From Strigamia acuminata (taxonomy: Eukaryota; Arthropoda; Chilopoda; Geophilomorpha; Linotaeniidae), in contig OX442324.1 in the NCBI GenBank assembly GCA_949358305.1, positions 3,726,001-3,790,000 of the forward strand: 64,000 bases of DNA. The letters are read 5' to 3'. A program made the position numbers and the translations under genes. Under the pieces are notes generated by a model. That model had not been told where the DNA came from, ran no database searches, and saw only the letters and a list, made by a program, of their open reading frames with translations. This document shows positions 1 through 64,000 of the stretch, piece after piece (positions within the stretch are counted from its first letter, which is position 1; every line of letters starts with the position of its first letter).

Positions 1-3
1 TCG

Positions 4-33
<30 letters not shown>
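1..33. repeat. (TTTA)n microsatellite
   Basis: About eight uninterrupted TTTA units open the window. Such tails often mark the 3' end of a LINE or SINE on the minus strand, but the neighbouring sequence that would show this lies outside the window. Confidence 0.9.
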
Positions 34-34
<1 letters not shown>

Positions 35-550
35 CTTAAGTTATTTACCTTCTAAATCTGTCCATTCATTGTGGCATGAGCATCTTGTTTAATGTACCGT
101 TTCAAATGAAGATTTAACACTCACAACGTTTCAAAAGATGTGAGCCATAGTACGAAGAGAAAAACAGCAAATTTACATGGAACAACTCAACCGGAAATTA
201 ACTAACTCGACAATTTACCGGAAGCTATCGCATTTCTACAAGTAGAAACGTATTAAATCATAAGCTTTTGAGAATATCTCTAATAGAAATCGGGGGATAT
301 GTTGTTAGTAATAAAAGAAAGGACAAAAGAAGAAAAAGGAAAATGAAATGGAAATGAATTTTGTAAAACATATTCGAAACTAATATCCATTTCTCTTTTC
401 TAGTTTCCCACATCCGGTTCGCCACATGCTGATGATTATGAAATAAGATTTTGTGGTATTTTTGGAGTACAAGCGGACCTTTATTTGAAATAATAGAAAA
501 GGAAATCGATTACGCTGCTGCGCATTCAACTTCATTAACTAAAATAATAA

Positions 551-731
551 ATTTCATGTGTAAATTTATCGAGTAAAATCGCTTTTACGACAAATTTCTT
601 GTGCAAATATCGATTAAAATCCGTTAAAATTGTTTCTACAACAAAAATGTTGTGTAAATATCGATCAAAATCGTTTTTACACCAAATTTATTGTGTAAAT
701 ATCGATTAAAATCCATTAAAAATCGCTTAAT
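551..731. repeat. Degenerate tandem repeat, about 42-52 bp unit
   Basis: Four diverged units, each built around TGTGYAAATATCGATYAAAATC followed by a TTTTACRAC-like segment. Two units carry an extra ten or so bases. The first 550 bases otherwise hold nothing recognisable. Confidence 0.7.
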
Positions 732-3266
732 CCAGACACGAAAACGAGGTTATCAACTTAAAACATTTAAAGCAGATTTCTCCTAACCAATTTGACACTC
801 CCAGTGTCCAAAAATAGATTTAAAACAAATATTCTCACAGCACTATCGAATATCAACTGAAAATCAATAGCATAGACAATACCCAAAATATTCATTAATA
901 GCAACATGTCGGCTAGACAACATTGCCATTCAAAAATGTATACAAATCAATCGTGACGTTGACGACCAACATTCGAGTCCATCGACTGAACTGATTCAAG
1001 GGATGAGACCTAAAACCAATAAACTCGACAGTCGGACATGGCACAATGTGACTGCAATATCCCAAAACAAATATTTATCTTCCGCCCCCATGCACTTTTC
1101 CCACCGCCATTCTTTGCCCCAACACCCCCCGACTATTCGACACCCCCTAAACAATAGCCATGTCCACACACCCCTTCAGCAACTCGCTCATAATAAACCA
1201 AATCCTGCACTTTTTGTTTATTCAGTTGCCTCTAGAGGCATTCCTCTCGACAACAGCAAATTTTAGAGACCCCCACTTCGTCCAGTGTATACAGAAATCA
1301 GTGACAAACACTGGACCCCAATTTACCCAAGTGTTGTTCAGCTCACACATCTCACTACACATTTTCCTATATTAAATCTTCGTGTCCCTGGTGATGGAGT
1401 TTGCAAACTGCAATTACTTAACGACGTTTTAACCTTTGCTTTTTTTTCTTTTCTCTTTTTTCGTCAACGTATGTGCGAAATAGAAAATTAATTCAATCAA
1501 GCAGAATTTCTTTTTTCAATTACTTTTTTCGATGCGAATTTAATTAAATTAATGAGTACAACTTAATTTCTTTTTTTTTTATTTTTAATTTCATTAAATT
1601 TTTAATTTTTAATTTTTTTTTTTAAAAATTAAAAATGGTTTTTATTTAATTTTATTTATTTTTTTTGTTTTCTTTGATTTCAATTGCACGTAGACAAAAA
1701 AAAAGAATGAAAAATGATGTTCAAGTGTTCCATCTAATTACAAATTGAAATATCATCCTCGCCATTTTCTTAACCATGTTTCTTCTCTTTCAAACAAAGC
1801 AACTCATTTTATTGATCAATTCTCGAGGAGCAAACAAAATTAAACTCTCCCAATTCCATTTCACTTTGAAATGCTTTCTATTTTTTTTCCTCCCACGTAA
1901 TACTCTTGACAAAATAGGTGCACTCAAGTTCAAGTCATAAAAGGTTAATTTCGATTCCTATTGTTTTTCTGAATATATTACACAATACGCATGTGCAAAT
2001 TTATACGATAAATTAATAATTCTATCTGTAAATATTATTTTTCTCCTAATAATGTATACGATTTATACAAATACGACGAATCGACTTTTTGACGGGGATG
2101 GGTTTCAGTCTTGGCCGCTCGCAGCTCACCGATGTCGGCAGCGACGAAAGGCCAACTCCGTACAAATGACACGTCCTTTATAAAAAAAAATTTTCCTATT
2201 CTGACCAACAAAATTTAAATGTTGAAGACAAATGGGACAATAAAATTGCTTACAAATCAAATTCATGTTTAATCTTCAGTCATAAACAAAAAAAAAATGC
2301 AAATTTTTAACATTTTTCATTCGCGACGTTTTAACTATTTACAACCCGTTTTAAAAACCTGTGTGACGGGTTGTGCATGTATACGTACACTTAATGAATT
2401 CATCCTCCAGAGAATTCCGTAAAAAAAAAAAAAAATGCAACACACTTTAAAAAACTAAATTTTTTATTAAAATAAATGGGAATTGTTTGATTTAAATACG
2501 ACAAACGGGAAAAAAAATCCACAAAATTAAAATTTAAATTGACACACACCACTTTATTTCACGACAGCGAAACAAAAAAGAAAGAAAGTAAAAAAACATT
2601 AGTGCAGATTCCATTCCGTGCGAAATGCAATGAAGAAGAAAAGTTGCAAACCGTTTGATCTACCATCTCTAAATACCTCAATTCATTTAGCACGAGATTC
2701 AAATAAAAGGTGAAAACCCACGCCACGCATTCCTCTAATCAAATCAACATCACACCGTAATCGACACGTGTCACTTCACCTCAGTCTCTGCACTGATGAA
2801 ATGAAACATCAATAGAATATTCAATCACGGTCTCAGCCAACCTTCTCCATCAACCAGTGACAGCATCAGTTTATCAATCATTTATGCAGCGAGAGCTACT
2901 TCTATTTTGCATTCCCACGTTTAAATTCCTCCTAATTCCCATCTCCAATTTCGAATTACAACCATTTTCAATTTTCAATTTAATATTTATTACGGTATAT
3001 ACCTTTGTGTATAGAGCCGCAATACAACTTTTAATCTTAGTGCTAATTAGTGGCCATGTAAGCAGTCATCATAACAACTTTGATTTGTGAATGCTTCGGA
3101 GGTATGTATTCTTAAACGTGAGGTTACACCCCGACCTCATTAAGCACTGACAACTGTTTACCTTACACTTTATGAATAAATCAGTTTTAAGTTTAATCAT
3201 ATACGTTGTCTGCCTTTTGATCACCTAGGGACCCATCGTGCAGCATGCAGCACACAAATAAATACG
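732..3266. other. Gene desert
   Basis: A+T-rich sequence with short homopolymer runs. Open frames around 1.0-1.5 kb and 2.86-3.09 kb are short, low-complexity and not flanked by convincing splice signals. No transposon termini recognised. Confidence 0.5.
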
Positions 3267-3346
3267 GCAAACTCAAATCCACCAAATATATAATACTGCA
3301 AACCGAGATCCACCAAATATATAACACTGTAAACTCAAATCCCACA
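3267..3346. repeat. 31-bp tandem repeat, 2.5 units
   Basis: GCAAACTCAAATCCACCAAA-type units start at 3267, 3298 and 3329, an exact 31-bp step. It lies in an AT-rich background next to a more GC-rich patch (3370-3470) that I cannot assign. Confidence 0.75.
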
Positions 3347-4569
3347 AGATTAAAAAACCGCATCAACTTAACGCTTGCTACGGTCGCGATAACACTCGCG
3401 CTCGGCACGGTGTTCGGTTGCCGAATGGAGGTATTCAGGGCCGCAGTTGGAGCGCCGAAGCATCCCAAATTAATCGAAAATTGTCTTGCAAGATTTGTTT
3501 ACTGTTTGCCGACACAAAAAATTCTACAAACTTTTCTATTCCCAGAGTATTTTATCAAAATCTAAAATATTCATTCCGACTTTAAAATCAAAAATAAAAC
3601 ATTTAAAATTTTAAAAATGAAATCCCAAGCGCAGCCAAGATCTCTTTTCCATCAATTTTTCTGCCGTATACGGTTGTCACTAAATAAATGAAATTTCAAT
3701 ATTACTTCCTGCATATCGCTTGATACCTATTAAACGTTAAATCGCACTTAAATAAACTGAAAACGGGTGTTTATTTGTCTCTGTAAATTCCTTTTCCATC
3801 TCAATTTTGCTCCGCATTGAAGACTAAGCCCTTAATTGCACTTAAGCATCACTAATGATGGCAAGCGAAATTGAAAGTTGAGTAACTTAAAGGATTAAAG
3901 CCCCTAACAGAAAGGGTTAAAGGAGAGAGACAAGAGAGTCAAATGAACTCTTATTCACTAAGTACTGCAAAACGAACAAACTTCCCATTAAAACTAAACT
4001 CAACATGCGCAATCAAAACCTAATGTCCATGTAATGCATATAATTAAAAAAAAAAAAAAAATCTAAAAAAATCTTTTTAAAAAAATATTAATATACATAT
4101 ATATAGAAATATATAAATTATTGCATCCTGACAATTTAATAAAAAAGAGGAGCAATTCGTCAGTCAAGCAAGCATGTATCACAAAGGCACAACAAAGAGT
4201 ATAGAGAACAGGGCCAATTTCAGGTAGTTGTCTGGCAATCTGACAAGAGATAAAGGACGTTTCCTCAAGAGACCTCCAAACACACAATAACGCTCTGTTT
4301 ATTGATCTTCGCCCCAATGAGTTTTAATATCTTTCTCCAATTGTTACTGTATCAATCAGAAGCGCATGTAATACACACTGCGCCGTTTCACTTAACCTCT
4401 TTCGCAGTCACCCAAGGAATATCCATTAACAAATGTCGACTCCATTTATACTTTTCCATACAAGTTTCACATTTTTAGAAAACTTTCTAACTGCATTCGA
4501 AAAGTCGGTTTAAAATTGCACTCAAAACACGTTATTCCGTCTGCGCATGCCCACTGCATGCCCACTGCG

Positions 4570-4607
4570 ACTGAAAACAAACTAAATCGGCCGCCATTTT
4601 TACAAGT
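4570..4607 (+). repeat. Dispersed 38-bp motif, copy 1
   Basis: ACTGAAAACA followed by a CGGCCGCCATTTTT core. Near-identical copies occur at 52113-52150 and, inverted, at 38885-38919. The core resembles a YY1 site (GCCGCCATNTT). The flanks of the three copies are unrelated, so the conserved unit is short. Confidence 0.65.
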
Positions 4608-6405
4608 TTGCAATAAATCAAACAATGGCGACAACGTTAACGTTTTTTTTATTTTTATTTATTTATTTATTTATCGTCGGCGCCAATGTGCCAAACTTAT
4701 TTGCGGACACGCAGCTCGTGGACCCACTGGCTTAGTTGAAATAACTTTTCGAATGCAGCTACTAAATTTTATCCGAACTATATATAATATTTCATCTTTT
4801 GTGTGTGTTGCTTTATTTGGACGGAGTCCGAATCTGGTTGCCGCCGCAACAAGTCAACCATTTCCCGCTTGAAAAACACTCAGCATTCCATCGAAAAAAA
4901 AAATAAAAAAAAAGCAACCATTTGTTCAATTTAAATAAATAAATATAAAAAAAAAATAAAAAAAAACCTCCTATATATCTAGACATCTATCAACAATAAG
5001 CTTTCAAAACATTGCTGGAATTTCCGCATTTCACACGCAAACATTACTCAAAATCCAACACCATTAAAAAAAAAAGAAGAAGAAGAAGAAAAAAAATCCA
5101 ACTCACGCATCGCCACAGTGAAAAATCTATCAAGATTTGCACACTTATCGCCTTGCACCATTCCCCAACTGAATTCTTCCCTGCATTTTCTCCTCGTCAT
5201 CACCATTCCTCATGACTTTTCTCAGCATTCCCGATCGCGTTGATCGATTCTCTTCGATTACAGTACTCTGGCGCCCAAAAATTCCACAACCCCTAATGAC
5301 ACTTTAAAAAAAAAACATCAAACCCATATTGAAATTGATCTCCATATATACGTGACTCCATCAACATCCAAAAAAGAAAGAGAAAAAAAATCTCAAAAAA
5401 AAAAAAAAAAAAAAAAAATCCAAATTTCGCTGACATAAAATGAAAATGATAAAAAGCTTTAATCCACACAGCAAACTCGTGTTATTAGCAACATCCGGTT
5501 ACGATTGTATCATTAAACACGACTGCTAGTTATGAAGGCAAAGAGTCAAGAGTTGCGGGATAGATAGAGGCAATCAAGCGTCCAAAGAGATGCTGATGAA
5601 GTGCGTGCAATCAACGAAACGTGACTCCTGTATACAAGAGCAGGTCAGCAACGATTATCACATCCAACCACGTGGCAAATTAAACACAAAGTCCACTTGA
5701 CTAATACAAATAAATAGCAAACAACCTACACCATCAACAACGGATCCACAGTCCGGCTAAAGCGGATAGAACCACCGCGTATATATACAATGCGGATTTG
5801 AAAAATTATTCTTTTCAAATCCAACCGTCATAAACACCAGAATCAACCGGTCTTCCTTGTCATCATGGAATTTTTGTAGAAAGCCCTAAATCCTAAGCCT
5901 AGACAACATTTGGTTGAAGGGTGAAGGCCCCAAAGATGTTAAATTTGTCGGATTTATATTTCAATGACCCTACGTCGTACATGCATGAAATAATAAGCAC
6001 GTGTTAGTTTAGCTAAGACGATTACAGGACTTGCTAATTACCAACGCCATTTTTGTTGATGATTAAAGGCACCATCTGTTGTTGCGATATTACAACTTTC
6101 TCTGCAGACAACTGGCGACTCATGATAACTACAGGCGTTTACCCATTGTTGGCATTTTTGTTGGATTTGAACAATTCACCGTTTGTCCGCAGAATGACGT
6201 TTTGGCTACAGCTGGCACCAGACAAGATTCTTTCCCCTTTAAACCATGAAAAAATTGCCAGATGTAAAGTCCTGTGTTGTGGTGACCAGGATGAAACTAA
6301 AAATAAGAATATTTATTGGAAATATATATTTAATTTTATCAGAGTTATTTCTGTTTATTATTTTTTATTTTGTCCAAAAAGTTGGTTCTCATGAACAATT
6401 AGATC

Positions 6406-6419
6406 GTTGCCAGGGCAAC
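6406..6419. promoter_or_regulatory. RFX X-box-like site
   Basis: GTTGCCAGGGCAAC has the two inverted half-sites of an RFX X-box but AG instead of AT at the centre, so it is a weaker match than the sites at 21.5, 28.3 and 32.3 kb. X-boxes control ciliary and neuronal genes in animals. No promoter is evident here, so an intronic enhancer or a chance match are both possible. Confidence 0.4.
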
Positions 6420-7074
6420 AGGCCGACAAGTCATAAACTATAGCAGTCAAATTGGTTAAGAAAAATCTGCTTAACCGTATTATATTGATAACCTCGTTTT
6501 CATTTCCAAATTTAACGTTTTTTTAAAACTCATATTTTGCTCATGTTAGTCTATTTATTTTGATTAACTTTAAGCAAGGGGTTGGTTGTGTCACCTACTG
6601 TCCTTTACTTATCTTAAGTAACAATAACGCGATTTGCGCATGCTCGGTTGAACAATCATTCAGATCTTAGCTGCGCACAAGCCTGCGCGTTAGTAATAAT
6701 ATTATTTTACATAGGAGCATTCAATAATAAGTCATTTATTTCACCCATTTCTCTTATTTTTATTCATTTAATTAAACTTTAGGTAAATTCTATACGATCA
6801 ACTAAAATTCCACTAAACATTTTTATTAAATATACCCGAGGAACCTGAAAATGAACTCCGACAAAATACGGACAGCGATAAAAAGCTATTACTTGCATAA
6901 TGCAGCAGCAATAGTGAAGCCAGCTACTATTTTTCCATTAGCACTGCCATAACTGCTGTACTATAACTGACCTTTTAATCTTTTTTCCGCTCTCCAATAG
7001 TTGGACAGATTTCTTTTTCAAACAAAACAAGTGGTGTATGTAAAAATCGTAGACTACCCTTTGCTGTGTATCAG

Positions 7075-7180
7075 CAACAAACAGACCCATTCCTGGAAAG
7101 AATATAGTTCAAAGATCACTTTCAAGAGGGCAGCTCTTTAATCGACAGCGGTCATTGGATCGTAAAAGAAGTCGGTTTAG
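7075..7180 (+). CDS. Candidate internal coding exon in a GC-rich island
   Basis: A TGCTGTGTATCAG acceptor and a TTTAG/GTGAGTGAG donor bound 106 bp (2 nt + 34 codons + 2 nt) that stay open in one frame. The product is basic and Arg/Ser-rich, with pieces such as QRSLSRGQLF and RQRSLDRKRSRF. The protein family is not recognised. The island continues to 7390, where two + frames and one - frame are also open, one of them including TWITSNDTHTAFKWNVLLS. The strand and frame are therefore not settled, and the exon could instead lie within 7181-7387. The next + strand candidate, at 9531, does not have a matching phase, so at least one exon is missing or one call is wrong. Confidence 0.35.
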
Positions 7181-7390
7181 GTGAGTGAGCCGATTCCCAG
7201 GAGAGATTCTGGGGCCAAGTTGGGCGAGAACAAGAAATCGGCCGCAAGGGAGCGGACCTGGATCACATCCAACGATACACACACAGCGTTCAAATGGAAC
7301 GTGCTGCTCAGCATCACAGAACAATTCACCCTTAAGGGCGTTCAATTGAGGGAAAAAAGATGGGCCATCATTCAAGACAAATTTTAAACC

Positions 7391-8130
7391 TTCACAACCA
7401 CTTTCAGCATCTAAATAAGTTGAAATTTTTGTTGGTTTTTTTTTTTAAAAAATAAAATAAAGTAAAATAAAAACAAACTGGTGCAATTACCTAAGCACAA
7501 ATGAAAACCACAAACTCATATTAGCCTTCAGGTTATAGATGAGAAGGATTTTGCTGTTGTTCTACCACTGACCCCTTACACCCCCATCCAACATTGTCAC
7601 TAGAGGCTCGTTGGGGCTGGCTAAGTTGGCCACAAGTGACCGACAACCAACGTGATAAAGTGGTAGAGAAGAAAGTTTAAAATGGGAATTACTCTCAATT
7701 CGGCATAATTTCGGTCTAAAATTACAATGTAAGCGTATATATATATGTATCCATATTTTATATTCAAGTTTGCAGTATTTTAATTGATGTTTTAAGGCTC
7801 AAGTTTTTTTTTTTTTTTTTTTTTTTGGTTGAGTTTGCACAGCAAGATTGTTGTTTAGCATGTAGCGTAGATTTAATGAGATTGTTGTTGCTGAAGAATG
7901 AGTCAGTCGTCGTTAGTTTGATGTAAAGAAGCTTGAAGTAAAATGTTTTTGACTCTTCTATTCTCTAAGATCCTAGATGTCATCCTTGATTTATCAGAGC
8001 TTAGCAAGAAAGGTTTGCAGATTTGTCTTTTGGGATCTTCTAGTCTGATGCAAGTGAGAAATAAATCATTACAACAATTGTACAATTTTAAGGCATTTGT
8101 CAACCATTTTAACCATTTCGACATTTTATT
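7391..8130. other. Gene desert
   Basis: Nothing recognised beyond a T run of about 22 bases at 7806-7827. Confidence 0.5.
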
Positions 8131-8380
8131 GGAAAATGTTGAAACGTTTTTAACATTATGTTAGAACGTTTTCAACGTCTTCAATATTTTACTAGAAAAT
8201 TTTCAACCTTTTAAACATTTTACTAGAAAATGTCCAACCCTTTCAACATTTTACTAGATGAATTTCAACCCTTTTCAGCGTTTTAATAGAAAATTTTCAC
8301 CCTTTTCACCATTTTCAGCATTTTATTAGAAAAATTTCACCCTTTTCACCCTTTTATAATAATTTATTTCCACATATTAT
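8131..8380. repeat. 31-bp minisatellite
   Basis: ATTTTACTAGAAAATTTTCA-type units. The ACTAG landmark recurs at 8191, 8222 and 8253 (exactly 31 bp), with increasingly diverged units on both sides. Confidence 0.8.
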
Positions 8381-9530
8381 TAAAAATGTTCAGAATTTTA
8401 TAATACAATTTTGCCAAAAATGCGTTTCCTTCAAATTGCCAACATATTCTCTAAGAATTTCATCAAATTAATTTAAAATGTAATTTTCTGCCTAAAGACA
8501 GGAATATTCCATCACAAATGTTTAGAAGACCCTCAATCATTTGATGAATTAAAGTACATGTAGCTCAGCCTCGTATCGAAGATTTCAAATTCTTACCGAC
8601 AATAACAAATCCATCTCTCTATCTCCAGCCCCATAAAAAAAAATAAAATAAAATCACAACTTGATTAAACCTAAAGCACAACTGCACAGCGACTATAACC
8701 CAAATCCCATAATGCATCTCCTTATCCCTCACCAAGAGCAGAATAAAATACGAGAAAATTGTTATGACAATTTATTACATCTTCGTAAAGCACCCTGCAA
8801 AATATTACGAGGCCTGGCAAAATTATGGCGCCATAATTTTTTTCCTCCCTCCCATACAAAACGAGTCCATTAAAAATAAAAAATAACTTCCGAATAACAC
8901 CATCCAAAATCCAAAATCCCTCACAAACTCATATTTTAAAAGGTTTATCCTGTCAAATATCAATTTCACAATAATCTCTCTACATTCAACAACAAAAAAA
9001 TCCAATTCCCCAACAAAAACAACAATAAAATAAAAAAAAACAAAAAAAAATACGAACAAAACGAATAATACGAAATTAACCACGACTGCATATCCCTCAC
9101 TTTTGACCATTTCCCCGCCCGCATACGATTATTTCATTCCATTATTTTTTTTTAAATATTTTTTTTATGGTGTGTAATTTCAATTTCGATTTACTCACAT
9201 CTCTCCCTCACTGACACATGTTTATCCCCATTCCATTAAAATCCCTCCATATGCTGGCACCATCACCACCACTTGGCCCCACTAGTAATTGGACCATAAT
9301 TTTCGCCTTGTCAAGTGACTTAGACAACCCACAAAACTTCCAATTCTCAACTTTAAGCAGAGAAAATGATAATCAAAGATTCATGACTACAATTAAAACA
9401 ACATGGCAACATCCAATTTCCCCAATTTTTTTTTATACCCACCCATGTTAGGCTTAAATCTTTCTTCCTTTAAATAGTTATTATTTTCTCTATGTACTCT
9501 CACTTTCTCTCGACCCTTTGCTGACCTCAG
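8381..9530. other. Gene desert
   Basis: AT-rich with A runs. The last 60 bases are pyrimidine-rich and form the acceptor tract of the exon candidate that follows. Confidence 0.45.
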
Positions 9531-9636
9531 CAGGTCGTTCCAAATGTCAGCAAAGAGGTTAGTTTGAGGGATGGCCAGGAAGAGGAGGGCAGTTTGTTGA
9601 TGGTGGAAAGGGACATTAGGCCCGCGCCATCCAAAG
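9531..9636 (+). CDS. Candidate internal coding exon, unknown protein
   Basis: A long polypyrimidine tract ending CTGACCTCAG precedes 35 codons plus one base, followed by a CAAAG/GTGGGT donor. The other two frames contain stops. The piece reads QVVPNVSKEVSLRDGQEEEG and continues into an acidic then proline-containing end (RDIRPAPSK). I do not recognise the family; it looks like a disordered linker. It is clearly more GC-rich than the sequence on either side. It starts in phase 0 and ends in phase 1. No neighbouring exon with matching phase was identified with confidence. Confidence 0.42.
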
Positions 9637-10007
9637 GTGGGTGGCTGGTGGTGGTGGTCGAATAGTGATCGCGTCCCATGAATCCTTGCAAAAAGGAGGG
9701 AAAAGCAATGGCTCCCATTGCCACACAACAGATCGCTACTTTATGGCTTTTTCAGTGATATTTTATCAGGAGGACGAGGCCGAAAATTTTTTTTTTTACT
9801 TGCCAGACAGAAAAAGTACATTATGGATCCTTTTAAAAGTACAAGACGGATGACCATCCATATATTTTGCCTCCCAGGTCCCACCACCCTTCGCCCCAGA
9901 GTTTCAATAATTAACAAAAAATATATATTAAATACACCAAAATTCTGTTCTTTCGTAGATACGATCCAGAAGAAAAAAAAACGTGTAAAAAAAATACAAC
10001 AAATAAA

Positions 10008-10104
10008 GGAAATTCCCTAAATATTTCCTAGACAACAAACAAGGGAAATTCCCTAAATATTTCCTAGACAACAAACAAGGGAAATTCCCTAAATATTTCC
10101 TAGA
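10008..10104. repeat. 36-bp tandem repeat, three near-identical units
   Basis: Units beginning GGGAAATTCCCTAAATATTT, at about 10007, 10043 and 10079. Each contains the inverted repeat GGGAAATTCCC, a perfect 11-bp palindrome around its central T, which also resembles an NF-kB/Rel site. Confidence 0.9.
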
Positions 10105-11864
10105 AAACTATACAGTTAAATGGAAATGTTTTTCCTTAAAATCCAAATCAAAATGGGATTTTTAAAAAAGCCATTTTTGTAATTGCGTTAAATCAAAAGA
10201 AATTGAATTTATTTTTCTAGAACGCGTGAATCAAAATAGTGTAAAAACACAATTGGGTGTATACAAAGAAGTGAAAATTCGATGTACATAAAAAAAAAAA
10301 AAAAAAGAAAAAAAAAAGAAAAAAAAATCACAGCATGGGAAAATTCCAACTCGCGCCACATTGTGTCAACCACTAAAATTAGAACTTTTACGTCTTTACC
10401 TGTGACCATTAATTCCTCGTAGTTGCAACAGCTTTTTTCCCTCCAAACTGCCTCGAATGCCCAATAAACTGATTGGACACCGAGTTTTCTTCCACTCCTC
10501 TCCTCACCCTCTCCACTCACCCCCCATTAACCACACAACTGAAACGCTTTCCCCCTTTCTTGGCGTCTCTGTAGCCGGCTCTCCTTCTCCTCTCTCACTC
10601 ATCCGGATAATTGCATGGATAAAGAGTTAGCATTTTACCCAATCATATTTTACAAGTATATACTTTAAACCCGACCTCTTTTCTCACGCCAACAATTGCC
10701 CGCTTCTTTTCGATCGAGGTGACACGTAAAAAAAAATATCACAAACTTGCAAATTAATTGCTACTTAGAGGGTAAAACTCGGGGTAATGACGTCATACAC
10801 AACGGACACCAACAACACGGAGCGAAGTTTCGCTGCTCGTGTCTTAAATTCCTCCAGAGAGAGGGGGAAAGAATGAATTTATTACGGCAACATGGCGTTG
10901 TCCTAATGGCTTAATTCGACATTAATTTAAGGAGAAAATGCTCTTGTTAAAATCTCATAGCGTTTCCACTCTCATCTCCCTTCCACTCTCCTCACCTACA
11001 CCTTCTTGGCAATTCAAAATGCAGGCTGAACTCATTAAAAGTGCTGAACGTCAATATTTAAATGCGTGATTAACTCCACACAATTGCTCTTCTCCATCTA
11101 AGTCCCTCAAACAAACCTATCAAAAGGTTAGGCGTGGATTTTACATATGGTAAACATTTCAAGTCGAGGCTCTCCTCGAAAATAAAAATTTTAAATATAA
11201 ATAAAAAATATAAAAATAAAAAATAATAATAAAAAAAACCCAAACATTAAAATTATAAAAACGATTTTGCGTGCAATATAAATTCAAAGGTGGTTAATTA
11301 AAAGACGCACGCACACCACCCAACGTGTATATACAACTTGATTAAAATTCGAGTTGTTAAAAGGCTTTATTAATTACATTATGCTAAAGTAAATGCGCTC
11401 GTATATCTGATTTGTCAAAAGCTACAAGAGTTGAATCAAAACACAGTTAGTTGCCAACATCATGTTTCAGTTTCTGTGTTCAATCCACCAACCGCTTGAA
11501 TTTTAATGAAATTTTCAAGTACCACCATATCACTGAAATTCCGAACAGATTTATCCATATTTCCAGTAGCGTGAGCTGAATATATCAATGGAACAGTTGA
11601 CAGGTCCTCACTGCATTTTTGCATATATAACTTGTTAAAACGATTTCTTTCCAACCTATCGAAGGTGCAAGGTGCGTTAGCAGTCTTAGTATGTTACACC
11701 TCAAGCCGAGCCAAAATCCAAATGATTAATCAATCATTCCCAATAGTTTTCAACTAACTTCACAGTCTGAGGACAACCACATGGCGCTGGACACACTTAG
11801 AACCCAGAATAGAAAAATCACTTTCCTTCCTTTCAGAAGGTCATAATTTCAACCAAGTCAATCC
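10105..11864. other. Gene desert
   Basis: Contains an A-rich run near 10290-10327 and a moderately GC-rich stretch at 10480-10930, without a frame bounded by good splice sites. Confidence 0.45.
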
Positions 11865-12100
11865 CGATCTACTTTCTTGACTATCACGGACACCTATCCA
11901 CATGTTCAATGCGTTTTGCCACTGATGGCGCCACACAATATACAACCGCACTGTATTCTGGGATGACAACAGGTAACAAACATGCTTAGTTGGCAAGCAA
12001 GCAAGCAAACACGTGATTGCTGTCATCCAATCAGTGTACAGAACAACGAATCAATAGGAAATAACACACGGATAAGTGTCCATGTTATCCTTGGTTCAAT
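11865..12100. mobile_element. hAT-type MITE, CATGAAC family, copy 1 (decayed)
   Basis: Shares its interior with the copies at 43149 and 52160, including GATGGCGCCACA, ATTCTGGGAT and GAACAACGAATCAATAGGAA, and ends in CCTTGGTTCA. The left terminus is eroded. The family signature is a CATGAACC / GGTTCAT terminal inverted repeat with an 8-bp duplication, seen most clearly in the 43-kb copy. Confidence 0.75.
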
Positions 12101-15025
12101 TGAACGCACCTACTGGATTTAGGTTTTGATTATTATCTCGTGTATTGGTGCGGCAGTGACCGCTGTCCACACATCAGTACTTCTCATTCGGTCATTCCAG
12201 CCAGGTCCGATTAATTGTGATGTAAGAAGCTCGCGTGACCAACACGACCGTACGACTTGATTCAGCAACAACCTTTGCCACATCATCTTATATCATTCCA
12301 TTGCGAGCGGGTCTTAATTAGACTTATCTCACTTTCATTCTACCAATCTAATTACAAGTCAAAAATTCACTTTAACAACTCACCTGCCCCCGGAGCGCCC
12401 CCACCTAAACTACGACCATGTGTGTCACCACTGATTAATAGTCTTCAACTCCATTAATCACCGCCACGTGTTTCTTCCTCCACTTCTTACCCCTCAAGCT
12501 AATACACACTTCCAACAGGCTACAAAATCCTCCCAGAAAAGCAGAGAGAAAAAAAGAGAAGAAAAAAACACACACACATGGCGACTTCAAAGATTAAATA
12601 CCAAGAAAAAGCCACAAGACTTTGTTCTTTGAACTAAAGTGGAAAATAAAATTTATTGGCTATTCTGTTGCACTCCTGCTAATAAATCTGTCATACAACC
12701 TTTTCTACATCCTCCATCTTTTTTTTTCTTCCTTGAACCTTTGTTTTGGCAGCCAGATGTAAATTTACACAAACAACAATGTACAATTATCCATCATTTT
12801 GCGAATTCTTCAGCTGGACAAAATCCAAATGTACTTGTTATTTACTCGTTGCGCATTCTGGGTCATTGGTAAAAGCTACTTTACATTCAATTAAGGAAAC
12901 TCTCCATCCGGCAGTTGCGACAAACAACTAAAAGTCTCAAGTTGCGTGATCTCCTTATTACACCCCGATTCAAGTCCGACCACACACAAACCCCAATTGA
13001 AAAAAAAAAAAGAAAAAAAAAAATCCATTTACTGTACAATAAATGGATTTTTTTCCCCTCTTTCTTTCAGGACACTCGATAAGTGCTGAGTAGTGCCGCT
13101 TTAGTGCTAAATACCGACTTGGTACATTTACCACTAATAAATGTGTGATGCCCAGCAGCAAATTTATCTATACGAAAACTATCTTTCCGATTGGCAACAA
13201 ATTCCAATTTGTTTTAAAAGCAATTTCAAATTGAATTAAAAACAATTATCAGCCAATTATGAATTAATTTGTCACATTTTTCGTCTTCCCTCAACAGTTT
13301 TTAACCCTTTTAAATGCAATAATGCAGTTATTCAATGCAAAACCATCTCCATCTGTCGCAAAATGTAATAAAGCCAAATTCAATTTTTGATTTACGGGTT
13401 TCAAACCTAACTAATACTAACTTGAGGTCTAATCTAAAACATATTTCATAAATTGTATGCGTGTACAAGAGCAATATATTAAATTAAACATGCATTCGTG
13501 ACTGCACATTATCTCGCACAAATCGTACGAGTAAACCGGTTGCACTTAACAACGCAGTAAATTCTAATACGGCTTAATCAAAAACACCATTTTTGATACC
13601 ATTTACGATCACAACATTGCAAAATCATCCCAACTTTAATCCTAATTAAAGCTCCGAGGGTGTGTGACGAACAAAATATCTGAAAAATAGACCTAAATTC
13701 AATTGTAAACAAAGACAATCACCCATCTTGGGTCACCTGGGCGTCGGAAAATGAGAAGCAGATGGTGCCAACCTTAATTAAGTCAGTCGGCCATGTTGGT
13801 CTAATTACTCCCCATTCATCTGACCAATTGTCCAACAAAGGAAAATGAGAAAATTTACGAAAATAAGCGCGCAAAAGGAAATTAAATTTCAACAAACAAA
13901 ACACATTAAAACCCATGCATTGTTACACCATTTTCACTTCACGTATTTAGAAAAACAATCCAAAATAAAAAATAAAAATAAAAATAAAAATGAAATAAAA
14001 AATAAAATAAAAAGAAGAGAGCCCTAGTTGGCATTTCTTATCTATCTCATATACTCCCACTTGCTAAGAATTCCACTTTTCTGCTTCGCTGCAACAGTGA
14101 CGCTTTGGAATGCTATTCGATTTGGAAATGGGAAACCGAACCCAACAAAAAAGGGGAACAACCTGGGCATTTCCAACTCGATTTGAGTCAGATGCACAAG
14201 TCAAATATATTCCTCTACCACCACCTTAAAAAAAATTCAACAAAAAAGAACAGGACTTTTTATTCGAGTGAACAAAATATCGAAGGACTTTTCAAACCGA
14301 GAAGAGAATAGGGAAAAGGGAGGACCAAGAAAAAAAAAAGTAAAATAAAAAATAAAAAAAATAAAAAAAACGGCAAAACCTGATCTGGGTTTTGTAGCAA
14401 TTCAATAATCTTGTAAGGCAGACTGCGTTTCCCTCCGTTGCTTGACACTAACGAGACATAAAAGTGGTGCTAAGAACAAGAAACGGTCACCATCAACTCT
14501 ATACTTCCTTTAAACTTTCCACATGTGACTTCAAAGTTCAGATAAGAACCCTTAACCCTTTGCATGTGTGTTCTGTCTGAACTAACAAGAGTCGCTCGTG
14601 TTAGCTTCAAATCGAATTGGCTTTTAATGCTTTATTTATTTATCGACTTCAATTCAAAAACTCGCGTTTTCATCATTTTTGTCCAAAATACAAAAATAAG
14701 AACACTTAAAAACACCACTTTTTGAATGCAAAATTATAATTAAATCCTATTTCTTCCAAAAAAATATATTTTACTTTTATTTAAAAAATTTATCTATACA
14801 AAATGTCTATTCTATTCAAATGCCGAATTTGTTCTGCAATTTTTTTTCCTTCCCCGCTATTTCCCAGCTTAAGGTTAAAATTCAGCTTCGCAATTTTAGC
14901 AATAGCGCTTCTACTTGTGGCAACCACCAACTGCGTTTGGCATAATGCCATCTGCAAACACCAGGCAGCATACACGCTGCTTGTATATCTTGACTGATCA
15001 TGCTCGGTTGTTCCGTTATCATCAG
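12101..15025. other. Mostly empty region
   Basis: A strong minus-strand donor (GGGGGCAG/GTGAGT at about 12384) ends a 50-bp open stretch (GDTHGRSLGGGAPGA), but the acceptor is poor and I do not call it. Around 14880-15000 all strands are moderately open; see the next entry. Confidence 0.4.
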
Positions 15026-15130
15026 CCGGGATCTGTAGGATTACGGGAGAAATTGCAACAATGCTTAACAGATTTAAGAGGTATGGACAATTATCCACAT
15101 AAGCGAGAATTAAGTCCATTTCAGAGTTAG
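15026..15130 (+). CDS. Possible terminal coding exon, unknown
   Basis: An acceptor-like GTTCCGTTATCATCAG precedes 34 codons and a TAG. The predicted piece includes SVGLREKLQQCLTDLRGM and ends RELSPFQS. A second + frame is also open for 24 codons, and the minus strand is open for 109 codons across 14790-15119, so this may equally be the relic of another coding element. The family is not recognised. Confidence 0.22.
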   Translation, partial: PGSVGLREKLQQCLTDLRGMDNYPHKRELSPFQS

Positions 15131-17739
15131 TGCTGTACGGAGGATTAATGAAAGAAGTATCAAATGAAATTGGTCCATAAAATATAGATTTGTCGACGGA
15201 ACTTATCTTCCAAATTGCCTTTTAGGCTCTTCTAGGGGAAAAGTACAGCACCTATCATAATAACGTGACAACGGGTTTGAAATCTTGACCGTAACCGTAA
15301 GATAATTACAGAAAACAATAGCAAAGCTCTCCATTAAATGGTTCGAGGTAAAAATTCGAGAATTCCATTATTTGTTGGAGCTTGCATGAACAATGCGCAA
15401 TCCCTTCATTGTTTATCTGTCTGTGTGTATTAACAATGCAAAAATGAAACATTTTATCAACAGTAGACGGGGCAAATTCAACAAAAGAACTGAAATAAGC
15501 CTAAGCGTAAAGGAAAACTACCGATAGATGGCTTAAAGTTTGTGTAGAAAATAATAATTTGTGGAATATTCCACAGGGAACTGCTAGTACAAGTATAGTC
15601 CAATTCGATGTTTTCTTCCAGATTAGATTAAAACTCGCCTTGTTCCATAAAAGACACGCGTGGTACTTATCAAGATTAGTTTAATAATGTCAAAACTGAC
15701 CACAAGGGTCAAAAAGCACAAATTTATACGCAATTCGTACTCTCTGGACAACACGCAGGATTTTAAAAGTTCCTAAAAGTTGAATTTTCGTTACAATTAA
15801 TAAAAACAATTTGAACATAACACTTAAACGGTAAAATACGGTACTTCTACTTTAGTTTGTCCAGTGTAGTATAGTAGTGGCGCCCTCAAGTGTGTGACAA
15901 AACGTTTCACACACAGCCAGGCGCCGTCATCTTTCCATATTAAAAAAAACGTTAGTTACACTAATTATCTACTCGAGAACCCCTGGGCCTGCTTGCGACC
16001 ACAAACAGTAAAATATGTACGCAACAAACAAAATAAATATCCCATTTAGCAAAAATTCATGTCACAAAATAAAAAAAGAGCGTCAAATTCCTTACATTTT
16101 TTCAAGCTCCTGCTGTGTTGAGTTGTTGGAATGTTAGTGTAAGCAAAACACTAACAGACAAGTTTGTTTTTTCAAGAACAAACCCCCTAGTTTTAATTCA
16201 GCCGGCGTTTTCTTACCCCGTAATAAATGGACCCTTTTTACCAGTTAGCTCCCCCCAGAGTTAAAAAGTTGCACATGGGAGACGACGAGCGTCTTTTATA
16301 GAGTTTAGATATGGGGGATTATGGGAGAGTAGTATATTTAAAGCGGTTTTTTTTAACGAGTTCCGCGTTCGAGTCTGATGTGCGCCATTTGCAATGATAA
16401 GTGGTCTCGTGTTAGAGGCGAGACAAATAGGAGAGTAACGTAGCGTTAAATTGGTGCAACTACTAACCAGATTTTCGTACACTATTTTTTACTTTTTTTA
16501 TGCTTCATTCACAGTAAATAAAAGAAGTTACAAGTTATACCGAAGTGTTAAAAATTCCGTCTTATCATTTCATTTAGGTACAATTGGTCTTGATCTCATT
16601 CATCACTTAGTTTTAGAACCATTTGCACTTTCTCTTTAGTTTAATGACTAATATTTTCTCCTCGGGGCTCATCGTAAAGATCAAATTTGCACGAGTAATT
16701 GAGGATGGAGAAGACGAAGGCTATCAACGTTTTCACTGCTTTTTTTTCTCAAAAACTTAATAAGTTTTCTCTGATCTTTACAAGTTTGCAAACGAAATGA
16801 AATTAGAGGAGGAAAAGCAAACTTTAGAAGAAGAAAAAAAAAATCAGAAAATTCAAAAAAAAAAAAATTTTCAAAAAAAAATGGGTGAAACGATACAGAA
16901 TTGTTGACTTGTCATTTCCTAATCAGATAAAACCTTATCAAAGCGACACTTTGCGCACGTAAATGTAACTCCATAATGTACATTAGAAGGGGAAAAAACC
17001 ACGTTCATTTTTTCTCATGGTGTTCCTTCCCGATAAATCTGACTATACCCACACGTTCACATCCAACTTTCACAATAACTTAGCTTTAAATAAAGTGCTG
17101 GAAATTCATTTTTTTCCCTTCTTCTTCTTCCTGCGAAATTGGATGAGCAAATCGTGACAAACAAGAAGCACGAAGCTAACAAATCCCTTCTCCCATTCCC
17201 TACTTACTGTCACTCTGTAAACTTTGTAAACCGGCACAAGTTGCAAGAAAGACTTTCACCAGAATACCTGATCGTTACTTTCAGATGTATGTTGCTGAGC
17301 AATTGAATAATCTCATCTGATGTGATCGTGGATTTAAATAAAAATCCCCTTAAAAGTTGCACGGCGCAGGTCCAAACAACTTTTTTTAAACTGCTCGGAA
17401 CAAAGTTGAAAGAGCTAATCCAAAGTAGGCCTATATATGATCATTTATTAATTCTAAACCATTTATTATTTATTATGTTTTTCGCACGACACATTCGGAA
17501 CCCCCCTACCTCCCCACATTCAACATTTGCACATGGCCCCTACCACTGGCGCTTGGCAGATGAGAGCCTAGGTCAGTCACAGATGTAGGGCCTAAGAGAA
17601 TAAAATCCATAAATGCACAATGCATAGTTTTTTCTAAGTGAAACTTCTTGCAGTGATTCCTGTACGTAGAGGATTGCAGTGGAAGACCTACTGTATATAA
17701 TGCGCGAAATTTAGGGTGAAAAACACCACCTTAAGTTTA
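15131..17739. other. Gene desert
   Basis: AT-rich. A short fragment of the ACCGTATTTTA MITE family (GGTAAAATACGGTA) sits at about 15829-15842. GGCGCC patches flank a palindromic TGTGTGACAAAACGTTTCACACA segment near 15900. Confidence 0.4.
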
Positions 17740-17994
17740 AATACCGAATTTTATCAACTAAAAGCCGCGGCTCAAAACTGCCATTATTGTCAGCAATTAC
17801 AACTTCGGTTTTTCGTTTGTTACATTTGTTTAATGTAACAAACAAAGTCTAAACGTCACGAACGAAGCGTAAATCCATCGTTCGTGAGGTTAAATACGGG
17901 AACAATACCGTACTTTTCCAAAAATGCACTATTCTTGGTGTCTCAGCCGCGGCTACAATTCGAGGCCGACTCTTAATCAGTAAAATACGGTATT
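17740..17994. mobile_element. MITE, AATACCG family, copy 1
   Basis: The terminal inverted repeat is AATACCGAATTTTAT at the left and AAAATACGGTATT at the right. The 255-bp interior (CCGCGGCT, CGTTCGTGAGGTTAAATACGG, AACAAACGAA) reappears at 49129 and 57461 in the opposite orientation. It has no coding capacity. Confidence 0.85.
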
Positions 17995-18308
17995 AGAACA
18001 AACCTGCCATATGTAGCCTAAAAATGAGCCAATATAAATGTAAACGTTCATCCTACTGATGAATTTATACATAAAATGTTTGATGACTAAAAAGATGAAG
18101 AAGAATCTCATGGATTCTGACATTTTGTTTTAAATAAATAAATTTTTCTTTCGTTAATTCGTATTGCATTATTCAGAATGTTATGGAACAAGATTAACAG
18201 TTCGCATTATACGCGGACATGCCATTTTAGGGCTTATTTTCACACTAAACTTCTAGTTTGCATTATACGCGATTCGTATATAAGGTAATTTAATGAAGAG
18301 CACAAACA

Positions 18309-18818
18309 AAGTGTTGTATCTCGTTCACCAAATCGCGAACTAGTTCAAGTTCGCGTTCATCACCGTGTGAACTAGTTCACGTTCATGTTCACTACAATTT
18401 TTTTCAAAGTGAACTAAGTTCAAGTTAACGAACTTGAACCAATAGTTCAGTTCACTTTTCCAATGTTTTTTTTAAAAATATTGAAATTTTTTTTTTATGT
18501 TTTGTGGTTTGCAGATGGAAAAAAACACTTTTTTTTTTAGTAAAGCAGTCGTTTTCATTGATTTTAATGGCAAAAACAGCTGATTTCGCCGTTTTCGTTG
18601 TAAAAAGTGATCAAAATGAATGTTTTGATGATGAAAACGTCATCAAAACGATTAAAACCGATGCAAAAAGTTATGTTTTTGCCACGTTTTCATCATCAAA
18701 CATGGTGAACGCGAACTTCGTTCAAGTTTACTCATAAAAGTGAACTAAGTTCGTTTTTTGCGTTCACTTGTAAAAGTAAACTAGTTCGCGATCTTAGTTC
18801 GCGTTCGATACAACACTG
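18309..18818. mobile_element. hAT-like non-autonomous element, 0.5 kb
   Basis: GTGTTGTATC at the left end matches GATACAACACTG at the right end. Both arms carry strings of GAACTAGTTC and TTCGCGTTCA palindromic half-sites, and the centre is AT-rich with a small open frame. An imperfect 8-bp flank match (CAAACAAA / CAAACTAC) agrees with hAT. The subterminal palindromes are typical binding-site arrays for a hAT transposase supplied in trans. Confidence 0.7.
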
Positions 18819-19235
18819 CAAACTACATACTGTACATGCTGCCATCTTGGCTTGCTGTGATAAAGTAACCAAGTGATCATGACAACTTCAGGTATCGACT
18901 ATACTCCAAACCGATACAACGTGGTCCTAACTCCTATTGGTTGATCCGGTTTACACCTAACTGTGGACTGTGTACTCTACTACGCGGAAAAGTAGTTCTG
19001 TTTATTTTCAAACAATTTCAGTGTAAAAAATGATTAGAATGATTTGGTAATAAAATCGATTGCGCAATATTTCCCGCATTTAGATAAAAGTGAATTTTCA
19101 ATTTTCAATATTGAATTCGTTTTGCTGCATTATAAACAGAAACTTCGCAGCATCGTAAACTAACCTCAAAGCACACATTCTTTATTTTGTTCATAACTCG
19201 AGAACGCCTAAACTTTAGGGGCCCCCTTTGGCTAG

Positions 19236-19322
19236 GACGCCGGTCCAGATGACCCTTCTGGCTCCCACCCCCCTCTAACTGGTCCTGCTCGTCTCATTTC
19301 CATGAAACTTGAGCTCCATCTC
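19236..19322 (+). CDS. Weak exon candidate
   Basis: 29 codons open between a CCCTTTGGCTAG acceptor and a CTC/GTGAGT donor, reading DAGPDDPSGSHPPLTGPARL and on. The exon side of the donor is non-consensus and the frame continues into the putative intron, so this is only suggestive. Confidence 0.2.
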
Positions 19323-19754
19323 GTGAGTTTGTTAATCGGCATTGTTTCCATCAGCAGCAACAATGTGCAAATTGGAGGAACTGCAAGCCTTTAAGTCCAA
19401 TCGAGGCCAATTGAGAAGAGAAAAGTTGTACGTCGATACAAACAGAGAGAGCTCAGATTAAGTCAGCATCCATCCACTACTAAAACCCCAACTTTATCAC
19501 CTCCATAATTCCAAGAGGAAGCTCCCCAACCACTCTAGGCCTAAATGACTAGGATTTCCTAAAGTTCCTAAGCCTAATCGTCCTTGCTTAACGAGAGACA
19601 TTTCGTTCCCCTACATAAATTTCCCTTAAACATTTGCTTAATCAAATTGCTCAATTCTTTTAGGCCCAACAGACACAAAAGTAACCAAAAAAAAAAAATT
19701 AAAAACGAAAAATTTATCATTAAATTTTGATTAACTTTCAGCGACCAAACAATA

Positions 19755-19999
19755 AGGGGCTTCAAAAATGATACGCCGAAGGCACTAAAGTGGTTATGAC
19801 GATTATTCTGCTGAAACTGTCATGTGACCTCTGTGAGCCAATCACATGAATAATCGCTTCAGCACTACAGTGCTTATGTATAATCGTCTGAAAACAAGTT
19901 GTTAGTGCTGAAGAATGCTTAAACTAAGAAAAACAGAGTTTATTGTGATTATTGGAACAATCTCTTCAGTGCCTTCAGCATGTCATTTACGAAACCCCT
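19755..19999. mobile_element. TA-target MITE, AGGGGYTTC family, copy 1
   Basis: The 245-bp element starts AGGGGCTTCAAAAATGATAC and ends GTCATTTACGAAACCCCT, with TA on both sides. The interior (GATTATTCTGCTGAA, CATGTGACCT, AATCGCTTCAGC) is shared, inverted, with the copy at 22626. TA duplication and termini point to mobilisation by a Tc1/mariner-type transposase. Confidence 0.85.
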
Positions 20000-20001
20000 T
20001 A

Positions 20002-22225
20002 TTAATTATTGGCCGTATTAATCAGCAATTTAGTTCACGCTCGAAAAGCACCACCAAAATCGAAACCTGCAGCTACAATTTTCCAATCGAGTAGATCTGT
20101 CGAAATAAAGCAAAGCTCGATCCCGACTAACTGATAGGGCTCAGCAATGTGTTGTAAATAAAACTCATCACGACTAATTAAATGTAATTGGGAGTCAACT
20201 TTAGTCTCATTTAAACTCCGCAGATTAATTTATTTGCACTTCTTACATTTTCCGCATCATTTTCGCTACTAATAAGACAATTAATGCAAATATTTTGCAT
20301 TTATAATTGCGAAAACAAATTAACAAGCAGCTTTCTTACCACCAAGAACAAAGTACAACTTTGCCGGTGTTTGCGACTTGATGCAGCAAGAAATATCAAC
20401 AAGCCGATCACAATTTACTTGATTTTATTTCATGCTGAACTTTTTTTTTGTATCTAATAGGAAAAGTGTGAGCCAAGCACATTGTAGTCATGTCATGTGA
20501 ATTGATCATCTGACTGCATGGCTGTTTGTCATTGGCTGACAGCAAGCTGATTGCTTCCTGTAACTTCCTTACTTGCTTCTTGGTGTTATCACTACACTGC
20601 CTTCCACAATGAACCTTGTTCTATGCGTTACCGTTAATTCTTAATGCTAGTGTGAACACAGGGATATAGGAATGGGAAATTGGCGCCTTCTTGTGTTTTT
20701 TGAACGAGATTTTCACTTTTCGGACATCCGAGCGTAAACCCAGCGTTTTTTCACAACAAAAATGAAACCAAAAAGTGCCAAAGTGAAATTATTTTTGCTT
20801 AAAAAAAAAAATAATAATAATGCAAATTTTTTAATAATATGCTAATATTTAGAGATTTCTGCCCATTTTTATAATTTTTTAAAAAAAAAAAACCACCGTT
20901 GAGAAAAATCGATTTCGGCCAATTCCGACGGAAACAATTTAATTTCCTAAAACTCTTAAACTCAAATTCTGTAAACTCCCGGCAATAAATAGTTGAAAAC
21001 GATCGCATTTGCTGGTGTCGCCAATCGGGCAAAAAAAAAAAGGCAAGCACAGCACAGCAGAGCAGAGCACAGCACACAAGACGAAAGCCACTAACACCTA
21101 ATCTCCAGTAAACACTAGACACTTTTCAAGCGGATATCAGTGTCTCGCAATTAGTTTCTGATGACACTTTTTCCTCGAGTTAGCAGCACATTAGCTAATC
21201 ACAAATTGAAGTCTCGAATACAATGACAGGAGGAGGAGATTTTATTTACAAACACAATCCTTATCTGAGTAAAGACATAAAACCAGATGAAGTTAGTTCA
21301 ACAAAAGATTGAAAAGTAGTAGGCAAGTTGTTGTTGGCAGGAGAAAACCCTACACCAAGGTCCAAGAGTGAGATAAGGGAAGAGAATGAGCGCAGAAGGA
21401 AAAGGAGCACACAAACATCTCGACGCAGATAAAACCCTTCACTTTTCTATGACACTTCTATCCGCCGCCATCATGCAAGTTGCCATGACAACCCGGGCCA
21501 AATTCATCCTTTTTTTTACACCCTACTCGGCTCGCTTAAGTGGCAAATGTACAATTAGGAGTTAATCACACACTGTATTGCTCAAAAGAACAAATCCCTT
21601 GTACACATACAGCCAAGGGGAGCCGTCAAAGCCATAATTGGAGACGCCGTACTTCCTTCTCCTAAAGCATCTTTTCAAGTTGTTCTAATTTGGTGAAAAT
21701 TTAATGAATTTTAAAAACCCTCTTCTCCACCCTCTGCTTCTTCGTTCATTTTCCAGCATCCGAGAAGAAAATATCATAATGTACTTGCAAAAAGGAGATG
21801 CTTCGGAGACGCATCCACCAGCTGTGCACAGAAGATTAAAATCCCTAGAAAATTAAATTTGAGCAAAATATTTGATTTTTATAATAGGAGAAATAAATTC
21901 TGAACAAAAAAAATGCGATTCGCTTGTTGTTTCGAAGAAGAACAAAGTCTTTTCTTTTTTAAATTAACTCCAATTCCAAATGAGTTTCAAATTGTATTTG
22001 GATAGTTAAATACAATCAATAGAAGACGTAAATTGGATTTTCAAAATGGACCACAATTAATGAATTTATGTGTAAATTCTAAGTGAGTAATAAAGCTTTT
22101 GAAATTATTTCCTCGGAGAATTCTTTACCGTTTTTACATACCAATGCAATTACGTCTAGATATTGAAGCACGCATACTATTTTAAAACAGACTTTTAACG
22201 TAGAAAATGCCTAATAAATTTACCA
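20002..22225. other. Gene desert
   Basis: Only an RFX motif (separate entry) and simple A runs. A short run of GCACA/GCAGA repeats lies at 21046-21076. Confidence 0.45.
21479..21492. promoter_or_regulatory. RFX X-box-like site
   Basis: GTTGCCATGACAAC fits the X-box pattern GTNRCCATGRYAAC, with one half-site slightly degenerate. The local sequence is GC-richer than its surroundings. Confidence 0.45.
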
Positions 22226-22330
22226 AAATTTGTAACATTTGTGTCAAAATTGTAACATTTGTGCAAAAATTTGTAACATTTGTGTCAAAATTTGTAACAT
22301 TTGTGCTAAAATTTGTAATACCTGTGCAAA
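22226..22330. repeat. 21-bp tandem repeat
   Basis: AAAATTTGTAACATTTGTGTC units, with TGTAACATTT landmarks at 22231, 22251, 22272 and 22293. Because 21 is a multiple of three, the minus strand shows a spurious periodic peptide (AQMLQI). Confidence 0.85.
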
Positions 22331-22625
22331 ATTTATAATATTTGTGCCAAATTTGTAATATTCGTATAATTTTCTACAAATATTTTTAAAAGATTGTGCA
22401 AATATTTTTAGAAAACTGAACAAAATCTTAAACAAATTTTTAAAGAAAAAAATAACAATTTTAGTTGGAATTATCAAAACTGCAGTACACTTTTCCCCCA
22501 TCTATCCACCACATAAGTTTCCATCTTCTCAATCAATCAATATAAACATGTTATGGCACTCCCCCCAAACAGAAAACAAAATGCATTCAGACGACAAATT
22601 CAAAATCCAAACAAGTCCAACATTA

Positions 22626-23012
22626 AGGGGTTTCAAAAATGACACGCTGAAGGCGCTGAATTGATTGTTCCAATAATCACAATCGCTGCATTATTGAGGA
22701 CCCACACCAAGTCCAAGTGATTATTTTGCATGTCACATGACTTTTATTTATACTTTTTATTTATTTATTCATTTATTTGTTTTTGTTAAATTAAATTGAT
22801 TATTTACTTTTATTTATTTAATAATATAAAACAAACTCTCTTTCTTAGTTTATGCATTCTTCAGCAACAAAAACTCCTTTTCAGACGATTATACATAAGC
22901 GCTGAAGCGATTATTCATGTGATTGGCCCACACAGGTCACATGATAATCGCTTCAGCAGAAAAATCGTCATAATCACTTCAGCGTCTTCAGCGTATCATT
23001 TTTTAAACCCCT
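22626..23012. mobile_element. TA-target MITE, AGGGGYTTC family, copy 2
   Basis: Starts AGGGGTTTCAAAAATGACAC, ends ATTTTTTAAACCCCT, with TA on both sides. Its interior matches the 19.8-kb copy in reverse order and is about 140 bp longer because of an AT-rich insertion around 22740-22860. Confidence 0.85.
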
Positions 23013-24038
23013 TATTCATATTCTAAAAACTACCTGGTATCAAAATAAAATTATCCCAAACAAGACTCAGAACAGTAAAAAATGCTAAAACTTCACCATC
23101 CAGCAGCCCAAAACCCAGCATGGGTGACGAATTATTTTTCTTCTTCTTCTTCCTTTCCTACTTGCACAGCATCCTACATCTCCTCCGATCGTCCTCCTCC
23201 CCCTTCTTTTTTATTATATTCTGGCCAAAAGCCAGCAATTCCACTTTAAACCATCACTCCCCAGTTTGTCACTCTAAGTCTCTTTGGGTTAAAATTTACA
23301 ATTTCATCATCAAATTTCCTTTCCTCAGCCTTTTTTTTTTTCTTCACCTAATTTACAACCAAATTTATCCCTTCTTACATCTCGAGTGGATTCAAAATGG
23401 CCACTGTTTTTAACACTAAGCTTCCTCGGTAGTTGTGCGAGTAAAACTGAACCTAATCTTTCCCCAGTGGCCGTGAGTAAAACCGCCAAAATCCCCTTGA
23501 CAAGACTGCTCCATCTGCTGTAATGGACATTCCAAGTTCAAACTGTTTTTACGACGGTGAGGGGGAATGCAACTAAAATGGAACTTGTTAGCAGGACGAT
23601 ATGAAAGTAAACTCCATTCCATTTTTTCCCTCTCCCTCTCCTCCTTCCCAAGTACTTCATAATGATACAATAACTAACATTTCGTAATCCACTACGGAAA
23701 TAAAAAAGTTCTAAACTCCATTTTAAAACTTATTCACACACCCCAAATTTCGAAATTAAATTCGAACCCTTTTTATTATTATTCACAAACCCTCTTGCAA
23801 CGCCGTCAAGCTCGCCAAACATTTCGCAATCGATACAGAAGCGAAGGCCTATTTTATACCTCCTTTAATTGATAACCCCGCACTTATTCTTATTGCGATC
23901 TGTTAGACGACTTTAAGACTCTGACCATCTCCTTGCGGAAACGTCCAGCCGGCTTTTGCGTCGATCCACACAAACACTGGCAATGTCGGACGATGCCGTC
24001 AACGAGCCGTGGCTCCTGTTTTCTATTTTCTCTCGTAG

Positions 24039-24170
24039 AGAAGGCACTGACAACTGGAAAAACCACAGAAAACCCAGATTTTTCTTGCCATCCTAGCGGA
24101 CAAGGATGGAAAAACAAGCGGGATTCCAACTACTGACCAATGCTGCTTAACTGTGTTCTAATGGGAACAG
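24039..24170 (+). other. Possible exon, probably non-coding
   Basis: A strong acceptor (CTGTTTTCTATTTTCTCTCGTAG) and a strong donor (GGGAACAG/GTGAGTCA) enclose 132 bp. Every frame has a stop. The best frame gives about 26 residues (KALTTGKTTENPDFSCHPSG onward) and then a stop. It may be an untranslated exon, an lncRNA exon, a poison exon, or chance. The minus strand is open over 23890-24129, but the acceptor it would need is purine-rich. Confidence 0.3.
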
Positions 24171-25373
24171 GTGAGTCATTTGGTCCATTGGCCACCGAGC
24201 TAAAATACAGAATTGCACTTTGTGCAATATACTTCCACTCTTCATAGATTGGATGCACCTAGTTTCCAATTAAAATATTTTTTTTTACAGAAGAGTTGTG
24301 CACACAAACCTCCCACGGTTTAAAACAAAAGTCCCAAAACGCTTTTTAAAAGGTCCAATTCTCAAGTAAAACACACAACAGCCACAGAAATGCACTAAGC
24401 ATTCAATTAAGCAAACCTAAACACAATGTGCTTCACCATCTTTGATTTCCCCAGCGAGGAAAACTGCACTGGGCATTGCTCAACTTGCTAATGACTTTGG
24501 CACTGCCATAAGATGAGATCTCACATTGCCCTCCCTCTTTTTCCCTCCTCCATTATATACCCTTAAAATTCATCATTTAAATTTATTATAATGGCTGCAA
24601 AATTCACATCAACTGATAATATAATGAACCCTACTTTTATCTCCGACCTTTATTACCCCTACACCAAACTGTCGTTTCCTCTTTAGAATGCACTAAGTCT
24701 CACTTTATATGCCTCAAAATGACTCAAGATTGCATTTAGTCCTAAACCCATTGATATTCTTCCCAGATTTACACTAACTCATTCCTGTCTTCCTTTTCCT
24801 TCATTTTTTCCTTCATTTTTAAATTTTCTTTTTTTTACTTTTTTTACTTTTTACTTTTTTCTACAACTCGATCCATCATCATTAAAATTTATAAAGTCGA
24901 AGAATAAAATTGTCAAAATCTTGACAAATGTATGGTTTCCACTTTTCATTTCCAATTCAAATTCGAACATGGCTGACAATTAAGAACTTAATCCCTCACT
25001 AGTTCTTCAGCTCAGGCACCCGGCTCATTAACCAACTACTAATTACCTCATCATTTAATCGCGTACGGTTTCAAACCGTTCTATTTTGCACTTCATGACC
25101 ACTAAATGCCCTCTGTTATGATGATGTAAATCTGCACTGCCTGAATTCAGTCGCAACTAATGGAGCGTGGAGCAAAGCTCAGCAGTCATCTTCAAGAACC
25201 AACAACTTGCAGGGACATTTCCTCGCCATGGCAGTGCAACGATTAATTTTTAAATTCATAAACACAAGACCTTTAGCCGGAACCCACTCTTTGTGCATTT
25301 TGCCGCTAGATGGAGTATCGCCAGAAAAACAAACACACCGAGTACTAGCTGTTATTGTTTATTTTCGCCAACA

Positions 25374-25622
25374 ATGGCTAAACAGCTTATTCTCAATCAC
25401 ATTGTTGCGATTTTATTAGTGTTTTCTCTAATGTTGGAACATTCAGTGTTACCAAAATGTTGCTTATCACCAATCATTACATACACAACCGTTAACTTAA
25501 TGAATTATGGCCGTGTGTTTGCTGCGTCAGTAAAATGTCATTCATCTTCAAATTATTATCACGTGACAAATGAAACATTGTCACCTGGGCAATTTATTAC
25601 TGAAATGGCCTACTGTAGTTAA
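25374..25622 (+). CDS. Small open frame with signal-peptide-like start
   Basis: 82 codons from an ATG in AACAATGGC context. The first 27 residues have a classic secretory layout: a short basic start (MAKQLILNH), a hydrophobic core (IVAILLVFSLML), then a polar stretch before KCC. The remainder has four cysteines (KCC, VKC, and one just before the stop) and one N-E-T glycosylation sequon. No family is recognised and there are no flanking splice sites or polyadenylation signal I can point to, so this may be a chance frame. Confidence 0.25.
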   Translation: MAKQLILNHIVAILLVFSLMLEHSVLPKCCLSPIITYTTVNLMNYGRVFAASVKCHSSSNYYHVTNETLSPGQFITEMAYCS

Positions 25623-27234
25623 GTTAAGATCCTTATCGCTATTCCTTCTGGACTGATAACAAATCGTGTTAATTTTTACAAGTTCTCGACTAATACCGAT
25701 ACAGTAAAGACTCGATTATCCGAACAAATCTGTGTTACGAACAATCGACATTAACTACTAAACTTGGTCCATTTGCTATTTTTTTCAAATGCCAAAATCG
25801 TACATTTTTCTAAATAAATTCTGAAAATGACATGTCAACTACTCAACTTGATGTAATGACGCTTCGTCCAAACAATTGCCAATATACGGTTTCATCATAA
25901 AACAATTTCAAACAAACCGCAGTCGTATCCATTGACCGGTTTCGTAATTTCCTAAAACTTTAATGAAATCACCAAGCGGAACAATAGCTTCAAGTTTATT
26001 TGCTAAAAAAAACCTCTTTACATTACCCATTTAGACAGCACGTGAATGCAAAAGAGAAATTTGTTCAAACAAAGTCAAAATCGTCTTCAGAGCTCAAACA
26101 TAACAAATAAAAAATACAAAATATTATATAACGTGTATAAAAAAAGAGAGATTATTCCTCCGACACAGAAAATATCTTTGAAAATTCATTGCCAACAGTC
26201 TGAATAAAATTTCCTCCACAACAAAGCGAAAGACTTTATACCCTGTAGAGTTCTTTACCCACTAGCAACCAATTTATATTAAATTTATTGACAAAATGTA
26301 ATACATTCACATTTTCAATAAATCTCGCTTCCATTTATTTCCCCACACAAACCTGCAACACCGACCTCAGCAGTAAATCAAACGCCTTTTTTCTTGCCGC
26401 TAATTCAAATGAATCTCAATGTTATTTTTTCCTACAAGCAAACGCATATTCCCACTATACGTCCACGTGTGTAAATCTTCCTAACTGGCAATGAACCAAA
26501 TTTCCTCTCTCACCAATCAAATCTGCAAAACATTACATTATTCCCTAGACAATAGGTTCATTGAATCGCCACATTAGCCCATTATTCAGACAGACCACAA
26601 GTTCACAGGTGAACAACTGACCCCATCGGTTTCGGTGTAAAGAGGAAACAAATCTAATCATCACGTCCAAGTGGACAAACAGTTAAAGTCTTTACAACTT
26701 GAAGATAACACCTACCCAACCCTCATCTCATTACACTTTACTGCCCTCAACCACAACAATGACTTACACCCACCCCTACATAATCATCAGGAGAAATAAA
26801 AGGCAGATTAAACGAGACCTGGACGTCCATCCTCTCCCGTTTCATTCATTTAATCAAAAGGTTCCGCCTTTTATCCGAAGCACAGGTGTGCTTACCCCTT
26901 ACTCCACCTGACCCTAGTTAAAATTCAGCTCAGGTGCAAGGGAGTGGTTCATATATATTTAAAAAAGAAAAGAAAAATGATAAAATCCATTCTATAGTTC
27001 ACTCACCCATGCAACAAAAGATGATGTCATTACACTTCTTTCTTCAGGCATCCCTCTCAATCAATATTTTACTGCTAATTCATTTGAATATTTTTTACAG
27101 CAATAAATAATGCACGTCTGAAGGTTCTTCTAAGTCGAGGTGATAATTGGTCGTTTTAATGAAACCGATAATTTAAAATGACTGCACAAAATAAGGAAGA
27201 TGATTAATACCGCACATTGTTGTTGCTTTTTCAT

Positions 27235-27276
27235 CATCATCTTCTTCTTCTTCTTCTTCTTCTTCTTCTTCTTCTC
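27235..27276. repeat. (CAT)n(CTT)n microsatellite
   Basis: A few CAT units pass into about a dozen CTT units. Shorter tracts of this kind occur near 53755 and, as GAA, near 55936-55980. Confidence 0.9.
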
Positions 27277-28134
27277 TTTTTTAAAATTCTGAATGTAATT
27301 GTTGTTAGTTTCCAAACTTTCAACATTTTATAAATTTGTTATCCTTTCACTATGAAACTTTAATAATGCTCTAAAAGCAAAAAAAAAAAATGAAAAATTT
27401 TTTTAAATAATTTTATAATAAAGTACCAATACGTATTCTTTTAAATCCATTTTTGAAGAAAAAAATATACTTTCCTAATTCAAACCAAATATAAACTTTT
27501 AATACAAACATTTCATATTTTTAAAAAAAAAAAAAAAAAAACTCACTAGGAAATGAATAAATAATCAAAACTGCCATACTTTAGTTGAGCACCATCGATT
27601 TTTGTATTGCAATTAAAACAACTGTCTATCCCAACATTCCTAATTTCCTTCTCTCTCCTTTGTTTACCATACGAAAATTTTCAATTATAAGTTGAATATT
27701 AAAAAAAAAATTGCACCAAATCGCCCAAAATTTTGGACTATCATAATTATCGCGCACTTCCGTTGCAGTTTTTTTTACCATTTTTCGCTTCACCCCCGCT
27801 AAAAAAAATTTAACTTCAAAAAAAAAAATCAGGTAAACTGCTGCAGCCATTTAAGTGACTTAAAAAAGAAACGCCGTTGAAAATATTCCAACGAAACTGC
27901 TTACCGCCTAATCCACAACAATTTCATCACACTTCACCTCTACCCCAATGCGTATAAAAATGCTAACAAATTATAAAACCCTCAACTCAACCAAAACTTT
28001 TGCATACTGCAACATGCAAATTGGCTCAACATGAAAACGCCATCGATGCAAGAGACCTGAGGGAATATCCAACGCAAACGATGAGATGCTTAATCGAGTG
28101 ACAAATTAAAACTACTGCCTTCTTCCTCCTTCAG

Positions 28135-28330
28135 CTCCACAACCGAAATTCCATCAAACGAGATGACAAAAGCGAAACATCTTGAGGCAACTCTTCAACT
28201 CTCCAAACTTCAACCCAACCCAATCCAATCCCACCCCACTGTGAAAAATCCACGTTTCAATGTCTTCGACAAAGCACATACAAACGAGGCATTAAATATG
28301 ATCGAGCCCCGTCATCTTTCAAAAACGCAG
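28135..28330 (+). CDS. Candidate internal coding exon, unknown protein
   Basis: An excellent acceptor (CTTCTTCCTCCTTCAG) and a strong donor (AACGCAG/GTGAGG) bound 196 bp: one base plus 65 open codons, ending in phase 0. The peptide is polar and proline-containing (HLEATLQLSKLQPNPIQSHP, then RFNVFDKAHTNEALNMIEP) with no transmembrane stretch and no domain I recognise. An in-frame ATG occurs at codon 11, so this could also be an exon that starts translation. A perfect X-box lies 10 bp into the following intron. This is the best supported exon in the first 32 kb, but it has no homology support. Confidence 0.42.
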
Positions 28331-28963
28331 GTGAGGTTAAGTTGCCATGGCAACCATTGTGGGCGCGCCTCTCGGGGGTGGGTGGCCCTCAGTTGGAGCT
28401 TTCAAACGTGACTTGGATAAACACACGTGTTCTTGGCATTGGCCTCACCTTGACCACAATATTCAGCCGGCTTCATTAACAATCTTCAACTTTCTGCCGT
28501 CAAAGGATTTATTCTTTATCAATCGACCGCCAGGGGATCCAGGAAGGTGTCCGCTTCTTTTTCATCGCCGCCGAGCAGCTGTTTATCACAGTCCAAACAA
28601 CAAATGAAAATTACACGCTAAAAACGAAACACGCTAAATAATTTATCAGCTCCATTCCATCAACAAATAAATGATGTTACTCTATCACACTCTTTTGGAG
28701 ACCTCACACTCTAACATTCATATTTGTTATTTCGTCTAAATGAATGATTTATGTTTTATAAATTTTTATTTTTCTCTTCAGCCACGAATTAGAAGAATGC
28801 CGAAGAAATAATAAAAAATCGGCTCATTCGATTTAAATGTATCTTTTGATAATAAAAAATAAATTTTTTTCAATAACAATCTTGTATGTCTAACATTCCT
28901 AGAACTAGTCAGATTATTCATAAAAATTGGACTGGTTATGCCAGGGACCGGAAGCCCATAATA
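28331..28963. other. Intergenic or intronic, GC-rich first half
   Basis: GC-rich to about 28590, then AT-rich. The minus-strand donor-like site at 28446 has no open exon behind it. Confidence 0.4.
28341..28354. promoter_or_regulatory. Perfect palindromic RFX X-box
   Basis: GTTGCCATGGCAAC matches the full symmetric X-box and lies in a GC-rich patch (28320-28480) that also contains GGCGCGCC. Known role of the motif: RFX-driven ciliary expression. Here it sits at the start of a putative intron. Confidence 0.55.
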
Positions 28964-28981
28964 GGGGATGCCCCCTGGTGG
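28964..28981 (-). promoter_or_regulatory. CTCF-like motif
   Basis: Read on the minus strand it contains CCACCAGGGGGCAT, the core of the bilaterian CTCF consensus. It lies at the edge of a palindromic repeat, so it may be repeat-borne. Confidence 0.45.
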
Positions 28982-29043
28982 AATGTTCTTTAAAAGTACA
29001 GTCGTGTTTAAAAAATATGGAACATCACCCTACATATGAAATA

Positions 29044-29342
29044 CAAATAAATGATGTTATTTATGTCTTGTCCAATCAATGTACAGTCATGTTAAAAAAA
29101 ATGGACCCTTACTCTAAGCTGGCAATTGAACTTGTGAGCAATTTCGTCTTTTGCCACTAGGTGAAACACCAAACATGTTGATGTGGTGATAATACATTAT
29201 CACTTGTTGATGTCTGGTGTTTCATCTAGTGGCAAAACACGAAATTACTCACAAGTTCAATTGCCAGCTTGGAGTGAGGGTCCAGAGTAAGGGACACAAC
29301 TGTGCATACATTGGACAAGCCATAAATAACATCATTTATTTG
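29044..29342. mobile_element. Palindromic fold-back element, 0.3 kb
   Basis: Two arms of about 135 bp are inverted copies meeting at GTGATAATACATTATCAC. Within the arms a CAGTYRTGT terminus is flanked by matching inverted sequence (CTTGTCCAAT...), so the palindrome extends past an older mariner-like terminus. The outer edge (GACAAGCCATAARTAACATC) recurs as a stand-alone fragment at 48277. It could form a single hairpin of nearly 300 nt. Confidence 0.8.
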
Positions 29343-29559
29343 TTATTCATACAAGTAATATTTTGCTTCATATTTTGTAATGTAGACATTTCATTTAGAT
29401 ATTTATTCTTCAACCACAAGCTTCACAATACAAATGCTGATTATTAATATTTAAATAATATTCTTGGAATATATTCGGATTCCAATATCAATTTTAATCC
29501 TAAACAATCAACAATACGTTTCAATACGTTTCATTTAATTGGGATTTTGTGTATTTTTT

Positions 29560-29880
29560 AATGAAATTACGCAAAGTCCCTATTATTTTACGCTTCACAT
29601 AATGCAACAATACATTTGGCGTTGCGTTACGTTTCACCTAATGCAACGTAGCGTAACGCTTCATGAAGTAACGTTGCGCCATACGCAATGTAAAGATACA
29701 TTTCAAGTACCGTTACATTTTCCCTGGCGACACGTTTTACGTTGCATAACGTTTCACGCAATAAAACAATACGTTTTACATAGCAATACGTTCGACACGT
29801 TTTATATAGATACGTTTTCCGTAGTGCTATGCTGATACAAGTTATGTGTAACAATACCTTTCACATTTTATTCGTGACGT
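29560..29880. repeat. Degenerate array of CAATACGTTTYAC units
   Basis: Roughly 20-24-bp variants of AATGCAACRATACGTTTCAC recur a dozen or more times with drift. Because of this, open frames appear on both strands at 29539-29854; they are not genes. Confidence 0.75.
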
Positions 29881-29999
29881 TGCGTTTAAGGTTCACTTGT
29901 GCTCACCCGACATGACTCAAAGCAAGCTGACCTTGATGTTGCATTGAACTTCACCCAAGTTGAAGTTCGACACAACGCAAAGAAACATGCTTGCAGCTA

Positions 30000-30308
30000 C
30001 CCAAAGGTTCAAAGCACATTGAAATTTTAAACTGCAATATGTAGCAAAATATTTTAAAATACATTGGGTTTCCCGTTTCCCGAGACTGCATTTTGTAATA
30101 CATTTTTGCGTGACAATCATTTTGCAAATGATAATACGCTTTGTAAAATCTATTATAAAATGCGATCCCAACTATTATTTGTCAAACATAAATGCATTTT
30201 CAAAACGCATTTTTTTCAATTGCATTATGAAATGCATTATTTAATGTACAGATAACATACTTAATTAAAAAGCTATGTATTGTAAAATATTTTTTTGAAC
30301 CATGTGGG
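30000..30308. mobile_element. MITE, CCATATGGTTC family, copy 1
   Basis: Left CCAAAGGTTCAAAGCACATT, right AATATTTTTTTGAACCATGTGG. The interior has the family's GCATTTTCAAAACGCATTTT and TATTATTTGTCAAACAT segments. Six copies occur in this window. Confidence 0.75.
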
Positions 30309-32902
30309 TATCAATAAGCAATCAGAATCTCGTCGATTCACGTGTAGGATGAACACTTCAACCTACCTTTAAACGCGACGTAACGTTACGTATAGTTTCA
30401 GGTGTTGCTGCAAAAAAAATAAACAGTTTCAGGTGTCACTCAGATGGAACGAGATCTAATCCAAATGAGTGACACCCCTGGTGTTTATTATCATTTATCA
30501 ATGGTTTATAATTACTGAACAAAAGCAGAAGGATTAAAATCAATGTGGAATACCTTACTATATAAAGTCTAACTTTGTTTACTCGAAGCTTCTATTGATT
30601 TTGGCTTGATTGTTGAATCCATATCCTTTACATAATAAAACAAACAGAATATTTAAACTAAAAAGACAAATAAAAAAAGAACAAAAATACACAACAAACA
30701 AAATTTAAGAGTACAACTGGGAACTGCCAACAAGAAAAAAATTCAACACACTTTTTAACCAATTCAATTATTTTCTATTATTTTTTATTACTGACAAAAT
30801 AATTCCAAATTTTTAATATTTCTACCAAAAAGGCGAACTGCTGATATGATGGAAATCGTTCCGAAACACCCCTAGAGAAAACTTTCTCAAATAAGTTTTT
30901 TTTATTTTTTTTTTATATTTTTTAATGCACTCGAAGAAAACGGACTGGTTAATTTAATTTCACAGATGTCGTTTTTTCAGTTCAATTTAACTGGCAACGA
31001 CTCGACCAAAAATATGAAATTAAAAACGAATAAACTCTCCTATCCCCCACCATCCTTTGCCCTCACGTATTAAACTAAAATCAAATCATACCGGCGTAGA
31101 ATCGATAAAAATTCATTTTGCATTCAATATTTCACCTTTAAAATGCAGAGAAAAAATAAATATTTCTTTTATTCGAATAAAACAACAAACACGAACCCAT
31201 TTATTGATGTAATACTAGACATTAATTTGTCTCCACTGAGTGCAAACTTCATTTCATAGCGGATTAAATAACAACTCGAACCTTTTCATAATTACCTTTA
31301 ATCCTTAATAAAAGCTGAAAATCACCAAGACAAAAATAACAAGGATTTAAAATCAAGTTAAAACAACAAAAAAATATCAAATTTCCAACTCGCTTGCCAC
31401 GTCAAAACCACAACATTTTAAGAAAAATCGACAACAACAACACAAACAATCACTTCAAATCTAATTTAAAACTTTCCTGTCTGTCTAATCTAATCACCTT
31501 GAATTTCTTTACAGGTTTAATAACATACACTTATTAAAAAAAAAATGTGTAAAAAATGTTTATGTTTACTAATTATACACATTAAACCAATATAATAGCA
31601 CACTATACATCCAGTGACAGGTCACCACTTTACTTCCTCCATTATCTCTACCATTCATAATATTGTTTTGGGGTTGTGAACAAATGACAACATATTACCT
31701 TTACTGAATATTTATAATAAAAAAAAACTAACTTTTGAGCAAATGAATTTCCTTCTTGTCTAATGAAATATTTAAATTGCCACTAATTTACAGTGATGAC
31801 AATTTTTTCCAAAGTTGGGATGTGGTGTGGATGTGGAGAGAAAAATCCATTTAATAATTAAACCAGCGACATTTAAATGACCCAAGAACTTTCCACTTTC
31901 ATTTTTTCCCTCCACAGAAATAACTTTTCAAAAATGACAACAATTTGCATTCACTCTAACATACGAATAAATAAATACTGCCACACAGAAAATGTTATTT
32001 TTGATAGGAGATCCATTTGAACATTTATTTATAGGTCTATTTTGATTCTCTTTGTTTCTTCTAAGTCAGCACAAACCATCAGGGGCCACTGCAAAACAAA
32101 AGCCTAAACCTTAACAGCCCCAAATCCAAACAAAAAAAAAATAAGAAAAAAAAGTTATCATTTTTTCCAATAAACCATAAAATTTCGGATTTTATTGTCA
32201 AATAAATGTCAAAAATGCTAAAAAAAAAAATAAAAAATAAAAAAATAATATTAAAAAAAATAAAAATAAATAAAATAAAAATAAATTCAACTGATTTCCC
32301 ACATATATAAATCCATCTAAACTCTTATATTCCACATCCTGTTCCCATGGAAACCCACAATGTCAATTGAATATCCCACCCCATCTGTTTCTCCAAACTG
32401 GTGTGACTCAATTCATTTCCATCTGGTTGTCCACACACAAATAAAATACTTTGTCAATTTTCTCATCACTCCCCACAACACAAAAACAAACCCTTGGGAC
32501 CCCCATCAAACAAGATCTAGTTCCTCCTCTTCATCTTTTTTCTCCACCACCACCCTATCACTTTCTTTCAGCTACTCCACTTTTTCTCCCTAGTCCACAC
32601 CTCCTAACCCTTCCAAGATCCAACTCACCACTACAAACAACAAAGTGGTGCAGATCAAATATTTAAAAAGTCGACAAAAAAATCATAAAAACCCATCCCA
32701 AGACCAGATGTTCAACCTAGAATTAATAATGAGTCAAGTTGATCATTTTTTGCCCCAAATAAATAAAAATATTCAAAGAAAAGCTAAAGAAATCCAAAAG
32801 AAACTACAACTTTTGAATTTCCTTGGCATTTCCAGCTAATGCGATTTCAATGACCTCAAAAAACATTTTTCCTTTTTACACAAACTTCTATGATTTACTT
32901 AC
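30309..32902. other. Gene desert
   Basis: Strongly AT-rich with A/T runs (for example 32220-32285). Only an X-box at 32341 stands out. Confidence 0.45.
32341..32354. promoter_or_regulatory. RFX X-box-like site
   Basis: GTTCCCATGGAAAC is symmetric and fits the RFX consensus. Confidence 0.45.
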
Positions 32903-33080
32903 CCAAATTGCTGGCATGTGTAATGATAGGTACAAATCCAATCAGTCCAATAATCCACTGGAACAAGAATGTCATGAACCGCATAGTACCTATTTGGTGA
33001 AATTTGTCCTCGCGGCAACACGGGTCAATCATAAGTCTAACGACACAACCTCATAAAGTGCAATTGCGCTAAGAGATTCC
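32903..33080 (-). CDS. Candidate first coding exon with hydrophobic leader
   Basis: Read on the minus strand, a CTATGCTGTACAG acceptor is followed by about 48 nt of leader, then an ATG at 33032 that stays open for 43 codons to a strong donor (TTTGG/GTAAGTAAAT). A second in-frame ATG at 32984 starts a near-ideal signal peptide, MRFMTFLFQWIIGLIGFVPI, followed by ITHASNLG. From the upstream ATG (MIDPCCREDKFHQIGT) the same stretch would be an internal membrane segment. One short upstream ORF (ATG-AGG-TTG-TGT-CGT-TAG) precedes it. This suggests a secreted or membrane protein whose remaining exons lie further down the minus strand (toward position 1). I did not find them with matching phase. The two non-coding exons at 35.9 and 36.0 kb on the same strand would be its 5' UTR. 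The gene family is unknown. Confidence 0.45.
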
Positions 33081-33603
33081 CTGTACAGCATAGGATGGAA
33101 CCATGAGGCAACTCCATCGCCTACACAACCTTGAATGAGCCATACCCAGTCCAATATTAGTTACTCAGACTAGCACTAGAGGACTTCGTCAATAAGAAAC
33201 ACAAGTTATCCACAAGTGTCAGAATTGCATGTCAAAAATAAATTTTAAAAAAATATAAACAAAAACCTTGAAAAAAAAATGTTTAAAACTGAAAAGCGGC
33301 AATTTTTTAAAAAAAATATCCAATAAAACATCGATAAAAGCTTAGGAAAAACGAAATAAAATCAACTTTCATCAAAATCAGATTTAAAAAAAAAAAATTT
33401 TTTTAGAATAAATTTCAAATTAAATTTAAAGGATCATCCACATTTTTGCCATGGACATAAAACTTCACTCCAGGACGAATCGAGGAATCCATTTTGCATC
33501 GTAAAGAATATCTTTGTTTGATTCCTCACGACGTTTTATACGAAACTAAACAACAAAGAGAAAATACCTCAAAAAGGTCGAATAGAACGCGGGATGCCCA
33601 TTC

Positions 33604-33720
33604 AACGTGGGTCTAAATTAACCAAAACGACTAAATTCAATAACTAAATTGAACAAAACGACTAAATTCAATAACTAAATTGAACAAAACGACTAAAATA
33701 AATGTCTAAATTGATCAAAA
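33604..33720 (-). repeat. 31-bp minisatellite, sister of the 63.5-kb array
   Basis: Units read AACAAAACGACTAAATTCAA on the + strand. The reverse complement matches the 63472-63768 array. The flank GAACGCGG...CAACGTGGGTCTAAA is also shared, so these are two copies of one longer repeat element. Confidence 0.85.
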
Positions 33721-33739
33721 AATAGCTATTAGAGCATGT

Positions 33740-34197
33740 CCACATGCTTCAAAAATATATTCTACAATACACTGCTTTTCAATTAACCCTCCCCGCTCCA
33801 ACCTGGGGTCAATTTTGACCTCCAAGAGTGTTTTTACTTTTTTTTTCAAAAACTATCAGGATTTTCTTTCTAAAATTTCATGTATTTTCAGTTAACATCA
33901 TAACAAACAATAAAAAAAAACTAAAGTAATTAAAAATTCCAAAAAAAACTTTTCCAAAATTCCTTTTTGTCCCTCTTTCGACAAATACCGAATTGATTAA
34001 ATTTCTGCATAAACATGAAATACTCAGAGAATAAAATCATTTTCACAAATTTTTGCAGTGCATTCAATAATGCATTTCATAATTCAATTGAAAAAATACA
34101 TTTTGAAAATGCATTCATATTTGATAAATAATAATATTGGGAATGTATAATCATTTGCAAACCATGTATTTGACTATGTATTTTTGAAGCATATGGG
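33740..34197. mobile_element. MITE, CCATATGGTTC family, copy 2, interrupted
   Basis: Left CCACATGCTTCAAAAATATA, right TATTTTTGAAGCATATGG. It is about twice the family length because of extra sequence starting TTAACCCTCCCC and containing GGGGTCAATTTTGACC, which looks like a piggyBac-type terminus (TTAA plus CCCT). The right end of that insertion is unclear. Confidence 0.65.
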
Positions 34198-34989
34198 TGT
34201 AAAACACAAGGTCGAAAAGCTTAAATTCATCACCGTCAAAATGGCTGGGTCAAATTTGTGAGTTTAATCAAGACCTTTCAATAAGCCATCACACTTTCTC
34301 CCCCTTTTCCAAACCATAAATTAATCTCCATTAGGACCACAGGTGTGCAGAAGAGCCATCTGGTTCTTCCTCCCCTCGAGACTCCCAGGTGTATTGTCAG
34401 TTTCACCTGAAGAGAACCGTTGTGAATTTTGCCCCATTAACTTGCATCACGGAACTGTCAGCCAGACAGACGGAGATAGTGAAATGGGAATTCATTTTGG
34501 AGGAAATGCAAACTGCACATCAGGCCAAATGTCGTCGAAATTGACACCGAAAAGGAAATCGGATTCCACTACAGTAGAAAAATAGAAGCAGGCGCGGGCG
34601 AGAAAAGCAACAAATTGAAATAACAATTTAATTATAGAAACTATGAGGGGATTGAGTGGGATGGCGAGAGCGAGTTTATTTACAAATGGTTTGCACGTTT
34701 CAAATTTGAAATGGAAATTACGATTCTAATTACCAATCTTAATCAATTCTTGGTGAACGAGTCAACAAATTAATCGCACTGATTAATTATGCACACTCCA
34801 GTGATTACTTAAGTCATTAAAATAGAAACTTTTAAATAGGAAAAGTCAGGAAATCCGAATAAAGGAGATGACCCCTCAAATTGCTTTCTTCTCACAATCA
34901 CACATCCATTTCAGGGAATATCAAATCAGTCGAAATTTCTGACAATGTTAAAAATAAAACTTGTCCAAATCACCAAACTTTTCTCGCGA
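34198..34989. other. No supported feature
   Basis: A GC-richer patch at 34330-34570 is open for 80 codons on + but has no convincing splice sites. Confidence 0.4.
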
Positions 34990-35215
34990 TTTTCAACGAT
35001 TTATCAAATAATCTCGATATTTTCATCGATTTATCAAATAATCTCGATATTTTCAACGATTTATCAAATAATCTCGATATTTTCAACGATTTATAAAATA
35101 ATTTCGATACTTTCAATGATTTATCACATAATCTCAATACTTTCAACGATTTATCAATTATATATCTCGATATTTACAACAATTTGGCGAAATTTTTAAT
35201 AATTTCTTGATATTT
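34990..35215. repeat. 30-bp minisatellite
   Basis: AACGATTTATCAAATAATCT followed by CGATATTTTC, about seven units with an exact 30-bp step in the core. The ten-residue periodic peptide (LSNNLDIFND) is a by-product. Confidence 0.9.
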
Positions 35216-35820
35216 TCTCCAATTCCTTCGTTTATTCAAATATTTCTCGATAATTTTCAGAAAAACTTAAATTCAACTGAAACATTTTAATTAATTGGAC
35301 CAAAATGAAATCAAAAAGAAAGCAAAAACAAGCCCAATGCTGCTCTAGCCTTATCCAATTATCCCTAAACGAGAAATAATGCCCCGATAACCAATAACAA
35401 AACAAAACAAATCTGTTGAATTGCATTTCCAAGTATTAATCTTTTTTTCCCCCCATAAACACTCGCACATCTTTCATTTTTCCTTTGGTGGTGGTGTGTT
35501 CTAATTTTTGAAAACAAAAAAACTTTGAGAAAAAAAAATTAAAACTCGTAAAAGCCATTTCGTCGGTGTGTCAGCATTTTTACGAGTACAGAATCATGAT
35601 CGTGAAACTGTCTGAGTGAGACCTCCTGTCATGTTGCAAGGAGAGAATTTATTAGATCTTCAACGTATGCTCACCTGTGATAAATACGCAACACTGAACA
35701 CTAATATTTGCTTTCATCTACCAGTCAACACCATCTATCGTTCTTATTTTAAAACATTATTCTCTAACGTCCCATCTCATCCCAACACAAATACACATTA
35801 CAACTTTAAAAAGTACTTAC

Positions 35821-35904
35821 GGGTTTTGTAGCTATATTCTAAACCGCACTGTCGAGCCGAGTGGGTGTTAAACAATGGTTAGGCCTACGACGACATCACT
35901 AGTT
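35821..35904 (-). other. Candidate non-coding 5' exon
   Basis: On the minus strand an excellent acceptor (TTCTGATTTATTTTTATTTTACAG) and donor (CAAAACCC/GTAAGTAC) bound 84 bp that is closed in all frames, as expected for a 5' UTR exon. It sits between the putative first exon at 36.0 kb and the coding exon at 33.0 kb. Confidence 0.45.
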
Positions 35905-35978
35905 CTGTAAAATAAAAATAAATCAGAAATTAGATAGTAAAAAGTTTTACTACTATTACTTACTCAGAGTTTACTTAC

Positions 35979-36095
35979 TGTACCTTTGGCTGCAAAAAGT
36001 CATTCACTTCGAATTCGTCTTTGAATTTCTAAGGCCTCAGCAGATCACTCAGCGAAGCGTCGTATTTGCCGCCATGTTCGTAGAGGTGGAACGAC
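35979..36095 (-). other. Candidate first exon and promoter of the minus-strand gene
   Basis: On the minus strand GAACATGGCGGCAAATACGA contains a YY1-type AANATGGCGGC site, commonly found just downstream of start sites. About 90 bp on there are two donors, GGTACA/GTAAGTAA and CTGA/GTAAGTAA. The ATG here opens only an eight-codon frame (MAANTTLR), so the exon is probably untranslated or carries an upstream ORF. The 5' limit is a guess. Confidence 0.4.
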
Positions 36096-36919
36096 ATCGC
36101 CATCTATTGGTAAAACCTAAAAGGTAAAAATTGACACTTGAATAACGTCATTGCACTTTTACGTAGAAAATTCTGAAATCTGTCATGCTGTGTTCTTTGT
36201 GATACACATTGAGAGAAATAAAAAATTATTTTAAAAAAAAAATAAAAAAAATAGCATATTCTTTTCTATCAGAAGCACTAATTACAGATCTATCACAATT
36301 TATTTTTAAAAAAAGAAAGAAAAAAAAACTTGGCATTCTTCCTGCATATTATACAACCTTGCACTCTCCCGACTACGCCACTGACAATGCCGCTTATAAC
36401 TGCTTAACTTCTGCGTTCAGATAAGAACAATCAATCAGCATATTAGACACTTCTATCCATTCATCATTCTAAAACACAACATTGATGTAACTTGGACATC
36501 CAAAAGCTGTCTCTAACATAACGATTTTTCATTCTGACTGAACTTTCTTCTTGCGAAAGTCAGTAACAAGTGACAGCCACCAAGGTAATATAAATTAAAC
36601 TTTTCATCATTCCAAACTATACCTTGTACCACTTGTTAGTCCAGCAATGTGGTTACAATCCATTTCACACGTTTTTCTTTTTGGCAAAACTTCAATGATG
36701 GCTGTCCCTTTTATTTCGTGTAGAAAAAAATGGAATCTGACGAAATTGAGTGGATCTTTGCTATTGCAAAGATATACTTTTTGAAAATTACATGGTTACT
36801 TGTTTTGACTATGTTCCCAGTTTGCCGCCTATGGGTCGCCACGGCCTTGGATGGCTGTGAGCCAAGAACTCGAGTACAGTCTGTTATTCTGTGGTACCGT
36901 CCTGTGGCTACCCGCTCAT
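36096..36919. other. Spacer between divergent promoters
   Basis: AT-rich. A small GC-rich open stretch lies at 36730-36948 on both strands. No exon is called. Confidence 0.35.
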
Positions 36920-36990
36920 ATCGCTGCATTGTGGGAAGGCGTCACTAATGGCCGCTACATTTTGAAAAACATCAGCGTCGTCACAAAGGC
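36920..36990 (+). promoter_or_regulatory. Promoter-like element (ZNF143/YY1-type)
   Basis: GCATTGTGGGAAGGCGTCAC resembles the ZNF143/STAF promoter motif. It is followed within 12 bp by ATGGCCGC and GCGTCGTCACAAAGGCCGCC, a GC-rich mix with CRE-like half-sites. A similar GAATTGTGGGAAGC occurs at 40971. Position and orientation fit a start site for the + strand exons at 37.2-39.5 kb. Confidence 0.35.
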
Positions 36991-37243
36991 CGCCGTAATA
37001 TAAAATTTTGAGAGGTTCGTGTTGTATATAGTAAAACATTTCAATCATTAAAGATGCAATAAGTATTTTGTTCATCTTTTTCTGATAATTTATCTTTGTA
37101 CAATTTAATTTCTAATTCAGATTTGTCAAATTTCAAACCATAACTAAATTTTCTTTTGTTAGTTCAAATTTCCGATCAGAATACGAAATAAAAAATTGAA
37201 AAAGTAGTTTATTCAATTATTTACTTATTGATTTATTTATTTA

Positions 37244-37374
37244 CAGATTAAATTTATGTTACGCATCGAACGGGGCGCATAAACTGAAACGAAAATGAAA
37301 ATCAGCACCATCACCGACGAATTGAGATTTTCTACCACGGGTGAAGTGATTGAGCTCGTAGAGTGCAAAGTTAA
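37244..37374 (+). CDS. Candidate first coding exon upstream of the AK9-like exons
   Basis: A TATTGATTTATTTATTTACAG acceptor leads to 48 nt of leader, an ATG at 37295 and 27 codons ending AAAG/GTACAC. The peptide is MKISTITDELRFSTTGEVIE and on to ECKVK, phase 1 at the donor. GC-rich codon use contrasts with the surroundings. It could be the N-terminus of the AK9-like gene, but an intermediate exon is then required, since the exon at 38976 starts in phase 0. Alternatively it belongs to the leader region of the adjacent Copia remnant. Confidence 0.33.
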
Positions 37375-37450
37375 AGGTACACTTTTGTTTTACGTTTATA
37401 TGACGTTACCGCTAAGTGAAACGTCTTACCTATATACGTACTGGCGCCGA

Positions 37451-37482
37451 CCAATCAGGATCGAGCGCATAGATATATAAAG
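37451..37482 (+). promoter_or_regulatory. CCAAT and TATA boxes, probably a Copia LTR promoter
   Basis: CCAATCAGG is followed 23 bp on by TATATAAAG, 160 bp ahead of the Copia gag start. This is where the U3/R part of a 5' LTR would be. No exact LTR pair could be delimited. Confidence 0.4.
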
Positions 37483-37640
37483 TATTTATTATTTTGTATC
37501 AACAATCATCTGCATTGATACCTGTCGTGTTAAAAACTACTCTTCTGCGGCGCATAAGTTAAGATTTGGAACCGGACAACGATCGAGAAAGTTAAAACGT
37601 TTTTGACGAAGATCGAAAATCTACGAAGCAAACAAAAGTT

Positions 37641-38257
37641 ATGACGACTGGAAGAGAAAGTTGGGTGAAAATCGAAAGATTGGGAAAAGATAACTTCGAT
37701 TCATGGAAAATCCACATGGAAGAAGAAACAGCCACGTTAATAAAACGAATAATTCTACACAAAATGGCCGAAGGTGAAAACGTAGGAGGCCACTTAAAAG
37801 GATTTTTCGACGCAGCCGGCAAATTGGACGAAATGGGCGTAACAATTCATCCTACTGTCGAAACAATGTTGTTGCTGTATAGTTTGCCGACGTCCTACGA
37901 CATATTCCGATCGAAAGCCGTGACGAATTTCCAAAACCGGAAGCGCTGAAAATCAAAATCATCGAAGAATCGGACGCACACGGAAAAGGAATGGAAAACG
38001 ACCCCGACGCAAAGAAAACGTTTGAGGAAAGACATCAAAGTCAAGCGCCAAAGAAAAACGATGACGAAAAATCGAACTGTTGGAATAAAAACAAGAAAAA
38101 AAGTGCGTCAAGAGCTGAAATTGCTTCAAAAGCCGAAAGTATGTCAAAAGCCGAAACTGCGTCAATAGCCGAAAGTATGTCAAAAGCCAAACATGAGTTT
38201 AATGTTCTCCGTGTTCTCCAACCTGAAGAGTTCAGCAAAACTAATGTATGGGCCTAA
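37641..38257 (+). pseudogene. Ty1/Copia retrotransposon gag remnant
   Basis: Gag packages the RNA of a Copia-type LTR retrotransposon. The first open frame (37641-37949) starts at an ATG and shows the family's opening motif RLGKDNFDSWKIHME, then VGGHLKGFFDAAGKLDEMG and MLLLYSLPTSYDIFRSKAV, which are hallmarks of Copia gag. Around 80 residues that normally lie between these blocks are missing. At about 37920 the reading frame shifts by one base: the family's PEALKIKIIEESDA block continues in another frame to 38257. The zinc-knuckle region is degenerate (SNCWNKNKKK) and runs into short KAESMSKAE repeats. No protease, integrase or reverse transcriptase follows. Just downstream an ATGGGCC...GGCCCAT hairpin (38248-38275) resembles the initiator-tRNA-type primer site used by copia, read on the minus strand. 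This is a dead, deletion-bearing copy, probably in an intron of the AK9-like gene. Confidence 0.85.
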
Positions 38258-38702
38258 TCTTCTTGACCAGGCCCATAAATAATCACAACCTACTCGGTTT
38301 CAAGCTTGACATAAGAGTAATTTATTCGTCGCTGTAACAATCAACACCAATTTACAATAAAAGAGTATCAAATGCATGCACTTTTCATTAGTATCAGAAC
38401 ATAACACTACTCCCCAGAATTGTGAATTTCTAAACTAACCTATACAAATGCACAAATCAAATAATTTCTACATCTAGCGGGTCCCAAAATTAGTTGGCAC
38501 AGAAATCACCCAAAAAAACGTAAGTATTTACATTAACATCATTTGACCAAAATTCATCATTTCTTTTTCCTTCTTTTCTTCACTGGCATCGTCACCAACA
38601 CTTTCGGGTCTCGGAATCCAAAGGTTTTTGGATTTCTGCAATGATGATAATGACGTGAGTTGAAGCTTTGAAACCAAATCAAAAAATATATCTTCAAAAT
38701 CT

Positions 38703-38834
38703 TTCAAAATTCAACACCATTTTTCGGTGGAACTTGTGTTCGAACTGTCCAAACCAAGTTCCATTATTGGCAAACTTTTCTGTGGCAAAACGACTTTGGT
38801 AAAAGAAATTGGCGGAGGAGTAGCTTCATCGTAA
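38703..38834 (+). pseudogene. Open fragment with Walker A-like motif
   Basis: A + frame reads KPSSIIGKLFCGKTTLVKEI and ends at TAA 38832. GKLFCGKT fits the P-loop GxxxxGK[ST] of nucleoside kinases, and AK9 proteins alternate such kinase domains with the module found in the next exon. There is no good acceptor, and the minus strand is equally open here (ATPPPISFTKVVLPQ). It may be a degenerate AK9 exon or coincidence. Confidence 0.25.
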
Positions 38835-38884
38835 AGTCACAGCATTTTAAACAACACATTTAATCTGCTTTGTAAACTGTTTCG

Positions 38885-38919
38885 AACTTAAAAATGGCGG
38901 CCGATTTAGTCTGTTTTTA
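38885..38919 (-). repeat. Dispersed 38-bp motif, copy 3 (inverted)
   Basis: AAAAATGGCGGCCGATTTAG is the reverse complement of the copies at 4570 and 52113. It sits about 60 bp upstream of an AK9-like exon. Confidence 0.65.
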
Positions 38920-38975
38920 GTCTTTATAACTTATAACTAACAATAAATAATTTAAAACTTCTTACATTTTTCAAG

Positions 38976-39166
38976 GGCAAGTACTATGTGATGTGTTGTA
39001 GCGACAATTTGAAAATGTTCCTAAGTAATCCTGGAACGTTTTTGCCGCCAAGAAAATCGAACAAAGCTCCCGAAGTCTTAGCTCTGGAAAAAAGTTCACA
39101 AATTTCAAAAAACCAAATGGAATTCGTGGGATTCTGTACCGTTACTTACTTGCACAGTTTCAAAAC
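38976..39166 (+). CDS. AK9-like exon (a)
   Basis: Acceptor TTACATTTTTCAAG, donor CAAAAC/GTAAGT, 191 bp, 63 codons plus two bases, all open. The first part (GKYYVMCCSDNLKMFLSNPG then TFLPP) and the end (EFVGFCTVTYLHSFK) match the repeated accessory module of adenylate kinase 9 (AKD1), in which a GxYYxxxSxxxLxxFLxNPxxFLPP segment leads to a G(F/Y)CPVTY segment. AK9 is a large multi-domain nucleoside mono/diphosphate kinase linked to cilia. A divergent family member or a fragment is possible. The call rests on remembered family patterns, not on an alignment. Introns of only 57 and 78 bp follow, unlike the vast spaces elsewhere. Confidence 0.65.
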
Positions 39167-39223
39167 GTAAGTCCCCGTCGACCTAACCGGATAAACGTTT
39201 TTAATTTCCATTCCGTTTGCTAG

Positions 39224-39313
39224 ATTTGAATCACTGATGAGAGGAACTGCCTTGTCTGATGTTGTGTACAATGCAAAAGTGTATTTCATGGTTTCTGAGG
39301 CGGAAAGAAGAAG
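39224..39313 (+). CDS. AK9-like exon (b)
   Basis: TTCCGTTTGCTAG acceptor and AGAAG/GTAAAT donor enclose 90 bp. The split codon AC/A joins it in frame to exon (a). The piece (FESLMRGTALSDVVYNAKVY, then FMVSEAERR) corresponds to the AK9 segment that follows G(F/Y)CPVTY: an aromatic-E-x-L motif, a VxY(R/N) strand, and the FxSEE-like motif. Phase and homology both agree with exons (a) and (c), which makes this three-exon block the most reliable host gene in the window. Confidence 0.65.
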
Positions 39314-39391
39314 GTAAATAATGTGTAATGTAGAAAAATATATCACAACAGTACCGGTACTTTTAAATAAGTTTTTGGTTTGGTTATAAAG

Positions 39392-39488
39392 GAGACCCGA
39401 TCTTTACATTCATTTGAAGTTGCCACCAGATCCAGAACCTGTGGATTTTTTGGATTTAATATATAGCCCCGGATCCACGCAAATTTAA
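39392..39488 (+). CDS. AK9-like exon (c), truncated by a transposon
   Basis: A GGTTTGGTTATAAAG acceptor starts an exon that continues in frame: RRPDLYIHLKLPPDPEPVDF and LDL, equivalent to the AK9 stretch with KLPxKLPP. From about 39465 the codons read SPGSTQI and stop at 39486, but those bases (CCCCGGATCCACGC) belong to the adjacent transposon. The natural continuation is therefore lost or displaced. On the far side of the transposon, at 40720-40798, a frame ending GLPRMTIPIPGVNVQTM then a stop is reminiscent of the LPLPG motif that comes next in AK9, so the insertion may split the exon. The gene may be a pseudogene, or may now use the transposon stop. Confidence 0.6.
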
Positions 39489-39919
39489 ATTATTCACACA
39501 TTTCTTTCTTTATTTATTTTTTTGCGATCTCAAATCCGCGCGTTACTAAATCCGCGCAGATTTAAAAAACGAGACAAGACGCACAGCACAGCAAATTGAT
39601 TTTTATAGTCCAGGAAAATCAACATCTTTTCAAATTATGGGCATATTTGTTCGGCACATCCTCGACGACATCCGCGATGCAACACACGATGGCGATATCC
39701 GATCTGGGCTTAATTATCCAATCTTGTAATTGTGAAAGAACTCGTGCTGTTTTAGCCACGTCTATCTTTGCCTACCCTTTCTGCACTTTGCGCTGATAGT
39801 TTCTTCTTGAATGCAAGAAGAAAGATCAGCACAAGGTGCAGAAATGTTAGGCATTGCTCGTTCCGTGCATTTCACAAGTTCTGCGTCGCGAAAAATGATT
39901 TCAGTTGATTCTTGGGCAA

Positions 39920-40045
39920 CTACGGAGTGACGGAAATCCCACAACCGTCCCAAATGTCTGCCTCAACAATGAGCTCAACATTTAACACGTTCGGAATAAT
40001 AAACGCATCGTCTAGTTCACAAACTGCTTCTTTAGGTCTTTTCAT
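39920..40045 (-). pseudogene. 41-codon coding-like fragment inside the transposon
   Basis: From an ATG at 40045, the minus strand reads MKRPKEAVCELDDAFIIPNV and on to DIWDGCGISVTP, then TAG. A second minus frame, overlapping its end, stays open to 39762 with pieces such as QESTEIIFRDAELVKCTERA. Codon use and GC are gene-like, but I recognise no family. These may be transposase relics or captured host sequence broken by a frameshift. Confidence 0.35.
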
Positions 40046-40113
40046 TGCTCAAAATGACTGATTGCACTCTTTCTTTCAATTACATTGAATAACGAAATAT
40101 TTGGGCCGCTATT

Positions 40114-40550
40114 CCACGCGCGACATGGGTTGGCGCGACGTCGCGATCGTGGATACGTCCAACATTCGATGTAGCGATGTCGCGCCAACCCATGTGTGTA
40201 ACATGCGTAAGCGCGACGTATGTATTGGTTGGCGCGACATTTGCTGAATGAATCGTCACATCAGCGACCCCGGCCACCTCCGCGATCTCCGCCCGACTCT
40301 TCCTATCCCCAGCCGCGTGACTCGCCATATAAATCGCCGCCGCCGCGATCGACACAGGACTCCTACCGGACACTATCTCCAACTCGACCGCCTTTCTCGC
40401 AATATCCGTCGCAGTACGCTGCGTCGAGTGCGTCAAACCCAAATACCACGCATATCAGCAAGAGCGACGTCGCACCTATGAATTTTTGCCGGCAGCAGCA
40501 AGATTGGTTGGCGCGAATTCGTATGTCGCGCCAACCCATGTCGCGCGTGG
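40114..40550. mobile_element. Pack-type inverted-repeat element carrying a TFIIB exon
   Basis: A 26-bp perfect terminal inverted repeat beginning CCACGCGCGACATGGGTTGG bounds 437 bp. The GGTTGGCGCGA word occurs five times in both orientations within the ends (40129, 40173, 40227, 40504, 40524), giving CpG-rich subterminal arrays. Just outside, GAAATATTTGG is also inverted on both sides (40095 and 40561), so the element may be longer or sit at the centre of the host transposon's symmetry. The whole interior between the arrays is a host gene fragment (next entry). Confidence 0.8.
40251..40442 (-). pseudogene. GTF2B: Captured fragment of transcription factor TFIIB
   Basis: The minus strand reads LGLTHSTQRTATDIARKAVE, then SGRSPVSIAAAAIYMAS and EIAEVAGVADVTI. 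This is unmistakably the second cyclin-like repeat of TFIIB, the RNA polymerase II initiation factor (IARKAVEL, GRSPxSxAAAAIYMAS, IAGVADVTI). About 64 codons are present. Homology starts near the LGL of the family and stops sharply after VADVTI, where the transposon end begins, so an exon-sized piece was taken without the Zn ribbon, the first cyclin repeat or the C-terminus. The frame is intact but there is no start codon. GC-rich third positions differ from the AT-rich surroundings. It is not a functional TFIIB gene; a chimeric transcript cannot be excluded. Confidence 0.9.
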
Positions 40551-40716
40551 TACGTAACACCAAATATTTCCATAGCAAAACCGTTTTCGGGAGCGTAATA
40601 TGATTTAGATTTGCCAACTCCAAAATGGTGAAACGTGTGTCGTTACGGACCGATTTGAGAACCAATGAACGGATTTAGTAACGCGCGGATTTAGAATCGC
40701 GCGGGTTTAATCATTT

Positions 40717-41753
40717 CACATTTCATTCGGGGCACCAATACCCGAAAGGTTTACCAAGAATGACAATTCCAATACCAGGCGTAAATGTTCAAACTATGTA
40801 AAAAACCTTGAATAAAACCAATCTGTTCAGTTTTGCACCAAACACAAAAAAATGCATTTTTGCAATAAGACTCTTGTTACGATGATGACGCAGCAAGAAA
40901 ATTGAAATAAATTGCAAATTATTTTACGAAGTTGCCAATTTTCTCATTAGACGCAGGGAATTGTGGGAAGCAGATAGTTATGCGCACAAACACTAGACTC
41001 AACAATAAACAATACAAACCTGAATCGATCCAAGATGACTGCTCATTTGGCCAAGCATAGAAGCAAGAAAAGAATCAGCAAATCCACATTATTTATATTC
41101 TATGTGATCCTCTACTTCGATAAATTCAAAATAGGAGCGTGCAATTCGTGCATCGTCAAAAGAATTCGCAAAAAGTCTTACCAGTACTTCTTGTGTATGA
41201 GGATGGGAGTGGGGCACCAGCATGCCCAAAAAACACAAGTGCACTACAAGTATATCCTAGGAACAGGCCTATAAAATTGTGAATGTAAAAATGATTTTTT
41301 TTAATTACGACAAAGGACAAGGGGCGCCTGATTTTTTTAAGCCCAGGGCGCTGAAAAGTGTTGAGACGGCCCTGGTGCTAATGCTATCCAACACATCAGC
41401 AGAAAACGGTTTGGAAACAAAAACATAAAAAAAAATACCATTAATAGCACAAAAATCAAGAAGGCTGACATTCACTCAAAGAATGTACAGATTTCATTTA
41501 AAAATCATTAAAATAATTGTATTAACGGATTTGCTGTGATTTGAATCTCAACCAGATTTGCCTCGAAATTTGCTGGAGTTGCAGCTGATTTGCTAAATTT
41601 GGAAAGACTAGATACGAGATTTGGTGGGATTTGCAGCTGATTTACTGATTTCTGGCTTGTCGCTTCTCTGGCTAAAAATACCCAATAGTAACTGCTGCCA
41701 TCTAGTGGTGGAGTTATGTAACTATTTCCAACACCAATCTATTAAAAGGTATA
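40717..41753. other. Mixed region, possible small gene and a transposon end
   Basis: A ZNF143-like GAATTGTGGGAAGC (40971) lies 55 bp upstream of an ATG (41035) that opens 79 codons (MTAHLAKHRSKKRIS...), not recognised and not spliced. At 41330-41375 the minus strand reads CAGGGCCGTCTCAACACTTT, a hAT-style terminus, whose partner was not found. Confidence 0.35.
41694..41711 (-). promoter_or_regulatory. CTCF-like motif
   Basis: On the minus strand CCACCACTAGATGGCAGC fits the CTCF core CCACNAGRKGGCRS. First of several between 41.7 and 45.0 kb. Confidence 0.5.
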
Positions 41754-41931
41754 CAGTCGAACCACGTTATAAATGACCACGATATAACGAATTTTTTGGA
41801 ATAACAAATACTTAAAAATGGATTGGTTGGTTGGTCAGTAGGCTAAAAAAATATGACATAACGAACTTTCGTTATAACAAATTTTTCGATTTTTCTCTTT
41901 CCTTGCGATTCGTTATAACTTGCCTCGACTG
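41754..41931. mobile_element. pogo/Tigger-like MITE, 178 bp
   Basis: Starts CAGTCGAACCACGTTATAA and ends TTATAACTTGCCTCGACTG between TA dinucleotides. Internal CGATATAACGAA and TCGTTATAACAAA repeats the terminus, a pogo-type subterminal structure. It is too short to encode a transposase. Confidence 0.85.
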
Positions 41932-42244
41932 TAATACATTTATTTGTGCTAAATCAAACATAATTTGTACAATTTTAAATTGTACTTTACCATACGTATA
42001 TATTTTTTTCAGAAAGTGTTGCAATAAATTATAATGCACTAAACTAAACAAATTTACTTTTAAAAGGAATTAAATTAAGAGCCAGCAGGCAACAACAACA
42101 ACAAGACAAAATAAAACTAAAACTGAACGTTTTTGCTTGCCCCAACAAGTTTACACAGTTGTCAAATTAAAATGTTTGAACAAACAAAAAGGAAATGGTT
42201 GTATTTTCCATACTCTTGTCAATTTCTTCCTCGCCCCAGGATCT

Positions 42245-42260
42245 AGTGCCCTCTAGTGGG
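42245..42260 (-). promoter_or_regulatory. CTCF-like motif
   Basis: On the minus strand CCCACTAGAGGGCACT is a near-ideal CTCF core, 32 bp from a CCAAT/TATA cluster. Confidence 0.5.
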
Positions 42261-42291
42261 AATTGTGCGTCTCGCGTGTTCTCGTTTGCTC

Positions 42292-42320
42292 ATTGGTGGA
42301 GCAGCGGGACCAATAAAAGG
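42292..42320 (+). promoter_or_regulatory. CCAAT/TATA-like cluster
   Basis: An inverted CCAAT box (ATTGG), a direct CCAAT and an overlapping AATAAAAGG TATA-like box lie within 29 bp of GC-rich sequence. No downstream gene is recognised; frames at 42195-42483 are open but unlike known proteins. Confidence 0.3.
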
Positions 42321-43148
42321 ATCAGACGCGGCACACGCGCCAATCTGCCTGGGGCCCCGTTTCGAGAAATTAAATTTTAAATTCAAACAAGAGAGTGAAG
42401 AAACTCAAAACTCCGACTTGACGCCAACTGAACGCTTGGCCACGCGAGCGCATCTGCCGTTGGCATTTTTCTGCATAACTTGAGTTTATTATGAGATTAT
42501 ACTCTCAGAGACGAACAGTGTGAAAAAATTGGCGTATGAAATATATACATTGTTGAATTTGCACTCAAAAATGCTAGCTTTAAAGTGGCCTTCCATTGAC
42601 AAATTAAATATTAACGATAACTGCATGACTTTACGAAGCCCTATTCAGGTAGATTTTTTTTCCTGTAAGAGACCTTTCTGAAGGTGGTTTTGGTTGTATT
42701 AGACAGGTTGTCACTAAATGGAGGTCGTTTAAGCATTACCTCCTTGAATACAATTTTTGCATGGAAAGCCAAAATAGCTTGATCTGGCTCTGCACAGCAT
42801 CATGCTGCAGCTAGCATGATCTCCACCAAACCAACCGAACCAACATTTTAGTCAACCGGTCGATTGATCTGCATTTAGCATCGTGCTGGAGCTAACTCAC
42901 TTTTGTAATACAGTGAGTTCCCTACACGAACATTCGAGTTACAAACTTTCAGACATACGAACTTCAAATTTCGCAGCAGCACGTACACTATAGTGCGTGT
43001 CTAGCAATGTTTGCTTGCTGTTGTACTTTTCAAAGTACGATTAAAAATTTTGTTGTACCTTTATTAATTTCTAATTTAAAGAAAAAAGATTTAAAATGTT
43101 TTCTTTAACCCTCCATGGTACATCAGCACACCTACATTTGGGTGCAGC

Positions 43149-43361
43149 CATGAACAAATGATAACATGGACAAGTATCCACATGTTCGTTCAGATTTTTT
43201 TGCCACCGATGGCGCCACATAATATATAGCCGCACTGTATTCTGGGATAACAACAGGTAACAAATATGCTTAGTTGGCAAGCAATGTGTGACACATTGCA
43301 TAGAACAACGAATCAATAGGAAATAACACCCGGATACGTGTCCATGTTATCACTGGTTCAT
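43149..43361. mobile_element. hAT-type MITE, CATGAAC family, copy 2, nested
   Basis: The 213-bp element CATGAACAAATGATAACATG...TTATCACTGGTTCAT is bracketed by a perfect 8-bp duplication, GGTGCAGC, at 43141 and 43362, which is diagnostic of hAT transposition. It sits inside the pogo-like element. Confidence 0.9.
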
Positions 43362-43686
43362 GGTGCAGCTATCTTCTTAAGCAGGAAAACTTTTTTTTGG
43401 TTTGCTATATTTTGCTGAAAATTTCTGACAAGTGAGTTTGTTTGAACAATGATAAAGTTTGTTTGTAAAAAAAATTGGGGTGTTTTGTGCATTACTCATT
43501 TATTCATTTAACATTGAATCAACTTTGGTGTGAATACAACATTATCTGGGAGAATATTTGAACTCTGTTCAGTTGGATCTGATCGGGTGGATCTAGATCT
43601 GTTGGTGTGAAGGTGGTATGAGTTGGCTTCTCCTGATTTTACAAAAGCGCTTCTACTTAGCACTTTCTTTAGTACTTTCAAGTTTT

Positions 43687-43700
43687 ACCAGCAGATGGCG
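43687..43700 (+). promoter_or_regulatory. CTCF-like motif
   Basis: ACCAGCAGATGGCG fits the CTCF core. It lies within the pogo-like element, so it may have been brought in by it. A related GCCATCTAGCGAC is at 44982. Confidence 0.4.
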
Positions 43701-44159
43701 TGGCATATGTGGTCACATGATTTGTCAAATGTTGCCAAAACACCAGCGCCACGTTTGACAATTTCCTAAAATGCACTAAAGCACTTTTGCATATGTCCTT
43801 CCAGATTTTATTTTTATGCACCCAAATAGGTATACAATACATTGAGTGGACCAAAGTGTCGTGTTCATACCTTCCACACCTGAGGATTAATTAAGATTAA
43901 CAATTTTTTCCACCTTGTACACCATTGCTGGATTTACAAACAGTTCAACTTGCTAACGCTTTCTCGGAACAGAATTCGTTCGTCGTATGTTAGGGACTTA
44001 CTGTATAGCTTTATAACTCAAAAGTTCTAACTTGTAAATATGTACACAAATTTATAAACTTCCTTATCCTTTTAAGAATTTATACTACAGTTATAAGATT
44101 TTAACTTGACTTTTTATGACCAACAAGTACCCTTTCGCAAACTCTCTATTATCCCTTGT

Positions 44160-44335
44160 AAAGCCTGGTTCACACTTGCGGATACGCTGCAGAATTGTTG
44201 CATCCGGGGTTTCCTGCAATGAGCTGTGATTAGCTGCGGAAAAAAAATCGCGCAGAAAAATAGAAATATTTCCTATTTTTCTGTCCAATTTTTTTCTGCA
44301 GCCAATCACAGCAAACCCCAGCTGCAACAGCTTTT
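44160..44335. mobile_element. Inverted-repeat element, partial
   Basis: Begins GCCTGGTTCACACTTGCGGA. CTGCAG...TCCGGGGTTTCCTGCAATGA is mirrored by CAGCAAACCCCAGCTGCA around an AATAGAAATATTTCCTATT centre. The right terminus is cut off where the next repeat starts. Confidence 0.6.
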
Positions 44336-44698
44336 CATTTTTTGGCCTGTTTATAAGCTTAGTGTAGTCTTGTAACTAAATGGCGATTAAAAGTTCCTTC
44401 ATTTTCACTCAACCAACATATTGTGGTCCACTTATTTGAACACAATTGTGCATTTTACTCAAATTTTAAGAGGCAGAGGCTTCACCTAAAAGCATTACGA
44501 CTATTGGCAATCTAACTTTTGTGGCAACCATTTTGAATTTGGTTGCAAAAGCCAAAAGCCAGCATAAAGCACTTCGAAAACAACTCCAGACGTGGTTTTT
44601 GTTTTTGTGGTTCTTGGTCATGGTTTTTGGCTGTTTTTGATGTCCATTCTGTTCATAGAAACTCCACATAAAGGGTAAAAACAAACTTTGAACACACC
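44336..44698. mobile_element. MITE, GTTCAAAGTTT family, copy 1 (5'-truncated)
   Basis: Shares CCAACATATTGTGG, GGCAACCATTTTGAATTTGG, CAACTCCAGACGTGG and the GGTTTTTGGCTGTTTTTGA block with copies at 45527 and 59842, and ends ACAAACTTTGAACACACC. The left terminal repeat is missing. Confidence 0.8.
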
Positions 44699-45526
44699 TA
44701 ATGTTTGTGTGTGACAATTTAACATTTAAATGATGTCACAGAATCATCTAACCCATGACGTCGAGGTGATTCTTACATCATTTAAATGCCAAGTTGCTAC
44801 AAAAGCATTGTATCCATCATCTCTGGTCACTAGTGGATACAACTCATTCTGCAGGGAAGATTTTTATGACCACAGCTGTACACCAGCAAAATATACATGT
44901 AAAGTTTAACATAATTGAGGTTTTCAAAACTAATCGCTTACTGGTAGTGCAGTAATGGCGGCCATTCCAAAAGCAACCAACGCCATCTAGCGACAAGACG
45001 TACAATTATTGACTGTAAAAACATATGCTTGAGCGTCGACTATTCTGTAAACAGACCACTTACGACAACCGTTTGTCTGATAAAATAGCTGTATGGTGCC
45101 CTTTTAAAGTGTTGAAAATTTATTACATAGCATAATAAAGCAATAAAACGATCGTAAAAATATTAGTAACATTTTTCAGAGAACTTTAATTTCGTTTAAC
45201 CTTCCTAATATGTAATATTTAATAATTAAAGATTACCACCTGTACAGCTGTCCTAACATTTGCACTGAACTAAACCGTTTTGCTTTCTACATACAGACCA
45301 GTGCGCAATCTGGTCTCAAGCTTGAAGAGCTGAATATTTATGCACAAAACTATAAATTATTGATACACTGTTGGCAATTTCTCTCCTTCTCAGGCATAAA
45401 CGTCCTTAAATCCGTATTACAAATTCAATTCGAGTAAAATAAATAAATAAATAATATTTTCTTTGAATGCTTTTTAGACATATTCGCACGAAAACTCCAT
45501 ACCATCCATTTGTGTGTTGATAAATA

Positions 45527-46212
45527 GGTGCATTCAAAGTTTTTGTTTCTGTGGTATTTATTGTTTTATAAACAGCAAAAACAGAAGGCACCCACACGAA
45601 AAAGTCATATATTGCAGATATATATTCAACTTATAGTCCACATAAATGGCAGTATGTTTTATTTACAATATATAACCAATATATTTAAAATAAATTATAA
45701 CTTAGATATATTTTACATCACATATATGTCCATTGGGAGAATGTATTCTTGATGTATTGTGTGTATATTGTGCGATACAAACTTGTATTATAAATACATT
45801 TTAAACATATATAATAAATTCATTAGGTACTTTTTGTGTGGGCAAAAACTTGCTGAACTGTGAATGTGTTCGTTTCTGGGCCTGTTTGTAGTGTAGTTTT
45901 AGGGTCTTGCAAGAAAATTTCAACTAATTTCAACTAATTTCAATTAAGTAACGAATTGTGGCTCACTTGTTTGAGCAAAATTATGCCTTTACTCACGTTT
46001 CAGAAGAATGCAGCATGACGATTGGAAAGTTTCGTGGCAGCCATTTTGAATTTGATTGTAAAAACAAAAAACCCGACATAAACCACTTCAAAACAAACTC
46101 CGGCGTTGTTTTTGTTTTTGCAGTTTTTAATGAAGGTTTTTGGCTGTTTTTAGTGTCCATTCTGTTCATAAAAACTCTACAAACAGTAAAAACACAAACT
46201 TAGAATGCACCC
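45527..46212. mobile_element. MITE, GTTCAAAGTTT family, copy 2, interrupted
   Basis: Ends are GGTGCATTCAAAGTTTTTGT and AAACTTAGAATGCACC. The interior matches copies 1 and 3, but another element is inserted after the left terminal repeat (next entry). Confidence 0.85.
45591..45842. mobile_element. Nested AT-rich MITE, 252 bp
   Basis: CCCACACGAAAAAGT at the left end is mirrored by ACTTTTTGTGTGGG at the right. The interior is almost pure AT with TATATATT motifs. It interrupts GTTCAAAGTTT copy 2; the uninterrupted order is seen in the 59842 copy. Confidence 0.8.
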
Positions 46213-47669
46213 ACTGTTTCCTGGTTACTTTTTGACTGCATAACAATGTTGTATTTGTGTTTACAATTATATTTTAGTGCGGTAATATTCAAAAAAGTTT
46301 AAAAAGTCATCCAAAAAAAACAAAAGAGCTTAAAAACGATAAGGAACTCTTTTGTTTATGTTTATAACATACGAAATAATTAATAGTTGGGGTCTCTTTA
46401 CTGCTTTCTTCTTCTCCCATCATAAAATCACACATATTCTCTCTCTCGACTACACACTACTTTCAAGTTTATTTATCGAATTGCTCGAAATTTTGACTTG
46501 TCCTGCTGCTATCTTATCAAGTGGTTGTTGAGTGTTAAGTCGAGCGCGGTGATTCATTGAGCTCATTAGCACACTGGCGCCCTCTTTCGTCACAACAGAT
46601 AAGCGTTGCAAAAAGACGACACCCACTAATGAAAAGACCAATACGAGGGTGAGAGTTTTATCGCTAGACAACGCCTTGGCACACTCCAGATGAGACGCAA
46701 TTGTAATTTTAAAGAAAAAAGAAAAGAAAAAGAAAAAAAAAGGAGCGAGTGGTTTGTTATCCCATTAAAGCACGAGGCAATTATGAATGAAAAGAAGGGC
46801 GCGTGCGCACAATGGCACAAATTCCTTTCACTTGTTTACATTTAGATTAAGTTTGAAGTCAAAATTTCCCAATATTACCTGATGAGGTGTCTATTCAAGG
46901 CGAGAAATGAAGACAAAAAAAACGCGAAGGAATTTCCTCGTGCGGAATAATAGTTGATGATACGATTCAAAAGTGAATGGAGAGCAGAAATTTTTTTTTC
47001 TTTTTCTTTTAATTACTCGTGCACAAAGATAAGTGATATTGAGATGACGAAGCTTAAGTTTTAACTCCAAAGATGATTTTTCACTTTTTACCTCTTCTCC
47101 TTTGTTCTTTATACATTCTTTTTTTAAATGCTGACTCCTCTTTTAGCCTTAACAGGTCTAGATTTCATCTTTTCGCCCGCGCCATTATGCAAGCACAAAT
47201 GCACAATTTTGTCGTTATGCCAGGCACAAATCCCAAAGTCATCACTAAAAATTACACACTTTAAAATGGATAAAATTATTTTTTCCAAAACATTGCACGC
47301 AAATATCCTCGATTTCAAATATTAGAGAAAAGAAAATAATAAGAAAAAGAAGACAAAAGGAAAAAAAAAATATATAATAATGCAAAGTTTATATTTAATG
47401 ATAAAAAGCGTTGCAAAACTTGCCCTTTCAAGATTAATATTTTCTGAAAAGTGGGAGCACTTAATAAAAATGACATCACCACTTTGTACTCATGAGTTGT
47501 TGACTTAGTCGAGGTACTTAACGACACCTGTGGAGGAAAAGTGTAAGCGACAAACTTGGATAGAGCCAACTTGATTTAAAGTTTTCAATTAAGCTCTGAA
47601 AGCAGCCATCTAACAAATCGCTGCCCTTTTCTCACACTTTTCTCTTTACAAACTCCTAAAACTGCTCAC
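46213..47669. other. No supported gene
   Basis: A GC-richer minus frame at 46450-46671 begins with TTG rather than ATG and has a hydrophobic start. It contains a GGCGCCCTCTTTCG motif. Not called. Confidence 0.4.
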
Positions 47670-47726
47670 CGTTAACTATTATGCGTCTCAAACACCACCC
47701 CTCCACCCTCTTTTTAACTAAATTGG
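47670..47726 (-). CDS. Candidate 57-bp coding exon
   Basis: On the minus strand an excellent acceptor (CATGTTTCTTTTTACAG) and a good donor (TTAACG/GTGAGC) enclose 2 nt + 18 codons + 1 nt, with one open frame: NLVKKRVEGWCLRRIIVN. It is too short to assign. It is on the same strand as the candidates at 54.1 and 59.0 kb, but its phase does not follow directly from the 54.1-kb exon, so an exon between them is needed if they belong together. Confidence 0.38.
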
Positions 47727-48276
47727 CTGTAAAAAGAAACATGAACGACAGGAAAAGAAAAAAAAAACCTAATTCACTCACAAACCGTTCATCTAATTCA
47801 AACTGTCTTGTAAGAAGTGAGAAATAAAAAAAAAAAATTTCCCCCTTCCCCCCACACCTCCACCACTTCCTCCTCCCTCCTCCAAATCATTAAGTAAAAA
47901 TTTCTAATTAACAAATGTCAATTACATCGAAAGTTAAGTATAGAACTCACATTTCACAAACACAGCAAAAAGTAAATAATATTTATTCATTTCAACAAAT
48001 TTAATTTTTTTCCAATAATTTGGACCAATTTAACAAGTTGAATAATAAATGATCAATCCAGACAAGTTTTACTCATTAAAAATGACAGATTTCGTCAAAT
48101 TTCTTTTCAATTTTCCCAAAAAAAAACTGCTGAATTCTTAAAGCATGGTAAACACAGCATATAGTTTGTTTTTAAATATTTGATGTTTTGAATAAAATTA
48201 TAATGGCTTTTTGATCCCACGTGTATATGAAAAAAAATCACGGAAGTGCTTCACAATTTTTAAGTGAATGTAATTA

Positions 48277-48310
48277 GACAAGCCATAAGTAACATCATTT
48301 ATTTGTTGTT
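48277..48310. repeat. Fragment of the 29-kb fold-back repeat
   Basis: GACAAGCCATAAGTAACATC and ATTTATTTGTTGTT match the outer right edge of the palindrome at 29044-29342. Confidence 0.75.
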
Positions 48311-48548
48311 GTATAATTACTAGTGAGAACCCGTGTGTGCCGCACTGTCATCAAATTGTTGGTTGGATAGACGTTGTTGGTGTTTTTCTGAATCAAGTTG
48401 TTTAGGATTTTTCTTCAAACGTCTTTGCTTCTGCTTTTCGCCGTTGACTTTACATTTCTCCTTCTTTAATTCAGCCGGCTGCTGCCCGTTTTTGTTTTTG
48501 CCTTTCAGCGTTCGCATTCCGCTACTCCTGCTGTTCAGAAATTGAACC

Positions 48549-48720
48549 GCATTTTTTAGCCTCAAAACTGCATTTTTCATCCTCAAAACTGCATTTTTCA
48601 TCCTCAAAACTGCATTTTTCAGCCTCAAAACTGCATTTTTCAGCCTCAAAACTGCATTTTTCAGCCTCAAAACTGCATTTTTCAGTCATAAAACCACATT
48701 TTCAGCCCATAAACGATATT
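48549..48720. repeat. 21-bp tandem repeat, eight units
   Basis: CCTCAAAACTGCATTTTTCA units recur every 21 bp from 48560, first near-perfect, then diverging. The minus strand reads seven-residue repeats (RLKNAVL) that join a lysine/glutamine-rich frame to 48320. The heptads come from the repeat length; a coiled-coil protein is not otherwise supported. Confidence 0.9.
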
Positions 48721-49128
48721 TTGCAGCCTAAAAATGTCATTTTTCAGACCAAAAAATGTGAAAATGGCAAACAGCTTCTTTCATTTCTTCCACCATCTAT
48801 ATTGGTGGTTTTCCTTAACACTTAATGTTTTATCAACGTCCAGACGAATAAACAATGAAGAGCAAATGCTTGTATTGTCCCAATGTTGCAGTCAAGCCTC
48901 CCCTTCACCAGACACACACAGTCCAACAATTAACCACTTCTGGTTTTAGTATATAAATAAATATATTTTGGCAAAATATGAAACAAAATATTAATTGTAC
49001 CGGTATGAATACTGCAATGTTAGTTACATTTGTTCGGTAAGTATTTATACTCTTGGATACAAATTAGGACTCGATCTATACCTATACCCAAATTTACAGT
49101 GAGACTTCGAAGAACTATAGAATAAAAC

Positions 49129-49338
49129 ATACCGTATTTTACCGATTAAGAGTCGTCCTCGAATTGTAGCCGCGACTGAGACACCAAGAATACCGTATTT
49201 AACCTCACGAATGATGAACGTATGCTTTGTTCCTGACGTTCAGACTTCGTTTGTTACATTAAACAAAACCAAAATTGTAATTGCTGACAAAAATGGCAGT
49301 TTTGAATTAAAGTCGAAATAATCGATAAAATACGGTAT
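49129..49338. mobile_element. MITE, AATACCG family, copy 2
   Basis: Ends ATACCGTATTTTACCGATTA and AATCGATAAAATACGGTAT. The interior (AAGAGTCGTCCTCGAATTGT, AACCTCACGAATGATGAACG) matches copies 1 and 3. Confidence 0.85.
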
Positions 49339-51895
49339 TTATAACTTATACTTATAAAAGATTCCAATGATAAGTCATTTCAATAACTATGAAATTTATA
49401 AGTGTAAGGTATAAATGTGTGTAAATCAAGTTTCATAAACTCCTGTTGTAACTTATACTTAAGGAATAGAATATTTATAAGTTATATAAGTTATAAATAT
49501 GCATATACTCTAAATACGGCTGGGCAAAGAACTTGTATATATTTATGTGTGTAATGCTGTTTTACATTTGTGTATACTCGCCGCTTATGCGCCTAACACC
49601 TCCATGTGTGTTTATATTTTTTTCAAAATTAAAAACTCACTATTTTTTCTCAGTTTTCTTCCATTAGATGATGAATTTGTTGTAGTCTTGCGGCATTATG
49701 CCAAACTATCTTTCCATCATCGCTATTTTTTTTAATTCCACACAATAATTTTACATAGCCCAAGACCACGCCTTGAGAGGTCATTTTCTTTTCCATTCTG
49801 CATGTCTCGAGAGACTCGTGACAAATTCATTACTTTCTGAAAACAGATTGCCAACAAAATTATCATCGTGTGCAATCTTGTTTTATTTTTTCGGCCCAAC
49901 CCAACCCATAAAAAAAAGAAATGTAAAAACGAAATTTGCATTAATGACCCCACGGGTCGACTTCATTGAAATTTGTTTTACTCGTGTCACAACACATTCA
50001 TCTTAAAGCACCACGCACCAAATGTATTTCTTTAAACATCCTTTCGTACAGTGTACAAGAAAAAAAAATCGATTTAATTTTGCAAAACAATACCGGAACA
50101 CCGAATTTCCAAAACAAAAATTTAAAACATATTTTTTAAGCAAACTCGTTTAATAATTCATTGTGTGTTTTGCAGCAGAATCTGTCTAAATAAATGTAAA
50201 CAATAAGATTTTAATAAGGTTTTTGACACAAGTTGGTGCTCTCGATTCATGTTTTCATGTTGTTCTTAATGAGAATAAACGATTTCTAATTTTGTTGCTA
50301 AATTGTTTATTTATATCAACATGATTTCCATCACATTTTTTCCCCTCGCTCCCAATTTGCAATCCGCAATTTCAATCAACAACTGTTTAAAAACAAACTA
50401 TAAAATATTTACCTTCAGGAAAGCGAAAGAAAACAAGCGCGGAATTAAATTTCCAATTAATTGCAAATGGCTTTCTATTTAAATTTTAAAGAGACTTGAA
50501 AACAACACAGAAGAATAAATAAATAAATACAAATGCTGCAATTCCCAGTTTATTGTAACAAAGGGCGCAAGTTGAACTATTCTATTCGTTTCTTTGTAAT
50601 TCGACTAATTGTATGTGTTTTCGTGCAAAGACCGCTTTTTCTGTGTTTGCACGTTTTATCTTTTTCTTTTACCTCTTCTTCAATTTTAGACGTGTACAAC
50701 TACCTTATACTCATTTTCGTAAATGTTTTTCTTGCAAGTATCAATTTTTCAAAACAAATTTCGTCCCGGGAGATTTTTTTTTTCAAATGGAAAAGCTTAA
50801 AGGATGGAAAAAAAAAAAAAAAAAAAAAAAAAGAATAAAAGTAAATCAAGAAAAAGAAAAAAGAAAAAGAAAAGTGTTTATGAATCATTGCTACAGAAGT
50901 TGTAGAATTAATAAAACACACGAGGAATTTATACCATCAATTTTATATATAAAATCCAACTTATCATCCAAAAAAACAAAACTCAAAAATCTACCGCATG
51001 TTGATTTCCCCCTCAAGTTTTCAAAAATCAAAAATATATACTCTTGATGTAATCTGATGAGGTTTAAAAATAAAATGTATTGCTAAGTGCCGGAAACAAA
51101 CGTGAATTTAAAAATACGTTATCAATAAGCGTATGTCATGTTCCATTGTGTCAAGCCGAGCCGGAAGTCAACATCACCAGGAAATGTGAAAACTAATAGT
51201 AATTTATTGTTTAAGAATTCTAAAATTCGAGTTGTATTGCGAAAAATAAAATTTCTACCTGAACAACATGGTGAAACGATTTGAAAACTTATTATCATTT
51301 TTTTTTAAAGAAAAAAGCAAAAATGAGAAATATTGATACTAAATAAATTTAATTTTACATAAAAATATCCACAAAAGCGATTTCTTTCCCCGTTACATTT
51401 CTGTAAACAATTTAAAAAAAAGCGATGTTTAAAAATGTCCAGATTTCCTGGCCGTAACATCCACACGAGACCCGAGCGGCAATAGATGTTGACTATATCC
51501 AGTTACAGACGAGTAGCTAGTCTTCCGTGTCCGGAGACAGGTTACAAATTTTGCACTTGCGCCGCCAACAGAACCGGATCGAGACACTCAAAACACGTCG
51601 CTGCAGGGGTCCGGTAAGTCCTGGAGACGCCACAAAGACATGCCAGCACAATTTTATTTTTTCTTCCAGGGCCCCTAAATAAACCCATTACTTTTTTTTC
51701 GGACTCCCATAAAAGATTCAATGCTACAAGTGAACAACTTGTAATGGTCATTAAAAATTAAATTGACTACAGAGCTTTTCTCTTCCAGCGACCCGAAACA
51801 AAATCTAAAAATCAAGTACGAAACGAAACACGTATGAAGCGAGTTTCTGCTCAGTAAAGCGCATTCACAAAGTCATGTTTAACGCGCATTCCCAT
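49339..51895. other. Gene desert
   Basis: AT-rich with A runs (50808-50831). The open frame at 50613-51047 is lysine-rich because it crosses poly-A and is not considered a gene. Confidence 0.5.
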
Positions 51896-52110
51896 CCATA
51901 TGGTTCAAAAATACATTGAAATTATATTGAAATCTATTTTGAAATACATAGATTTCGTTTTCTAAAATGCATTCCCGATATTATTATTTGTCAAATATGA
52001 ATACATTTTCAAAATGCATTTTTTCAATTGTATTATAAAATGCAATATTTAATGCACAAATAATATACTTAATTCTAAAAATAGTCAAATATATTTTTGA
52101 ACCATATGGG
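51896..52110. mobile_element. MITE, CCATATGGTTC family, copy 3 (intact)
   Basis: CCATATGGTTCAAAAATACA at the left and ATATTTTTGAACCATATGG at the right. This 215-bp copy is uninterrupted and can serve as the reference for the family. Confidence 0.9.
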
Positions 52111-52112
52111 CA

Positions 52113-52150
52113 ACTGAAAACAGACTACATCGGCCGCCATTTTTCAAGTT
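52113..52150 (+). repeat. Dispersed 38-bp motif, copy 2
   Basis: ACTGAAAACAGACTACATCG then GCCGCCATTTTTCAAGTT, lying between two MITEs. Confidence 0.65.
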
Positions 52151-52159
52151 AGATAAAGA

Positions 52160-52271
52160 CATGAACCAAGAATAACGTGGACACGTGATTGCTGTCATCC
52201 AATCAGCGCACGGAACAACGAATCAATAGGAAATAACACACGGATACGTGTCCATGTTATCCTTGGTTCAT
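52160..52271. mobile_element. hAT-type MITE, CATGAAC family, copy 3 (short)
   Basis: CATGAACCAAGAATAACGTG and CATGTTATCCTTGGTTCAT ends on a 112-bp internally deleted copy, with flanks GATAAAGA and GATAGAGA (7 of 8 match). Confidence 0.85.
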
Positions 52272-52279
52272 GATAGAGA

Positions 52280-54079
52280 AAACCTCTTGGTAAATGCTGT
52301 TTAGTCTAAATTACTTTCTGCATGCATTTAGTTTCTATTTCCTAATGCAGCGACTATAAACTTAAATTAACATTTTCTAATTCTTTCAACAAAACGTATC
52401 CGAGTTGTCACAACTCTTAATTAAAAAAAAAAAAAAAACCTTTCTCTCGCAGGTTTAATACATCAAATTTATACCAAATTGGCATTCACGCTCATTAACT
52501 AAAAAAAAAGATTTAAAAAGATTCTTCGTCAGATTTATGACTCCATCAGTGTTCTCCTGTGCCTCATCACTCTCGCATACATACCTGTTATGTAAACACG
52601 GCCATCTTTTTTTTTTTTCTTTTTCAATTTAAGTCTGGACATAAACCATGACATAAAGAGGAGAAATTTAAATTCTCTTAATTGATTGGCTCTATCTCTC
52701 AGTTTACTCCTTCGCTTGTTCCACACCTTCAATAAAAATCCAACTGATCAATAAATAAACACCAATAAAATTTACAAGTACCACTTTGAAAATTGAATTT
52801 TCCCCAATGCCATCAAACTTGATGACAAACTTACTTTAAAAACAAGCAATAATTAACTAACACCTCTCCACTTTAAAACAATTAAAACTTTTCATTTATT
52901 ATGAGTTTCACTGAAAATTAATTCTTTTAATTTAATAAAAGAAAACAAACAGTAAAAAAAAAAACAAAAAAAAAAAAGAATAAAGAATAAGAATAAGAAG
53001 AAAAGAAAGAAGAATAGAAAAAAATCCCTTTGAATCCAATCTAGTTTAAACTTTGGCCCCTCAAATCCTTTATTAGAAAATCCCATCTTTTACTTTTCTT
53101 AGCACCTTCAATTTCCATTAAAAAACCATGAGTCTGTCCTCTTGGCCCCTCGAGTGCCTTGATTCATGTTCTGCCACTGACACACCTCTGACCTTCTCTA
53201 TGGTCAGCAAAAGACAAAGTGAAAAGAATGGACCAAGTCACACACAGGCTCCATTAAACTCCAGTAACCACCGACCAATATCCAACAACCAATTCTTCAC
53301 AAAATACTTTACACTTTCAAAGAAATGTCTGCGAAACACTTTCATTTTTTTTTTTTTTTTTTTTTTTACTTTACATATCTTTCTTCATTTTATCAAATCA
53401 AATATATTCAAAAATGAAAAAAAAAGAAAAAAAAAAGAAAAAAAAAAACTTTCAAGTTGTTGACAATTCAGTACTGTTTCAAAGATGAAGAAGAATTCAA
53501 AACAAAATCACTAATAAATAACAATAAACATTTTTTTTTTTGCTTTTTTTGTTATTATTATTATTATTTTTTTGTTTTTTACAATTACCAATCATTTCCC
53601 TGTGTTGTTCACCATTTTATACATAATAATAATTATACCATATATTGCCAAATGGTTTTTAGGATATGTCCAAAGAATGTACACTTGGAGTCAAACTATA
53701 ATGTTGCATTGTTTCGTGCTGAGTGTAATTTGTCCATCCTCACAACACAATTTTTTTCTTCTTCTTCTTCTTATTTTTTTTTCTTTCGCTCTCATTTCTT
53801 CACGAACAAGCCAAATCAATGCACAGACAAAATTATACAAAGTCGAAACCAAAATGGCGAATAATAAAATTTTAAGTTGAGCTTTTAACAATACACAAAT
53901 AGTTGTTAGTTGAACATCTTAGTCCACATGTTAGTTGTTGTTGTTGTTAAGTTTTTGTTCTTAAGTAAACTCACTTGATAAGCCTTGTCCACACTTTTTC
54001 AGTATCTTTCTTTCACAGTTCATGATATCTTCTTTGAAATATTGTCAGTCTCAAGATTCGCTGACGACGATGCCTGTAC
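52280..54079. other. Gene desert
   Basis: Poly-T and poly-A rich (53346-53367, 53416-53448), which creates long but meaningless frames at 53128-53880. Confidence 0.5.
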
Positions 54080-54261
54080 CTAATGGCGTCACAATGGCGT
54101 GGGACGGGAGAAATGTGGCCACCACTGTTCGTGTTTAGATTAAGGACGGCCTCGTTCTCAGCAGCCAAATAAATCACGCGAGGCCAAGGCTTGTTGGGAA
54201 ATGCACTTTTTGTCACACGTTCTTTTCCATTGCACCTCTCCAGCTTAAGGAAACATGTTCG
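54080..54261 (-). CDS. Candidate internal coding exon, unknown protein
   Basis: On the minus strand a strong acceptor (ATCAGTTCTTTTTTCAG) and a donor (GCCATTAG/GTACAG) bound 182 bp, open for 60 codons in the single frame that starts in phase 0. The peptide includes RTCFLKLERCNGKERVTKSA, then FPNKPWPRVIYLAAENEAVL and GGHISPVPRHCDAI. GC content is clearly above the surroundings and composition is protein-like, with no membrane segment. I do not recognise the family. A 43-bp exon candidate upstream on the same strand (58967-59009) ends in a compatible phase if its second frame is used. The strand is the better supported part of the call. Confidence 0.48.
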
Positions 54262-54960
54262 CTGAAAAAAGAACTGATAATCAATTAACAAATTCCTTAC
54301 AAACTCATAAATAAAATATTGCAATAATTAATCAGATTAATTAAGCAAACTTTTCCGAAATGTAGTTTCATCTATCAACATTCTCCAGGCAGTTGTTTAT
54401 GTTGTGACTGAAAATTCTCCCACTAGTAAGTGTGTGTAAACACAGAAGGAAAAAGAAAAAAGAAAATACAGGCGACCACAAAAATCAACACGTGAAACCA
54501 GAAGATTAAAGCAACAAAATTAAACTAGTATAAGCACTTGGACTAACACTAGTCATACTCATGGCACCATTGATGATTTAACCGCGCTCCCCAACGGCAG
54601 AGTCTAGACTTAATCAGTCAATTTGCGGTGGCTGCTCATTCTGACAGCGAAAGAAAGAAGAGGGTAATTGAATCAAAAGGCCGCTTGTCTCTTGTGAACC
54701 CTCCAGAGACAAAAGACTGCAGGAACTACGACCAGACCAACCGCTCTCACCACCCCACCCACCTCTTTTTCTCTCTCTCTCACTCTCCTCCAGAGCACAA
54801 ACTTTTCATCACAAAAACTCATCACGATAAACACTGATCTCAAACCAAAACCATTATCCAAACATTACCCAATGGAATGCGAAATATCCAAAAAAAAAAA
54901 AAAAACATGAAAATCATGAAAATGCAAAAAAAGGAAGTTGTCCCTGTACATTTGAGATCC
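54262..54960. other. No supported feature
   Basis: Pyrimidine-rich and purine-rich patches (54560-54850) without a bounded exon. Confidence 0.4.
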
Positions 54961-55148
54961 CTTATTGTTCAAAAATACATTGCAATGTATTTTGGAATTG
55001 GGTTTTCCGAGGATGCATTCCCAGTACTATTATTTGTCAAATATATAAATGTATTTTCAAAATGCATTATTTAATGTACTGTACAAATAATATACTTGAT
55101 TGTGCGAAATGCTATACAAAAATATATTGTAAAATATATTTTTGGGAG
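54961..55148. mobile_element. MITE, CCATATGGTTC family, copy 4 (decayed ends)
   Basis: TTATTGTTCAAAAATACATT at the left, ATATATTTTTGGGAGTAC at the right, with the family interior (ATTATTTGTCAAATATA, TTTTCAAAATGCATTATTTA). Confidence 0.75.
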
Positions 55149-57332
55149 TACTGTGCTCGCAGTAATGTTTTACACATGAAATATTTTGTCCGAAGTGGCC
55201 TCGCAACCCCAGTAAAAATCTATCCCTGAACCAGCGGTTTAGATTTGAATGTACACGTACGAAAGGCATTCATTCGACTTTTGTCTAAAGACTAAAATGA
55301 AACGTATACAGTTTTCCTATACAGTTTGCAATGCAAACAGACTGTTTGGTAGTAAATTTATTCACTTATGCATTTATGGCATATATATACATCAATAACA
55401 ATTTCATTCTTGCCTCTCTTTCGATTTAGAATTGCAACATCTGCATAGATCAAATAAAATCATCAATTTTAGGTGACAGTAACATTCCGGGAGCCAATCA
55501 AAAACAAAATAGTTTCATCAATCATACGTTGTAAGTTATTTCCGAGTCTATTTCGTTTACTTCTTTTCAATAAGCAATTGGCAAACAAAATTGAAATTTA
55601 TACACCGGCACACCGAAAAGAAATGAGTGTGTGGGAGAGATGAAGGCCGACCGTGGTAGCGTTGTTAGCAGTTGTGTTGGCAGTAAAAAGACGGCAAAAT
55701 GTGCTCGCTCTAGGCTTACGATCGATTCAGTCGATGGAAGAACAGACGCTGTACGACCGACTCCATTTCCACACCATCCACCCACTCTTCGGTCATCACC
55801 CTACTCCCACCTTGTACCTCGCATTTGTCTTAGATGATGGACCAAAGAAACAATTCCACCGTATAGTCTTTTCAACCTATTTTATCTACCGTTTTATCTG
55901 TATCAGTAAATTTTAAGCAATCAGACAACAAGAAAAGAAGAAGAAGAAAGAGAAAAAGAAGAAGAAGAAAAAGAAGAAAAGGAAGGATAAAATAGATTTT
56001 TAATAACACGTTCTTAATTCTTATTTATATATTTAAAATTTAATCTCGATTCTTCAAACTTGTATTTTTACGCTCATTCTTTGAACTTTCTTTGCCTCAT
56101 TTCAAATTCCACACTTCTCCCCCAAGTAATGGCGCTGCTTAACGGCTTTTAATATAATTATTATTATTGCCTTCACATTCAAATTTCAATCCAGCTTTAT
56201 TTCGCCTAAAATCCACCAGATGTCGCTCATTGGACATTTTTCACTATGTCAAAGTTGCACGTGATTGGTGCCGTACAAACTTTCGATAAAGCAGCAGGCA
56301 ACAGCACGCCTGCTTCCATTAGATTAGAGGTAATATTTAAAATGAGCTAACTTGTGTATACAGTGCGTGGGGTCACGAGAGCAGGCAAGTTGAATGATGG
56401 AGAGGGGGGAGCCCTAATTGCCCCATTGCCTGATGGGAATTCATGAAGAAAGAGCGGCCAAGGTGAAGAGGGCGCCACCTGTTTCCTTACTAAACCAATC
56501 GAGATTTTTTCCCCCGCTTTCTCCCAGCGCTTATTTCGATGAATATTAAGCCCAATCACTGAGCTCTATGCACCAGATGCGAGCAACCATACAATACTAT
56601 TTCGACCAAATTGCTTTTCGATAACTTGTTCAAACTTTACATTTTTTTTAAAGGGATGGATGATCATACTTATTCGGAAATAATCAAATAACTCAATTCC
56701 GCCTTTATTTTTATCTATTTATTTATTTACCCTATTTCCTCTTACCTAACACTTAATTTTCTCAATAGTGCGCGGGTGCACAATTTATTTATTTATTTAT
56801 TTATATTTTTTTTTTTACGAATTTTTAAAAATTCGGTTGCTTAGTCCGAATTAAGATGATGATGTATGCACGTGGCTTTGGCATATGACCCTAGAAAACC
56901 AATGTCAGAACATTTTAACCCCGGATTCCTTGAAACATTGCGCAATCCTCGAAAATGGTGACATTCGAGCAGTATTTACCACTGTAGAAACGCGGGAAAA
57001 TGGTTATTCAGCAGCCATTCTTTCACTTTATTTCCAAACGCAGCGAGGATCGTTTAAAATGCAATTCAAACTCAAACTTTTTCAAAGCTCACAACATTGA
57101 TTATTCTCATGTAAATTCATCGGGTGAAGATTTAACTTTAATAATAAATAAAGAGGGCTTTTGCTATTTGTACGAGTATCCGGTAAATTCTGCGGGTCTG
57201 TTTTTTTGCGCATGAATGAATCGAAAATTGAATGCTGCAGAGTGCAGGTAGCGTAAATTATGTCCCGACTAGTTCAAAAAAAGACATCAAAATCCACTAA
57301 CTAAAAAACAAGCTAATCAAATAAGTCGCAAT
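55149..57332. other. Sparse region
   Basis: Includes a CTCF-like CCACCAGATGTCGC at 56213, a GC-rich patch with GGCGCCACCTG at 56380-56500, a GAA-rich run at 55936-55985, and a weak + exon candidate at 55473-55531 (19 open codons before GTAAGT). None is firm. Confidence 0.35.
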
Positions 57333-57772
57333 TCCCATATATTGCTTTTCAATTAAAGCATTCCGAAAAGTATATTATTTGCACATTAAATAATGCATTT
57401 CATAATACAATTTTTAAAAAAAAATGCATTTTGAAAATGCACTCATATTTGACAAATAAGAATACCGTATTTTACCGATTAAGAGTCGCCCTCGAATAGT
57501 AGCCGCGGCTTAGACACCAAGAATACCGTATTTTTGCAAAAGTACGGTATTGTTTCCGTATTTAACCTCACGAACGATGAACGTACACTTCGTTCGTGGT
57601 GTTCAGACATTAAATAAATGTAACAAACGAAAAACCAAAATTGTAATTGCTGACAAAAATTGCATTTTTGAATAAAATACGGTATTACAAGATGCATTTC
57701 ATAATACATTTTACAAAATGTATTACAAAACGCATTGCAATGTAATTCCAATGTATTTTTGCACCACACAGG
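57333..57772. mobile_element. MITE, CCATATGGTTC family, copy 5, interrupted
   Basis: Starts CCCATATATTGC, ends AATGTATTTTTGCACCACAC. The interior GCATTTTGAAAATGCACTCA and GACAAATAAG is the family sequence in reverse order, split by an AATACCG-family element. Confidence 0.8.
57461..57686. mobile_element. MITE, AATACCG family, copy 3, nested
   Basis: AATACCGTATTTTACCGATT and ATAAAATACGGTATT ends. An extra internal hairpin (AATACCGTATTTTTGCAAAA then GTACGGTATT) lies at 57522-57551. It is inserted into CCATATGGTTC copy 5 at the point where intact copies read AAATAATAAT. Confidence 0.9.
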
Positions 57773-58966
57773 TGCCTGTTTCTTTTCCAGCTCTCTTCTA
57801 TTAATCAAACCGAAACCATACTTTATATTACCTGACACGGCTAATGAATAATAGTCCGAAATGGCGTCACAATACTTGTGCTCTAACTATCAGGATGAGT
57901 AATGGACGAAAACAGACCTAATTACCCCGGAGACTTGCTTCGACGTCTCCTTTAACGAAACTAGTCCCTGCAGTCACAACAATTTTTTCTTCTTCTTCCC
58001 CCCCCCGCACCCCCCTCCCGACTCAAATTCCATTCTTCGAAAAATGACAACAAAATTTCCAAACCCACTGAATAATTCAAGTAAAATGAATCTTCATTCT
58101 ATTTTCATGGCCTATTTGCTTAAATCCGCTCTTCCATCATACCCAAGCGTTGCCACGAGCAACGAATTACACAATCAGCAACCGGCTCCCCGCCACTACA
58201 AATTCCCAGGGATTATCCGGATCAACCGATCCCATCCGCCACCTGCAGAGCAGGAAAGGAAACAAACATGGCACCCCTGCAAGACACATTTGAACACAAA
58301 GCAGTTGAAGCACAAACCCTCAAAGCACTCCCTCGACTTGAGTATTTCAGATTGAACACTGCAGTCGAGCCCACCCTCAAAGCGCCCCTTATTTCACATT
58401 GAACCGTGCAGAGTAGCTGAGTTGCGATCTTAAAAGCACCCCGATGCCTCGCAGCAAAGTCCACCCGCTAAAAGCACTTGTCAAGCGCTGCAAATAAGAT
58501 CAATTTCTTGATCAATTTTTTTCTCGACCTGCAAAACCCAACTCGTTTGATTGGTCCTCAAAACCGTGCGACAAGCAAACGACAAATTAATGTCACTTCT
58601 TCTCCCCACACCCACCTTTTCCTCCTGTCATCGTCCTACAAATTACTAATAGTCATCTTCAAACGGCACAAGATTAAAAAAGAAGAAAAGAAAAAAAAAC
58701 TCCTCTCCGAAAGAAAAAGTAGCACGAAGAAAAAAATAATAAGATTCTTTATGTGAGCACGTGAGCAATCAACCAACTAGCCAATTATATAGCAAAGCAA
58801 ATTACACACACACTCCAACACAAATACAGCTCAACATACTTGTGAGTGTGCACAATCATTTAGGAAATTAGGAAGTAATAACATGCCCAACAAACTGCTG
58901 ATAGATTAACTACATCTGGATTGAATTTCAAAAAATAGATAACAACTAAGAAGAATCTTCACCTAC
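57773..58966. other. No supported gene
   Basis: A weak minus exon candidate (about 57836-57890, CDAISDYYSLAVS before GTAATA) is noted. A C-rich run (CCCCCCCC) lies near 57999, and a moderately GC-rich stretch at 58160-58480 has no bounded exon. Confidence 0.35.
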
Positions 58967-59009
58967 CTTTATAATACATCTCATGATACATGGTGGGGCA
59001 ATGCTTTCC
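58967..59009 (-). CDS. Candidate 43-bp micro-exon
   Basis: On the minus strand an excellent acceptor (CTTTTCGTTTTTCTGCAG) and donor (ATAAAG/GTAGGT). Two frames are open: GKHCPTMYHEMYYK, or ESIAPPCIMRCIIK ending in phase 0, which would join the 54.1-kb exon without a stop. It is too short to assign. Confidence 0.38.
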
Positions 59010-59814
59010 CTGCAGAAAAACGAAAAGAAAAGAGAAAAAAAACATCATTAATACATGAACCATTTTATGGAACTTTTGTCCTCCGTTCTTGGAAAATGCC
59101 ATTCAATCTTGCAAATATCTCCACTCCACTCTGCTGTGCTCTACCCCTGGCATTTCACTTTAAAATCCTTCAAATCTTGCAAAAAGCGTGGGCAGATGGC
59201 GCCACCCACTCGTGCTTTACTGATCCCTCCATCAAGTGCAAAAGAGGCGCACAGGGGAGTCGTCTCGTAGCGTGGCAGCCACAATTCTTTGCTACGGATT
59301 GATGAGGCAAATTTCACGGGGATCAGGAACTTGCCCGTTCCTCCTTTTCACAGTACCCTGAGCCTAGTTTCTTTGCTCTCACCTTTTATTTCTCTTTTTA
59401 TTACTCGCTTATCAATCGTGCCATTTCCAAAGGTAATCTTTGCACTATCTAAGTCCTGTAATGAACACTTGAGCACAAGCAGAGTATCATTATAATGTCA
59501 AACGACGTTGGGGTAAAACAAAACGAGGTCATAAAAATAACCTTAGATTTTTAAGGAATAAATTTCCCCACACACACACACACACATTCCATCAAATTTT
59601 AAATTTCTTTCACCTTTATAGGCCAATTTGACCAACATTTCACATATACGATACTTAAACCGTAATCACCATTTTCTTTTACATCAGTGTCAAACAGTTT
59701 CGGCCTTACGAAACTCAACGGTAGAGTTTTACATGTTCAATTTTACATTTAGACTGGTTGAAAAAATATAAACAAGTTTAAATGACTTTATGAATGCACT
59801 GTGTGTTCAACTTT
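59010..59814. other. No supported gene
   Basis: Contains a GGCAGATGGCGCCACCC motif (59191) related to the CTCF core and a short (CA)n at 59571-59585. Confidence 0.4.
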
Positions 59815-60379
59815 CCCATATGGTTCAAAAAGACATTACATGCGTTCAAAGTTTCCGTTTATGCCGTTTATATAAACGTGCCTAACCGTGAATGAGTTCG
59901 TTTTTATTAGGCCCGTTTGTTGTATCGCGAGTACATTGTGCATAAAAATTCCTTTTCTTTCATTTAACCAACGAATTGTGATTGTTGCCCCTTCATTTAA
60001 ACATAATTTAGCATTTACTCACATTTTTGGAGGCGTTTGCTTCGCCTGAAAGTGTTTATGACACTTGAAAGTCTGATCTGTCTATCTAACTTTCGAGGCG
60101 GCCATTTTAAATTTGGGTGTAAAAACTAAAACCCGACATAAACCGATTCATAAACCACTCCAGTCGTGCTTTTGGTTTTTGCGGTCTTTGGTGATGGTTT
60201 TTGGCTGATTCCGTTTATAGAAACGGTAAAAACCGTAAAAACCGAAACTTTGAACGTGCCTATTAATATTATATTGCAATGCATTATTTAATGTACAAAT
60301 AATGCGCTTAATTCCACATATTGGAATGCATTTAGCAAAAAGCAATACATTAATAAAATATATTTTCGAGCCATATGGG
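59815..60379. mobile_element. MITE, CCATATGGTTC family, copy 6, interrupted
   Basis: CCCATATGGTTCAAAAAGAC and ATATTTTCGAGCCATATGG ends. Most of the interior is replaced by a GTTCAAAGTTT-family insertion. Confidence 0.85.
59842..60258. mobile_element. MITE, GTTCAAAGTTT family, copy 3, nested
   Basis: GCGTTCAAAGTTTCCGTTTA at the left, GAAACTTTGAACGTGC at the right. The 417-bp copy is uninterrupted and is the best reference for the family. Inner hairpin sequence CGTTTATATAAACG lies close to the left end. Confidence 0.85.
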
Positions 60380-62231
60380 TTTATCTATCATATTCAATTA
60401 ATCACCGATTATTGTTACGATAATTAAATAAAGAATGACCTAAATCGTTCAAATTTGTTTAATAAAATAACGTTTAATCACAAGGTTCAAAGATCACCGG
60501 CAAATTATTTAACGAACACCACAACCAAGCACAAATAAAAATGACCAAACTAATTAAAGAGCAAATTTCCAGTTTTCGAGCACAAACTTTAAAAGCATTA
60601 AAGTTAAAGCTTCACCCAATAAATGAATCATTTTCTTTCACTCGGTGTGGCTGTGGGTGGTTCCATGCAGAAAAACATTGCACAAACAAATTACCATTTC
60701 TATTTCATCCACACCTTGCTTTACACAAACCCATCAATCCCAAACAACCTTTGCACCAACAAATTCCCAACTTGTACCAGAAGAAAAGGACAAACACCTG
60801 TGCCACTTCCCCACCCCACCTCTAATGGTAAAGCAGTGAGTTAGAGTGGCCAGTGGCCGGCTCCTAATTCAATGCATTATTTAGAAGCAGTGGAAGGTTG
60901 ATGGCCAAACTGACCACACGAGCTATGGCTTACCATCTACACAACTTACAGCCCCGATTTCAGTCACCCCAGATGGCACCATATTTTGCTACTCTGGCTA
61001 GCGGTGGCGCTGCAAATCGTAAAAAAGGATGGCAGCAATGTGCTATGTCCTCCCAACTGTTTTTTTTCCTCCTTCTTCTCTTTCTCTTTTCTGTGACACG
61101 GGCTCTATAAACTCAAGAGAGCAGCGCAATAAATAGAGAGATTGAATAGTTCTCGTAAGACTTGCCCCAACTACCATACCTGCTCGTTGCTCTTCCATCT
61201 TATCCAATGACTTATGTCTTTAGATATCAACTACATTTTCTTAAGTGAACCCAGTGTAGTTTGAACAGTGAATTCCAAATGCCCTCAAATATATCAAAAG
61301 AAATAATAAAAAGAATAAAAAAAATAAAAAAAAAATTCGTTCTGCCATTTTTTTTTTATTGAAAAAAAAAGAAAAAAAAGAAAGAAAATTCCACGTTTAT
61401 CCTGTTATCATTCATTTTTCACGTTTAGACGGGTTTTTGTATACCGTGGAGAGCGAGGAGGAAAAAGAACAAAAATAATGGTGTGCTCACTAAGTCTGAG
61501 GTGGATTCGGACCTGAGAGATTGTATTTGCCACAGGGATTTACAACTGGCAGCCGTGACGTGAGGATTAAAGAAATAAATGATAAGATGCACAAGAGACA
61601 CAAGAGACGCTTTTCTCTCGCTCTTCTTTTCCTTTTCCCTTGTTCTTTTGTCTGTGTGTCTTTATCATAACAAGTGTTGGGTTATGTTTCTTCCGGAGAT
61701 CTCTAATTGGTCATTTTTCATGATAAACACATGACCACAGCTGGTTTCAAAACAAACTTTTGAAAATCCAAAGCGAATCTCAGCACCTTCCACCTTGCTC
61801 GTGGGTCCACGGGGGGCAAATGAAGGGAGAAACGTAATGCATTCCTGTATTTGGAGGGAAAAGACTCGAGCTAGATTTAATACACGATTTTAAATAGATA
61901 GTTTTTCCATTAAAAATCTGACCACATAACTTGTTCTATCGTGGAAAACGGAAAGGAAATTGTTTTTCTTCTTCTTCTAGCCATTGAGATTCGTTTCGGA
62001 TCCATGCATTAATAGTTATGTGTGTTTAACATAAATTTAAATTCAGGATATTTCCCTTCCCTCCTTTTTCACTCGCCTCAAACTCGATTTTTTTTTTTGG
62101 CCACAGAATAAAGTTAACATAGCCAAACATACAGTAGATTGCAGAAACAGCACGTGCTGTATTTCATTTAAAGATCAAATAGCAACAGTCGTTTTCTTAT
62201 TGTCAACTTTAAATTGGTTAACAAGATTAAA
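60380..62231. other. Sparse region
   Basis: A well-formed minus exon without an open frame (acceptor ATCCTTTTTTACGATTTGCAG, donors GTAAGTTG and GTAAGCC, about 60931-61019) may be non-coding. Otherwise AT-rich with A runs near 61320-61385. Confidence 0.35.
61180..61198 (-). CDS. Possible start-codon exon
   Basis: On the minus strand GATAAGATGGAAGAGCAACG has a good initiation context, followed by GAGCAG/GTATGG. It gives MEEQRA, phase 1. It would be the first coding piece of the minus-strand set at 59.0-47.7 kb, but the phase does not fit the next candidate directly. Confidence 0.25.
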
Positions 62232-62592
62232 CACTCACAAGGGGAGAGCACCAATAAGCTATCACAGATTGTTGTAATATTAAACAAGAAGGATTGTTAT
62301 ATCATGCTGAATGAGACCCTAAAATAATTTCATTCCATGAACAGCCAACAATGCAAACAATGAGCTGAAAGTTGGCACTATTTTGTCTGTGTATACATCA
62401 AATCTGAGCAATCAGGCCTAGTGTATGAATACTGTAAACAACAGTTGCTAGGTAAAAAATAGTTCCAAGATCCAAGTTCAATTTTATCATTTGAGATTCA
62501 ATGATGTCATTTCCTCTTTTGATATCACATGACATATGACATCAGAACTTTGTTCAACAACATGACTGTCTTCATGAAGACAATAATAGTTT

Positions 62593-62663
62593 GTAGTGGT
62601 GGTTCAGTGGTTAAGGCAATGGACCAGGAATCTTTCCACACAGGTTCAAATCCTGTTGGGTGT
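62593..62663 (+). repeat. tRNA-like sequence (left arm)
   Basis: An A-box-like TGGTTCAGTGGTTAAGGCAA and a perfect B box, GGTTCAAATCC, separated as in a class II tRNA (Ser/Leu type), with a five-pair T arm. The acceptor arms do not pair and the anticodon stem is imperfect, so it is a tRNA-derived promoter or SINE head rather than a working tRNA. Confidence 0.7.
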
Positions 62664-62837
62664 GAATATATTTACATTTATTTTTTGTTAAATTTTAGCA
62701 GTTATTTTAATGTTTGTAATTTTATATTTGTTTCCAGAAAATTTTAATTTGGTTAATTTTAATTTTTTAACAAATATAAAATTACAAACATTAAAATAAC
62801 TGCTAAAATTTAACAAAAAATAAATGTAAAAATTTTC

Positions 62838-62908
62838 ACACCCAACAGGATTTGAACCTGTGTGGAAAGATTCCTGGTCCATTGCCTTAACCACTGAACC
62901 ACCACTAC
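62838..62908 (-). repeat. tRNA-like sequence (right arm)
   Basis: Inverted copy of the left-arm sequence with the same A and B boxes (GGATTTGAACC at 62848 on the + strand). Two divergent Pol III-type promoters would thus face each other across the palindrome centre. Confidence 0.7.
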
Positions 62909-63471
62909 AAACTATTATTGTCTTCATGAAGACAGTCATGTTGTTGAACGAAGTTCTGATGTCATATGTCATGTGATATCAAAAGAGGAAATGACATCAT
63001 TGAATCTCAAATGGTAAAATTGAACTTGGATCTTGGAACTATTTTTTACCTAGCAACTGTTGTTTACAGTATTCATACACTAGGCCTGATTGCTCAGATT
63101 TGATGTATACACAGACAAAATAGTGCCAACTTTCAGCTCATTGTTTGCATTGTTGGCTGTTCATGGAATGAAATTATTTTAGGGTCTCATTCAGCATGAT
63201 ATAACAATCCTTCTTGTTTAATATTACAACAATCTGTGATAGCTTATTGGTGCTCTCCCCTTGTCAGTGCAATTGACCCTTTAACCGCATCACTTATTAT
63301 TATAGCGGTTTCAGCACTTTAAATATAAATAGATTTATGTAAAAAAATTTCGGAAATGAATGCTTAAGCGGATCTATCAGAGAACCCACAAAAGTTATGC
63401 GGAATTACGAATTAAATAATAACTACTATAAATCTCTTGATAGAACCTAGATTTAGATGTTGAATTCAATC

Positions 63472-63768
63472 GGTTTGGCCAATTTAAACGTTTATCTTTG
63501 TGTTCTTGATCAATTTAGACATTTATTTTAGTCATTTTGTTCAATTTAGACATTTATTTTAGTCGTTTTGTTCAATTTAGATACTGAATTCAGTCGTTTT
63601 GTTCAATTTAGATACTGAATTCAGTCGTTTTGTTCAATTTAGATACTGAATTCAGTCGTTTTGTTCAATTTAGATACTGAATTCAGTCGTTTTGTTCAAT
63701 TTAGATACTGAATTCAGTCGTTTTGTTCAATTTAGGTATTGAATTCAGTCGTTTTGGTCAATTTTAGA
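63472..63768 (+). repeat. 31-bp minisatellite, about nine units
   Basis: GTTTTGTTCAATTTAGATAC units at 63570, 63601, 63632 and 63663, an exact 31-bp step, with four central units almost identical. The inverted sister array is at 33604-33720, with shared flank. Confidence 0.9.
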
Positions 63769-64000
63769 CCCACGTTGTAAAGGATACCGCGTTCAATTAG
63801 CATCCCACACTCAATAAGAACTTTTACGGTAAATTTACATTTTTGGGTTGAAGAGCCCCTGAATAATACCATGATGTGGCGCCATATTTGAACTGACAGT
63901 TATGACCATTGTTATAAATCGAGAGTAATGCTTTGACTAAATGACGCAACAAACAAAATTTAAATGTGGTGTGCCAATCACTAGCAAGGTTCACTTTTAA
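63769..64000. other. Flank of the minisatellite and window end
   Basis: The first 45 bases (CCCACGTTG...ACCGCGTTC) are shared with the 33.6-kb locus. Nothing else is recognised. Confidence 0.5.

Follow-up and report, generated by a model that had tools for sequence, protein, structure and literature searches.

A TFIIB fragment carried by a non-autonomous Mutator-like element in the centipede Strigamia acuminata

Introduction

What is part of a TFIIB gene doing between inverted repeats in the genome of a geophilomorph centipede? The question is raised by a 64-kb stretch of Strigamia acuminata DNA (G000:C12:3726001-3790000), referred to here as the window, for which a first-pass annotation made from the letters alone proposed a Pack-type inverted-repeat transposon that had captured a TFIIB exon. 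The capture of gene sequence by Mutator-like elements (MULEs), which gives rise to Pack-MULEs, is well known in plants, where it is known to create new combinations of genes, and has rarely been shown in animals. MULEs typically have terminal inverted repeats longer than 100 bp. We compared the window copy with related sequences across the S. acuminata genome (237,517,015 bases in 157 contigs), asking where the element ends, where its cargo came from and to which superfamily of transposons it belongs.

Results

Comparison with other copies and with empty paralogous sites gave the element a length of 459 bp (Table 1), 11 bp more on each side than the 437 bp originally proposed. The left flank of the element, 39500-40102, recurs at full length and with 97-98% identity at two further places on C12, C12:4353106-4353710 and C12:4363404-4364010. 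Both places are without the element and have the target site AAATATTT once; one of them, L075, reads flank-AAATATTT-flank when checked letter for letter, and the other, L074, does so by alignment. These empty sites fix the boundaries independently of the repeats, and the window copy is bracketed by an 8-bp duplication of AAATATTT. The 26-bp inverted repeats are perfect, as had been reported, but they are not terminal, because the outermost 11 bp of the two ends are unlike (GGGCCGCTATT and GGTGTTACGTA). At 26 bp, and lying 11 bp inside the end, the perfect repeat is also shorter than the >100-bp repeat typical of MULEs. Such a length is typical rather than required, since 2 of the 14 MULE families of Aedes have repeats below 60 bp (PMC5225508). 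The five GGTTGGCGCGA words that had been pointed out in the element are present (both strands counted; starts at 40128, 40180, 40227, 40506 and 40526), and the 64-kb window contains no others. Outside the element, window positions 39524-39554 and 40670-40700 are arms with 90% complementarity; the Pack-MULE may be nested in another inverted-repeat element, the left flank being repeated at C12:4.353 and 4.364 Mb.

Table 1. Features of the Pack-MULE in the window (positions counted from the first base of the window)
Feature	Position	Strand	Basis
Target-site duplication AAATATTT, left copy	40095..40102	.	Single at empty paralogous sites
Whole Pack-MULE, 459 bp	40103..40561	+	Boundaries from empty sites C12:4353106-4353710 and C12:4363404-4364010
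Outer A-end motif GGGCCGCTATT, unmatched at other end	40103..40113	+	Copy comparison
26-bp inverted repeat, left arm	40114..40139	+	Perfect match to right arm
A-side subterminal region; contains nested inverted repeats and words of the GGTTGGCGCGA type	40140..40248	+	
TFIIB-derived cargo, second cyclin repeat, 199 bp	40249..40447	-	90% to parental CDS 662-860
B-side subterminal region	40448..40524	+	Aligned to L066 end at 77% over 120 bp (window 40443-40561)
26-bp inverted repeat, right arm	40525..40550	-	Perfect match to left arm
Outer B-end motif, GGTGTTACGTA on minus strand	40551..40561	-	Copy comparison
Target-site duplication AAATATTT, right copy	40562..40569	.	Single at empty paralogous sites

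The proposed repeat ends do recur elsewhere in the genome. At three or fewer mismatches, and with the ends of the window copy included, the left (A) end, searched as a 24-base pattern, was found at 24 sites and the right (B) end at 21, against 0 and 1 for the respective reversed-pattern controls; these counts include ends of a sister subfamily, which the A pattern also matches. Partner ends were retrieved for part of the end sites, and the comparison was confined to 23 two-ended copies, namely the 22 rows of the duplication table and the split copy C10:6306196-6319837. A/B ends mark sixteen of these, and the other seven belong to the sister kind with A'/B' ends. Copies C141 and C1:3.10 (L013, L014) are identical over 2804 bp including their flanks and were counted once, which gives 22 distinct copies; C141 may have been duplicated in assembly or may come from a second haplotype. 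Exact 8- or 9-bp duplications flank 20 of the 22, and the duplications of the remaining two, C6:1.90 and C3:9.70, match at 7 of 8 positions, a level attained by 0 of 1579 comparisons in a shifted-position control (8 bp, 22 table rows). The copy at C3:5.60 is without the right 26-bp arm, so that its right end was set by the outer motif, and its duplication of eight Ts is weak. GGTTGGCGCGA words were found in all 15 A/B rows of the table (1 to 6 per row) and in 0 of the 7 sister rows, a distribution consistent with putative family-specific binding sites. The split copy (L036, L037) has an exact 8-bp duplication and is interrupted by a nested element with direct repeats of ~1 kb. Its full 13.6 kb, of which only the two ends were read, was considered as an autonomous element and ruled out, since those ends contain the direct repeats of the nested element.

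The second cyclin repeat of TFIIB, which the first-pass annotation had recognized, is present in the window copy: PF00382 matches with 57.4 bits against a cut-off of 23.6, and with 58.1 bits on the translation. The match had been placed at 40251-40442; it is real, lies on the minus strand and is slightly longer, and the 199 bp involved are closest to the TFIIB coding sequence (CDS) at C1:48279627-48280580. This nearest surviving TFIIB gene, elsewhere in the genome as a capture would have it, is intronless and forms one uninterrupted frame of 317 codons, and two Strigamia maritima TFIIBs were the best two of its 1917 matches (78% and 74% identity). With an uninterrupted frame as the nearest parent, the fragment is not a clean exon but the rest of a larger capture. 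Nor is it cut cleanly where the transposon ends begin, since the cargo ends inside the parental coding sequence on both sides and its A-side junction has, by eye, 4 bases more than the sister copy at C3:5.60.

Other copies hold other parts of the same gene. In coordinates of the parental CDS, C3:5.60 carries 169-199 and 418-863; C1:53.92 carries 170-352 and 442-874; the one-ended copy L024 carries 175-352, 442-464 and 547-751; C1:61.04 carries 904-938; and C141, C1:28.33 and C4:6.15 keep remnants within 173-227. Jointly, the pieces cover 169-938, or ~770 bp. TFIIB sequence was detected by BLASTN in 7 of the 15 distinct two-ended A/B copies (weakest E 0.003) as well as in L024, a count that leaves out C10, to which the C4:6.15 remnant is common by eye only. 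Elements with the same cargo stand at different sites, each with its own 8-9-bp duplication, and their deletions differ and are partly held in common: one 93-bp deletion with the same 4-base overlap occurs in both C1:53.92 and L024. Pieces of one gene spread across copies, together with a common deletion, are what a single capture followed by copying and deletion predicts. The window cargo is a 199-bp remnant of a ~770-bp TFIIB capture common to other copies and later eroded by deletions; capture by the window copy itself, as had been supposed, is not supported, because the same capture was detected in six other distinct two-ended copies. The shortest TFIIB remnants may be separate captures of the same gene.

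At residues 231, 268, 271 and 283, the cargo has the residues of most or all of four outgroup TFIIBs and the C1:48.28 Mb gene differs; at other sites only the cargo has changed. The donor was accordingly an older form of the C1:48.28 Mb gene or a lost paralog, and the closest TFIIB gene is not the exact donor. The TFIIB repeat family has 32 matches in the genome, several of them long single frames with 53-58% identity to the C1:48.28 Mb gene (for example, C8:12108268-12108828, C1:46739212-46739772, C3:11659888-11660424 and C1:49044543-49044980), and an expansion of intronless TFIIB genes in the centipede genome is possible.

Copies with different gene fragments, which had been put forward as the mark of a family, were also found: pieces of three loci besides TFIIB are present at 91-97% identity. 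The copy at C4:13.58 carries four pieces of C1:36546134-36547050 with 96, 97 (outside a 35-bp gap), 93 and 91% identity. In the genome, these pieces lie apart, with stretches between them that the element lacks; at one joint the overlap is 6 bases, and one piece keeps, by eye, a 3' splice site. The copy at C6:13.84 holds 400 bp with 96% identity from C1:36553435-36553824, inside a frame of 808 codons. The copy at C3:2.99 has pieces 94% identical to C3:12451160-12451701, a cargo common to C3:27.26 and C3:27.33; the 81 bp between its two BLAST pieces lie inside a 263-codon donor frame, and the pieces overlap by six bases. No Pfam match was obtained for the cargo frames at 0.05, and long frames and paralogs suggest that the three further donors are host genes. 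The cargo of some copies consists of repeats or a nested LTR element and not of genes. The 470-bp insert of C1:61.04 was ruled out as a captured gene because it recurs at 98-99% identity at five C13 places, paired ~5 kb apart, and is an LTR, and cargoes X and Y, each of which includes repeats, are not claimed as genes. A distance of ~6.4 kb separates two of the donors on C1, with the sister element C1:36.48 (C1:36479675) ~66 kb off and all within ~75 kb; such clustering is what a nearby repair template would predict.

The superfamily of the element was assigned through relatives that adjoin transposase sequence. At C1:39159900-39161000 (L066), a B-type end is 77% identical over 120 bp to the outermost 119 B-side bases of the window copy, and inward of it lies MULE transposase sequence (tblastn E 1.6e-31). 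The right end of the window copy thus has a diverged counterpart beside a MULE transposase, which makes the element, by kinship, a member of the MULE superfamily and a Pack-MULE. In the sister kind, L053 (C1:33745433) combines an A'-type end with a RING finger and MULE transposase sequence (E 3e-44); taken by itself, its fragment scores weakly against the Pfam MULE model (0.0024, below cut-off). No intact autonomous element with exactly the A and B ends of the window copy was found. The B end of L066 is diverged (6 mismatches) and no A end was found in C1:39159900-39161000, the right end of L053 was not found in the stretch examined, and no A/B-type end was found at L056. The moving enzyme is consequently assigned by kinship. 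As to a transposase of its own, window 40001-40700 has no match to a 639-aa MULE of this genome (tblastn, with 21 loci as further subjects).

This 639-aa frame, at C1:56.617 Mb (L067 with L072, C1:56615600-56618800), has a MULE transposase domain and ends in a RING finger at its C-terminus. PF10551 matches at 5e-12 with the first 493 residues scored, FLYWCH falls below cut-off, and the RING sequence scores 8.7e-10 in copy L056. No A/B-type end occurs at seven or fewer mismatches in the 3201 bases around the frame (one site has 8). Seven places with an identical score of 160.2 bits suggest that this MULE may have moved recently, and its 32 relatives found include some aphid proteins. The RING fragments of C13:1.84, C3:9.70 and C1:36.48 can be aligned with the C-terminal part of the 639-aa frame and so are MULE leftovers; the C13:1.84 fragment was thereby ruled out as a captured gene.

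Duplications of 8 bp are also possible for hAT, Merlin and P type elements, and on their own they do not tell an unrelated inverted-repeat element of one of these types from a MULE. That such an element is involved here is extremely improbable, given that MULE transposase sequence adjoins a diverged version of the window copy's B end and that the occurrence of both 8- and 9-bp duplications is in keeping with MULEs; Aedes Muta1 produces both lengths (PMC5225508). How the TFIIB sequence entered the MULE is a separate matter. With an intronless donor, the TFIIB capture alone cannot tell DNA from RNA, and the piece could be a retrocopy inserted into the element instead of genomic DNA copied during repair. 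We consider this improbable, because the other cargoes resemble genomic pieces with internal losses: the stretch missing from C3:2.99 falls within an open frame, with six bases shared at its joint, and is therefore no spliced intron, and the four-piece cargo of C4:13.58 retains, by eye, a 3' splice site. No poly(A) was noticed, by eye only.

The remaining alternative concerns function. The frame of the window copy is open over 124 codons with zero stops in the cargo, and the first-pass annotation had offered selection as one reason for this. Selection might keep the TFIIB frame so that the element makes a short TFIIB-repeat peptide, or the element might give rise to a hairpin or antisense RNA directed at the TFIIB genes of the host. 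The length changes of the C1:53.92 cargo (-24, -93 and -3) are all multiples of three, and dN/dS is below 1 in all six cargo pairs (0.45-0.75), ratios that rest on only 9 to 60 differences per pair; for the window copy and C3:5.60, the value of 0.64 on 9 differences (3 synonymous, 6 non-synonymous) says nothing firm. A single strand of the window copy folds better than its shuffles (z -4.9, 0/100), as inverted repeats necessarily do. Against these points, all three longer sisters contain stops (two in C1:53.92, one each in C3:5.60 and L024), and C3:5.60 and L024 each have a frameshift as well, so the open frame of the window copy is no evidence of selection, and we regard a maintained product as very unlikely. 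We read the TFIIB cargo as probably decaying, with weak past constraint possible, and the window copy most likely does nothing for its host.

Discussion

Taken as a whole, the element is very probably a non-autonomous MULE belonging to a Pack-MULE family of a geophilomorph centipede, loaded with TFIIB sequence, mobilized in trans and since eroded. An ancestor would have acquired, between its ends, a copy of ~770 bp from an intronless TFIIB gene, and the most likely occasion is repair of a gap or a stalled fork inside the element on a foreign template. Joints that share a few bases would fit repair with template switching, as in the gap-filling or fork-switching models set out in a Pack-TIR survey (PMC8277862). 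The loaded element would then have been mobilized in trans by a MULE transposase, presumably that of a RING-bearing MULE. Separate copies have shed different parts of the cargo through internal deletion, the window copy being a short derivative that retained 199 bp. Beyond the deletion held in common, this order of events is our inference.

The first-pass annotation called gene-capturing elements of this type little described in animals, which is fair provided that it is not taken to mean undescribed, given the precedents of Aedes Muta1 derivatives and Drosophila FB4. In Aedes aegypti, about 20% of the Muta1 derivatives are reported to contain sequence that can be aligned to host genes, as in Pack-MULEs, and the derivatives resemble the centipede elements in being animal MULEs with 8- or 9-bp duplications and subterminal repeats (PMC5225508); the centipede family differs in its ends, in one capture that can be traced through many decaying copies, and in the RING domain at the end of the related transposase frame. 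The Pack-TIR survey identified Pack-MULEs in 0 of its 100 animal reference genomes, and Ssk-FB4 of Drosophila melanogaster, which was found in fly populations, has been argued to be a Pack-MULE (PMC8277862). Like the centipede family, Ssk-FB4 is a multicopy Pack element with long duplications, but its repeats are ~700 bp; microhomology was seen at breakpoints, and fork switching followed by transposition was proposed (PMC8277862). An insertion at the Nematostella Nv1 locus, with MULEs at both ends, was called suggestive of a pack-MULE, but it is ~15 kb and without a decay series (PMC9842752). Plant Pack-MULEs are likewise non-autonomous, carry host gene pieces and are in many cases multicopy (PMC8277862); the centipede family differs in its animal host, 26-bp perfect repeat, composite subterminal palindromes and asymmetric outer 11 bp.

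Asymmetric outermost motifs inside the duplication, and composite repeats, are also features of the Mutator/Foldback element Tm1 of root-knot nematodes, whose duplications are mostly 9 bp and for which host sequence acquisition, of a histone hairpin motif, is possible (PMC3169594). The Ghost clade comprises invertebrate MULEs with a RING zinc finger; there, the RING lies in a separate ORF and ends and duplications were not identified in the part of the source available, whereas in the centipede it is the C-terminus of the 639-aa frame (PMC6446971). The likeness between the two is limited to the RING finger and some aphid relatives. Captured coding sequence has further been described in a Harbinger-type element of Caenorhabditis elegans (PMC2572040). 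An arthropod MULE survey lists one centipede, Lithobius variegatus, with the species that have long repeats; in its available text, gene capture comes up only in general terms (PMC13359780). No centipede Pack-MULE was among the literature matches listed, from a scope with most subscription journals outside it. The kind of element is known; this member, its RING-fused relative and the series of eroded copies are new as far as the literature searches go.

A more far-reaching reading is that geophilomorph centipedes harbor a Pack-MULE system that captures host genes repeatedly, as in grasses, and is driven by a MULE transposase fused to a RING E3-like domain. Because copies at many different stages of deletion preserve the TFIIB capture, they could then show directly the order of capture, amplification and erosion, and transcripts of the hairpin elements could give rise to antisense or small RNAs against TFIIB. 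We hold this larger reading to be unlikely as a whole. The animal cases found comprise the Aedes Muta1 derivatives, Drosophila FB4, the suggestive Nematostella insertion and possibly nematode Tm1. In the centipede, a chromosome-level genome offers four donor loci together with target duplications, empty sites and copies of one capture at graded stages of loss, which opens the mechanism of gene capture to testing outside plants. A second and separate lead is the fusion of a RING domain to the transposase, and the intermediates preserved in this centipede family are unusually good.
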